Shown: positions 1-64,000 of the stretch, in pieces | Numbering within the stretch: the stretch's first letter is position 1 | Layout: each line of letters begins with the position of its first letter | Source of the DNA: Incurvaria masculella | Lineage: Eukaryota; Arthropoda; Insecta; Lepidoptera; Incurvariidae | Assembly (NCBI GenBank): GCA_946894095.1 | Contig: OX335653.1 | Location: 5,089,001 to 5,153,000, forward strand | DNA length: 64,000 bases | Direction: 5' to 3' | Program-made: the position numbers and the translations under genes | Notes under the pieces: model-generated | The model's input: the letters and a program-made list of their open reading frames with translations, nothing else | What the model was told of the DNA's origin: nothing | Database searches by the model: none

Positions 1-726
1 CTAGTACGTAAATAAGTGGAACTATATAATTCCCGAAGTTTCTTGCCAGTTCTTCTTCGCCGTGATTGCCTGGCAAATGATAAACTATGACGAATCCGAG
101 TGCAGTGTACTGATGAATAATAAACAATACAATACAATTTACTTGAATTGCTAACCATAAAGTGACCCGAATTGTCAACGAAACTGCACACTCAGATATC
201 GGTTAACAGATAAATAAAGAGGTGCATTACGCTAAGTCCCACCCTAATTATTGGCGATAACGCGAACGAGAAAAAGATACAACAAGGGTTCGGAGTAAAC
301 TACGTCGCCACACAGGCAACTAACAAAAGAACCAGGATTTGTTCCGTGGGTCTGTAAGGACGAATTTAAAACAAAGAGGTAACGGCACACACTTATCGAA
401 CATAAATCCCTCAGATCACATTAAAGAAGTTTAGCAAGCACTGTGAATAGTGGAGCGCGTGTACGGATATGTACAAGACATCTACGAGTCGAGTCCATTC
501 TCGGACCGATATGGAAAAGTTCTATCAATCGAAATCTGCACTCGAGGGTAAAGAGTAATTTAAGCATGTGTGGCGTGACGTACCATTGATGTTCGGGTAT
601 ATTTGATTACAATACAGCAACGAACATCATACGCCGCAGAAGTATTTAAGACAAGATACAATCTAACAGCTCTTAACTCACTAGGTCACTACCGTGCTGC
701 TTGACTCGATTTTAAACCTCATACTT

Positions 727-1280
727 CGGGAGGTTACGACATTTTTGGTCACGGTATGGTAAATGGGTGAATCTGGGTTCGCATGTTAGAGACCAACCCT
801 CTTGTGCTAAATATGTCTGTATGCCTGCACCAAGTGGTTACGTTATCTAGATTGACTATATAAAATAGATGTTAGTATTTACCTACTGATGAATGTACTA
901 ATTGTCTAGAAATGTTGACACCTATTAAATTATGCAGCAATAATCAGTTGGTTTTTTCATTAAATGCTTAAACATACCTCAAATTATATCTGTAACCTAA
1001 ATCGCCTATAACTACGAAATGCAACTAAAGATTCGCTCTGTTTTGGTATTGCTAAGCAAGTACTATGTACTGATACTTTCATGCTTCGTTATTTGCACCT
1101 TATTATTTATATTTTTTGTCACCATAACTACTTTTTCAGCCTTATCGCGCCTTATCTACGTAGCCCAACCGATTAGCGAAGGCAGACTGACACATTTAGC
1201 TTCAGAGGGTTAGTCTTTATCCTCTGAACCCGGTTTCAACCATTTACGTTATCGTTACCAATTTTTGTCGCGACCTCCTA
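727..1280. mobile_element. Long-TIR element, about 550 bp (copy 1)
   Basis: The ends are inverted repeats of roughly 120 bp: CGGGAGGTTACGAC at the left and the complement of TAGGAGGTCGCGAC at the right. Inner blocks also mirror each other (caaccctc and the aagtggttacg region). A second copy in the opposite orientation is at 59720-60270. The left end lies in non-coding DNA and the right end reaches to about 60 bp beyond the stop of the 1341 exon. Confidence 0.75.
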
Positions 1281-1340
1281 GTCTATCATAGATATTTGAT
1301 CCGAAACATATTCTCAGGGGCGCGGCAAAGGGAGAGAAAA

Positions 1341-1627
1341 TCAGCGAAAGAAGAGTTGCGATTCGAGCGGCGGCGGTCGCGGTAGCGGGAGCGGAGGCGG
1401 CGGCGGCGGCGGCCCGTAGTTCGGCTCGTGGTTGTGGAAGCGCGACACGTTGAGGAGGCGGCCATCGATGCCGGTCTGCACGCGGCACAGGCACTTGTTG
1501 CGGCGCAGGCTGGCGCACGTCCAGTTGAGCTTGCCGGGCGTGCGGTTGTTGACGGTGAACTTGTTGCTGTCCAGCACCAGGAACCAGTTGCCGGGCTTCT
1601 TGTTGGACGGGATGAAGTGCATGTCCG
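1341..1627 (-). CDS. mod(mdg4): FLYWCH zinc-finger alternative 3' terminal exon
   Basis: A single exon encoding 94 residues after a two-base split codon. The acceptor on the minus strand is a T-rich tract ending TTTCAG at 1628-1630, and the stop is TGA at 1341-1343. The FLYWCH domain fills the first 60 or so residues: an F-I start, W-F-L-V-L, then WTC, a second Cys seven residues later, and a closing HNH followed by NY. These give the C2H2 zinc ligands of the family. The tail is Pro-rich, then LESQLFFR. FLYWCH fingers in mod(mdg4) isoforms give the shared BTB protein its isoform-specific DNA or protein contacts in chromatin insulator complexes. The exon is GC-rich in AT-rich surroundings. No start codon is needed, because the 5' part of the protein comes from exons outside the window. 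Naming the locus mod(mdg4) is an inference from FLYWCH type, terminal-exon structure and shared splice phase. Confidence 0.85.
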
Positions 1628-1799
1628 CTGAAACAACACCACCGGAGTCACAACACGCCCGCGTTGAGTCCGACCCAACCGTAGTTCGGCGCGCAGTGGA
1701 CCGTCCGTCCCAATGCATCGACCCCGGTTCGCTAGCGGGACACGCGCACGGACACCAAAATAACCCACGTTAGTAAAAAAATGCACATTGGAATCTCGG

Positions 1800-4000
1800 A
1801 TACAAACACCAGAGGTACATCAGCTAGCTGGGCTTAGAAACGGTATGTAAACGCTCGACGCTAGACGGCTTCATTATCTCAAAAGTTGGAAAATATCAAC
1901 TGTGGTGTTTTTACTTCGTCAACAAAATTTACAAATTTGCGTCTATGGAATCTTCACTGTTGATTCTGTGAAATATAACGTTAATGCAAAACACTTCTCA
2001 GTACCAAACCAGATATTTCAAAACGGTGATCGCAATCGACAATTTGTTTTTAATGCTGTTTCATTATTTCTATTTCTGGGAGTCTAGGAAGTAGGAATAA
2101 GCAACTTTTTTATATCTTTATCATATTGACACCGTCTAGGTTCCGTTAAAGTAATAGCGATAATAGCGAATCACCTGAAAAATCTATATGTCCGAAAATT
2201 ATACAAGATGACGAAGGACATTATAGGCACAATCATAGTAACCTCACAAACATTAAATAAGATGGAACGTCCGACTGATGTGCCATTTTAAAGATGGAAG
2301 GTAAAATTAATTTTGCACCCCACTTCTTATATTCATTACATGATCATGACGGATAAAGCAACGGAAAACCTTGTACATGCGTTTCTAACAAAAGTTAACA
2401 CTAAAAGTGTAACATACGATTCTAACAAGTGTTGACACTTAAAATCTCCTTTGATTTTTTTCTAAAGCGTGTGTGTCGTTGTTAACGCAGTGGATGCTTG
2501 GCAATAAGACAAAGGTACTAAAGTAAACAAATTGTAATTATCTCAATAGAAAATATTACAAATAACACAGTCCGGCAGAGAAACTTGAAGGTTTTAATTG
2601 GCTGATAGATAATAGGAATTATTACCATGGAAAGTCACCTTTGCATTTGTGAGTCATTCTCTGTTGTCGTTAGCGTATGGTTCGTAAGAGAATCCTGGGC
2701 CATCTAGAATTGGATGTAGAAGCATTGTGTCCGTTGAAAAAATTGGAATAAATTCGTTGATTGACGTAATTGTCTGTATAGCTTATCGGTTATAGTAGGG
2801 AGTGGACATGAATGTAAAGACCACAGTTTAATTACCTGGTTCAAACTAATGCAAGACCATTATAAATATGATTTCATTTAGTTTTTTATTTCCGATGCTA
2901 CACCCTATTTTTATATGCTCTTTTTATATGTGGAAGTTTTAATGGTTTAATGATTTTGCTATCGATTTATGTATCACATTATTTTTCTTTATTTCTTAAA
3001 TTAAATTAAAAATAAATCAAACAAATAATAGTTTTATAATTATTTCCGAAATCAGACTACAATGCTTCAATGTAGATATCACCGAATAACCTAAATCAAC
3101 AATTATTTATGTGCAACATCAAAAGATACAAACAATATTGTAACAGGGCGTAGAATCAAACTCGCGAAATTTCAATAAAACCGGCAAGTTGCTATGACTT
3201 TCCCCGTTAACGCTTACATGCTACATAGAATATTCTCATAAAATCTAAATAGAAAAATGTATTTAAAACCAATTAACATACAACTATCACACGATTTAGA
3301 AGCACTTTTCGAGCTTTAGACTCAATTTCACTAATTACAATAACTGTTTATTCATACACTTTTTCCAAAGCAATCACAAGATAAGGATTGATCAATTTAT
3401 GTGTTTTAATACAACTCGAACCAACGTCAAATATGTACAATCATACTGATTTCTTTATCAAAACTATTCTGTTTAAATATAGTTGGACGGGTTCAACAAG
3501 TAACAGACCGCTCCGCATGCTACACTGTCTTCGTAAAACGTATCAGATGAAAATAAAAATTAAATGCATTATGCAGTGCAAAAGAGAGATTTGCGAAGCA
3601 TCTCGGTCCGAAAATATCCTTAAATATCTGAATTACCACGTTATTAATATTAGCCGTAAATATTGGCATCGTGGTTAAGTCTTAGTTTTATTGGGCATAT
3701 TTTGACCATAAATGCGCACTGAACATATGCATCAGCTTTTAGTGTGATGTTTAGAATATTGTTAACCCGCAAGTGCACATGCTTAAAGTTCATCTTGCTA
3801 AAGCAAAAATACCAGCCATAAGCACATGTAAATATTGTAATACGACAACCTATTTGTAAACCCGGCTGAAAAGTAAATAAACGTTGAATGGACCATGCTG
3901 ATAGATTAACGATAGCATGCTTAAATATAACCATGTGTAGATACGGTTTAATTTGCTCTAATTGGTCACACTGAGGGCTCAAAACCGACTACGGTCAACC
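1800..4000. other. AT-rich spacer between FLYWCH exons
   Basis: No coding sequence recognised. There are weak SINE-like fragments at about 2755-2830 and 3050-3100. Confidence 0.4.
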
Positions 4001-4034
4001 TGGCGAACGGCCCAGGTATTCGCCTGGTGGCGTA

Positions 4035-4240
4035 GAACGGCAACCGATGGCCCCGCACGTCGCTAGGGCCGGTGGCCCTAGTGGGTCGACACGTGCACGC
4101 ACGCGCCACCATGGGCGCCCGCACGAGCAGTGAAACTGCGACAGATGGCCCGCGCGGCGCTAGAACCGGCGGCCCCAGTGGATCGATGCGTGCGCGCACG
4201 CGCCGCCCCGGATGCTTGGACGAGCAGCAGACCGGAGACG
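4035..4240 (-). pseudogene. Two degenerate partial copies of the FLYWCH exon at 4253
   Basis: Directly behind the stop of the 4253 exon, two GC-rich segments repeat its central part, the CSSKH...RIDPLG stretch. The first (about 4150-4230) still reads CCSSKHPG and RIDPLG in one minus-strand frame. The second (about 4040-4135) is more diverged but keeps the same nucleotide pattern. Neither has an acceptor or an intact His pair. They look like relics of small tandem duplications. Confidence 0.6.
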
Positions 4241-4252
4241 GGTGGCGCCTCG

Positions 4253-4521
4253 CTAGGGCCGGCCGAGCTTGACGAAGAGGCCGGAGCCGGCGCGCGCCTG
4301 CGTGGGCGGCGGGTGGCGGTGGTGCGCGGAGGTGGTGTCGGCGCGGCCGAGCGGGTCGATGCGGACGCGCGCGCGGCACCCCGTGTGCTTGGACGAGCAG
4401 TAGAAGCAGCGCGCGCCCACCTGCGAGTACGTGTAGCCGCCCAGCACCAGGATGTAGCGACCCTTCTCCGTGCGGATGAACTGTAAGCGGTCGGCGGCCA
4501 CCCACGCTGCCGCTTTTGCAC
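4253..4521 (-). CDS. mod(mdg4): Divergent FLYWCH alternative 3' exon (acceptor ambiguous)
   Basis: The frame encodes a FLYWCH-like finger: FIRTEKGRY, ILVLGGYTYS, then FYC, a second Cys in GCRARV, and a late AHHRH as the His pair. The usual Trp before the first Cys is replaced (ARCFYC), so it is a divergent member. The stop is TAG at 4253-4255. The best-looking acceptor, TTACAG just before FIR, would put the finger in the wrong phase compared with every other exon. Two in-phase acceptors exist, at CCCCAG (exon from 4521) and GGCAG (exon from 4506), both with weak pyrimidine tracts. The start is therefore uncertain and the exon may be decaying. Two degraded copies of its middle lie just downstream (about 4040-4230). 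Confidence 0.6.
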
Positions 4522-5745
4522 CTGGGGTAATTCGCTCTTCAGTAGGACTGTTCCAAATTATGGACCTTAAGAGAGTCTTTACCCTATCAATTCCCCATCC
4601 TACGAGCGATAACTGTTTACAATGTTTTGCTAGGTTTTAAAAACGTTGGGTTCTAAAATATATTGTCGAAATCTACGTCTGTTTGTCTGTTTTTTATATA
4701 TCTTCTAGATTCGAAAATATTAGCTAATAAACATTGGAAAAAAGTAGTTTTCGTATCATTTTAGAATTTTCTTACTGAAAAATACATATATTCACAAAAC
4801 ACTTTAGAGATACGGACATAGAATGAAGCTTCCTTAAGTGATAAAAATGTTTGAATTTAATCTGAAAACGTTTAGGGGTAGGCCTGGAAGACGGTAATTA
4901 AATGAAAGTCGCCGTGCAAAATTGTGCCTTGGCCAATGGATAAAATATGCATTTAAATTAAATGTTAGATTCACGACAGCCGTCAGCGTTCCTTACCGGA
5001 AACAGCAAACCGTCCAAGGCGGCCTTGGCCGAAAAAAGAAAAAAAACCTGCCGCGGTAGCAGTATGCGTCTCCCTAAGCCGTATTTACACATGCTTACGC
5101 TAATCTATCAGTTAAGGAGACAGATATCGTTAGCATAAAAATGTTATTCAATATATCTTTTTTTTAAGATACAAAAAAATAAGACAAAGATCGCAGAGAA
5201 GAAGAAATTAAATTGAAACTGTTGCATTCACTGAAATCTATACCTCATGCTTAATAATGTGAATGTGTAATATATCACGCTTCTTTGTCGACTCTTCAAC
5301 AAAACTCTTTTCATTCTTGAATATATAGCCATTGCTATATGATCGTTCTGATTTTAAATATATTAATTACAATATATAGCAATGCCCAAGCAAAGCAAGA
5401 TATTGCGGCTATAGGATAGCATGCATCGCAGGTGGCATTTGAAAATAAATAACTCAATGTTAATAAAACATTTTAATAAAAACACTTTATTTGTAATAAC
5501 AAACATAAACTAAGTTGATATTAAATTTATTATTAGGAAACAGATAAATCAGCCTAAAAACCTTACAATCCAATGTTACTAGAAATATAATGTATGGTGA
5601 GATGAGTATATTATACTCCACCGCCTCGCCTCCACACTAACTCCATGGTAATGACTTATAAACAGGGTTGCCACTTCACCCTTCGTAGTAAATTACGTAT
5701 GCATCGCCAATAAAGCAGTATTTTTGGTTGTATAACTAATAAATA

Positions 5746-6201
5746 TACAGGTGTCGTAACGGCCAGAACATTAAATTTGGGTAATGCTTATGGGGATTGA
5801 AACAAACAAAAAAGTTTAATAACTTTTTTCTGAATATCCTCTAAATAAAAAGTCAGAGTTTCCATACAAACGAATTCAATAATTTAGTGTAAAAAGAATA
5901 GAATGTTCCGTTAGAGCGTGGGAACGTTGTATGTACTTGGGTATGGATGGCTAATATCAGACCTACTGTCATGCCGTCAGACTAACACGCTACGTGGGAT
6001 GTAGGTTCCATGCCAAGACCTTCCTTATGCGCAGTTACAACGACGCGCCAAATTACACTAGACGAAAACATAAAATGTTTTTTCTCGTTAACTAGACACT
6101 TTAGAGAAAAAAAAATACCTTTTATAAAACGTTTTTGTCTCGGAAAAACATGAGGATTACGCTGGCGAAATTAATGTACTGACCGTTACGACACCCTGTA
6201 T
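5746..6201. mobile_element. TIR element with a SINE fragment inside
   Basis: The ends atacaggtgtcgtaacgg and ccgttacgacaccctgtat are inverted repeats. At about 5945-6050 it holds a fragment of the 5S-derived SINE family (atggatggctaatatcag and ggtaggttcca-like blocks). Confidence 0.65.
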
Positions 6202-6417
6202 TTATACCTGGCAACCCCGATATGAAACTACGGACTGGCGCGACGATGTTTAGTTGCACGTTTGACTTTTAAATACATTTTCTATTTACAGAAATTCGAC
6301 GCATCACATTAAATGTACTGAGTAATCTCTGTAAATATGTGCATGGAACTTTAAATTGTTAGGCATATTATTGTCTCATAAAAACCCTAGCACTACTCAA
6401 CAAATATCTATTCTCTT

Positions 6418-6602
6418 TAGGGCTGATTTTTCAATAGTCTAATAATCAGTCAGATAACTATTATCATCATTATAGATAAAGATATTATCATCCGGTAGTG
6501 ACTATCCGTCTTTTGGCAAAAATAAATTTTGCTATCGACCGTTAAGTACTTTGAAAAATCGGACGAAAAAAATACCGACGGTTTGAAAAATCGGTCCCTT
6601 AG
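6418..6602. mobile_element. Short TIR MITE, about 185 bp
   Basis: The left end ggctgatttttcaatagtct and the right end tgaaaaatcggtcc are imperfect inverted repeats. The same family is found, interrupted, at 59690-60477. Confidence 0.6.
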
Positions 6603-8185
6603 GCACGTAATCGAATTAAATTTTCCATTTAAATAGCCCACTATATAATTATAATGTACTAAAAGGCTTTGGTTATTGTCACAAACAATTCATTCATTAT
6701 TTTGCTACCACATGTTCCCACAACTCAACTCATTTTGAAATTCAATGTATCATTGCAGCTATTTTAAGTCTTGGACAACTCCAGATTTTAGGTATTTCAA
6801 ACGACATATCGTACATGATGACAAACCACTATTCGTTCTACCCTGGAGGGGCCGAGATTATAGAGCGCGCACTATTAAAAAAAACCCGCTCTATACACAG
6901 AAGAGACAATTGTTCTCTTTTATTGATCTGAGATCTCTACATATTCTCATATAAAAAGTTTCTATATAGCTTCTAGGCGAAATAACACATGACTGTATTT
7001 CTTTTAATATTTTCTAGAAATGTTTTTTCTTTCAGATTTTAATTAAAACTAAATTGAATTACATCGCTCATTAGAGCTTAATTTGCCTTAATACTTTACT
7101 CGTTTCTTGTTAACGAAATAAATATCTTGCAAGCTCTCATGGATCACCGAGTCCCTTCACACAAATTATTTCATGCAAATGGCTGTTCAATTCCTGTTGA
7201 CTTTTCTTCAATCGCTTGAGCAGTTATGCAGCTGAAGTTCCAAATCTTGAAACGAATAAACTCGAATCAACTCTGAAATAAAACCTCCATTTACGACTTT
7301 AAAAAGTCTTTATTTCAGGAAAATTACTTATTTTCTATACCTTTCAGTAGTTGCAAAATTATGAATACCGCAACACGACGTAAAATAAGATAGGTACGGG
7401 AAAGCTTTAAATAAAATTGACTAGTCTGTAGTCAGAATTGCAAACATGAATAAAACCCACAACGAATATACCCAATCACGTCGAGTTCAGACAACCCTCA
7501 CATAACGCCAGTACACACGATTCTAGTGAGCAGTCCGGCCATCCAGTCTAGCGCCATCTGGACTGCAAAATTTCAGCGACAGTGTGTAATTGCAGCGTGC
7601 GATATGGTGCCAGTTAATAGAACGACCGCCTATTTTGAATCCAGCAGCTACCTCGAAAAGGGGTGTGCACTTGCGGCAAATTCAGTTCGACTAGAATCAT
7701 CAGGACGCATCCGTCAAGTGGATGGTGGTTTTTGCGGGAAAATGAATACGACTTATGTAGTTATTTCTCGTGGGCAAAATTTCAGAGTGACTTCTATTTT
7801 GGTTTTAACTGGAATTGGTTATCGCTAATTATATATATAATATAGTGTCTACCGTATATTTGAGGATATAGTGCTCTTGGGCATAAAGACATATTGTGTT
7901 CATTCTTAAAACCATTCTGAATTCTTTTGGATATTCAAATTTTGGTTTCAGGTAATGAAGATCCTTTATCGTTGATGAGATGACGGTCTAAGGCATCCGC
8001 CGCACCCCAATCTGAGCTGAATTTACGACAAAATTTCTACTATCGTGTAAACCAAGGACGAGAAATTGTTTTTTAGCCTTAAGCTATTTTTCTTCTGTTC
8101 TTCCATGCTTTACATGCAAAGTGTTAGTGTAGGTTTAGTCCAAACGGTAACCAGGTGTTCTTTGGAACAAAAAGCTAGATAACAT

Positions 8186-8286
8186 TTTGTTGTACGGCTT
8201 AAAAAAAATTGCTGTCTCCATACATTTTGTTTTACGCATTAAAATGTTTAGGGCGGGCGAAACATTTTTAAGCCGTACAACAAAAA
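8186..8286. mobile_element. 100-bp fold-back MITE
   Basis: Perfect or near-perfect 20-bp ends (tttgttgtacggcttaaaaa and its complement) enclose a short centre. It covers part of a chance reading frame. Confidence 0.6.
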
Positions 8287-8669
8287 GTTGTGATTTTTTA
8301 GCGTGTTTTTTGCCTATATTTGGAAAGGATTTTGTATCAGTTGTATGATTTAGGGGCCAAGAATTTATAGAATCTTTGTGAAAACCGTGTGCCAAGGCAC
8401 GTAACAAGTAGTTACTGCAAATAATGTTTTCGTAAAATCTCATAAATTTTATCTGGAATGATCGCTTTTACGTAGAGTTGTCCCACATCAAGCACATGTA
8501 ATTCATTAATATACATAAAGTGTGAATAGTTATTGATTTAGTGAGAGATAGTTGTCGCCACGAGTCTATGGAGTAAGTCATGTATTTTGTTTTTTTTAAA
8601 TTAAGAGTCAGCAAATGTACATTAAGCCATTTTTTAACCATAGTTATTCCCGTTTCAGCTTTTTGAAAA

Positions 8670-9010
8670 GCTCATCACTAAACAGAAATACCGTGTCATC
8701 ATAATCCATTAGGAGCTTCCATAGACTACTGTTCATGAATTATAAACAAGGTAGGGCCTAGACTACTACCTTGCGGAACTCCTCTACTGATCATCATGCT
8801 CACAATTTTTGTCTCATTTATAATAACAGTCTTCTGTAATGTTTGTGTTCTTTGTGATAAATATGATTTTAGCCATTTATAAGAGTTACTAGATGTATGT
8901 AGATGTATGTTACTAAATTTTCGATGGAGAAGTCCATGAGAGGCCGTGTCAAAGACTTTTTCAAGGTCTATGAATGCAGTAATGCAGGCGCGCTTCGCGT
9001 ATACTTTTTC
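8670..9010 (-). pseudogene. LINE reverse-transcriptase fragment
   Basis: The minus strand reads AFIDLEKVFDTASHGLLH, matching the catalytic F-DLxKAFD motif of non-LTR reverse transcriptases, and further on GVPQGSSLGPTLF, the next conserved block. Frames are broken and no full element surrounds it. Confidence 0.75.
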
Positions 9011-10429
9011 TGCAATTTTAGAAAGATGATGTATTAGTACTCGCAGCCTTAGTACCTTTGCCGGGTCAAAAACAAAAATTGTGTATTTTCAAGGTGTTTT
9101 TGCTTTTCTCGATAACTAATAATCTGAGTATTTACTATTTTTTCAATAATTTTGCTTAATTATTTTTGTTAATCATTTTTTTTTTATAAACGTTTATTAT
9201 TGCATCTAGAAAAATCATGTGACAAAATTTACAAACTAAACTAATCTTTATATTAAAAAAATATTAGGCGGTGGTTATTTAAATTTGATTTTTCTCCTGA
9301 TTTGTATATGGGAACTAAGTTGACAGCAACAGATCGAAAGGCAGACGCGTGCACATAATTTAGTTACCTATTTACTTAGGTACTTACGCAGGAACTCCAT
9401 AATTCAGCTACACGCGAATTGTATTACCTGATTGATATAGATATCTGATGAAATTATCTTCTGTGATATAAAACATGTGCATTACTTACCTGAATACTCG
9501 CCAGCTCCCTAATTATGAAGTCACAACTAATAACAGCCCCATTCTCTCATATTTAAAAAAAAAAAACAGTTTTTCATACTGTGAGTTTTAAATGAAATAA
9601 AAATAAAGAAATAAAAATTATTAGAATAGAACAATGTTATGAGGTATGAAGCAGTAGAACATGATATAAAGAAATAATAGGCCCAATTGTATGTATGTAT
9701 TTATGGTACCTATATATTAAAATCAAAACCTTGCCACCTAAACTGGCCATTAGTGGTTTATAGATGTAAGGTTATGAAAATGAACTATTCATACCATGTG
9801 CAAAAATATCATTTTATTGGCAAACATCGTCTGATGCCAAATACGATTTTGGTGATGAAGGCATTATATTTGAATGTTCAATCTTTGCAGTCAAGGTCCA
9901 CAATGCAGGTAAATAATTAAATCAATGTATGTAGTTATAATCTTAAATGCGGTGTTGGAAGGAGGCATTGATTACGGGAGGAGGTACTGTGAAGAATTCG
10001 AAATTATGGGTATACCGCAGGTGGCGTAATTGGAAGACGAAATACCCGCGAATGGTATTTTTTGCTGGTTAGGGTCCAGCCTTGCAGTATATTCGTAACG
10101 TCGTTATTTTTACAGGGATCCTTCTTTAATTAATGTGTTCTTGCGTCACAGTAAATTCACATTTCTTGGAATAAACGACACAACTGCTTAATACGAAAAA
10201 GTATATTTTCGCATTGAATATTGGTATTTTGCGAAAAAGAATTTAATTGTAATCGATATTTCAGTGGTGATCATATTTGTGTGTTTTAAAAACCGTAAAA
10301 TGTATAGATTTGGTCCATTGCAAAGATGTGATTGATGTCAGTTCGTGGTTTATTTCTTTGGAATTTTATTTATTATTCTGCTAAATTGTGGTGTGGGTAA
10401 ATTTTTTGCCAGCATGCATTCTCTCAAAC

Positions 10430-11090
10430 GTTAGCTCAAATTCTTCTACTAACCATTCTAGACTATGCTGAGGTCGGCTACCTCGACTAGTTAGCCCAAT
10501 TTCTTCTACTAACCATTCTAGACTATGCTAAGGTCTGCTACCTAGACTCGAATGAAGAGCTTCTGAATAAGCTGGACCGAATATAGAATCTATGCATGCG
10601 ATATTATATCTTCGGATTGGGTAAATATTATCAAATCACTGAATACCGATCACGCCTTCAGTAGCTTGAAATTCGTTGTCGTAGAAAATCTCATTTCCTT
10701 TCTCTTGTCTTCTGCACACTAAATTACCCCGCGTCCCCTTAATATCTCTCCGATCGCTTTGAGTTCCTTATTTCTCATGGTCTTCCAATAAGGTCGGTTG
10801 ACAATCTCGTTCTTTCTACCCCTTCATATTCTTCGGTTTTCTACAGGGACTCTTTCTCTGTCCGGGGTGTTTGTCTATGGAATCAAATGCCGCTTGACTT
10901 GCGTCTATGCGCATCGATTCACACGCTCGGATTACATCTGAAATACTTCCTTTTATAATCCTTATCAAACTTCTCAATTTATGCTCCATGAGTTCATCTT
11001 ATCGCTATTGCATCCTTGTACTCTATTTGTTATATTGTTTGATACGTTATTAATAATTGATTATATCGTATGTACTTACTTTTATATTTA
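10430..11090 (+). pseudogene. 3' part of a LINE reverse transcriptase
   Basis: Plus-strand frames give ILDYAEV/ILDYAEVCYLD-like and LLNKLDRI blocks, followed by FGLRKYY-like and WN-type C-terminal blocks of non-LTR elements, with many stops. A 64-bp segment at its start (about 10437-10560) is tandemly duplicated. Confidence 0.55.
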
Positions 11091-11409
11091 TATATTTAAA
11101 TTAATTTAACATGTAATATAATTGTCGCCGATGGATCCAGAAAAGTGAAGTGTTTATCGGGTGAACGACGTGCTCTGCCCAAATAAAGAGAGTGCGGTTG
11201 GGAAAATAATTGTTCATATATGTTTAATTGTTTTTTATGGTTCGCCTGTGGTTTTATGCTTGTAAAATATGTAATTTTATGAATGTTTCCATCTTGTGTT
11301 TCTTTTTGTGGTTGCGTTAGCTCGTCAAGAGCCCCTCCCTCGCGCCCCCAGGCGAGACGTCCGTGCGGAGGAGTAGTTCTTAGAGACGCCGAGCAGCTTG
11401 CCGCCCTAG

Positions 11410-11470
11410 TGTCGCCGGGTGTTATATAAAGCGACACAACGCGGTGCTCGACAACATACCAACGAGCGGA
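11410..11470 (+). promoter_or_regulatory. TATA-box motif in a GC-rich patch
   Basis: TATATAAAG at about 11423 sits in a GC-rich patch (11330-11510) within AT-rich DNA. It could be a core promoter or part of a solo LTR. No gene is seen behind it. Confidence 0.25.
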
Positions 11471-12454
11471 CCGCAGCTGCGAAGAGAACACCAGAACTGG
11501 AGCCTTCCAACGATCAGCGTTATTCTTTGGGCCCGCAAGGCTAACAATTTTTATTTTTACGTATTATTGTGTAATTTTAATTATATCTTGTTTTTTTTTT
11601 TCTATTTTATATCCAAAAGCAGTCGACAGATCATAATTGGATGTCTTCAGTGAATCACTTTACAGGAGACGAGGCCAGTGCCTCGACTGCCTTATTTATA
11701 TAACTTGGTTCTTTTACCAGTCCTTGGCCAGTCTCTTAATCAATTTTGAAGTGTCCAACAGCTTAACTGTCCAAGTGCATTTTGGGTGAGAAGGCAGGCG
11801 ATTTGCTGAATCGCTCAATTTCTTTAGCAACAGTTGGTGAGTTAAGGTTTTTTTTTATTATTCATAAAAAGTACAAGGTTTTACATAATATATGTTATCT
11901 CCTAAACTAAACTAAGTTTTTATTGTAGGAGATAACCTAAAATAACACGTTTGGTTACATGCTACACATTCTCAACATTAATAATAAAAAAAAATAGATG
12001 TTATTTTTTTGTGTATGCATGATTTGTGTGTAGGTAGCATTCGGGTGAGTAATACTTAAGTGTGAATAGCTTTCATTTTCATTTTCGCCGACCCCTCGGG
12101 GAAGCGGCATGAAGGTATATTAACTTGTGGAATCAATATCACCTTTCTATTTTGTTGACAAGCAGTATCCTACCAATACAGCAGGTATTTGTGAACTTGA
12201 CGTTTTTAGATTGTACGAAATATACATTTTTGGGCTCGCTGAAGATTGTATTAATATGCTATTAATAGACCTAGGCTTAATAGGTTTTACTAGCTCACTC
12301 CACAGCTGAATACCATATGACCATATGGGTTTAAGGACATAATTGTAGATCAGGAGTTGGTTGTCTACGGAAAACCAGATTTCCTTCCCATGAACCAGAT
12401 TCGGTACAGATTTCTACACTTGGAGTTTATCTCGTCTTTTTATTTTTATGTGAC

Positions 12455-12820
12455 TGGACATGGATGGCTAATACCACACTTTCTGTCATGGTATTAGCCC
12501 AACACACCACATGGGATCTAGGTGCCATGCCAGGACCTTCCTTATGCTGCACGGCTACATTGAACTGGACGGAAAACACGGACAATTTTCATTGCCGCTT
12601 CGACCATCGTTCATCCAATGCGATGGTACCAACCCGGGCGGGATTTACCCTACCACCTAGTAAGTAAGGAAGGGGACCTACAGTTTAACGTGGAATCCGA
12701 ACCACGGCCAGCCTCTCTCAACGGTCGAATGGTCACCCATCCAAGACCAGACCGGACCCAGCGTTGCTTAACTTCGGAGAGCGATCGCCGTAGTGTCGCG
12801 CCACTGGGCCATTGAGGCTG
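12455..12820 (-). mobile_element. 5S rRNA-derived SINE
   Basis: On the minus strand the first 100 bp (about 12820-12725) follow 5S rRNA: CCGAAGTTAAGCAACG, then CTTGGATGGGTGACC. The body continues through ggtagggtaaatcccgcc to the end at catccatgtcc. This is the structure of a SINE3-type element. Related fragments are at 5945-6050, 15857-15955 and 29585-30215. Confidence 0.75.
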
Positions 12821-12839
12821 ACGAGGCTTTGATGTGATC

Positions 12840-14760
12840 CTTTCACGTCAGTTGCCTATCCAGATATAAACCAAGATACTTGATGCAGAGGGAGTGAGAT
12901 AAAATGTAATTTCCGAGTTTAACGGTAGGACGAACAGAGTTTTCTTTCTTGAGAGGAAAATTTAAATGGTTCTATTTTTGGGCACTAGCACGGATGCGAC
13001 ATTTTTTGCCAGCCATCGGTCTTTTCTAGAAGCTGCTGCAGGTTGGTGCTAGCTATATTTGGATTTACGTTACATGCAAGGTAGGCAATATCGTCAGCAC
13101 TTGTAGCATCAGTAACCTCGTCTGATGTGGGCTGATCCGAGGTGAAAATATTATTAAGGATCGGGCTCAACATCGATCCCTGCGTAACACCAGCCTCTAT
13201 GTCATGTAGGGTCGATTTGGCGTTTCTCTGCTTAACTGGAAGGATCTATCAAAGAGGTAAGACTCTATGGTAAGAAACAGTGAGTTTGGCAGGCTCTTCT
13301 CGATTTTTCATAGTAAACTTTTGTGTCAAACTCTATCGAAGGCCTGTTGAACATCGAGAAGGAGCAGAGCAATACTGCTTTCGTTCAAAACACTGTCTAA
13401 CTGCATGATACACTCCGTGAATCTGCTCAGTAGTAAGTGAGATTTTCGCAAACCAAACGAATGCGATGGGATTATCTAACAGTCCTCCATGTCGGTTTTT
13501 AGTAGAGTTATAAATAGCCTCTCTGAGAGTTTAGAAAGCACGGATGTGAGATTTATAGGACGATATATTAAGGTCTCATGAGCAAGTTTGCCTGGTTTCT
13601 GTATCATTATGATATGGGAATTTTTTCAAAGCACCGGGAAGTGAGCTGTTCATAGAACAGTATTGAACAAGCAGGCCAGAAAATAATGCACTTCTTTGGC
13701 AGTTCCTTGAGAATTTTGGGGTCAATCAGATCGAAATTGTTTCGATTCTAAATTGAATTTAATTGATCGATCTTGCTATTTCTCTAGGCGATGTGGGTGT
13801 GATCGGCAGGCACAATTGAAGATCCTGTCCAAGAATTTTATCAATATCAGATTGAACTGTGGTTACTTAAAATGAATAGATGTTGAAACCTCTAATGCAG
13901 AAAGAGCTTCTTTGAGTAAGCACGAGATTCCGATATCAGAACAGCATCTAGTGCATTCGATATCTTTATGGATTCGCGCTCATGGATGTTGGAAGACAAT
14001 CCGTTTATGTTCCAGGTCACCAGTATTGGAGCCATCAGGGGGCTAGTTTTGCGATCACAGTAGTCAGGAGGCTTAGTAGGAAGCCCATCTGTTGTTTAAG
14101 AGCGTCGGTTTATTGAATTTGTTTAATTAGGATCTTCTACTCTCGATGTTTGTTGAGATTTGTTCTTGTTTTCAGGTATATTATTTGGAGGATCTAGGCC
14201 GCGCGTTTCATTCGCATAGCTATGTTGAGATTGTCGCCGAGACTGATCTATAAGCGAAGGCTAGGCATCATGTATTATAAAAGGTACGTCCTAGCCGAGC
14301 GGACTTGTGGATGTAAGCTCAATCTTAAGCTATTGTAAGTGGTTTTTCTGGCTACAATCTGTTTATAAACTTGACAGCCTTTGTAACTTGCCGGACGATC
14401 GTTTAAGCACAAGGGGCATTTCGCAGGTGTGTTTTGTCCTGAATACGACAGTCCGATGTTTTATGACCTTCGCCGCATTTCACTGTATTGCTAGCATCTC
14501 TTATATAGAACTATATTGTTGGATTTGCGTGCGTCTTCGACTTTGACTCTTTGATGATAGATTAAAGTGATATCTTTAACAGCTTTATTGCTGTAACTGG
14601 GATCATCGTTCACTAAAAATGTCGAGGTAGGTTTTTTGTCTGGACCAAAACGGGCATTGATGATTTCGCCGCTAACTGTTTTGGCAATTTCTTCCGCAAT
14701 GGCGTATGATGGTTGTATGGTGAAGGAATGTGATCACAATCCGGTAACATCTTGTTTCTT
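12840..14760 (-). pseudogene. Degenerate jockey-like LINE
   Basis: From right to left on the minus strand: a gag-like zinc-knuckle segment (KCGEGHKTSDC, about 14390-14480) in ORF1; the endonuclease start (ILVTWNINGLSSN, about 13990-14035); reverse-transcriptase motifs LLLLDVQQAFDRV (about 13330) and EAGVTQGSMLSPIL (about 13140-13190); and DDIAYLA (about 13095). Stops and frameshifts are spread over all parts. The order ORF1, endonuclease, reverse transcriptase is that of jockey-clade elements. Confidence 0.75.
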
Positions 14761-15034
14761 TGCGAGTGAAGGTATGGCCGATCAACACTTTTTGTCTCAT
14801 TAGGTCTATTTTATTTATATTTATGTATATTTATTGTAGTTTTTTGCGAAGTCCACCATAACCCGGAGTAGATCGTGTTTGAAATATATTATATATATAT
14901 ATATTACATCTCCATTTTATTGCCCTACTCTTTTATTTTTTCTACCTTATGACTTAGGCATTAAGTCTAAGTCATTGTCCTAATGTTTAATTTGAAACTG
15001 TGGCATAAATGTTATTATTATTAATCGATAAATT

Positions 15035-15190
15035 CGTTGGTCGACGTAATTGTCAGGATAGTTTAGTTGGTTAGAGCAGTGGGCATCGAATCCTGCTTCT
15101 GACGAATGTCACGATCAAAACTTTTTCAGATTAGATTTCAAAATCGGATTACAATTATTCAAATGTAGATGTCGCTGAAACTCAAATTAA
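15035..15190 (+). mobile_element. tRNA-derived SINE, deleted head
   Basis: It has a tRNA-like start (ggatagtttagttggttaga) with a gap where the anticodon arm should be, then gaatcctgcttctgacgaatg and the body with aaactttttcagattag. A fuller head is at 55500-55580 on the other strand. Confidence 0.6.
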
Positions 15191-15589
15191 TGGATGGTTT
15201 CGTATTTGCCCATGATTTCAAAGCGCATCGCAATGTTGAGTATTACAATTCTGTGAAGTCCATCGCATACGTTTGCAAGAACATAAGTCACGTAAGGAAA
15301 CGACATGGCTGCATGTATTTGGTATTGCAGCTCCTGATGCAAACAATAAAGTTTCGCAATAGCAGATTGGAAGATACTTCAGCAGCAATGAGGCGGTCTA
15401 GATATTTTTTTAATCCATTCTAATATAACAAATGTGAAAGTAACTCTGTTTGTTGGACGGATCTTAGTGAAATTTTGCAGGAGAATAGATTGTATCCTGC
15501 TGAAGGGCTACCTTTTGTCCAAACATATTTTTCCGCACTTTTAGGGGTATTAAGCATCACGCTAAATTGCCAGAGAGGTGATCTATCAA

Positions 15590-16260
15590 TTTACCTGATT
15601 ACCTGATTTAGATGCGATTTGTATCTAAGTATAGCCTAAACTTACGCATTACTTACAAACAACATTACATTATGCTAACTTACCACAGTATTGAGCAGTG
15701 GGGGTTAAATATTTATAGCAAAACAATAAGTGCTCCTCCATGTACGATAGAAATTGGCGTACACCACTTTAAATTACGAGAGGGGTGACCGGTGGGGTTA
15801 AAGGCTCATAACTTGCGAACTATTCACTCGATTAAAATGCGGATTGCATCTACGAATAAGATGTAGGGTAATCCCGGTTGAGTTGGTACGTACCATCGCA
15901 ATGAATGAGAGATGGTCGAAGCGGCAATAACAAATGTCCGTGTTTTCCATCCATGTTCAGGATCGTCCCGGCGGCAAATGCTTTTAAAAAACTTAGAAGA
16001 AATCGACTCCAATGTTTTATAATTAAAGATTTGTTATACATTCCATCCACTCGATTTATGAATGGCAATATTTGGATGTTTCTTATTCAATTATGCCACA
16101 TTGACTCTACCAATTTTGATAAAATTTCGTACGTAGATAAATTGTCGTCGACTAGCCTTTTGGCAAGCCCTTTGGGTTCCTAGAGGTTTTCTCAATAGAT
16201 GCAAGGTATTTTTGACCGCCGATGGCAGCCATGTTGGATTGTCTATTGGCAGGATTTTTT
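15590..16260 (+). mobile_element. Helitron-like fragment with SINE insertion
   Basis: Blocks shared with 56880-57440 (gatttagatgcg, cttgcgaac, cggcggcaaatgctttt, tttggatgtttct) occur in the same order. At 15857-15955 a plus-strand piece of the 5S-derived SINE interrupts it. Confidence 0.5.
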
Positions 16261-16479
16261 GACAATTAAGTCATTTAAAGTTGAGTCAAGATGAGTTGCT
16301 ATATAGTGGAACAGCGCGCCGCGTTGAAATTATTTAAATGTATTATCAAAACAGCAGTTTATTTCGAAAAACGTTTTGTGCGCTACGAGCAACTCAAACA
16401 AAATCACACATTTGTTGTTACATTGTGATGTAAACATCGCATTGTATACCATTTTTTCTATTTATCATCCTTAGGCAGA

Positions 16480-17010
16480 ACACTTTTAGCCCGCCAAAAC
16501 ATAGCTGCGAACGGCGAAACACACCTCGCCGCTCCCGTACTCATATGACAAGAAATATAAACTACGGCACTAGTCACGACTGTCGAAACGAAATTAGTTG
16601 CATGATCCTCCAGTTTTTTAATCACTTAACCGTTTCTTGTCCAAAATAATATTTCCGCCCGTTAGCTACGTCATCGCCGGTGTGAGGATTTTAGCGCGCG
16701 AAAACGGCGAGTACATATATACCAGTCGCGTCACGGAAGCGTCTCTTTTTCCGGCCAAGCTCCGAGCCTACTCTACGTGTCAAAGTAACTCGGGGAACGC
16801 CACGCTCTTCAATCTAAGTCCTCAAGGTTCATAGCATACGTGCCGGAGCCAACGCTCGGATACCCCGAGCGGTTCCATTAACCGCAGCCGCGCAGTCCTC
16901 CGCCATTGCCAGCGCTCGCGAGGATGCAGGCAATTTCCAGCCTCGAATTAAACCGTCGGGAGAAACGGCAACGACCGGTACCTACCTATATTTTCATTGT
17001 TCCTTCCGGC
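16480..17010. other. GC-richer island, no gene recognised
   Basis: A stretch with tacgtcatcg, a TATATA at about 16714, and CpG-rich blocks up to 16960. It might be regulatory. Reading frames are short and unrecognised. Confidence 0.25.
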
Positions 17011-17191
17011 CAATTCATTTACTCTTATTCATCAATTTCAAATCATTTGACCTAATGACGCAACACTCCAACTATGGCCTGTGCATGCCGTCTGTACAGA
17101 TTTAACGTGCGGATTAAAATCCATTGGGGTGGAGTCGAAGAGTCGAGCGACGTCAGTCGACCCACGCCTTCCTGCTCCATCCATTCGGTTC

Positions 17192-17250
17192 GGCGCAGCT
17201 GCAGCCAGCAACCGGTTTGCGAACAACCGGTTGCTGGCTACAGCTGCGCC
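17192..17250. repeat. Hairpin with 26-bp arms
   Basis: Arms 17192-17217 and 17225-17250 differ at one position (gccagcaaccggtt in both senses), with a 7-base loop. Confidence 0.85.
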
Positions 17251-17833
17251 TGCATAGCTGAACCAGTGACTGCCCCACTTGTCGGCTTCCAACGGACTTC
17301 TACGTTGTGCTGGAGATCTCCACTTTCTCCGGGAAGCATAAACTTGCTACGTCTCGGCTGTCATACTTCATGGAGTGAAGCAGCAAACACGTACAATTGC
17401 GTAAACGTTCATCTTCATGTCATGTGAAAAAAGCAAATTCGTTATCCAAAATGTGCTTTGCTGAGGGAGTGCAAAGTTTAGAGAGTGTTAGACACCACAA
17501 ACACGTAAAGTATTCCAGATGGTCATGTCCACTGCAACCGATTTGTGAACCGCATGCCAGTGCCGGCTGCTAAAACATGGACTGCTCCAGTATTTCTTGG
17601 GTTATAACAAACTTTAATGCATAAAAACTTGCCAACACGTGGATAAGATGATAGTAAGAATATTACAACTAAGATTTTCCAAAAGGTTAGCCTTCGTCCT
17701 TATTTTGTAAATATCCATGTATTTTAAGAGTTAGTTATAGGCTCTAAAGGCTTGTATCAGAAAAAGCACTTGTTGCATGAATTTATTAGACATGTATGGC
17801 AGCACGAGTGACGTTTAATATAACTTTTACCAA

Positions 17834-18192
17834 GCCTGAGCCGGTAGTCTCAGTTGTCACCTAAATTGGCGTTACGGCAAACCGATCGACTGGCGTTTCC
17901 AAATGTATGCAGAAATGGAATAGCGCGCGCAGCGGGCGTTAAGCGAACTAACATTTGCGAGTCCGAGCTTGATTTGACAGCTTACTCAACGTTGCCGTAA
18001 ATACGTCGACGTTGCCGTTTACGTCCACTCCGCGTTTTCATACAAATCGGAAGTCCGCGTTTGACTTTGACAGCTTGAAGAAGTAAAACCACAGAATATC
18101 TAGTAAAAACTTGTATAGAGTTTGGAGAAAACGCCAGTCGATCGGTTTGCCGTAAACGCCAATTTAGGTGAGAACTCAGACTGACCACTCTG
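17834..18192. mobile_element. 359-bp TIR MITE (copy 1)
   Basis: The ends carry inverted repeats of about 70 bp (cacctaaattggcg, cggcaaaccgatcgactggc and their complements). A second copy of exactly the same length and nearly the same sequence is at 49248-49606. Confidence 0.85.
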
Positions 18193-18400
18193 GTCTAAGT
18201 TACTTGAGTTTTTACAACTTGCTTTATAATGCCAATTTGAAATACTGTATACAGTTTCTGGCATCAAAATATTGTATGGGTAATAAAAGAGTAAAGAATA
18301 ATAAGAACGCTCAATCATTTGATTTTCTTATAATTATCGGTGATAAAATCAGGCAAGAAATGTTACGATCACGTTTAAACTTAAAAAAAAAACATACTCA

Positions 18401-18406
18401 TTTATT
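18401..18406 (-). terminator. Poly(A) signal AATAAA behind the 18462 exon
   Basis: TTTATT on the plus strand reads AATAAA on the minus strand, at a normal distance beyond the TAA stop at 18462. It suits a terminal exon with its own 3' end. Confidence 0.5.
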
Positions 18407-18461
18407 CTAGTAAGGCACAAGTTCCTGTTTAAGTACGTACGTTCAAAACGCTACCCTATCG

Positions 18462-18904
18462 TTACTTATCGGCGGTGGGGGCGGCGGCGGCAGCGTCAGT
18501 CTTGCCGACCACCTCGGTGATGGCGTGCTTCCGGCAGAACGCCCACCACCAGCGGTAGCCGGCGACGAAGTCCGCGAAGCCGAACCTCGGCCGGCGCGCC
18601 CGCACCAGCTTCTCGACAAACACGAGCACCTCAGGCAGGGCGCGGCGCGAGCGGCGCTTGAGCGTGCGCGTCGCCGCGCAGCAGAACTCGAGCACGGCGC
18701 GCTCCTCGTCGTCCGTGAGGCCGGCCTCCTCGAGCGCGCGCATCCTGTTCGTCTTGCCGAGGATGTTGTCGTAGAGCGTTCCCTTGGGGATGTGGTAGCG
18801 CGACGAGGCGAGCGTGAAGCTCAGCTTCTGGCCGACGACGGCGCGGATCGCCTCCTGCAGCCGCACGCGCCGCCAGTACTTGAGCTTGATCTCGGCGAGC
18901 TCGC
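18462..18904 (-). CDS. Alternative 3' exon with pipsqueak/CENP-B-type helix-turn-helix
   Basis: The exon encodes 146 residues after a two-base split codon. The acceptor is CGACAG at 18905-18907 and the stop is TAA at 18462. Residues about 12-50 match the HTH_psq fold (LQEAIRAVV, then YHIPKGTLYDNI). Residues about 60-135 resemble the CENP-B/Tc5-type second helix-turn-helix, ending WWWAFCRKHAIT. This pair is the DNA-binding half of pogo-class transposases and their domesticated relatives. No catalytic domain follows; the tail is Ala-rich. A poly(A) signal (AATAAA on the minus strand, 18401-18406) lies about 55 bp past the stop. The exon is strongly GC-rich like the FLYWCH exons and shares their splice phase, so it is probably an alternative end of the same BTB gene. 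A separate gene with upstream exons elsewhere is the alternative. Confidence 0.7.
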
Positions 18905-19059
18905 CTGTCGCGGGGCAGACAAGCGGACTCAACACGACGCGGAGCGACACACGCGCGGCATGCACATGCGGGGAGGGGCGGAGGGGAGGGGTGCGGACGG
19001 TGCGGGGGGGCAAATTAAACGAACACACCTTACGGCACACGCAAAATTAATTTAAAAAC

Positions 19060-20060
19060 ATTCATCGAAATGTATTCCCAAACAAACAAAGCCACAAGAT
19101 TTAGTGAACAGAAGATTAGGTGCACACCAGGTAAACTAGTATTGTATTCACAAACACGGCACAACAATGAGCAAACATCAAATTTGCAAATTTGCAGTCT
19201 CGATCCATGTACTTACCACGTGCGTCCGTAGGTAAAGAATACAATTTTTATATACGTACATTCTGAAAACAAACTTTCTCTTTTTTGTAATTTTAAAGTG
19301 TGGAATTTCGATAAAAAGTTCAACAATTGAGGGTTTGCTAGCCCATGGAATTACCACATACGAAGGTAAGAGAATTGCTATTTTAGAAAATACTTATTTT
19401 TTTTATTGTTTGTAATAAACCGTAATAGGTGGAAAGTTTATTTTTTTGCTATTTTTCGCTCGATCATAATAATGGCAATAGTTAGATATTTGAAACGTTG
19501 TCAGATTGTGCAATACTAAACTGTGCGATGCTGTGCGAGTACGACTGCACCTTTTATTGTTTTTTAGGATTTTTTAATGATTGAGGGTCGGTGACCCATC
19601 TAATTAATTACCACGAAACTAGGAAGAATATTGAACTTTTATGTAATCTCTGAAAATATTAATGTTATTGGTAAGACGTGTAATTTCAGAGAATATGACA
19701 AAATTATTCAAGGATGAAGGGTCACTAGCTGGTCTCGGTTTATGGTTTATTCATCATCCATAGGACATACACTGAACTCGAATTATTATTTATTTTATCA
19801 TAAGCCAAACCCGCGATGAAGGACTGATAAGAAACTTCGCTCGAAATTATTTCAATGTCCTCTTAGTCTAAGTTCACAAACGCGTGAATAGATTATTTCA
19901 GAAAAAACAGGTAAAAACACAAAATTCTAACACGAATCTACGAAAATACGCGATTCATGAAAACTGTGTAATGCAATCAATACCCAGAACAGTTATTTGA
20001 AGCTAAAAATATAATTGCGTGGCATATTTGAGTTTATTTTAAACACAATGCTTACATACA
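19060..20060. other. AT-rich intron-like spacer
   Basis: I see nothing beyond simple AT-rich sequence. Confidence 0.4.
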
Positions 20061-20064
20061 ATTG

Positions 20065-21130
20065 AGTGATCTATACAGATTTTGAGAAAGCGTTCGATCA
20101 TGTAGATTACACCATCCTGATGCATAAACCTATATGCTTGGGCATACTTGTTGACCTAGTAAGATGGGTGGAATGACATTTTTCTAAACGGTCACAGACT
20201 TTAGGATTTAGATCTGACTTAATAGCAATACCGTCTGGAGTGTCGCAGGGCTCGCATCTTGTTCCATTGTTTTATAATGCTTACATACTTTAAATCTTTT
20301 TTCTTCGAAATAGCCGATATAACAAAAATGTCATAAAGGTAATCGAGGATTTAAATGATTGTGAACAATTCCAAGGAGGTCTCAAACTTCTTGAGAATAT
20401 TATGAAAATAAATAGGATCCACGTTAACAGTAATAAATGTCAACAAATCCCTGTCACTGGCAGTTCTAAACCTTTAATTAATAACTATTTTATGAATAAC
20501 ATTAATGAATGATATCATTATTTCGGCTTCCTATTAGTTATAAAGCTGTTATTCACCGATTACCTTGAAGCTATACCTTATAAGGCATACAAAAACCTAG
20601 GATTAGTCATGCGGATTGGAAAGCCTTTTACCGACGTCGAATGCTTAAAGACATTGTTCTTTGCTTTTGTGTAAAGCATCTTGGAGTATGACTCATGTAT
20701 CTGATCAACTCAGTACGCAAATCATAAAGCACAAATCGAACGTATACAATCAAAGAAATCTGGCATTACTTTCTGGCTTATATTTACAAAATTGCGACTG
20801 GTATAATATCTCAAAGTTAGAGGAAATATTTTTTTATTTATTTACTCGTTCTTTGACCTTGAACATTGTTCATGTGTTTGGAATCCATATTTTGATATTA
20901 ATGTTAAAAGAATTGAGCGAGTTTAAAAGCGTTTTCTTTTTACATAAAAAAACAAAACAAATGTACTATATGTAATATTTAAGAAGCTATCAATGAGGGG
21001 AACCACAGATTTCTCAAGTTAAATACCATCAAAAAGTTTTGCAACGAAGAATTATATCCGTTTGTAAATGTTCTCGTTGGAATCGTTAAAAGGGATAATA
21101 AACGACAACTATAAAAAGGTGTTTTGTGTT
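20065..21130 (+). pseudogene. LINE reverse-transcriptase fragment
   Basis: Plus-strand frames show YTDFEKAFDHVDYTILMHK and IPSGVSQGSHLVPLFYNAY, two core reverse-transcriptase blocks, then SILEYDSCI and IERIQSKK from the C-terminal part. Stops interrupt every part. Confidence 0.7.
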
Positions 21131-21439
21131 CTGGACTTCCCAGCATTAAGGTCAATACCACAGAACATTAACATTTAAGAAAAGGTTACACCCAGTAGCT
21201 CAACTCTATACAATTTTTCCATTCGATGCACACAAACACACACCGTAAAGGCTCTAAATGCTGGGCTCACGTGCAGTCGCTTTGCAGTTTCGCCGTGCTG
21301 CCGACCGCAACTTGCTGACCGGCTCGCCATAGATAGACGGACTGAAGTTTGCAGTCGGCTCCGCCTGCACGCCGCCGCTTTCTCTCCAGACTCCGCCATG
21401 CTACGGCCCCGCTTGCCTGGCAGGCCCTTACTTGACTCG

Positions 21440-21920
21440 CCACAATTGGTCATCATTGTGGTCGTGGTCGTCGTGTCATTGTGGTCTTCGTAGACGTTAA
21501 GTTGTGGACGTTTTCGATTAGTAGTAATTGTAGTCGGGTGGGCGTAGTGATTATCGGGTTGGAGTATTGATCGCGGTGGCAACTCAATTGTTGTTCTGGC
21601 GTGGGGGTAATTTGCGTGATCCCGGTCGCCATGCTGTTGTGGTCGTAGACCTCTGTATGGTCGTCGTGGCTAACGTGGTCGTTGTTGTCATGTTGATGTA
21701 GTCGTGGTCGTGGTCGTCGTAGTCAGGTTGTGGTCGTGGTTTGGTTGTGGTCGTCGTTCTCGTAATGGCAGTCGTCGTTGTCTTCATGGTAGTCATCGTG
21801 GCAGGTGTGTTGTGGACATTTTGTTATAATGACCGTGGTCGTTGTAGTCGCCGTGGTGTGGTTGTCGTGGTAATCGGGTTTTGGTGTGGGTCGTAGTAAT
21901 AATTGTTGTGGTTTTCACTT
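21440..21920. repeat. GTGGTCGT-type simple repeat
   Basis: Irregular runs of gtggtcgtggtcgtcg and variants. The minus-strand Thr-rich reading frames are a by-product. Confidence 0.8.
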
Positions 21921-22529
21921 AATAACTCGATTTTCGTCATCGCTCGGCCATATTCGTTTGTATACTACGTTGGTGAAATTAATTTAATTATTGATTGATT
22001 CATTTAATTATGAGTTCATAAATCGGAAGGTTGAAAGAAATACAAAACAAAGTTTAATTATTATTTTCAATGTTCATGTTAATATGTTTTGTTTGTGTGT
22101 TCATAATTAGCACGACAATTCAGTACATATTTTTTTGTGATTTTTATTTATTTACAATTGCCAATATTAGCCGCCCACTATCCTTAATATAAATAAAAGG
22201 CATGCACAGTGTTAATTTGCGATTAAAATTAAATTGAAGCTTTAAAAAATATATTAGCTAAAATGGCCGCATTGTAGACCCGCTTACCACGATTCCTTTA
22301 CATTCAGGAGACTGACATCCATATATCATACGAAGTCAATAACATGTAAGAGCTGATAAAACTCCATGATAAAGCATGTCTCTCTACACACAACCCACAA
22401 TTATAGATTTTTCTCGGTTTTAATTACATGACGTCCTTCTTTATTTGTGTTTGATAGCTTGCTTTGTTGGTTTTCATAAATGTTAAAGCCCTTACTTGCA
22501 TTATCTAATAGATGAATTCGGCACCGCGA

Positions 22530-22830
22530 TAAATCGATGTGATATAAAACAATGGGGGTGTACTAATGCGACAATTAAAGCATAACCTCCAACAGACCCA
22601 TGCCGTATAGGCAAGATATAGAAAAAACTCTATTGTGTAATGGATGTGTTCCACACATCGGGGGTCTACTTATGCGACAATGGAACAAATAAGCCCAACA
22701 GGCCCTTGCCATAGTGCAAAATATGACAGAAAATATTGTATTGGGAGATGGATGTGTTCCAAAGAGTGGGTGTCTACTAACGCGATAATTTAAAAAAAAA
22801 CCGCAATAGGCATGTTCGACGGTGTAAGAC
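22530..22830. repeat. Tandem repeat, about 107 bp, three copies
   Basis: tactaatgcgacaat-like landmarks start at 22561, 22667 and 22775. Each unit also holds a ggatgtgttcc block. Confidence 0.8.
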
Positions 22831-25800
22831 ATTTGAAAGACTGCGAATTTCTGAGCTGACGACCACGACGTCGTCGTATGACCGGAGGAAAGTTTTCTGG
22901 AATTTCCTAGAGCACCTCAACTTGTGAAACATTACCTATTGAGAGGGCATATTTTGTATACTATGGCTGTGGTAAGACTCGTCATCCACGTCGAGCGGAT
23001 ACTGATCTATTTTTGCTCAAACTTCTTAAATTCTTTCTTCTCAAATTTTTCTATTAATGAAAAAATAAAGTACATACTTGTAGTGTCTTCTATGCTGATG
23101 TTGCTGGTCTTATTCTGAAGAGCTGCTGCTAATATCATCAAAAAAATATGAAGCATGTAGTGACAGTTGAAAAACAGTTAAGAAAACAGATCAAACGGTG
23201 ATATTTAGGGGTGATTTTATGGCTAAGGGCAATAAAAAAATGGTTCACCCAAGTATGTTGAATTTGATCGCCATGAAAATGTATACTATTGTATTTTTTA
23301 ATAGCGCATTGCTTCGATTTCAAATACAAATAGAAAGATTTGTAAATAATTGATTTGCAATTACAGTTTAGTAAAATCGTTGACATCTTTGACCAAATAT
23401 TTGTTAAGGAACATGCTTCTTTGGTCAATGAACATTACAACATTGTTGACGAACATTGATGCAAAGTGCAAAACAACAACATTTCGGGACGGACCATTGT
23501 TATAAAACTGGAGACATGTACATACCAATTGACGTAACATGTAGAGATCGTGAGTGCCGTAAGGCAAAGAGCCACTGCTACCGACTTCCACCGCTAACGA
23601 TGTCACTGCTGCCAACACACACGGAAATGTAGAACTGTGCATAAAAAAATCATTTATATCCATTACAAAATCATTCGCTAGATTTACGTCTTGAATCTTT
23701 CAGTGTTACTTTACGTAGCTTCTTGAGATATTTTAAGAATAAGAGAAAGAGGAAAGAAACCGTTTACAGTTTACTTTCATTTATCTCGGGCAATATTTTC
23801 TCGTTCTTGCCTGTTTCTACTATCACTTTCTCTAATTATCAATATCAGTTACCATCCGCAACTCATAAATGAGAATTATTAAAGCGCATCCGCCAATTAT
23901 AAAAAACCTGTCACATAAGAACTAACATGGCGGTTGACAAATAACATACTTTTCTAAAGCAGTCTTGTGGTCTCGTCATTGATTGAAATAATTGTCCATT
24001 AACATAATTATAAATTGTGTTGTGTGCGACGACGCCAAAATCTAATTTGGCTTCAGGCACTAGAGCCAGTCCTAAGGTGAATGACTAGTCGCTTTTTAAC
24101 GGATTTATTATTTATGTAGAAATACATCATCGTGAACACGGCCTTGTTGTTTTTTACTTCTTAAGATTTCCGCGGTAACTTATCTTGAAAATAATATAGT
24201 AGAAACAGCAAATAAAACTGTTGTAAAAACTACTAATCGGCAAGACGGCACTAGAGTCAGCAAGCAAACAAAACTGAGAGATCTCCTGTAGTCCCTCCAC
24301 CCAGAATCAATGTCTCTCTCAGTATTCAGGACCCTCTCGCGGTGGACCTTTGTACGTCCACTTGCTTTTTTTGCAACTTGCAATATTAGAGGTGAATGCG
24401 ACGATTGAAGCTTCCATAATATGTACTTGCTCAGTGCAAAAAAAGGCAATATATATTTATTTAAATGCTTTAGAATGCTGAATTCTTCAAAAAGGTGGAA
24501 CAATGAGTTGGCCTCGCCTGCTGCCTATATTTAAATTCTGGATCGATGGAATAATAGATTCAATCAGTTTCCAGAATGAGAAATCACTGGGTCACTCTGC
24601 CTTTCGGAATAAATATGTTTTCCGTGGCAAGGCCTTCTAATTTTATACACATTTGCTTTATTTATAATACCGGAAGCATATTCTGTTATGTCATTTTATT
24701 TAATAGTCGTCGAAAGCTAAATTCAATTTTACTCGTGTCTAGACAGATAGCATTTGCGTTTAGTTGAGTTTGACGTAGATCGGACGTCAATTTGCACTCG
24801 GATATCAGGCCCTCATGTTTGCGTAGAATATTTGTACACCATACATGTACAGCATTTTACTTGGGACGAGGTTTTCTCTTCCGTAGTCAATTTCCTTTCA
24901 AAGCTTAGTTCCGCCGACATGGCAACCCTTCTTTCACAATGTAGTCTCGTACGTTGGATACTGCCATTGACTGTTCGCCTTAAGACACCCGGCGAACCTG
25001 TAGCAACAAACACAATAATCAAAGTCAGTAACATTTCAAAACAAAAAACTCTAGAAATAAAATAAAGTGTAGCATATTGTAAACCAAGATAATATTTCGA
25101 ATATTATGTAATATTTCTTATACGCGGAAATGGCAATGTAAATGCCATCCAGTTTAGCCAATTTATGTAAAGTAGTACTATTAAGCCAGTGCGGCAAATA
25201 TAGTTTTGAGGCTAGGACTCTGACCGAATTACGAGATTTCACGCATCAGGTTGCGAAATAATTTATTTTTGTATGTTACAAGAAATAGGCTATGTAAAAT
25301 AATAATCAATGAAACCCACCGTGGCAATAGAAGCATCTGCGTCCCGCACCGGCCTGGCACGTCGTTTATCTTCCGCGAAGGTCAGCTTCTCTCTATCTCT
25401 CTCTCTTTCTGTATTCATGGCTAGCACCAGTGACCGAGCGAGCGAGCCGTTGTGAATTTTTTCATGGATTTGACTAATGTAAACCTTAATACAATAGCCA
25501 TACAAAAATACTAAAGAAAAACTAACACAGTTTTGAAAGTTTACTCACAACGACACGCCTCATTTTCGGGATATTTTGGAAAAATTGAAAACATAACTGC
25601 CATTTTCTCGAGTGGTGATAAAAGCTCAGTATATCACAATGCAATTCCGCATTTTCGTAGATGCCAACTGTGACTTGGAATCTGATAACTCTTCAAGCAG
25701 CTATATTTCCCCTGTTCGTGCGCCATTTCTTCTGATCGGTTTGTCTCATTCAGAATGCAGTGGAATTCGATCACGTCACATTGACTTCATTCCCGCCAGC

Positions 25801-26290
25801 GTGCAAAATACTTAACATATTTACTCTGCAAAAAAGAAACAAAAATGTTGGTACCAAGTATTTGATTGGGTAAAATTTCACTGCATTCTTCCAATGGATA
25901 TTGGACGACTGATTCAAAGAGCTCCGTTGCACTAGACAAAAAACCATTAAGTAAGATTGTTATTATTTATATTTCAATTATTTTTAATATTTTTTTAACC
26001 TGTAATTTTTTTTAATCTTGATATTTTGATGAATAATTTAAAAGTATTGCCCTTGAAATCATTCGTGTCGCCTTGGTTATCGATACAATCCGTTTATTCA
26101 ATAAATGGTGTTGACTAGTACGCGCTTAAATTCAAATATGATAAAATGCAAACAATTTTATTGAATCAACAGATTAGACATGTTTAGAATTTGCAATTAA
26201 ACCACAATTTCAGAATAAAACTTGAATATGTATTGTTAAAACATAAGCAAAACATTTTCGGATTACAACATAATTCCAAATGGCGTTACT
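22830..26290. other. AT-rich spacer
   Basis: Only short, unrecognised reading frames. No clear repeat ends or splice-linked exon seen. Confidence 0.35.
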
Positions 26291-27200
26291 GTAGTCGTGT
26301 TCGACATAGAAATTGGTAAGGCGGCACCAGACGCTCGGTGTGGAGAGCGGAAGAGACGCGGCGGAGCGGCGGCGGTGGAGTAGTGCCGTGGAGTAGTGAG
26401 GGTGTAGCAGCAGTAACATGGCGACGATGCGATCTCCGCAGTGTTGAAAGTGCTCAGCATGGAGTGACGACGGTGGTTGCGTTGACGGTGGAGCGATGAG
26501 GGCTGTCCTCGGAGCAATTACAGGGGCAGCGGTGGCGTTCGAGCGGTGATGGGCAACCGAGGAGCATGACGAAGGCGGCGGTGACGGTGGAGCAGTGAGG
26601 GCTGAACACGGAGCTATGTCGACGTCAGCGGTGGCGGGGGACCGGTGAGGGCTGCCTTCTAATAACGGCGGCGGTAGTAGAGCGGTGCCAGTGCTATGTC
26701 AGTGGACTGGTAAACGCTGGTCAATGAGCACTTTTGGTGGTGAAACAGTTACGGAGGGGTAGCGATTACGGGTCGGTGAAGATCGATCACGTTGCGGAGT
26801 AGCGACGGTGACGGTGGAGTCTTATAGTGGGGCGATATCTATTATACTTCTTTCTATTCCGGAGATGGTAGTCGTAAGCTCACGCCATAATACGGCATTG
26901 GAGGGCCAAAAGGCCCTGGATTTCTTTCTTGGATATGTTATCGGTTGTATCAATGTTTTGGATGGACCCGGTTGAATGAGCTGCTGCAGCGTTGACTTTG
27001 CGATGGTGGTGAAGTGCTGACGGCACGGTAGCAATGGAGGGATGGCGACGGTGCACTTGCGGTTGAGCGGCGGTGACACGGTGGCGGTTGAGCGGCGGTG
27101 GCTATGCGGAGGCAGTAGAGCGGTGGTGACGGTGTAATTGCGGTGAAGCGTAGCACTAAAGGTGCTATGACAGTGCAGCTGTGTCGGAGCGATAGAGGTG
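26290..27200. repeat. Degenerate GGTGGAGCGGTGA minisatellite
   Basis: Many variants of a 13-15 base unit (gcggtgg, gagcagtgaggg and similar), broken by a unique stretch around 26830-26960. It is GC-rich but codes for nothing recognisable. Confidence 0.7.
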
Positions 27201-27827
27201 AACTGGTGCATTGCATCTTTTAATATTAACAAATTCTAATAAGGAACCTTTTCAATCTAAAGTATTGTCTCTAATTTTTTAATCATACAATCTTATTCTT
27301 TTTCTTATTTTATTCATGCTCACAATTTATTTGGCTAACTTATTACAAATTAAAACAATACTTTAAATAACACTATTCAGAATATTTAAAAGGACTCTAA
27401 GGACTAGAGGAAACGGGGCAAATAAAAGAGTAAGTATAATAATTAAAACTTTATTTAATACTTGTTTACAAAACCACGCGAACATTAAAAACATATGTTC
27501 GATGCTGTAGCTGCCTAGATTATTTTACGATATATTAAGTATAAAGTGACAAAACAATACTACGCCTACGTTTCTAATAAAACAATAATAAATAATTAAG
27601 TAAATGCATTGTGATCAGAAATTGTGATATTTTTGATAATGTCCTTTTTTTCGATAAGTCAATCGGTCTCGCATTAATGCGCTGGGAAGTACATAAATGC
27701 ATGACTAGCCGCTTCCTATTCGCAAGAGTGTCAGTCTCATTAATTATTCGTACATTCCTCGGATCAAAAAAGGGAGGAGATGTGCCATCTAGCGCGCATA
27801 CTGTGAGATCCGTTGTCTTCAATTTCC

Positions 27828-28200
27828 TTAAACTACCAACCGACCTCTAATGCCACACGTGTGGAAACATTCGCGAGTGTTCGCAATGTTCTCTACGAAA
27901 GAGAGGAAAGAGGGGTGACTATGTGAACCATCCCAGCTTGGCCCAAAAGTCCCGCAGGTTTTAAAGATCCCGCCGACCTCTGGGAGGGATCCCGGTGCTC
28001 CCAGGATCCGTGCCCGTTTATCGGCCACACTCCTGCACTTCAACAGTACATGGGCGGTTGACTCTGTTGTCTCCATGCAGCCACGGCATAGAGAGTTATC
28101 TGTTATCCCCCGAATTTATGTAGGTCCTTATTGAGTGGGCAATGTCACATCATTGTTCCCACTTATGTCCGTTATGTCCCACTAGGTCAGTCCTTTTCAG
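27828..28200 (-). pseudogene. LINE C-terminal zinc-finger fragment
   Basis: The minus strand reads LCRGCMETTESTAHVLLKCR followed by SVADKRARILGAPGSLPEV. This is the Cys-Cys-His-Cys end of R1/jockey-type LINE polyproteins. The remainder of the element is absent. Confidence 0.7.
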
Positions 28201-28395
28201 ATGTAATATTTTATGCGTGACGCGCTTACTGAGGGAGGGAAGTTACTGCCTGCAGTCTACATATTAGATTGCCCATGCGGCGGAGTAACGACCACACGAC
28301 ACGTCTCCTTCCTTTTATCTTCTTGTAGTACACCAAATACGCCCAAGCTGGGTGAAGTTCCCGCCGCACGGGGAGTGAGGAGAGGCCGCGAGCAA

Positions 28396-28745
28396 TTAGG
28401 TGAACTGCACGCCGGCCGAGTGCTCCATGAAGTGTGCGAGCGCGGCGATGGTGGCGGGCGGGAGGCGCGGCAGGTGCGGCAGGTGCGGGTGGTGCGGGGG
28501 CGACGGCGCGCGCCGCTGCCGGTAGTAGTTGGGCGGGTGGTTGTGGCGGTTGCGCACGCGCACGAGGCTGCCCTGCAGCGTGGTGAGCAGGCGGCACGCG
28601 CAGCCGCTCGTGCGCAGGTTGGCGCACGTCCACGTGGCGGTCGCGTTAAAGCGCCGGTTCACCGTGAACCGGTTGCCAGCGTGCACGAGGATCCAGCCGC
28701 GAGCGCCGTCGCGACCGCCGCGGCACGACCGCTCGTAGAACAACT
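28396..28745 (-). CDS. mod(mdg4): FLYWCH zinc-finger alternative 3' terminal exon
   Basis: The exon encodes 115 residues after a two-base split codon (AG, then TTG TTC TAC). The acceptor is TTGCAG at 28746-28751 and the stop is TAA at 28396-28398. The finger runs over residues 1-75: LFYERS, WILVHAGNRF, then WTC, a second Cys eight residues on in GCACRL, and HNHPPNYY. The zinc ligands are intact. A His/Pro-rich tail of about 40 residues follows. The acceptor and first ten or so codons have been copied twice into the upstream intron by a 209-bp tandem repeat (28707-29333). The same two-base phase as the other exons supports membership of one alternative-exon array. Confidence 0.85.
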
Positions 28746-29333
28746 CTGCAACACACGCACACCCGCCGTCTCTATACTCGATTTCATTTGGCGTGTTAAC
28801 AATGCATACTTTTCTAGTCTACAGCATCATTAACATGCATAGCACGATCGTTTTTTGCACACAATACTTGAAATTACCCAATTTTCATAAATTAAAAGGA
28901 CTCGATCGGACGGTCCGTCGCAACCGCTGCGGCACGACCGCTCGTAGAACAACTCTGCAATACACGCACACCCGCCGTCTCTATACTCGATTTCATTTGG
29001 CGCGTTAACAATGCATACTTTTCTAGTCTACAGCATCATTAACATGCATAGCACGATCGTTTTTTGCACACAATACTTGAAATTACCCAACTTTCATAAA
29101 TTAAAAGGACTCGATCGGACGGTCCGTCGCAACCGCCGTGGCACGACCGCTCGTAGAACAACTCTGCAATACACGCACACCCGCCGTCTCTATAATCGAT
29201 TTCATTTGGCGCGTTAACAATGCATACTTTTCTAGTCTACAGCATCATTAACATGCATAGCACGATCTTTTTTTGCACACAATAGCCTTAAGTATAACTT
29301 TCATAAATTAAAAGGACTCGATCAGACGGTCTC
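28707..29333. repeat. 209-bp tandem repeat carrying duplicated splice acceptors
   Basis: About three units with a 209-bp period: the same landmark starts at 28801, 29010 and 29219. Each complete unit carries the start of the 28396 exon (LFYERSC codons), its acceptor and about 150 bp of intron. Duplicate acceptors fall at exon starts 28954 and 29163. The third unit is degraded at its far end. Confidence 0.9.
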
Positions 29334-29584
29334 TTTGCTGGACCCACTAAACGAGAAGCCAACAAGAGCAGCTTCCATCCAGCAGTGCGCTTGAAGTCTG
29401 CACACCAAGTAACATGTGCCTTCAGTGTCGGTAAGTTCGATTGCCGCTTATTCGTCCACCCATCTTTCACGTTCAACTGGTAATACTTCAATAATTACAG
29501 CTAACTTCATAGCTATGGGGCGAACAGGGCGATTTTTTGATGTTCATTGATAATTATGAGTACTGTTTCATAATTTTTTTTTAA

Positions 29585-30215
29585 GTATTAGCCATGACTA
29601 ATACCACACCTAATGTGACTTTGTTAACCACATGAAAGCTAGGTACTATGCCAGAACCTTTTCACGGCTATACTTGAACAGGTTGGAAAAGACGAACAAT
29701 TGTCATTGCCGCTTCGACCACCTCCTTTAGTGCGATGATAACTCAGATCATAAAAATTAAGGAGTCTTTCCATCTAGCGCGCCCCGCTGTCACCTATTTA
29801 TAATAAAAAAAGTCGCAGACGTATTGGCGGGTTTCTGTGGGTAGACGCATTTCGCCAACATATTCGCGCATGGCAGAGATGTTTGAACTGTGTAGCTGAC
29901 ACACGACCAAAACGTGACCGGTTTCCCATACAATTATACGGATAATGCCGCCTTATGGATGCATATATGCTTATGCTTAATGACCACGAGACACTTCTCT
30001 TCTTCTTCTTTTTCTCTTCTGTGGATGATACCAATACAGGCGGGATTACCCTGCAATCTAGTTAGTAAGAGGGGACCCCTACAGTTTTACGTAGAATCCG
30101 AAGCACGGTCAGACTCAATGCTTAAATGGTCACCCGCTTAGAACCTGACTGCGCCCAGTATTGCTTAAACTCTGTTATCGAACACCAAGGTGTAGCATCA
30201 GTGGGCTACAGAGGC
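29585..30215 (-). mobile_element. 5S-derived SINE copy, interrupted
   Basis: Blocks matching the SINE at 12455-12820 occur at 29590-29740 and 30030-30215. About 280 bp of unrelated sequence lies between them. The 5S part (about 30125-30190) is strongly decayed. Confidence 0.6.
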
Positions 30216-30652
30216 TTAAAAAGTGTTTTTTATATCTGTAATATCTACGCAACATTCATAATTTCAACTTTCAGATTTAATATAAATCATCATAAATAAT
30301 TTCTCCATTAACTAATGTAACCCAATAAACAACAGACACAAGTGCAAGGTGCAAGTACAAAATAGTATTACTTCATTAGAGTCACTCCAACTTGATATAT
30401 AATACGTCTAGCTAATTTTCAGTAAGACAACATCAATAAATTCTAAAGGTGTATCCTTTTGGAATAATCAAAACTTGTTTTTTTCGAATGAGGCAGTTCA
30501 GTCTTTAATCTTATTTTCAAGACTTTTGCCACAAACCGAATGCATCTTTTTCCACTGCGGTATTAAAAGGGAATCGTCAGCGTTAAAAGTTAACGGGATC
30601 CTTTGCTTGAAAAGGATCTAGATTTCCTGAGTCCCTTTCTCAAGATTGGCTG

Positions 30653-30879
30653 TTACAAACGATTAATATTTTTCAGACGTTCCCTTAAATCCCTCTTCTT
30701 AAGTTTCCACATAAGTCTAGCGTAATGTTTTTCCTTTGAGGTCAAGTTACTGACTAATCTTTTATTTTGATGATAACTTTCTCGATTAATCTTTTTAACT
30801 TCTTCATATCTATCGGGATTTCGTTTAAGTTTTGCTCTATAACGTCTTTGTTTTTCTGCCGAAGTCAATGGCTTCTTGA
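30653..30879 (-). CDS. Alternative 3' exon encoding a small basic module
   Basis: The exon encodes 74 residues after a two-base split codon. The acceptor CCATTTCAG is strong (ends at 30880), and the stop is TAA at 30653. The peptide is rich in Lys, Arg and Glu: it starts KKPLTSAEKQRRYRAKLKRN, has a long helical middle, and ends RERLKNINRL. QRRYR-type basic modules occur in many uncharacterised insect proteins and are probably DNA-binding or coiled-coil, but I cannot name the family. It is not a FLYWCH finger. It is AT-rich, unlike most exons here, which may mean a young or recently captured exon. Strand, terminal stop and shared splice phase place it in the same array. The chance of a matching phase alone is one in three, but the good acceptor and clean frame add weight. 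Confidence 0.6.
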
Positions 30880-31533
30880 CTGAAATGGATGAGAAATCAA
30901 AATTTTAAAACAACCAAGTACATAAATATGTTGTCGAACTGTTACAATTTATGAGGTTCAGTGAAACGAAGAATATAGAATACACTGAATAATTGAGCAA
31001 TGATGTAAAAAAAGAAATAATTACCTCAGAAGATACTTAAAAGGACGATTATGTTTCAGTAAGTATTTAAATAGGGGTATATAAGAATCTTGGACTTTAG
31101 GCTCAAATGGAGCTTTATATTGAGAACTAAGACAGAATAGGCGATGGGCTATGGTGAAGAAAAAATCCGCCTGATGTTCCTAGATAATTTAATTCTACAT
31201 ACATATACATTATTATACGTTCATATCAACAAGGCCTATGTTTTACAGCAGCACATTTATAAAATACTAAGAGATATTTTCAGGTTAAACAGCGACACAA
31301 AAATTGCAATAACATTTTGAAAAAGAGCAATATCCAGAAAATCAGTTTTTGCTCTCTTTCAAAATCTGAATACAATAATCCAATGCAGATGTCGCTGTTC
31401 AACCTCAAATTAATGTGAAAACGGTAACGTCGTAACATTTAAAAACATAAAAAAACGATGAGGTTTGTTTGTATGGCGACTAGAATGCGAGTTGCACGGA
31501 CGGATCGTTAAAGATGTGTGCGCGGGGTCGCCG

Positions 31534-31700
31534 CTAGAGGCGCGGGGCGGTGGCGAGCTGGCAGGAGCAGGCGGCGCGAGCGGCGGGGATCGCAGGGGAG
31601 GCGGGGGAGGCGAGCGCGCAGGCAGTGGCGTGCGCACGGAGCAGGCTGCGCGCGCGCAGCTCGCTCCACGAGCGCCGCCACACCCACACCACCACAGACA
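31534..31700 (-). CDS. Possible short GC-rich non-FLYWCH alternative 3' exon
   Basis: On the minus strand GGTTGCAG (ending at 31701) opens a 54-codon frame in the same two-base phase as the other exons, ending at TAG (31534-31536). The peptide begins SVVVWVWRRSW and is Ala/Arg-rich, with no known domain. It sits in a GC-rich island much like those of the real exons. The composition alone keeps frames open, so this is only a candidate. It could equally be a decayed exon or a regulatory island. Confidence 0.2.
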
Positions 31701-32279
31701 CTGCAACCATCCCGACATGCTCGCAACGCTACACGTACCCACTGTACCCACACACACGCACTCACACATACTAAGCTACTTCTACAATAACTACACAAGT
31801 CCATTGCACATTTTCCAGAAATAAAGCAAAATAATTCCAAACCAATAACACCATCAAGGAGGGAGCAGCGAATGAAAATGGTTGCTGCCAATCTTTTGAT
31901 ACCGATGATAAATATTTTCGCGGGTCTTATATGCCTCATACATACATCAACGTGATCATGCCAAAGTAGTGTACTTGTGATAGTGTAAAATCACGGATTA
32001 TTGTCAATCCTACAATATCACTTTAGCGACTCGTATAGTTCACGGGCGCGGAAACTTGCTTCCTATACCAGAGATCATGGGTTCAATCCGCTCATGCAAC
32101 ACTATACCTCTCTTTCCGAGTTGAATGAGTGCATTATGTCAAGCATGCCAGCTGTTTTTTTTTTTTAAAAGCTGCGCTGAGGACCCAAGGTGCTTAAAAA
32201 ATCTTGTTACTTTTCTATCCAAAATCAAACTGAATTGAACTGATTGTAGCAGGAAATTTGTTTATTTACTAACCTCCAT

Positions 32280-32940
32280 TTGATTTGATATTACCTTGTA
32301 TCAAAAATGACGATGGCTTTTTACAACTGAATTTAGATCATAATTCCTATTAATTTAGAATAAGATGTCATGATCGTAGTCAAGAGTTTGCTTTTCACCA
32401 ATATATGTAATGTTCTTATTATGATGTTCTTTGTGAGCAGTAGTAATCAATCAATCACTGTAAGCTAGTTTGTAAGTATCAATGGAAAAAAAATACAATG
32501 ACCAACCTGACGAAGTTTCTTGTCGGCTCGTCTTCGCCAGAAGTAATCGAACCGAAAGGAAAAAAACCGGCCAAGTGCGAGTCGGACTCGCACACGAAGG
32601 GTTCCGTACCATCGCACAAGATTTACAAAAAAAAACACGTTTTTTGTATGGGGCCCCCCTTTAATTATTGTTATTTTAATATGTTACCTATTTGTTGTTA
32701 TAGCGGCAAAATAAATACATAATCTGTGAAAAAATCAACTTCCTACCTGTTACGGTTCATGAGATACAGCCCTGTGACAGACGGACAGACGGACGGACGG
32801 ACGGACGGACGGACGGACAGCGGAGGCTTAGTAATAGGGTTCCGTTTTCACCCTTTGGGTACGGAACCCTAAAAAATGACGAATCCGAGTGTGTAATATA
32901 CATCTAATGGAGGAAATAAAAAAACTGAAAGTGGAACTAA
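32280..32940 (+). mobile_element. Dispersed repeat with a second repeat nested inside
   Basis: The outer parts (32280-32560 and 32876-32940) match the complement of 51610-52110. Between them lies a complete copy of another common family, starting aaccggccaagtgcgagtcg and ending in the fold-back agggttccg...cggaaccct, with a (GACG)n tract at about 32788-32818. Confidence 0.7.
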
Positions 32941-33929
32941 TGTGTTTAATCAAAAGCTAACAGTTAAATCAAAGTTCCTAGCCGAATCATAAGAATTACT
33001 GATGGTCAGAGACTATCCGTTCATAAAAGTTCTTGCCGATCCATTTTAATTTGATAAACACCGCTTTATGCTCAAAGAATAACTCATGAATACATTTTCA
33101 CCAGTGTCACAAAAAGCCTTTATTTTTTTTTCATGACAAGCCCATATTAAAATTAAGGCCATTCTGTTGTGTATGCAGGACGGATGGCTAAAAATTGGAC
33201 ACCCCGAATTTTTCTGGAAAAATTGCGCGAGTAAAACTGTAATTTAAAAAAAAATAAGTACGCCTAATGGTGTTGTAAAAATCTGTTATGATGGACTGAC
33301 GGGTGAACGGAAGGGTTCATTATTATATTTTAGGGTAAGGAACCATAAAAATATTTTTTTGCATGTACTTCCATAAGGACGTAAGTAAAACCTCATTATA
33401 TTTTTTTTAGTAACTCATTGTACAATTTATATGACTGTACTTATATGACATATATGACTGTAAACAACTGATGCTCTCATTCTTTCCACAAAACTTGTTT
33501 TCATGCATTTTGAGAAATGTTCGCCTAATTTCTGAAATCAAAGCCCCAGATAATTATAAATTTATTTTTAAATTATAACGTGACCAACAATAAACAAATT
33601 TACTTTTTTTATTATCAAAATTCGTTGCAGTTATTTTTATATATACGAGTGACTTTTATTTGTATTAGTCACGTGACTGACCAAGACATTTTTGGGACTG
33701 CGAAAACAACATCGGAATTAATATTTATATTTTCATGAAAATGGTTCAGTTTCCGATACAGATACACCCCCTCAAATACTGCCGCTATTCATAAGTTCAC
33801 CCTGCATGATTAAGTGATGTTTTACCTACGCCCTTATTGAACAAAACTCTATCAGCTGTTATCCCGTACTTAATTTAGTAAATTTTACTTGTTCATGGTT
33901 CGAGTACTCGCGGCATCGATTTACCTTTT

Positions 33930-34240
33930 TAGGGTTCCGTACCCAAAGGGTGAAAACGGAACCCTATTACTAAGCCTCCGCTGTCCGTCCGTCCGTCCGT
34001 CCGTCCGTCCGTCCGTCTGTCCGTCTGTCACAGGGCTGTATCTCAGTAACCGTAACAGGTAGACAGCTGAAATTTTCACAGAGTGTGTATTTATTTTGCC
34101 GCTATAACAACAAATAGGTAAGATTAAAAAAAATTAAAATTAAAGGGGGCTCCCATACTAAAAACGTGATTTTTTGTTTTATTTTTTACGATGGTACGGA
34201 ACCCTTCGTGTGCGAGTCCGACTCGCACTTGGCCGGTTTT
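33930..34240 (-). mobile_element. CCGGCCAAGTGCGAGTCGG-family repeat copy
   Basis: The complement of the nested copy at 32565-32875, including the (GACG)n tract and fold-back end. A third copy is at 63225-63505 on the plus strand. Confidence 0.85.
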
Positions 34241-34309
34241 TTATATATTATAACAACTACATCGTTTCTACAAAGTTACGGCCTACCGAGCTAGCACATC
34301 ACCACAAGT

Positions 34310-34800
34310 CATTCAATTACAAAATGGCGCCACTCAGCGCCATCCCGCGTGCAGACTCCGAATTGGGGCGTTCGCTCTCGCGCAAATAAAAATGGCGGAA
34401 CCGCGAACCGCGCTCGCCGTGCGCCGATCGCGCGCGGCGCGGGGCAGAGGGCGCGGCGGGCGCGGCGCGGTGGCGCGGCGGCGGCCGGCCCCATGTAGTC
34501 AAGTAGGCTTGCGGGATTTCTAGGGCTCTATTGATTTTTTTTGCCGAGGTTCGGGCGGAACCCACGCGCCGTGCTCTATGGCTGCTCCAGGGCGCATGTC
34601 CCGCGCCGGGAGTGGTACGTGGTATGGATCGTGGCGGGATGCAGCCTCCGCGCGGGACGGGTGGGAGCGGGACGGCTCCCCCTCCCCGCGGTGCCCACTT
34701 TTGTAAGTTCGGTTCGCAGCTGTTGGGTTCCCCAGGGAGGGGGAGGGGGGGCGGTGACTACACGCGAACCGTACCGACACGTGTATTCGAGTAGAGATGG
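34310..34800. promoter_or_regulatory. GC-rich island with AAAATGGCG motifs and a donor-like site
   Basis: About 490 bp of GC- and CpG-rich DNA in AT-rich surroundings. It contains aaaatggcgcc and aaaatggcgga, which resemble YY1/pho-type core promoter motifs. A plus-strand ATG frame at about 34625 (MDRGGMQPPRGTGG...) runs into TTTTGTAAGT, a good splice donor. This could be the promoter and first exon of an unseen plus-strand transcript. No known protein is recognised. Confidence 0.3.
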
Positions 34801-35010
34801 GTGTGCTACGTACGCTGATGGTCAGAGACCTGAGCTTAGATAAATTGTTACGCCGGGTACGGGCTGGTTTCTTATCAATTAGAACGTAATTAAGCCCTGC
34901 TCTCTTCTACATAAATATTCCAAGCGCTGGTTTACTCTTAACGCGTGCTTTCTTGGTAAATGGATTCGTGAAAAACTAATTAAAACAATTGTTTTAATTA
35001 TTATTTTTAA

Positions 35011-35640
35011 CCGACTTCAAAAAAGGAGGAGGTTATCAATTCGTCTGTATGTTTTTTTTTGTTTTTTTTTTATGTTTGTTACCTCATAACTTTTGCCTGG
35101 GTGAACCGATTTTGATGATTTTTTTTTTAATGATAGCTAGTGCTTCCCAAATGGTCCCATTAATTTGGTTAAGTTCTGACAATGATATCCATGAGAAAAT
35201 CAAAAAGTCTTAAATTTGTGTTAAGATGTGCGCGACAAATGGACGAATAACTCAATATAACGCTAACCGATTTCGGTGATTCTTTTTTTATTAGAAAGGA
35301 CGTGTACAAATTAGTAAGTGTACTTCAGATTCACTAAAAATAAACAAATTAAAATTTTTTAACAAAACAAATAACCGACTTTAAAGAAAGAGCACTAAAA
35401 AGTAAAAAAATATTTTCATTTTTGTAGTTACGATTTCTGTTATTTTTTGAGTCGGTGTCAGCCAAGGTTAGGTTAGGTTAGGTTAGGTTAGGTTAGGTTA
35501 GGTTCTCTTGATTGGCGCAGCGCGTGCCCGGCTGACGCCGACTCAAAAAATAACAGAATTCGTAACTACAAAAATGAAAATTATTTTTTACTTTTTAGTG
35601 CTTTTTCTTTGAAGTCGGTTATTTTTTTTGTTAATTTTTT
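35011..35640. mobile_element. Fold-back element around a telomere-like TTAGG tract
   Basis: Arms of about 90 bp at 35373-35463 and 35530-35620 are inverted copies. Between them is a tract of eight AGGTT units (35465-35504). A related end (accgacttcaaaaaaggagg) starts at about 35010, and a relative lies at 48890-48960. Confidence 0.75.
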
Positions 35641-37800
35641 TTTAAATTCCAATTATAATTTTTCAATTTCGTTTTTAGATTCCGTTTTTTTTTTGTTGTT
35701 ATCGGACTGCCTTTTGATGACGTTGTATGATGACAAGTATGACCAATTATTTTATTTTATCAGCTGTTTCTGATACGCTTAAAGATAGAGACACAAATGT
35801 TTATCTTCCTTGCATAATCACATACTTATGCATTCATAACAATTGTAATGCATTATCAAAAAATATCAAAAATAAATTATTTTAATTTCAGATTTTACTT
35901 TCTGGACACCAAAAAACGGTACTCCCTGTACACCGAGCTCGTTTTGTGATATTATTATTGTCCAGAAGAATAGAATATGATCCGAAAAACAACAAAAATA
36001 TTCTATTAAAAATTTTATGAATTTACTATCATCGTTTCAGGTACTCTGAATAATTTTACTAAACCCTTTTGCTAACACTGACCACGAGGGGGTGACTCAG
36101 AATTGTCCTCCCAAATAAATACCCATAGTTCCTCTATTTTCTGTTAGAAACGTTGGGATGTACGCATTTATGCACACAACCCGACGAGGTATAACACAAA
36201 AGGTCTTCCTTGCCGCCGCGTGTAGTGGGGGGGGGGGGGGGTGCGGGAGAGAGGGGGGGGAGGTAGTTCGTCATCGATTCGCGTAATGTTGTATTACCAT
36301 TGGTATGGTACCGGGTCTCCGAGAGCTATCCCCGGTGGATGTAGAAAACACAAATTGAGAAGACACATACCCCGGTACGAAAAGCTAGATCAGGCTGAAT
36401 AGCAATCCTCTGTGTATACTATTGAATTCAGGTATTAATGAGCGTAAGTCGAGTGATATTGCAAACAAAATTACTTGAATAAAATGACAACCCTTCAGGT
36501 AACCAGGGAACGCGATTTACATCACAATGAATTTAAACATTTAATACACAGAAATTTATAGTATGTATACTTTACCTTAACATTTTCGGTAATTTAGAAC
36601 GTCTGAATTTTTTAAGTGCATTTACAAATGCTATTGAATATGTTTTAATAAGTACAATTTTCAAGTGGTATAGCATTGTCAAACACGCAGCAAAGATTTG
36701 AGATATCTTCCATACATCCAACGACAGCGTAATCTTAGTCTCCACATCCAAATATTTTTATTATTGAAAACATGCATGATAAAAATGGGAAGGAATCACA
36801 ATCCACAAAGGAAATATATTTTTTACTAAAAATAAAACTCAGTAAACTAGAAATTGAAAATTATTCAAATATTTTTATCAATAAAATCTACAAATTTAGT
36901 ATTTAAGGCGCTAGGACTAGCCAACTACTCGCGCCATACAAATGCACTTTTTAACAAATGTAATAATATGTAGTGAAACGCTTCAGCAAATCCAAATAGA
37001 ACTCCAGACTGATAATGGATTGTTAATATTTTTTTATTCCATCATTTATTTAAATAATAATAAAAATAAAAAAAGTTGATTTTTCTCATTAGAAATCTGA
37101 AAGTCATTCGATTTCTAGATATAAGCAAAAACAGCATATATGCATACACAAAAAATTCCATTTGCTTTTAGATTTCTACATTTAGTCAAAAAAGTTCGGA
37201 AATGGACACCGTTTCCGCAATGTATTTTGTATAGAAAAAGGAAACATACATTAACGAAAATCATTCGATTCGTAGACAAGGAATCATATATTGTAAGGAT
37301 GACACTTATAATCGTCAGACTTAGTTAGTTTACTTGGGGTGCCTCGTCTAACTTTGCGATTTGGCTAGTACCAGGCCCTTAATAACATGAGCAAATATTG
37401 CAACACAAATATTTGGTATTCATTCCATGTTTCACCCTAAAAACAGTTGGTTGTCATTTCGACATCTATTACATACACTAATTAGGTGCAATACAATTTT
37501 CACAAATATATTTTATACACAACAGTTTTCTACTTTTAAACACTGTATAAATACCCAGCACCATTTATAATATTGCACAGGACGGCAGTATATAAAAATA
37601 CAAATCACGAGTATAAAATTAAAAATATTTGTTTACAATTTCATTGATTTACATTTAATTGCACTAATTTCTTCTTTCATTTGCTCACAATAAATAGATT
37701 ATGCGATGATTTTGGTGTAATTTACAATCAACTTTGGTTTGCATAATATCATAGCAATTATTATATTAAAATATGTTCATATATCTTATTTTAAAGTAAA
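35640..37800. other. AT-rich spacer with a poly-G run
   Basis: Nothing recognised apart from a 15-base G run at 36227-36241 and G-rich sequence just after it. Confidence 0.4.
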
Positions 37801-37801
37801 G

Positions 37802-38039
37802 TACAGTCAACCAACGGTTAAAGGATATACTTCCGGTTCAACGTAAAAATGAATGGTGTTTAAATACAACCTCCGATTCAATTTTGTTAGGGTTTTGTTG
37901 ACTCAGTAGCCAGTAGACATCCTCAACTATGTTTGAATCTATACTTAACCCTATAATTGTTTCCAAAAGTCAAAGTATTTCGACTGTTCATCTTTTCATT
38001 CAACCGGATATGTATCCTAAACTCTTTGTTCGACTGTAC
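37802..38039. mobile_element. 238-bp TIR MITE
   Basis: TACAGTC ends followed by matching aaaggatatacttccggtt and its mirrored form near 38010. The ends are like those of the element in the FLYWCH remnant at 41396. Confidence 0.7.
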
Positions 38040-39240
38040 ATTGTTACAACTAATATATTAATCTAGAATAAAATATTGGTAAATCATACTTTAGTTCGCA
38101 AATAAACCGACAATAATCTGAAAAAGATTAATTCCAAAAGGCAAAGAGCAACACATTACTCTAATGTTCTTGGAAGCCAGAACGAAACCCCGTGCTGTTT
38201 CTATACTTTTGACTGATGTACTAGTTTGCCTTTAATGTACCAACGTGATAAGGTACATTTTAGAAAGGACTTTCCTGCTGAGAATTCACCTTACGAATTC
38301 TTAATCTTGCGGCATTTACTTTTCTTGCCATAACATAAAAACGTGAAGGACGTTAATCAAAACAGACATGTCCGGCCGTGCTATTTTTGAAATTCTTTGC
38401 AATCGCCTGCAGCCAGCGATTAGCAATGCAATCGTAAACGCTCGAAAACAGCCAATTGCCGCCGGGCGCTGCTATCCAAACGTCCAAGACTTGGCTCCCT
38501 CCCTGGGCAACGTTCATCGACAAGACGACGACCGGTGAAAACGCGAATCGAATACGACAGTCAGCAAGCATGGTAGGACGGGAGTAGCGATTGAAAACCA
38601 TTCGTGTGGCGGCGGACACGAGTTAGTGAAAAACGTCTAACCGTAATTATAATACTGTTTAGATTCGATAGCGGTCGTCAAACATGTTTGAAAAGTTACG
38701 GCTTTTCACGTGGCGGGAGGTGATATTCTCCGACGTTTCGAGCTGATCGTTTCGAGCAGTCGGCTGCTGCGTACGGACGTAGCGGTTGCCACCTTGACAA
38801 CGGGCTGGAAATGTCGGAGGATGTCTCATTCACATCGTAAGTTTTCAAACATAACCGAATGTTCATTGCACTAAATAGCGTCCTGTGAAGTTCTTAAGGT
38901 ACCTGTACACGGGCAACTTAAGTGGCTCAACTTGCAGCAATCTCTGTCGGTTTCGTAGTCACGACAACATCCACCAATCTCCGGCAACATCGTTAATGGT
39001 CAAGTATAGAACCATTCATAGAGCAATTAATTGCCCGCATGTGGCGAGAAAATGCACATATACGTGGCAAGCTGATAAACATCTCACCGGCGACACGAAA
39101 AGTTTGTATGTAGAGCAATATCGCTGCATATCGCTGCCATAATCGCAGAAATGTATTGGGGTTGCTCTATATTGCTCCATCAATGTTTGCAAATAGTTGC
39201 CCAGCAATTAATTGCCTCAAAATTGCTGGGCAACAGTTGT
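38040..39240. other. Spacer left of the 39462 exon
   Basis: Mixed composition, moderately GC-rich at 38360-38830. No domain recognised in any frame. Confidence 0.35.
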
Positions 39241-39461
39241 CAAACAATTCAAGCATTCGGGAATATCAGTAGGTAAGCGAACGCTCTCGCCGTCGCTGCC
39301 GCTATTGTACGTAAAAAAATGGCAACGGCGCCGCCCCCATACAAGCTAGTTTCGGTTGCTACTCTCGTCCTTCCGTCCCTAACGACAGTAGAGTAACTGG
39401 CCAAGAAAGTCAACCGGGTGCTCGACGACCGGCGCAGCCGGCCTGGGGTGTGCGGGTGCGG

Positions 39462-39649
39462 TCAGGAGTGGTCGTGGTGGTCGTTGACGGCCACGATGAG
39501 CGTGCCGTGCGTGCGCACGGAGGCGCGGCAGAGGCTGTTGCGCGAGCACACCCAGCGCGCGCGCAGCGACGCCGACGACGTCTTCAGCCGGTAGCGCCGC
39601 CGGTTGTACAGCAGCAGCGGCTTGCCGCGACGCGACATCACGAACACGC
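39462..39649 (-). CDS. mod(mdg4): Compact FLYWCH alternative 3' exon ending in UGA-C
   Basis: The exon encodes 61 residues after a two-base split codon (GC, then GTG TTC). The acceptor is TTTGCAG ending at 39650 and the stop is TGA at 39462-39464. It is almost nothing but the finger: FVMSRRGKPLLLYNRRRY, a Lys-Thr-Ser segment, WVC, a second Cys six residues on in LCRASV, and DHHDHS at the end. The stop comes one residue after the His pair, shorter than usual. The stop is followed by C, and the same frame stays open for about 70 more codons, so a longer ancestral tail or readthrough is possible. Splice phase matches the other exons. Confidence 0.85.
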
Positions 39650-40604
39650 CTGCAAACGCGACGCGACATCTTAGCGACTGACCATACTCTCTCGCCCTTT
39701 CCATGTGCTGCAACGGCGACCTTTGCAAGCGCCGGCATTGGATTATGAAAATGAGAGGGATGCAGAAGATGCTTCTGCTCATTTCCATAATCTAATTTCA
39801 ATGCTTTTGTTGCGGTTGCGTGACGCAAGACCGATACCATATTGTGAACAAATGAAACCAACCTGAACATTTTTTCATGTCACCTGTCTGGTCTTACCAT
39901 ATTTAAGCAAAGATCTCAATCGAAGACCAAATTCATCGAAATCTTCTGATTTTAGCACATTACCAGACGGGACTCGATGACTGCAGTTTTCTTCGTAATC
40001 TTTAATTCAATACGGCTGCTTCCTGACCATAAAGAAGCGGGCTTTCACCCGAAATAGGATTAAAATGCGCCTCTTAATAAATAGCTACGTGTTTGTGTTG
40101 TGAAACATTATTGTTGTTATTCAAATGTCGTATATGCCTTTCTAATGCTCAACCCAGTGATTACGTAGTAATACGAGTATGTCGATGGTGTCCACTACAG
40201 ACCAATCAATCAGTTTGTGACGTAACATGTCTGGTTTTACCACCATAATAAGTGAAATGGGTTCGGAATAAGCTTTCCAGCGAATTTTTCTAAGTGGAAA
40301 TAAAAAAAATACAAAACAAATTACAAAAATAAAAAATGTTATAGTTCAAAAACAAAATTAATAAAAAAAAAGACGTGTGGCACTCGGGGACTGCCGTGGT
40401 AAAGCTATTGCATAGCATTTTGTATCAACTTATGCAATTATAATTATTTATTCATTTTATTTATGCAGTATTTCTTTTTCTTTGATATTAATTCAAGTTA
40501 CACTTTTTGAGCGTGGTGACCGATAAGAAAACATTTTTTTTTCTTTTATTAAATAAAATAAAAAGTTAATATTGTTTGAAATATTTTATTTATTTTACAA
40601 TACA

Positions 40605-40690
40605 TGTGGGTCCTAAAGTTGCGGGAAATACCAAGCCGTACTCCCCCCCCCCTTACCCGCCCCCCCCCCCCTGGTGTGAAGTAGCACTAC
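40605..40690. repeat. Repeat with long C runs (G-quadruplex prone)
   Basis: aaagttgcgggaaata followed by two long C runs. The complement of the same sequence is at about 56800-56870. An unrelated 15-base G run is at 36227-36241. Confidence 0.6.
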
Positions 40691-41359
40691 CGGCATCGCC
40701 CGTCGGAGTGGGGAGCGTGAGGTTTTTTTTCGTTACGGAATTTCTGGATTCGGTCCCCGCGCTCAAGGCCCTCGATAGAAGCTATGCAATAGCTTAAAAA
40801 TCATGTAAGAAATCAAAAGCAAAAATTGGCATATTCTTAATTTAAAAGTCATAACGTAAAAAAATCTGTGTAATTTTAAACTGTTTTGACCATAGAAATC
40901 GCGCGCATGCTAGGTCTATGGTTTTGACACGCAAAATAGAACACTGTTCGTTCAGTAAAAACAAAGCAAGGCGTTCGTCACACGAAGCGACAAAGCAAGC
41001 GCGACTATTCACAGCGAAGAGTAGTAGCGAACGGTCAGTTGCGATGAGCGACTTGAGTAGCGGCGAGCAGTCGCACCATTTACGAGGCGGTTACTAGTGT
41101 CAGCGACCGACTAGTCGCATCAAGAAGCAATTTTATTGTCACACGTAGCTACCTTCGTGCAACCAAAAGTCGGCTCGCATGCGGCTGTCTAGTATTATCG
41201 AGCATGTTGTCATACGAATCGTAGCTTCAATGAGCTCGTATGCTCCTGGCGAGAGAATAAAACACGTTCGCCGCGAGTAGCCGCGACTAGATTGTCGGAC
41301 GGGAATCGCTAAGTGTGATCAGCACACTTTACAGACAGTGACGCGCGGCATTGACAGCG

Positions 41360-41597
41360 TCAGCGGGAGCGCGCGTACCGGTCGTTCTGGCGCACGTACA
41401 GTCGTTTTGTCTGAAATCTATACACCGGAAATAGAGACAAATTTGAGATCTCTTTCTGACATGCTGACGTCAACCATAGAGTAAAAGGGACTTAGAAATA
41501 CCTTCTCTTTCCAGTGTATACATTTGATAAGTAACGACTGTACTTGCCGTCGCGCGTGAAGTAGTAGCTGGGCGGCGCGTGGATGCCGTTGCAGCAA
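41360..41597 (-). pseudogene. FLYWCH exon tail remnant split by a MITE
   Basis: Reading the minus strand, 41597-41544 encodes a stretch with IHAPPSYYFTRDGK, typical of the segment behind the His pair of a FLYWCH finger. The Tyr codon after it is interrupted by a 148-bp inverted-repeat element (41396-41543). Beyond the element the frame resumes as VRQNDRYARSR and stops at TGA (41360-41362). The body of the finger is not found upstream, so this is a dead fragment. Confidence 0.6.
41396..41543. mobile_element. 148-bp TA-inserted MITE in the FLYWCH remnant
   Basis: The ends are TACAGTCG and its complement CGACTGTA, with further inner inverted similarity (tatacaccgg against ccagtgtata). The insertion falls at a TA inside a Tyr codon, with TA at both edges, as for Tc1/mariner-type elements. 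The ends resemble the MITE at 37802-38039. Confidence 0.75.
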
Positions 41598-41599
41598 AC

Positions 41600-43000
41600 T
41601 GTTGCGAAACTAATCCCAATTGAGGTGGGATTCGTTTCCTCACCGCAAAGTGGAATGTCCGACGTCGGTACGCAAATGCATGCAGGGCCCGAGAGACAGC
41701 GTTGAGGAAGGCCTTCGTTTCAAGATGGCTCCATGGATATTAAGTAACAGAGGGCATGGTATATGTAATACTTTATTTAATCCATCCGAAAATAATCAAT
41801 TATAAGAATAAGAGTAGGTATATTAAAAAGTTTTTAAATACAATAGCTACCAATAGATGTATTTTGTTCATATGATAATAACATAACAAGAAAACATTTA
41901 CTCGAAACTATATTTTGTAGTATGAACGCTGTATCGCTTCATGGTGGCTTTTACCGATTTATAATAAAATATATAAATTTCATAGATAAGATTTTATTAA
42001 ATGAAAACTACGTATCTCTGATTGCGTTTTTTCTATTTAAAAATCCTATTTTACTACACGTAACTTCATACTCTAGCGATAAAATTATAAAACTCTTTAA
42101 TCTTATTTTTTTTCGATTGCTGTGTTTGCGTTCACATAAATATATTCATCTAACGTATACGTTAAAACTTTGAGCAAAACAAGTAGAGGAAACCATTTAA
42201 ATAATAAAAACGTATGTAAAAATAAATAAATCATTAAAAACAATAATTCAAATGATCTGCAAACAACCCATGGAGGATTTGATTTACGTTTTTAATCTAC
42301 ATACAATACAGTATCATACAATTTCTAGGTTAGTGATAAATTAAAATAAGCTTAATAAGAAGATTGCCAATAAATACGACCATTAGGCGTTTACATATCT
42401 ACATAATATATTACAGTTTTTACTTATCTCTATGACTTAGATTTTTTTTATTGAAATATGCTAAAAAACGGACTCGTTGTTTTACGCGACAACGTTAGTC
42501 GAGTATAGTTATATTAACCATTAACAATACAACACCTCTAGCAACAGCTACACATACATACAATAAGTAAACTTAGTTCGAACTGAGTGCGAGCTTCCAT
42601 AAAAATATTTCGTCTTTATGTCGCTCACATCTCTGCATACGAGTAGGAACTGTGGTGTGCGCGGGCACCGGCCACAGATGCGGTCCGATATAAGCGCTTG
42701 TGACCTTGTTGCCGCGCCGTTAGAACACATTGAGAAGAAGCACTCGGTGTAGTAGACGCGGTCCGGAGTGCGGACCGGTGTAGAGCGGACAGAGGCGCCC
42801 GGTGTAGAGCGAACAAGCGAACAGAGGAGCCCGGTTTAGATGTCGACACCAAGTGATTGAGTAAGGCCCCTCAATTGCAAGCCTAGGCCGTTCATTGTAA
42901 ATCAAATCTAAATTGTAATCAATATAACTTACGTTAACTTATGTAAGTCAAACAGGTTAAGGTTTTCTTTGTAGGGTCTTGTCACACAAAGCGAAAAACA
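41600..43000. other. Spacer with CGGTGTAGAGCG-like repeats
   Basis: Mostly AT-rich. At 42730-42840 a GC-richer patch repeats cggtgtagagcg-like units similar to the tail of the FLYWCH copies. It is too decayed to call an exon. Confidence 0.35.
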
Positions 43001-43001
43001 G

Positions 43002-43111
43002 TCACATGCACAGCTTGGGCTGGTTGCGGTACGCGTTGTGCGGCCGGTACAGGTAGCCGTTCAGCATCAGCTTCGGGTATCCCTTCTCGTTGTACACTAT
43101 CGATAGAGTCG
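43002..43111 (-). pseudogene. Third, truncated copy of the FLYWCH exon start
   Basis: It repeats VYNEKGYPKLMLNGYLYRP to NQPKL and then breaks off before the zinc-binding Cys pair. Like the second copy it lacks the original acceptor. It begins right after the TAG-containing end of the second copy, which shows a head-to-tail duplication. Confidence 0.75.
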
Positions 43112-43582
43112 CTAGTGGCGGCGGTGCGCGGGTCCCGCCGCCGCAGTCGGGTAGACCGAGGAGAAGCGCTCGGTGTAGATGCGGAAGAGGCTGCATCCAG
43201 TACGAGTGGTTGTGAGCGCCGCCGTGCACTGGTATAGTTCTTGCAATTCACGAAGTCTAGTGGGCTTTACTTGTGTTAAGCACGTATGTGCATGCGTGTC
43301 AAAGTGTGCGTAAGAGCGAACTCGGGTATGATTAGCATTTATATTTATTGTTTTTATGCTAACCATACACTTGATCTATCTTACGCGCACTTTGACATGC
43401 ATGCAGATACTTGTTTAACACAAGTAAAGCCCTGTAGACTTCGTGAATTGCAAGAACTATAGCGGTAGCGCGGCGCAGTACCACAGCAGCTTGGGCTGGT
43501 TGCGGTACGCGTTGTGCGGCCGGTACAGGTAGCCGTTCAGCATCAGCTTCGGATATCCCTTCTCGTTGCACACTACCGATGG
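43112..43582 (-). pseudogene. Decayed second copy of the 43723 FLYWCH exon
   Basis: This block repeats the exon from CNEKGYPKLMLNGYLYRP to LLWYCAA (43582-43461). It is then broken by a 224-bp MITE, and resumes with YQCTAAL and the LFRIYTERFSS tail to a TAG at 43112. The true acceptor is lost at the duplication junction. A two-base deletion beside the MITE and a deletion of about 40 bp also break the frame. Confidence 0.8.
43235..43458. mobile_element. 224-bp inverted-repeat MITE, TA target
   Basis: The two arms are about 80 bp each and nearly complementary (left start tagttcttgcaattcacg, right end its complement), with an AT-rich centre. TA flanks both sides (43233-43234 and 43459-43460), and the intact copy at 43799-43800 shows the empty site as a single TA. 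Confidence 0.85.
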
Positions 43583-43587
43583 AGTCG

Positions 43588-43722
43588 CTAGTGGCGCCGG
43601 TGCGCGGGTCCCGCCGCCCCGGGCGGGTAGAGCGAGGAGAAGCGCTCGGTGTAGATGCGGAAGAGGTCGCGCACGTGGGCGAGGTCGCGCACGCGCGTGG
43701 GACGCGCGCGCGACGGCTGCAG
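43588..43722 (-). other. Open 44-codon extension behind the UGA of the 43723 exon
   Basis: This segment is in frame with the finger, free of stops, and ends in TAG. Part of it, the LFRIYTERFSS and AAGPAHRRH blocks, is still recognisable in the degenerate copy at 43112-43190. The UGA context is UGA-C, the leakiest type known in Drosophila readthrough genes. Whether it is translated cannot be seen from DNA. Confidence 0.5.
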
Positions 43723-43922
43723 TCAGTGCGAGTGGTTGTGCGCGCCGCCGACCGCGACGATCTCGCGGTGGAACGTGCGCAGCACCGCCGTGCACTGGTA
43801 GCGGTTGCGGGCGGCGCAGTACCACAGCAGCTTGGGCTGGTTGCGGTACGCGTTGTGCGGCCGGTACAGGTAGCCGTTCAGCATCAGCTTCGGATATCCC
43901 TTCTCGTTGTACACTATCCGCA
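43723..43922 (-). CDS. mod(mdg4): FLYWCH alternative 3' exon with suspected premature UGA
   Basis: The exon encodes 65 residues after a two-base split codon (TG, then CGG ATA). The acceptor is GATGTTTCAG ending at 43923. The finger is canonical: VYNEKGYPKLMLNGYLYRP, an Asn/Gln-Pro segment, LLWYC, a second Cys eight residues on in YQCTAV, and AHNHSH. The stop is TGA (43723-43725) followed by C. The frame then continues without a stop for 44 codons (LQPSRARPTRV..., LFRIYTERFSS..., GPAHRRH) to TAG at 43588-43590. A decayed downstream copy has TGG where this exon has TGA, so the longer form is probably ancestral. The exon now is either truncated or read through. Its splice phase matches the array. 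Confidence 0.85.
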
Positions 43923-43929
43923 CTGAAAC

Positions 43930-45455
43930 ATCACGCAAACTGTTAGTCGGTGTCCACACGTGCACGTCGATCGATAGAACGTTGAAAATGCTCACATGAG
44001 GTATTTTTAAGAAACCTTCAATAAGTACATTATTGACACCAAACAATGAGCAGTCGTAATAGTGAAGTCACTAAACTAACTAAAACTGAGTTTATGTAAA
44101 GTGAAACCCTTTTTCCTGGCGATTTAAAACATTATTGATAAGACTTTTTAGGTGCCTCTACCTTTAAACCTTTCGTCCATTAAGCATCGAGAAACATTTG
44201 AACAATAATGTTTGGAAAAATAACGAGAAATTCGTTTCACTTCCCACAACTTTGATTGAATAAAATACTAATTTGGATCAACCGATATATTTACGTCTTC
44301 GCCTGCATTTATATTAATCAAGGGGGCTCGCTATATTGTATGTTGTTTCTTGTTGCTGCAACAAAGCATTAACATTACAATTTTTTTTTTTTCAAATATA
44401 CTTCAATAAATATTGTTACATGAAATACAGTATCTTTTTCAACAGTTTTCTTGACCATGTGCTGACCAAGTCTACATTTGAATCATCAAATAAAAAATAC
44501 ATGTTTCGACAGTTTGGTAGTAGCAAAGACAAGCAACAAATAAAAAGGAGACTACACAACTGTTTTCACAATTTTTAAGGCTCAGAAAACGAAAAAAAAG
44601 CAGTCAACATTTTCCTTGGTGGGTATTTGCTATAGTCAGCATGTATGTAAATACGTAGACTTGTCTCTATCATGTAAAAACAAATGTTTGAACTTAAGGC
44701 CTAAATTATAACATGCGACTATAGACACATATAAAACATAATTGATTTTTTTTATCTTTAAAAAATATATGAACATAGCCACTAAACATTCAATACATTC
44801 CAATAACGTCATAAAATATTTTACAAATAAGTGCACGACAACAAATGAGATTAATATTGTAGGCGGAAGCGAAAATTTAGTCAACATAAAATTACAATAC
44901 AATTTTAGTGAAAATTTAAACGTTTTAGTCACTACAAAAATTGATTTTATCATAAATTATGTCATGTTAAAAAATATATACGAAATAGCCACAGTTGTTT
45001 TCAATGTGAAACAAAGAAAATTCATCACCGAAATCAAATAAAGGGTAGGTACAAATTTAAGCCAAATACTTTGAAAATAAAACACACGAAACTAAATAAA
45101 ACGCTTTTAAAACTACGTTGTCTATGTGTTTTAGTTTCCGTTTAACATTTGTTTCGACATCATTTCTTGGCAAAATCCATTTCTTATGGACTGCATATTA
45201 TGTTAAGAGTATATTTAGTATCCTACAATAAACATATTATAATCATCTAATAAATAACAATTTTCGAACAGGTATCTTAGGCTGGCTTATTATCTACACT
45301 AGCTGTTACTACATTTCATAAGCTATGAATAGTTAGTTTACTTTTACGCTAAAATAATTTAAGACTACACTAGTTGGAGTATTGTTGTACCTACAAGGTA
45401 ACATCAGTCGTTTAACAAGGCCGAGCGGCAGGAATGCAATCATACACTAACCTAG
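43930..45455. other. AT-rich intron-like spacer
   Basis: No repeat ends or coding signals recognised. Confidence 0.4.
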
Positions 45456-45459
45456 ATTA

Positions 45460-45930
45460 ACCTGCATATGGAATTCTACCCCGTTAGACCCACACACATG
45501 GAATTCTACCCCGTTAGACCCATACACATGGAATTCTACCCCGTTAGACCCAAACGCATGGATTTCTAATCCGTTAGATCCACACACGTGGAATTCTACC
45601 CCGTTAGACCCACACACATGGATTTCTAACCCGTTAGATCCACACACGTGGAATTCTACTCCGTTAGACCATCACACATGGAATTCTACCCCGTTAGACC
45701 CACACACATGGATTGCTAACTCGTTAGACCCCCACACATGGAATTCTGAGCCGTTAGACCAAAACACATAAAATTCTACCCCGTTAGACCAACACACGGA
45801 ATACTACTCCGTTAGACCCACACACATGGATTTCTAACCCGTTAGACCCACAAACATGGATTTCTTCCCGGGTATATCCACACACATGGAGTTCTACCCC
45901 ATTAGACCTACATGCATGGAAGAAGGTGAG
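45460..45930. repeat. 30-bp minisatellite, about 15 units
   Basis: Units of 30 bp built on acacatggaattctacccc plus gttagaccc repeat head to tail with point changes and occasional one-base length shifts. The minus strand reads as repeated GSNGVEFHVC decapeptides over parts, but the length shifts break the frame. Confidence 0.9.
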
Positions 45931-46126
45931 TGTCCGTCCTCTACGCGGGCCTTCGAAGCCAGTACAGGATATAAATAGTATTGCACAAAATATAAGAGAG
46001 TATAACATCTGTTAGATCGGCTAGATTGTTCGCAGCGTCACTCTCCCGTCAGGTCGCGCGGTGGCGACTCGCTCAGAGGTGTCCGTTCCTCAGGAGCAAG
46101 TCCCTGAGCAGGAGGTGTCGCCACAC

Positions 46127-46464
46127 CTAGAACACGGCGGAGAAGGGCCCGACGCGCTGCGTCGGCGGCAGCGGTGGCGCGCCCGCCGGCGGCGCCAGCT
46201 TGTACTTGCCGGCGGGGTCCACGTCGAACCGGCGCGCCGAGTGCTTGGCCGCGCTGTACGTGCGCGCGTGGTTGTGCACCCCGCGGAAGTACACGAGCCG
46301 GCCGTCGCGCAGGCAGAGCGCCACCTGGCAGCGCTCCGCCTTCTGGTAGGAGCGGGCGCAGCGCCACGTGACGCGGCGCGGGTGCGAGCCGCCGTCCTCG
46401 TAGAAGATGTGCCCGTCGGCCACCAGGTGCAGGCCGCCGCGCGCCGACCGGATGTAGAACCAGC
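46127..46464 (-). CDS. mod(mdg4): FLYWCH zinc-finger alternative 3' terminal exon
   Basis: The exon encodes 111 residues after a two-base split codon (GC, then TGG TTC TAC). The acceptor is TGTGCGCAG ending at 46465 and the stop is TAG at 46127-46129. The finger is in residues 1-65: WFYIRSARGGLHLVADGHIF, an acidic Gly-rich turn, VTWRC, a second Cys ten residues on in ERCQVAL, and GVHNHARTY. The spacing between the two Cys is longer than in the neighbours. A tail of about 45 residues follows (DVDPAGKYKL, then Pro-rich). It lies 2.2 kb from the next FLYWCH exon on the left and 1.7 kb from the one on the right, the densest part of the array. Splice phase is the shared one. Confidence 0.85.
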
Positions 46465-46469
46465 CTGCG

Positions 46470-48200
46470 CACACACGCTGCGTCACTCCCTCCTCCGCCG
46501 CCGCCGCCACCCCGCACCAAGCTCTACAGCTCGCCGAGCCTACAAGCCGCGCTCTACCAGCGCTCTCTATCTGCTACTAGTGCCACTAAAGTACACGTAC
46601 TCACAGAACCCGACGAAACGCCGCCTTAAAATGCTAGCTTTGAGCGTCTTCATGGAAGGGACTTGCCTTGGTTTAGTGTTGAAAGGCTGAGTCTGAGAAT
46701 GTCAGTCTTTGTTTCACCAGGATCAGACTTGACATTCCTGCTACAAGAAACGAGAAAACGAATAATGATATAAGCATACCCACCTTCACACCTTACATAA
46801 TCAGACTCTTTACTGCGTTTTCAATATCCTCTTACACACCCTGAAATACATGTACACACATATTTATACACCCACTCACACCCTTACAGATACTCCGTCA
46901 CCCTCTTACATGCAAACACGTAGGTACACCCCAAAAACTTGATATTCTATTAAAAAAAATGTATTGTTAAACTATGTACATCTATATAACAAATAACATC
47001 GAAATATATAACCATTATTTCCTAAGTAACCTTTTATGTTACCATTACTGAGCAAGGTGGTGGCTGCAAACCAGCGGCTCTCGTCTTCCCGCGAGGTGAG
47101 TCGAGAGCACTATCGCTGAGCCTCTTTCCTTTTCTCTCAACATAAAATAAACGAAAGATAATGTATTCGATTCAAGTCTCTGCTACTTAAATTGTTAATT
47201 TTACACCTGTTTGCGCAATGTTTTTGATGCTCTGTATCTGTTTGTTTTATTTTGTATTTCTTGGGAGAATTTGAAATGAATTTGAATTTGAATTTGAATT
47301 TGAAGAAAGATGCCGAATTCTCAATGATACTATAAAATCAATCGAGTTATTACAAAACGTAATCATCATCTCTTTCATTCAAAAGGAAAATCCCAGTAAG
47401 TTTTTAAGTTTTCTTAAACCGTCATATGTTTGCCTTTAAACTAAATGTTTAGCCATTTTCGGTTGGTATTCGGCGTTTTTTTTTTGTTTATTGTTGTTGT
47501 GCATTTTACCATGATATACAAGAATGGAAAGAGAGTTAAGATTACTATCTGATAATGCTGTGGCATTGTTTTAAAGTTATTTCTCTGCAGTCAAAATTGC
47601 AACGATGAAACAGAAAATATTTTAAAAATACAGGGCTTAGTACACTTTAATTTACCTATAAATCTCATTCAAAATTCTCTTAAGTCAATCTATAAACACA
47701 TTCGTAGTTGGATTGCGCTTTTAACAATGTTTGTTTTGATGGACTTGTTTGTTGAATTCACACACATGTGCACGAAACATGGCATCAAGAACGCAAAAGG
47801 TAAATACGTTTAAATTCCAAAAATATATTAATCGCATACGATCTGAGTACTGCCAACCTTTTCGGCCATGGACACATTACATAGAAGTCGTTTCCAAATA
47901 CTTGTTTGGTAAGTTTTAGTGACTGATATTCCATCGCAAACAGCGGTCCCACCGGCGGGTACCGCTAGCGAATTGAATACATTTTAGTCACGGTACAGTC
48001 GGTAGTACCGCTAAAACGACTGGTTTAGAAGATAAAAATTGCATAAATATAAATATAAGTATGTGTAATTATTTACCCTATTTCTAACAACAATACCTAA
48101 AAAATTCAATTCATTCGTCTAGACCAGCCACCATGACCGAACTGTGAGCAAAATGACAATGAGGTGTGGACGTGTTCACACGCCCAGCCTCTTACTCACT
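46470..48200. other. Spacer between two FLYWCH exons
   Basis: It holds a CA-rich stretch (46790-46930) and a short gaattt microsatellite at about 47277-47305. Nothing else is seen. Confidence 0.4.
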
Positions 48201-48204
48201 CTAG

Positions 48205-48536
48205 CTAGAGCGTGTCGTGTTCCAAGCCGTAGTTCTTGAAGGCGCGCTTGAGGTAGAGGTCCGTGAGGAGTGCGGGCGCGCGGGGCATCGCCGCCCCCGC
48301 GTGGCTGTGGTGGTTGTAGGTGCCGAGCACGCGGTTCTCGGCGGTGGTCTGCACGCGCGCGTTGCACCCGCGGTAGTTGTGCGTCGAGCAGTACCAGTTG
48401 CGCAGGCCGCGGACGGTGGTCGACTTGTGATAGTAGGCGTGGCCCTCGAACCACATGAGAGGTTTCTTGACGGCGGCGCCGGGCAGCAGCGTCGCGCCGT
48501 CCGCGTCGACGCCGTCGCCGCCGCTGCTGAGGGCGC
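48205..48536 (-). CDS. mod(mdg4): FLYWCH zinc-finger alternative 3' terminal exon
   Basis: The exon encodes 109 residues after a two-base split codon (GC, then GCC CTC). The acceptor is GTGTGCAG ending at 48537 and the stop is TAG at 48205-48207. A Gly/Ala/Asp-rich lead of about 22 residues comes first. The finger follows: KKPLMWFEGHAYYHKSTT, RNWYC, a second Cys eight residues on in GCNARVQT, and YNHHSHA. The tail (ALLTDLYLKRAFKNYGLEHD) looks helical. The longer lead before the finger is unusual in this array. The AG and its phase are the same as in the other exons. Confidence 0.85.
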
Positions 48537-49247
48537 CTGCACACGATCGAACTCTATAGAGTCCGTGCGGAAAGAGAACCGGCGTGGCGTACAATGGAAC
48601 TAACAATAAGATTTTTACATGGCAACCCAACCCAGCCATCTGTCAAATGTCAAACTTCATTTTGTTTTGAGGCAGTTTTGTTTGTCGTGTTGTTTCTTTG
48701 TCGTTTTCTTGTGGTTTTTTATTAAAATCATGTCGAAAAGAGCCGTGTCGGCCACCGAAACCACGTTCTACTATTTTTCTTGATCTTGGAGTCGCGTTGA
48801 AACCAAAAGGTTGGCCAGTTTAATAGGTTTGTGTATGGAAGGATATTAACATGCCATGCCAATAATGCACATGTGTTTTTATTTTTAACAGACTTCAAAA
48901 AAAAAGGAGAAGGTTCTCAATTCGTTGGAATCTTTTTTTTATCTTAATAAAGACGAATAAAAATCATAAATTAGATTGTTTTCTCTCTATCCATATTATT
49001 TAATACGCAAAATTTGGTGAAGTCAGCAATGGCGAGTGCCATGCCAACGGTGTGGTTGAGTGCCCGTGGCAGCTAAAGCGTGGATAAATATGTTGGGAAA
49101 GGGCCGAGTGGCAGTGGGGCCGGGGGATATTCTCCTCACATAGTCGTCCCCTATAACCGCCTCTCATTCACTATGATTCTCCGACATTCATTACTGCAGG
49201 ATCAAGTTTTCGAAAAAGACATAAACGTGCAGACACAGCTATTTGTT

Positions 49248-49606
49248 GCCTGAGCCGGTAGTCTAAGTTGTCACCTAAATTGGCGTTACGGCAAACCGAT
49301 CGACTGGCGTTTTCAAATGTATGGAGAAATTGATGAGCGCGCGCAGCGGGCGTTAAGCGAACTAACATTTGCGAGTCCGAGCTTGATTTGACAGCTTACT
49401 CAACGTTGCCGTAAATACGTCGACGTTGCCGTTTACGTCCACTCCGCGTTTTCATACAAATCGGAAGTCCGCGTTTGACTTTGACAGCTTGAAGAAGTAA
49501 AACCACAGAATATCTAGCAAAAACTTGTATGGAGTTTGGAGAAAACGCCAGTCGATCGGTTTGCCGTAAACGCCAATTTCGGTGAGAACTCAGACTGCCC
49601 ACTCTG
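49248..49606. mobile_element. 359-bp TIR MITE (copy 2) nested in another MITE
   Basis: Same length and ends as the copy at 17834-18192. The flanks (aacgtgcagacacag on the left, ttagatatcagatatt on the right) match the middle of the TTAA element at 57898-58262, so it landed inside a relative of that element. Confidence 0.85.
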
Positions 49607-49699
49607 TTATTAGATATCAGATATTAATTACATAAGAACCACAGTTCTCAGATTATTAATAAACAAATTTTTGTACGGGCAGCGTACTATTCTTATGCT

Positions 49700-51600
49700 T
49701 ACAAGCCCACTTTAGCGGGGAGCTAAATAAAAATTGCCGCGGATTTTTGGGATAAAAAATTAACCTAACATTAATTACATTCACGCGAGCCTATGTAAGT
49801 TAGGTACTAAGCAAGAATGTATTTAAAATTGTCAAAAAATAAGTGGGAAGATATATTGTGTTTCTTGTTTTGAAACTTGCGTAAAAGGCACGTATTCCTG
49901 AAGATGGAACTCATGTGTGACTCCGAAACGTCGAGCAACCCGTCCTGCTCCTCATACGTGCGAATGCGTCAAACTAAATATTATTTTGTTTTTTATCATA
50001 AGAAAAAATAACAATTTACTACTGTGATCCTAACAAGCATGCGTATAATTTTCATGAGGTGAACATCGGCTGGACAGACTTTAACAATGCATATTTTTTT
50101 CAATTGAAATATTTTATATTATTATTGCAGTGTCAAAAAACCTACAAAACTTTAATTCTTATTTGAAAGTTCATTTATTGAATTATTTGATTTGTGTTTC
50201 GATAAAACAAAGGTGTTGGATTTACTAAATTATATTAAATTCATAATTTTAACAAATTAAAGATTATGTCTAAAAACAGAATTATCAACCGAATTAGTAG
50301 CACAGTTAAAAGTACTCACATAGAAAAGTATAATGAGACCCGTATTATCTAATAAAAAGCAATAAAACAGCCGAGGAGCAGGTAGATTAACAATTACACA
50401 AAACAAACAAACGCTTGTTGTGTCTAGTCGCGATGAACAATGTTGAGATAAGGCTTTATATGATACTTGACACACATATCATAATTATTTTCTAAATGTG
50501 CACGATCAAATGTAGGCTGCTTCGCGGGTGGAGTTCTGTGTAAACCCTTCTTTACCTAAATATATAATGATGGTGGGGGCGATTGTCCTAGTTTTTCGTC
50601 CATTTCTAGGTAGCCAATATTTAACTCTAATGAAACTAGGATAGTTGCATCTACTGTAATAATGTACCTAAGCTCAATACACATTCCCGCAGAAACCAGG
50701 TGCCACGCGGCTTATTCAAACAGTTTACTTGAATTAAAACGAGGTAATGTTTTCATTGACACTTATGTCCGCTTCTATGCAATGAAGCCATCAGGGTTAA
50801 CAATGCCGCCTAGAGAACATCCAGTTTTGCATTTGTTCCAAACCATTGAGCGACCCGCAATATCGATAAAAATGTACATTTCACTCTCGGATGGGAAGGA
50901 AAATGGTACATCCCGTGTTTAGTATTCATGATGTCCAGATTTTCATTATTTCAAACTTCGCGGTGCACAGATCTAATCATACTGGCCACATAATTTATTT
51001 GTCATGTATATATTCCTTTTCCCCTGCTCAAAAGAAGACAAATGTCTTGACTCGGTGCTGTCATGCGGTTACGAAAGAAAATACTGAGAATTTAAAAATA
51101 CAATCTTCGAAGTGCGCGGTGGCACACATTGCACCATGCGGAAGTCATAATCTTGACCAGGGGCGCCCCAATAACCTGTGAACCGAAGAGTTTCACAAGG
51201 AGTTTCACAGAAGGATTCACAAGAGTGGTGCACCGCGCGGGCGGATTACTTCACGGTTGCTGTGAGCCTTTCCTCATGGAGGTGAAGAAATAACCTTTCC
51301 TCCATGCCTTTTCTATCTTAATTTGTTTTATTTTAGTTTCATTCCTATCTACATATTTAGGTCCTTCGAGTTTATATATTTATAAGATCACTCAATAACC
51401 CAAACCATCCTGGCCGCGCCGGCGAGTCAGAGGCGAATGGCGAACATCCCGCGTATGAAAGTCACCATTTCCGATGCGTAATACCAGGACAGACGACCCC
51501 TTAATTTTTCATGTCGTACTCAAGCAGATATATTTTTAAGTTCAATAGATTTTTTCGAGTAAATTGTAGGCGCCACGTTTTCAATATAGGGGACGAATGG
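49700..51600. other. AT-rich spacer
   Basis: A Penelope-type 3' fragment at about 49900-49965. Otherwise nothing recognised. Confidence 0.35.
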
Positions 51601-51609
51601 TCGTTGTAA

Positions 51610-52110
51610 TTTTTCATTACTGTATGAATTCGTGTTTCAGTTTCAGTTTCTTTACTTCCTCCATTAGATGTATATTACACACTCGGATTCGTATTTTTTT
51701 CCTGTCGGTTCGATTACTTCTGGCGAAGAAGAGCCGACAAGAAACTTCGTCAGGTTGGTCGTTGTATTTTTTCAAAAAAAACATTATAATAAGAAGTTCT
51801 GTTGACATCTGACTGGACGAAGCGTCAGAGGTCCTCCAGGTCACGTCGCGAATCCTGATGATGTCCACAGCGTGGTGGACAAAACGTCGAGCTAAGTAAG
51901 TAAGCTGAACACTGTTTATCCGTAAACGTAAAATAATATGATAATAAGACAATTACATACATTGGTGAAGAGCAAACTCTTGACTACGATAATGACATCG
52001 TATTCTAAATTAAAAGTACGTATGATCTAAATTATTCAGGTGTAAAAAGCTATCGTCATTTTTGATAAAAGGTAATATCAAATCAAATATAAGTTAGTAA
52101 ATAAACAAAT
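51610..52110 (-). mobile_element. Dispersed repeat, inverted copy of 32280-32940
   Basis: It shares gaagtttcttgtcggctc, cgaatccgagtgtgtaat and caagagtttgctcttcacc blocks, in reverse complement, without the nested element. A shorter relative is at 1-120. Confidence 0.65.
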
Positions 52111-52559
52111 TCATACTACAATTTAGCACCCATGTCAGAGAATATATAATATGTAAAAAAAACCGATACATAATTGCCTGTACATATACCATACAGGCCT
52201 GTTTTTCTGTAAAGGTAAAAAAAACGTTTTTTTTAAAAGGCAATTTGTCTTTGCTGAAAATAATCATCTTAGGTAAGTATATTAAATAATCTTGACAAAA
52301 TTTATCTACGGTTTAAAATAAATATTTGTAAAATCATCTTCATTAGCGACTGCTGGATATTTTATTTTGTATGTTTTATTGTTTCCTTGTCGAAGTATTT
52401 TTTGGAAAATAACGGGCATTATTGAATGAGGTTGGTAATTTTTTTATTAATGTAATTTATTGTGTACTCTTTTTATTTTCTTTGTTTCTTGTATTGCTGA
52501 TTTTAGTCATTTCTCTTGAATGTTACCATAACAATGTAATGTAGCTGTATAGATAAATA

Positions 52560-53110
52560 ATATGAAAGTGTGAGGAGCGTCAGCGCACGTATTACGGAGC
52601 ACATACGGGCGGTTGAGAACAGATATATCACGAAGTCAGCGCTATGGGAGCATGCAGAATCGGGACTCGGGCACTGGTTGTATGATCAGGTGAAAGTCCT
52701 AGTAGCTGAACAACGAAACCTCCCACGAATAATTCGGGAGTCAGCCGAAATCAGCAAGCACAATAACTCCAATCGTGAAGATCCCTACCGTATTTCGCCC
52801 ATATAGAAACCTTTTCTGAATAAGCATAAGATTGAATTTAGAGGTGCACAGACGTCGAGAAAAAAACCCAGTCAGAGTGTTATGCACTTCACACGAAATT
52901 AGGAACGCAGCCAATCCTTAAGCAAATGTACGAGTGTTGCCATGGACGCTGAGAAGTCGAGCAGAGCGACGGGTAGTCAGTAACGTGCCTACCTCCGTCG
53001 CGATAGGCATGCTCTCCTGAAGATGGAGCCCATGTCGTCGAGCAGCACGTCCTGCTCCTCATACGCGTGTTAAGTAAGTAAATATTGTAGCTATGTTCCG
53101 CGTAAGTTTT
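52560..53110 (+). pseudogene. Penelope-like element, GIY-YIG end
   Basis: The plus frame reads SVSARITEHIRAVENRYITK, SALWEHAES, LPRIIRESAEISKHNN and DPYRISP. These match the C-terminal half of the GIY-YIG endonuclease in Penelope-like retroelements. Its 3' region (gatggagcccatgtcgtcga, then cacgtcctgctcctcatacg) recurs at 49900-49965 and within the palindrome at 63068-63197. Confidence 0.6.
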
Positions 53111-53879
53111 AAAATAGTAATATGAAAGCGGATTTTGTGAATTGCTTTCTTCTTCTATTGTACTACGTCTTCTATATATTCTTCTACGTCAGGCCAAAGA
53201 TGTTCATTAGTCGATAAAATATGGGCATCGGACTGATTTAATTAAGAGACTGCTGTATTTTGAATTAGGTTATCTGTTCTAATTGTTGTTACGGAGACGA
53301 CATCAGTTTTAGATGTTGAGGCATGAAATCCACGTATACATTTACATCTTGATATTTTAATTTGATTCTGTTTACAATAAATCGCCACAAGTGACACTCG
53401 TTTGTGTTATCTCTTTATGTTTCGGCTGAAATTCATTTTGGACGCATTTCTATGTCTGGAGATATTTTCATGTTTTCTAATGTATTGTATTTTTACCCGA
53501 CTGCGAAAGAAGGAGGGTGTTTTCGATTGTAAATGTGTTATTATCTGTACGATATTGCTTCCAAAGCAGTACAATTCCAAATATGTCATATTTTATTTTT
53601 CCAATGTTTTCCGTGTTTTTAAATAGCTTTACGGTACGTAGGGGCAGTATTTCTTGTAACGGCTCATAAACAGATTTAAGAATATTGTAAGTAAAATTCG
53701 GTTAAAAGTTGGATTTATCAGCATTTTCACGAGTCGCATCTGTATCAATCCGAGATTTTTATTCATAAGAATTGAGAAGTTTAATATTTTCCGTCAATAT
53801 TTTCCGATCCAAAGGGATACAAGCCTTAAAACTATTGTACATGGTTTCCGGTTGTATTGATCAATAAAAAAAATATTTA

Positions 53880-54460
53880 CTAGAGAACAAAAGTCCGCTC
53901 TCTTGAGCTCAGTACAACACTTGAGAGTTTTATATTACCGGACGTATTTTTCAAGATCCCTTCATAGAACGGAACACGCCCACGTACAGTTGTTGGAACT
54001 GATGTAGACTTAGGAAGCAAAACGATTAAAATAATTTCATGAATTTCATTCTTACAAAATTCGTTCATCTCGAATGAAATGTGTGATTTGTGTCCAGTGA
54101 GAAACAATACTGCGGGTAATTTTATTCCTTCCTTTTGCATCCAAGAATAAAATAATATATTTTAAAACTTGTCTTTGGTCATCCAACTGCTTTCAGAATG
54201 CCCAACGCTCCTTCCTTAGGGAGTCGAAGGAGCCGTATCATTGGAAAGCTTCCTTAGGCGAGGGAATAGTATTAAAAGTCCTTCCTCATGATTGATCATT
54301 GCATGTACGATTACTTAACCGTTTTGAGCCTTCCGAACTATGGAATAATTGAGTTTAGAAAAAAACAGTCCCTCCGCACCTAAATAAACGAGTTGGATCA
54401 TTAAGTATTTCTGAAAGACTGCCATCTTCGAAATAGGTCTTTGCCTTGAAAAATCAGCTC
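53880..54460 (-). pseudogene. Broken catalytic domain of a pogo/Tigger-like transposase
   Basis: Behind the stop of the 54472 exon the minus strand still shows transposase-like blocks. TYFEDG and ILNDPTRLFRCGGT match the region of the first catalytic Asp (family form NADET or CDETG), with the acidic residues replaced. After a degraded stretch, LPAVLFLTGHKSHISFEMNE matches the second catalytic block (family form FVDGHKSH), with Thr in place of Asp. STSVPTTVRGRVPFYE matches the third block without its Asp. Stops lie between the blocks. It cannot be an active DDE enzyme. This is the dead half of the element whose DNA-binding half is the intact exon next to it. Confidence 0.75.
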
Positions 54461-54471
54461 TCAATTGCCTT

Positions 54472-54899
54472 TTATGTTTTTACAATACGACATTTAGTTA
54501 GATCCTGACAAACGTGTTCTGCTAACACCTTATGTCTCTCCATGAAACTATTGTACCATCCATCGCCGGGTACTCCACCTCTAAAAGGATTGGACCTTTT
54601 TAGTTGTTTTACCATCTTTGCTACATTATCAAGAAGGTCTACTTTTGTAATTGGAGACCCTCTTTCACTTCGCGCTATCGCCCAATTTACAATGGATTGT
54701 TCTTCAGTTTCTGTGAGTACCGTTGGTCGTCCAATTCTTTCATGCATGTGCCATTTATGGAGTTTTTCATGCAGTATTGTTTTTGGAATTCCATATTTCA
54801 TTGAAATTTTGTACACTGCACCTCCTTTTCTTATATCCTCTATGGCTAGCTTCAAATCTTCCCGAGTGTAAGTAGCAATTTTTCTAACAGGGAGCCATG
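54472..54899 (-). CDS. Transposase-derived helix-turn-helix alternative 3' exon
   Basis: The frame encodes 141 residues after a two-base split codon (CA, then TGG CTC). The acceptor TTTTTTCAG (ending at 54900) is the strongest in the window, and the stop is TAA at 54472. Residues about 10-48 are an HTH_psq domain (TREDLKLAIEDIRKGGAV, YGIPKTILHEKL). Residues about 60-130 are a CENP-B/Tc5-type domain (RPTVLTETEEQSIVNWA, then GDGWYNSFMERHKVLAEH). Together they are the DNA-binding half of a pogo/Tigger-like transposase. The broken catalytic half follows on the same strand, while this half has no stop or frameshift. It is AT-rich, suggesting recent arrival. The shared splice phase suggests it can be spliced to the same upstream donor as the FLYWCH exons. 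It may instead be only the best-preserved part of a dead transposon. Confidence 0.65.
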
Positions 54900-55429
54900 C
54901 TGAAAAAACAAAGAATATTTAAATAATGAAAACAACCACATTCTTTTTGGTTTACAAAAAGGCGGAATTAATGCCATGAGGCATTCTCTAACATTTCAAC
55001 CTTAGAGACGTAGAAGAGGTGCGGTTTGGCGGACAAAAAAAAACTAAAAGCAAATTAAAGAAAATGTTAGTATCTCTACGTATAGTATCTTAAAAAAAAG
55101 GTATTTAAAATTAAATAGAAAAATACATAAAAATTCAAATGATAAATATACAGTCCATAATATATGCTTATAATATATTATGTTAACATATAGATACATA
55201 CAAGTATTTATACATATAAATACATACATTTATTATCAATGCACAAAGGAAACAACGTTTCTGTTGATTCAGTAGGATCAGATTGACAACTAATGATAAA
55301 ACTATGCAAGTCAGGAAGCAAGGAACACATAATACTTCGGTACTGGAAACCATTTTGATTTCTTATTGACCTATGTAGTTAGAAGATATAAATCTTAATG
55401 GTTGGTTTTGATACTCGAAAATGTATAAG

Positions 55430-55620
55430 AAAAGTTGATAACCTGATTAACTCATGGACTTCACCTAATCTGAAAAAGTTCTTATTCGTGACATTCGTCG
55501 GAAGCAGGATTCGAATCTGCGACCTCTGGATTACATGTCCACCGCTCTAACCAACTGAGCTATCCCGTCATTGAGTTGGCTGACATTACGTCAGCCAACT
55601 CATTTCTCGATTATATTCGA
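55430..55620 (-). mobile_element. tRNA-derived SINE
   Basis: The minus strand has a tRNA-like head: GGGATAGCTCAGTTGGTTAG, an anticodon arm with TGT, and a T arm with TTCGAAT. The stems have mismatches, and the head is followed by the same body as at 15106-15190. It is a SINE, not a functional tRNA-Thr gene. Confidence 0.7.
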
Positions 55621-56100
55621 ACCGACACAATGCTTTTCCTATCTTTCACTAGATGGCGCTGACGATTTCGCGTATTGATCCTACGCTAAGGCATTTTGAC
55701 TGCAATTATTGCTGATGATGATGCTGCCGATGACGCTGCCTACCTAATACGGTTCATGAGATACAGCCCTGTGCAGACGGACGGACGGAAGTCCGATTTG
55801 ATTTCACTGGTTATACAGAATGCATTTTTCAAGTGGGCCTTTAGGGCCAAATCAGAAACTATAAGAAATAGTGAAAAGGCCCGAATTAGATAAAAACTAA
55901 ATCTGCATTATAATTTTTTTGAAAAAATCGCTTTGCTAGCCGGGAATCGAACTCGTTGATCTTGAGAAAAATAAGGCATTCTGTATTATTGCACAAGTCA
56001 ATAGTGTCGCTTATAAGGAACAAATCCTGTGAAGTAATGTTATGCGGCAAACTAAAGGAAAGTGTTATTTTTTAATAAACTGATTAAAATGTATTCTAAA

Positions 56101-57455
56101 TCTATAATATAAAAATGAATCGCAAAATGTGTTGGTAAGCGCATAACTCAACAACGCCTGGACCAATTTGGCCAAATCTTTTTTAAAAATGTTCGTTGAA
56201 GTTCAAGGATGGTTTTTACGGCGAGAAAAATTAGAATTATTGCTGGAAAAACCCTAAAAATAGCCCTTTTCTTTTTCCCATACAAATGATTTGTAACTAA
56301 AACGTAGTCAATTTGAGCTTTATTGCTATGGTATAAAGTTCATATTAAATTACAAGCACTCACAGTTGCCTAAGTAATGTAGGTGTGTTCCTAACGTCAA
56401 AGATCATATCTATCAAAACAATGTGCGTGTGTGCGTTGGAGCACAGAATACATAGTTAGAGAAGTTTAATGTCGCGTTCCGAAACTCGCGTTTCTTTTGT
56501 ATTAGTTTCGGCACGCGAGATAAACTTCATCAGTTTCCACGTCATTACATCAGTCAAACAAAAATCGCGTTACCAACAGTGTTTTATTATTTTTAATATC
56601 CAAATTTTAAATAAATAAAACAATTCGTACGGCTTAAAAGGATTTGACTTCAAGTCATATCAAATTTAAAAAAAAAAAGTTGTCTGTTACCTAATCTACT
56701 GAGTTTGCTTTTGTCAACTGATACACGAAACAAATTCGTATATCGTGTTTTGTGCAGAGTGTTTAGTTAGTTAGTGTTTGTTTAGTTCGTGATTAGGCGG
56801 GCGGTCCGACGGGGGCGGGTGCGGGGAGGGGGGGGGGCGGGTACGGCTTGATATTTCCCGCAACTTTAGGACTACTTGGCAAAATCCTTGAGAACCAATT
56901 ACTCGATTTAGATGCGGATTGTATCTACGTCTAGCCTGATTCTACTCAAAACTTATAGGCTACATAATATAACGCTTCATTACCTGAAGGGTGAGTAGTG
57001 AGTGTTAAATTCTTATAACTTGCGAACCACTAACCCGATTTATGTGCGTATTTTATCAATGTATAGGATCTCTGGGAGCTGTCAGGTTCGAGATGGGTTA
57101 CTGTTTTCGATGTTGAGGCTGGCTGTGGGTTGGAGTCCACGCAAAACTTACCTACATTACACGTTACTTACTTACTAGGTAAACAATGTTGCAGTGCAAG
57201 TGCAGAAAGGTTCTGGCGGCAAATGCTTTTTTTTTAAATAGCCACCAAATGTCAACGAAGCTCTAAATGGGAATTATTGGATGTTTCTCATTAAATCATG
57301 CTATTTCATCTCGAACGATCTTGATTAAATTTGGTAGATGGATACATTGTCCTGGACCAGTTTGACCCTATTTTGGATCAGCCATGTCGGATACTTTTTA
57401 TCCATGAAATAATTTAGCCGACGCTAACCCGAGCGGAGCCGGGTACCGCAGCTAG
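56101..57455 (+). mobile_element. Non-autonomous Helitron-like element
   Basis: It starts TCTATAATATAAAAATGAAT, with the cgcataactc and gttgaagttcaaggatgg blocks typical of many insect Helitron 5' ends. It ends gggtaccgcagCTAG before T, the Helitron CTRR end. A G-rich tract (about 56808-56850) lies inside. No Rep/helicase coding is left. Confidence 0.6.
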
Positions 57456-57897
57456 TATTAAATATAAATACGTAGATAAAAAAATATGATGAAAGTTCAT
57501 TACCCCTTGATGACAAGGTCAGAGTAAAAGGGACCTGCGAATTATTTACCTTTCCAGCATGTACTCGTAGATCACATGTCCGTGCTTACGCTGAGCGGGA
57601 CAGCCTTAAGTACGGTTGTAGGCATGGCTAAAAGTATAAAGGTTTCAATCCAATTAAAACACTAATCAAAAACATTTTTGCTCTTATTAAAAGATCGCTT
57701 CAACTGATGGAATTATATAGAACATATGCATTAACCCCGTTTACCTAAAATCAAATTCCTCGGCAAATTCCATACCAAATCTATCCCTTGATCACAACCC
57801 TTTTGTCAAACGTCTTCTATTCAGAGGTATCGAAAGAAAAACTTTCTATGCTTCGCGAAGTGTATCATTCAGTCTGATAAAAAATAACACTATTTAA

Positions 57898-58262
57898 GGT
57901 CGGCCCGTAAGCACCTGAAAATGTCGCCTCCCATACAAACGTAGTTTACTAATGATTTGAAAACCACTGTTCCAACTTACTTGATATTTGGTATCTAATA
58001 TTAGGCTACAAATATCTGTGTCTGCATGCCTTTGTTTTTTCGGTAAATGTATTTTGGGTCAAACCACAGAGAAAACAAAATTCGTATAAAGATTTTCTTT
58101 TTGCATTCATTTCCTTCGGTTTGGATTTTTCAAAAAACAAACGTGCAGACACAGATATTTGTTACCTGATATTAGATATTAAATATCAGTTTAATTGGAA
58201 TAGCGGTTTCCAAATTATTAGTAAACTACGTTTGTATGGGGAGCATAGCTTACGGGCCGTTC
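57898..58262. mobile_element. TTAA-flanked TIR element
   Basis: TTAA at both ends (57894-57897, 58263-58266) and inverted ends of about 50 bp (cggcccgtaagc, cccatacaaacgtagtttac). Confidence 0.75.
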
Positions 58263-58518
58263 TTAAGCTTGTTCCGTTCTTGTCCCATTGCATTCTTCAC
58301 CTATGTAACTTTCAATATAAAAGAAAAATACTTTCACCGAACAATGCAAAGAAGCTTCGCTTCGGTCGAACCCCACTCTTTTTGGAATAGTTATTATATT
58401 ATTATCATTTCAATAAATATATAAAAAAACTCATTTATTTCGGTATATTTCACTTACTTTTATATGACTAGAATATTGACAACTTGCCCTTATCACAATT
58501 TCTATAAATTATACTTAA

Positions 58519-59003
58519 AGAACCCCGCACAAATCGTATGGGAATTGGCTCCCGGTCAAATTGGCTGAAATGACAGCTGTCAACTGTCATTATTGTCTTT
58601 TGGCCATCAGTTTTGAACTCAGCAACCTCAAAACCTACATTCACATGTGGATTTTATCGATTTTGTTTATTTCTCGCTGTTTGACAGCTAGTTGACAACT
58701 AATTGACAGCTGTCAACTGTCAATATTGTCATATTGACATTGGATTTGAATTTAGCCCCCCCGAAAACATGAGAGGGTACTTTTTCCTCAGCGTAGAAAA
58801 TACTAAACTGCCAGGAGATCGCCGTTTTGAGTAGTAAATAATGGTCAACCCGTGGAGCTTTGGAGCCCCGTAGCGGCCAAAATAAGCAAAATTGGGCTTT
58901 GTGCCCATTGAGACTTTTGTTCAGGATGCCGAAACGAACAACATATCCAAATTTCAGCCAATTTGACCGGGAGCCAATTCCCATACGATTTGTGCGGGGT
59001 TCT
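58519..59003. mobile_element. TTAA-flanked TIR element
   Basis: TTAA at both ends and perfect inverted ends of over 50 bp (agaaccccgcacaaatcg, tgggaattggctcccgg). Copies of ttgacagctgtcaactgtca occur inside. Confidence 0.85.
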
Positions 59004-59689
59004 TTAATAAACTTTAAGGTATCTTAAAAAAAAAAAATCACAAAATGCACTAAAACATGTTAAAGTTTGTTACTTTTGAGTTTGCCACGCTCTGGCAGTG
59101 CACATTTATAAGCGATGAAATGCATTTTTTGCATTATGACAAAATTTAAACAATAAATTGATACGACATTATCATGTCTATTCAAATTACACGATGATGC
59201 ATGTAAACGATGCAGTTCCAAGTAACCATTCAGTTATGTACCCGGTCACAGCCTTTTCAAGTAACTAGCCACGAAGTAGAAGTTTGGCAAGTCTGAATTT
59301 AGTCCGGTACATGTGTTGGGTTTTTGTAATAGAAAGAAAGGCGTTCGCCGGAGCATTTACGTAACTATTTATGACAATAACATAATTAATAAGAAGAGAA
59401 AATGAAATACTATTTGATCTAGAAATAGTATTACATAATATCACTTTTTTTAAATAAAGTAATTAGAAATGAATTTGAAATTGTTCAGAAACATTTAATT
59501 AAGAAAACGCCAGAAATTTGGCCTCCCCGTTTCGTTAACTTTTCGTTTGGTAATATCAGAACGTCATATCATACGCTTCTTTTGACTAGAAGAGTAATAA
59601 ACATACTTCGCATGATAACCTGCTCAATATTTTCTATTAAATTATAAAAATACTATTGATATTCTGTGGGCCCCTTAATGTTTGTCTTA

Positions 59690-60477
59690 GTGCTGATTTT
59701 TCAATAGTCTGATAATAGACTAGGAGGTCGCGACAAAAATGGTAACGATAACGTAAATGGCTGAAACTGGGTTCACGGGATAAAGTACAACCCTCTGACG
59801 CTAAATGTGTCAGTCTGCCTGTTCCAAGTGGTTGCGTTACGTAGATAAGGCGCCTGAAAAAGTAGTTATGGTGACAAAAAATACATATGATAAGGTAAAT
59901 GGATGCAAATGACGAAGCATGAAAGTATCAATACATACTTGCTTAGCAATACAAAAACTGAACAAATCTTTGGTTGCATTTAGTAGTTATAGGCGATTAA
60001 GGTTACAGATATAACTTTAGGTATATTTAAGTATTTAATTAAGTAACCGTCTCGTTATTGTTGTATAATTAATAGGTATCAATGTTTCCAGATAATCAGT
60101 ATATTCATCACCAGGTACATACCAGCATCTATTTTATACAGCCAATCTAGAAAACGCAGCCACTTGGGACGGGCAGACCGACATATTTAGCATCAGAGGG
60201 TTGGTCTCTAACATGTGAACCCAGATTCAGCCATTTACCTTATCGTGACCAAAAATGTCGTGACCTCCCGGAATATAAACAGCTAGATAACTATTCGATA
60301 GATTCATTTACGCTTCTGCTTATCCATCCGATATAGTAAGTCCATATGTTTATTTGTAAAATTATAATCGGATAATTCTGATAGAAATTATAATACTCCG
60401 GCAATGACTATCCATCATAATGTGAATTTGTACTATCAGTCTGATAAGTATTATCAGAGGATTGAAAAATCGGCCCT
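59690..60477. mobile_element. TIR MITE interrupted by a long-TIR element (copy 2 at 59720-60270)
   Basis: The outer element begins tgctgatttttcaatagtct and ends with the matching gattgaaaaatcggccct. A simpler copy of it is at 6418-6602. Into it the 550-bp long-TIR element also seen at 727-1280 has inserted, so this is a nest of two. Confidence 0.7.
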
Positions 60478-60727
60478 CAATAAACAAAAGTCTTTCCTTA
60501 AAATTAAGGTTACCCATAAATAATAACTTCCGCACGGACGGTCAATATTATGGGGAGGAAATTCAAAGCTTATTGCAGGTGTAGTGTTAGCGACCTCATC
60601 CTAGAAATGTTAAAACTGTACATTCCTGTCAAGATGTTTTAATTGTTTTGGATGCAAGATGTAATCCATTATGTAGTTAGAATAAGATCTGAAGGAAAAT
60701 AAGAGCTTTTGTATTTCTCTTCTTTAA

Positions 60728-61269
60728 GGTGGCCCATCCCGCTCATCTCCCCATACAAAAGGGGAAAGAAGATCACGCCCATATTTCTTGTCAGAGATCC
60801 AAAATTTTGCTCAAAATAGCTTTATTTGATTGAACTAGATGTCTGATGACCATTGGCATTGTAAAATTGTGTTTGGTTTCTAAGTTATAAGGTCCGAAAG
60901 TTCGCATTTTTCGCGCGTTTTATACAATAACTTTGGAGGTGGATTATGCAATGATAAAGTAAGAACATCTTAAAAAGATTAGTCATCAGACATAGCTTAT
61001 TTAATCAAGATTTATAATCGATTTGGTTTTTGTTCGATTTTTTACTACAGCGGTCGTGGTTTACTTTTAGCTATAAGTCGTTTTAAAATAAAAAATTTCG
61101 TAAATCTTACCAAATCATACACTATGCACATTGTCTTTTTTGTGGACATGTTGCATCTTCCTCATCACGGAGCCTGTCTTATTCTTTGAAACAGAGAAGG
61201 TCCCAGAGCGCAACAGCACGGTTTTGTACCGTGCCCGCGAATGAGTTAGGCCCGCCGGGTTGGGCCACC
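60728..61269. mobile_element. TTAA-flanked element, copy 1 of a direct pair
   Basis: The ends ggtggcccatcccg and cgggttgggccacc are inverted repeats next to TTAA. The same 540-bp sequence follows in direct orientation at 61712-62246. Confidence 0.75.
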
Positions 61270-61711
61270 TTAACGTAATAGACCAGCACATTGTTTGAAA
61301 TGAAATATTATAGGTGATATTTTCATTCCTATGACTTCATTTGTATGGCATAATTTGGAAAAAATAATTTTCAGAACGATAACGAGAAAATGTTGTCATT
61401 TTAATTACGTAGGTTAAGTACCTGACAGCTTTGACAAATATTTTTGATGAGCTCTGTCGTGATAAATAAGTAGTTTTCTTCCCCATCGTCTGAAGAGCCA
61501 CCGCATGCCGGGCGGCTAGGGCACAGAATATAATATAGGATTACATCCAGTAGCTCAACTCCATACAAAGTCCCGATTTCATGCACCTATACAGGCACAT
61601 TTCGCCTGTGTGGGCTCTAAGCTAGTTTCGCGGTGCTGAACTGTCGCGAATGGTCCTTCGAAATCATCGTGTTAAAAATAACAGAACCTGCAATGCTCAG
61701 CCAACATTTAA

Positions 61712-62246
61712 GGTGGGCCTTCTCACTCAACTACCCATACAGACGTGGAAAGAAGACCACGCGCATATTTCTGGTCAGAGATCCAAACTTATACTCAAAA
61801 CAGCTTTATTTGATCGAATTAGATGTCTGATGACCATTGGCATAGTGTTTGGTTTCTAAGTAATAAGTTCCGAAAGTTAGATTTTTTCGCGCATTTTATG
61901 CAACAACTTCTGACATGGCTTAATCAACGATAATATAAAAATATCTTAAAAAGGTTAGTCATCAAACCTAGCTTGTTTCATGGATTTATAATCAAGTTGG
62001 TTTTTGTTTGATTTTTTACTACAGCGGTCGTGATTTACTTGTAGCTATAAGTCGTTTTGTAATTAAAATTTTCTTAAATCTTATCAAATCTAACACTATG
62101 CGCATTGCCTGCTTTGTGGACATGTTGCATCTACCTCATCACGGAGCCTGTTTCTGTCTTTGAAACAGAGAAGGTCCCAGAGGGCAATAGCACGGTTTTG
62201 TACCGCGCCCGCGAATGAGTTAGTCCCGCCGGGAAGGGCCACCGTA
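61712..62246. mobile_element. TTAA-type element, copy 2, next to the last FLYWCH exon
   Basis: It is a diverged copy of 60728-61269 with the same blocks in the same order. Its right end has lost the TTAA. It ends about 60 bp past the stop of the 62307 exon, so that exon's 3' UTR may be partly element-derived. Confidence 0.7.
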
Positions 62247-62306
62247 AAATCGCCTGAGTTGAGCTACTGCTGTGATCCCGGTCGCACAGCTACATATGTA
62301 CTGTGA

Positions 62307-62590
62307 CTACGGCGAGGAGTAGTATCGCTGCGGGTGCGAGTAGTGCGGCGGGTGCGTGTGGCGGCCGTGCGCGCGCAGGAAGTGCCCCTGCGCCGTGGTG
62401 AGCACGCGGCAGCGGCAGCCGCAGCGCTTGATGTACGAGCACGTCCAGCTGAGCGTGCCGCGCGCTCGCGAGTTGATCGTGTACTTGTCGCGGCGGTACA
62501 CGAGCAGGTGGTGGCCGGGCCGCATGGACGGCACGTAGAACAGCTCGCCGCCGCCCTCCTCCAGCGTGACCTCCACGGGCAGGGACCAGC
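62307..62590 (-). CDS. mod(mdg4): FLYWCH zinc-finger alternative 3' terminal exon
   Basis: The exon encodes 93 residues after a two-base split codon (GC, then TGG TCC). The acceptor is GGTTGCAG ending at 62591 and the stop is TAG at 62307-62309. A short acidic Gly-rich lead precedes the finger: LFYVPSMRPGHHLLVYRRDK, SWTC, Cys-rich RCGCRCRVLT, and GRHTHPPHYS. Several Cys sit near the second ligand position, as in the exons at 1341 and 28396, which it resembles most. The tail is short and Ser/Tyr-rich. It is the right-most exon seen, so the shared 5' exons are expected further right. Confidence 0.85.
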
Positions 62591-63067
62591 CTGCAACCGC
62601 GGCCGACATTCGTAACAAATATACGTGCGTCTTCCCTGCCGCCGAGACCGATTCGCATCCATACTACACTAATAGGAAAAACACTAAACTAACAGCAAAA
62701 AGAACTAAACCAACAGAAAAAGATCTAAACGAACATGAAAGAGAACTATACTAACAGGAAAACAGAACTAAACTAAGATTAAACTATTTCAGTGTCAAAA
62801 ATATTTCTGAGTTAGCTGCCTAGAGTTGATGTGAATCTAGCTGCAAAAACTTTTGACATATTGGATACGCCTTTTTGCCATTGACATATAGAATTTGCTT
62901 TAACACACCTCAAAGCTCAAGGATAGTGATTTTGATGATAACCATTCAGAAGCAGTGAACAGATGACAGATTGATCATACACGGTGTACAGCTGCCAGCA
63001 GTCCGAGCCGAAGTGAGGTAATTTTGTTCTCGAAACTGATCATCTTTTTTACGAATTTAGTTTAACA

Positions 63068-63197
63068 TAATATTTAGTTTGACGGCTTACCGCGCGTGTG
63101 AGGAGCAGGACGTACTGCTCGACGATTCGAAGCCTACTAAACGTCGAGCAGCACGTCCTGCTCCTCACACGCGCGGTAAGCTGTTAAACTAAGTATT
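63068..63197. repeat. Near-perfect palindrome, arms about 50 bp
   Basis: The left arm (cttaccgcgcgtgtgaggag... to gctcgacg) and the right arm are complementary with one mismatch over 39 bp. The pairing extends about 10 bp further outward with two changes. The loop is about 17 bp. Confidence 0.85.
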
Positions 63198-63224
63198 ATA
63201 GTTATGTCCCGCGTAAGTTAAAAA

Positions 63225-63505
63225 AAACCGGCCAAGTGCGAGTCGGACTCGCACACGAATGGTTCCGTACCATCGCACAAAAAAAAAAAAAACACGCCCT
63301 CCTTTAATAATTATTATTTTATAATGTTACCTATTTGTTGTTATAGCGGCAAAATAAATACATAATCTGTGAAAATTTCAGCTTCTTACCAGTTACGGTT
63401 CATGAGATACAGCCCTGTGACAGACGGACGGACGGACGGACGGACGGACAGCGGAGGCTTAGTAATAGGGTTCAGTTTTCACCCTTTGGGTATGGAACCC
63501 TAAAA
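63225..63505 (+). mobile_element. CCGGCCAAGTGCGAGTCGG-family repeat copy
   Basis: Same ends, same internal order and the same (GACG)n tract as at 32565-32875. It directly follows the large palindrome at 63068-63197. Confidence 0.85.
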
Positions 63506-63861
63506 AAATGATTAGTTTAATATACTTTCATCCTTCCCACATTAGTGTGTTCAAGTTAGGTTAGGTCAACGTAACTGTATTGAATTTAGTTTTCTTTCTA
63601 CACAACTTCTACGGTGAGATGTTTTGCAGTGATCGAAGGTCTGTGTGCATTACAGGAATGGTGTTCAGTTCCCATTCTGACCATAAGGACATAATTGGAA
63701 TCTAACAAACAAACATTTGTTATTTCTTTATTGAGGGTATCGATTATTTTATTACACGTTGAATGCATTTCTATAATGTGGTCTACTAAGTAAAATCAAA
63801 TATTATTACAGGCACATAAAATTGCTTCAAAAATCATTTTACAAGTGTCGGTTATTGTATA

Positions 63862-64000
63862 CTAGCTGAGGTACCCGGCTCCCCTCGGTCAATGTCGTTT
63901 TGTACGGATTGTCGGGTTGAATAATTTCCTGGATATTATATCAGTTCCTACTTTCATCCCCCATTTCAGCCCCTTACTATATATATACTATATATATACT
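63862..64000 (-). mobile_element. Helitron-like 3' end, running off the window
   Basis: CTAG followed by ctgaggtacccggctcccct is the complement of the 3' end of the element at 56101-57455. The rest lies beyond the right edge. Confidence 0.5.

Follow-up and report, generated by a model that had tools for sequence, protein, structure and literature searches.

A putative BTB-joined isoform exon from the DNA-binding half of a dead pogo-like transposon in a mod(mdg4)-type locus of Incurvaria masculella

Introduction

The mod(mdg4) gene of Diptera and Lepidoptera consists of a BTB donor and alternative, partly trans-spliced FLYWCH acceptor exons; excerpts of PMC4667647 put the number of exon combinations per species at up to 41, count 24 acceptor genes over 550 kb in the monarch and, in connection with Aedes, give distances of 950 kb to 1.28 Mb between donor and acceptor. 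The FLYWCH domain is present in most, not all, known mod(mdg4) isoforms (excerpts of PMC4667647 and PMC11426971) and has been reported as transposase-derived (excerpt of PMC10027918). BTB domains of the mod(mdg4) type form multimers and function in insulators and repression (excerpt of PMC11426971), and in Drosophila a retrotransposon is reported to be repressed by Mod(mdg4) variants (excerpt of PMC9723646). Host-transposase fusion, or 'transposase capture', is exemplified by KRABINER and SETMAR (Cosby et al. 2021, as cited in an excerpt of PMC12062965). In our own reading, transposase capture has mostly been inferred from finished fusion genes.

Here we analyse a stretch of 64,000 nucleotides (the window), located at C13:5089001-5153000 in a genome of 552 Mb in 31 contigs, where a preliminary description had proposed an ongoing host-transposase fusion. 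Judged from sequence, the helix-turn-helix (HTH) half of a dead transposon at 54.9 kb may be kept as an isoform exon joined to BTB, its catalytic half having decayed; we assign this reading a probability of about 0.5.

Results

A genome search for FLYWCH placed 149 of the 150 best-scoring matches on C13 between positions 3920974 and 5198034 (1.28 Mb), on both strands; the best 150 of 618 candidates were scored, and the counts are thus lower bounds and represent domain matches, not isoforms. Two BTB halves, at C13:5221951-5222082 and 5221435-5221578 on the minus strand, lie upstream of the listed minus-strand FLYWCH matches, on the same chromosome and strand as the HTH exon. Read as joined, they matched BTB at E 2.4e-26, and the BTB search (75 matches) returned no other match within 3.9-5.25 Mb of C13. 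The common exon with the second BTB half ends in ...ATG ACT G/gtaagc and the next common exon in ...GCA CAA G/gtaggt, each with one base over, which puts the end of both common exons read in phase 1; their donor ends lie at C13:5221020 and 5220658 on the minus strand. The layout of BTB exons plus a FLYWCH array matches that of mod(mdg4) in the excerpts of PMC4667647, and the locus is therefore read as mod(mdg4)-type, with a predicted BTB donor and alternative terminal exons. A span of 1.28 Mb is not in itself unheard of, given the Aedes distances; the number of FLYWCH domains is the striking part. The designation mod(mdg4)-type derives from the layout of BTB and FLYWCH array and from an apparent sequence likeness.

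Besides the HTH frame, ten frames on the minus strand of the window were submitted to Pfam. FLYWCH was found in eight (seven over the cut-off and one just under) and a psq HTH in one; frame 17041-17346 (-) yielded no Pfam domain. The coordinates of the window features are collected in Table 1. Along the array, GC3 shifts from 0.36-0.77 at 4.16-4.96 Mb (13 sampled exons) to 0.85-1.00 at 4.97-5.20 Mb (7 of 7 sampled, at 4.967-5.198 Mb), as seen over the 20 sampled exons and the window exons except the HTH exon. Other elements were also observed in the window: a stretch at 8726-9088 (-) resembles, by eye, part of a non-LTR reverse transcriptase; a 30-base unit is repeated in tandem in about 15 copies at 45468-45921, with a partly open frame at 45451-45771 (+); and a tRNA-Thr-like gene (ARAGORN) at 55495-55570 (-), beside stretches repeated in the window, is possibly the head of a SINE. 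Elsewhere in the array, L043 (C13:4026698-4028056, minus strand) holds an open frame of 452 residues for a pogo-like transposase that belongs, as judged by eye and by psq and catalytic matches, to another subfamily. L006 (C13:4762255-4762380, minus strand) has a 103-residue frame with its own Met and a psq HTH of 50.7 bits; a FLYWCH exon is about 1 kb away, and L006 is either a transposon remnant or a further exon. At C13:5400748-5401143 (+), the pogo-like copy L032/L044 carries a 185-residue open HTH frame with its own in-frame ATG.

Table 1. Features of the window, numbered from its first base
Feature	Position	Strand	Remarks
FLYWCH isoform exon a1	1341..1627	-	Pfam, AG list, array phase
FLYWCH isoform exon a2	4253..4521	-	Weak FLYWCH, 21.2 bits vs 23.6 cut-off; array phase
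AATAAA	18401..18406	-	56 bases beyond stop of 18.9-kb exon
Intact array exon, psq + Tc5-like bipartite HTH	18462..18904	-	Open from junction to stop; GC3 0.96; array phase
FLYWCH isoform exon b	28396..28745	-	Pfam, AG list, array phase
FLYWCH isoform exon c	39462..39649	-	Pfam, AG list, array phase
FLYWCH isoform exon d	43723..43922	-	Pfam, AG list, array phase
FLYWCH isoform exon e	46127..46464	-	Pfam, AG list, array phase
FLYWCH isoform exon f	48205..48536	-	Pfam, AG list, array phase
Decayed catalytic (DDE) half + C-terminal remains	53542..54471	-	Stops, shifts, three Asp blocks changed
AATAAA, possible poly(A) signal	54121..54126	-	346 bases past HTH stop
Candidate isoform exon, psq HTH + Tc5/CENP-B HTH	54472..54899	-	141 codons + stop
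Presumptive original transposase ATG	54896..54898	-	Other frame than HTH half; comparison with ATG of L010
3' splice-site-like: poly-pyrimidine tract + CAG	54900..54917	-	First exon base 54899
FLYWCH isoform exon g	62307..62590	-	Pfam, AG list, array phase

The preliminary description had reported that the HTH half of a pogo/Tigger-like transposase is open at 54.9 kb, and this was borne out, the half being an unbroken run of 141 residues with a bipartite helix-turn-helix. Read from stop to stop, the HTH frame covers 54918-54472 (-) and 148 codons, the 141 being counted from the acceptor. HTH_Tnp_Tc5 was detected at E 1.2e-5, over the Pfam cut-off, and HTH_psq at E 1.2e-3 (19 bits, just below the cut-off of 20.4); the window copy thus has the N-terminal psq plus Tc5/CENP-B type HTH of a pogo/Tigger-like transposon. 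FLYWCH was absent from the exon by Pfam, which returned the psq and Tc5 HTH only.

The exon lacks two bases of its first codon, as do all nine other window exons (with acceptors picked by eye among all AGs), and from either donor all ten window exons tested, the HTH exon included, read in frame. Elsewhere in the array, each of 20 sampled FLYWCH exons has an upstream YAG of the array phase, which is the nearest YAG in 19 (among them L055, at a distance of 71 bases) and the next in one; across all candidate YAGs of these exons, 32 are in the array phase versus 11 and 8 in the other two. The earlier claim that the HTH half shares the splice phase of the array, into which both donors feed in phase 1, therefore stands. 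HTH and BTB lie in one open reading frame across the predicted splice junction, as far as sequence alone can tell, giving the make-up of a host-transposase fusion. The phase match is real; alone it contributes a factor of about three, the sense orientation one of two. An ordinary dead transposon, with an HTH half (135 columns) open by luck, its own acceptor, and phase and strand matching by chance, would fit both at odds of about 1 in 3 times 1 in 2, and is a serious possibility. The exact fit of frame and phase to the mod(mdg4) donor, and the position of the exon inside the array and on the donor strand, speak against the proposal that the HTH half is an exon of its own small host gene, with an upstream exon outside mod(mdg4) and, for example, a role in repressing related transposons. 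In native elements a 5' intron may end at the 54899 acceptor, and the unequal decay described below is silent on the donor used, both of which agree with such a gene; given the fit to mod(mdg4), it is improbable.

The acceptor at 54899 had been described as the strongest in the window, which it is not: it ranks 5th of 6449 AGs under an approximate insect matrix, and is the best among the ten exons compared. A CAG lies about 12 bases or less before the ATG in four of eight relatives inspected (L010, L013, L022 and L026); the pyrimidine tract ahead of it is weak in L013 and strong in the other three, and the remaining four relatives are ambiguous. Given this similar pre-ATG site in half of the relatives, the acceptor probably came with the element and is no sign of adoption, a host invention being unlikely; inheritance within the family is also what an ordinary dead transposon predicts. 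The presumptive original ATG lies directly behind the acceptor, and the first Met of the HTH frame is at 54801, inside the psq HTH. No in-frame ATG exists ahead of the first HTH helix, so that an intact HTH domain needs an upstream exon (barring a non-ATG start). The GC3 of the HTH exon is 0.28, similar to the 0.29-0.39 of related transposons and unlike the 0.93-0.99 of the nine other window exons, which speaks against the exon being long established and is in keeping with an ordinary dead transposon. It is conceivable, if rather unlikely, that the mod(mdg4) donor occasionally uses this strong inherited acceptor as splicing noise, without function or selection: the acceptor outscores those of the nine other array exons in the window, reads in frame and precedes an exon whose GC3 differs from its neighbours, and the retention of residues in the HTH half (see below) speaks against noise. 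This explanation overlaps that of an ordinary dead transposon, and the confidences given to the readings do not sum to one.

The statement that the catalytic half is ruined, with Asp changed in all three blocks, was confirmed by alignment to L010 on C24, the closest of the intact relatives found in this genome (517-residue open frame, 46% identity over the HTH). The blocks CDE / MDGH / PLDVAVF of L010 correspond to CGG / LTGH / QLYVGVF in the window; homologous blocks are thus present and the DDE/D residues are not, as in a dead copy. The Pfam DDE model was found neither in single frames nor in joined read-through pieces of the catalytic half. P0001 (DDE_1 + psq) matched the window read-through at E 1.3e-12, and the catalytic part of L010 found window positions 53994-54275 and 54283-54468, with 2 and 3 internal stops, respectively, in a genome search. 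The element extends past the interval of the preliminary description (53880-54899), to about 53540. In a search for terminal inverted repeats the best inverted match scored 11.5, versus 10-14.5 in 30 shuffles; an old copy may have lost its repeats.

The frame-aware alignment to L010 contained 6 stops and 5 shifts in 255 catalytic columns and none in 135 HTH columns; the full length of the alignment had 10 stops and 7 shifts. For 11 events placed at random, the probability of none in the HTH half is 0.009; it is 0.02 with the rate ratio from eight control copies, and 0.09 or 0.03 with the ratio from 15 HTH-found copies, with or without L032, respectively. The eight decayed control copies were hand-picked from catalytic-half matches, some also being in the 15-copy set, and showed 5 events in 985 HTH columns versus 12 in 1866 catalytic columns, that is, no general HTH bias, which counts against an ordinary dead transposon. 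In favour of such a transposon, the stop and shift asymmetry alone is modest (p 0.009-0.09), the openness of the half was the reason for which it was chosen, and a similar asymmetry exists in L032, outside the scored FLYWCH range, where the HTH is likewise open and the catalytic half ruined (1 vs 12 disruptions). Part of the asymmetry of the window copy may be due to ascertainment.

Conserved residues are also kept unequally, which an ordinary dead transposon would not lead one to expect. Among residues invariant in five intact relatives, the window copy kept 18 of 20 in the HTH half and 28 of 56 in the catalytic half (p=0.0015, Fisher test); the same five relatives, tested themselves, did not differ significantly between halves (p 0.08-0.6). 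With residues invariant in all nine relatives, 10/11 versus 11/23 were kept (p=0.024), and in this set the intact relative L013 differed in the opposite direction (p=0.047). Over five choices of relatives, p was 0.00015-0.09 for the whole catalytic half and 0.0014-0.6 for its best-aligned blocks; dropping gaps, shifts and stops gave p 0.0026-0.63, with two of the five choices non-significant (0.06 and 0.63). With two relatives the test was never significant (p=0.09 for the whole catalytic half and 0.6 for aligned blocks). Neutral simulations, started from L010 and tuned to the catalytic loss (giving about 6 catalytic stops, as observed), seldom yielded both no HTH stop and retention of at least 18 of 20 residues: the probability was 0.0018 with the divergence set deliberately low, and at the best-fitting divergence 0 of 5000 runs did so. 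The simulated divergence of 0.24-0.29 substitutions per site, if right, makes the insertion old, and sister species would then be expected to share it.

A comparison of dN/dS between the halves had been suggested as a check. In a codon model, w on the window branch was 0.080 for the HTH half and 0.113 for the catalytic half, the stops of the latter being left out; w=1 was rejected for both (p=0.018 and 0.015, respectively), and the background w was 0.040 for the HTH half (no difference, p=0.49) and 0.021 for the catalytic half (p=0.11). The check did not separate the halves, and cannot do so because synonymous sites are saturated. That the HTH half decayed less than the catalytic half is supported, not proven. 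Purifying selection on the HTH half may be the cause: the residue and simulation tests favour it, and dN/dS and GC3 leave it unsettled.

A further exon of the window, at 18.9 kb, has an intact bipartite HTH. In BLASTP (E 2e-7) it shares 26 of 100 residues with the 54.9-kb exon, over a stretch that begins where the first HTH ends and takes in the second. A profile built on 12 transposase N-termini matched the 18.9-kb exon with 40 bits, collinear across both HTHs. Its second half alone scored 11.4 bits versus 5.0 or less in 200 shuffles; the Pfam Tc5 model alone gave 12.3-13.6 bits, below the cut-off of 22.2. No second genomic copy was found by genome search, which returned four weak relatives (E about 0.006-0.007), and tblastn with ten transposases detected no DDE remains directly behind the exon; a 42-residue tblastn match near 18.1 kb (E 0.07) is on the opposite strand. 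The exon is best read as an older capture of a transposase DNA-binding half at the same locus, 36 kb from the HTH exon, and may alternatively descend from a host psq gene. As a case of capture it appears the stronger of the two, with odds higher than those of the 54.9-kb exon. Full-text literature searches, which mostly left subscription papers outside, met no description of an exon of psq/CENP-B type in mod(mdg4), as far as the texts covered go.

Discussion

The proposal of an ongoing host-transposase fusion is upheld in part: the locus, frame, strand, phase and lesser decay of the HTH half agree with it. The acceptor, probably inherited, is no sign of it, the transposon-like GC3 argues against it, the codon model does not separate the halves, and part of the asymmetry may stem from ascertainment. 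If the HTH half is indeed kept as an isoform exon, an old pogo-like (CENP-B/psq type) DNA transposon would have inserted in sense into the mod(mdg4)-type terminal-exon array, carrying its own 3' splice site just ahead of its coding sequence. The catalytic half would then have decayed, and the DNA-binding half would have remained readable because splicing can join a phase-1 donor to a phase-1 exon. The predicted product is BTB plus a linker plus a bipartite transposase helix-turn-helix. The variable end of the protein is thought to supply its DNA or protein target, and the product would thus tether a BTB architectural or repressor protein to DNA resembling transposon ends. We infer splicing in vivo, selection for function and a DNA target for the HTH exon; the 18.9-kb exon would represent an earlier capture at the same locus.

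More tentatively, the mod(mdg4) array could be a landing pad for transposons, repeatedly recruiting transposase DNA-binding domains, with FLYWCH as the oldest case. Any sense insertion with its own pre-ATG acceptor in phase 1 would immediately create a BTB-fusion isoform, and at least two recruitments of CENP-B/pogo type would have occurred, one intact at 18.9 kb and one in progress at 54.9 kb. If true, this would explain how mod(mdg4) arrays gain isoforms without FLYWCH, and chromatin proteins directed to transposon-end sequences would result. A single locus would then offer a seemingly finished and a half-finished case with the same type of domain and one junction phase as the frame rule, so that the steps of capture would be open to direct test here, from insertion, the inherited acceptor and the fit of the frame to the loss of catalysis and the retention of binding.

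The locus resembles mod(mdg4) in its BTB common exons and in a large terminal-exon array on both strands of one chromosome, mostly of FLYWCH type; it differs in that a bipartite transposase-type HTH replaces FLYWCH in one intact and one candidate exon. Compared with pogo/Tigger-type transposases and CENP-B (PF05225 + PF03221 + DDE_1 PF03184), the window copy has lost its catalytic Asp blocks, and terminal inverted repeats were not found in it, the inverted-match score being within the shuffle range. In pipsqueak and bric-a-brac, psq is not known to be accompanied by the second Tc5/CENP-B HTH and forms a constant part of one gene. These BTB-psq proteins of insects share with the predicted product the order of BTB followed by a psq HTH (excerpt of PMC11426971). 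As in known host-transposase fusions (excerpt of PMC12062965), a transposable element lies near a host gene, coding sequence is exonised and a DNA-binding domain is combined with a host regulatory domain, all of which is predicted in the present case. In contrast to these fusions, the HTH half alone remains readable here, and the receiving gene of the putative capture is an array already built for adding terminal exons.
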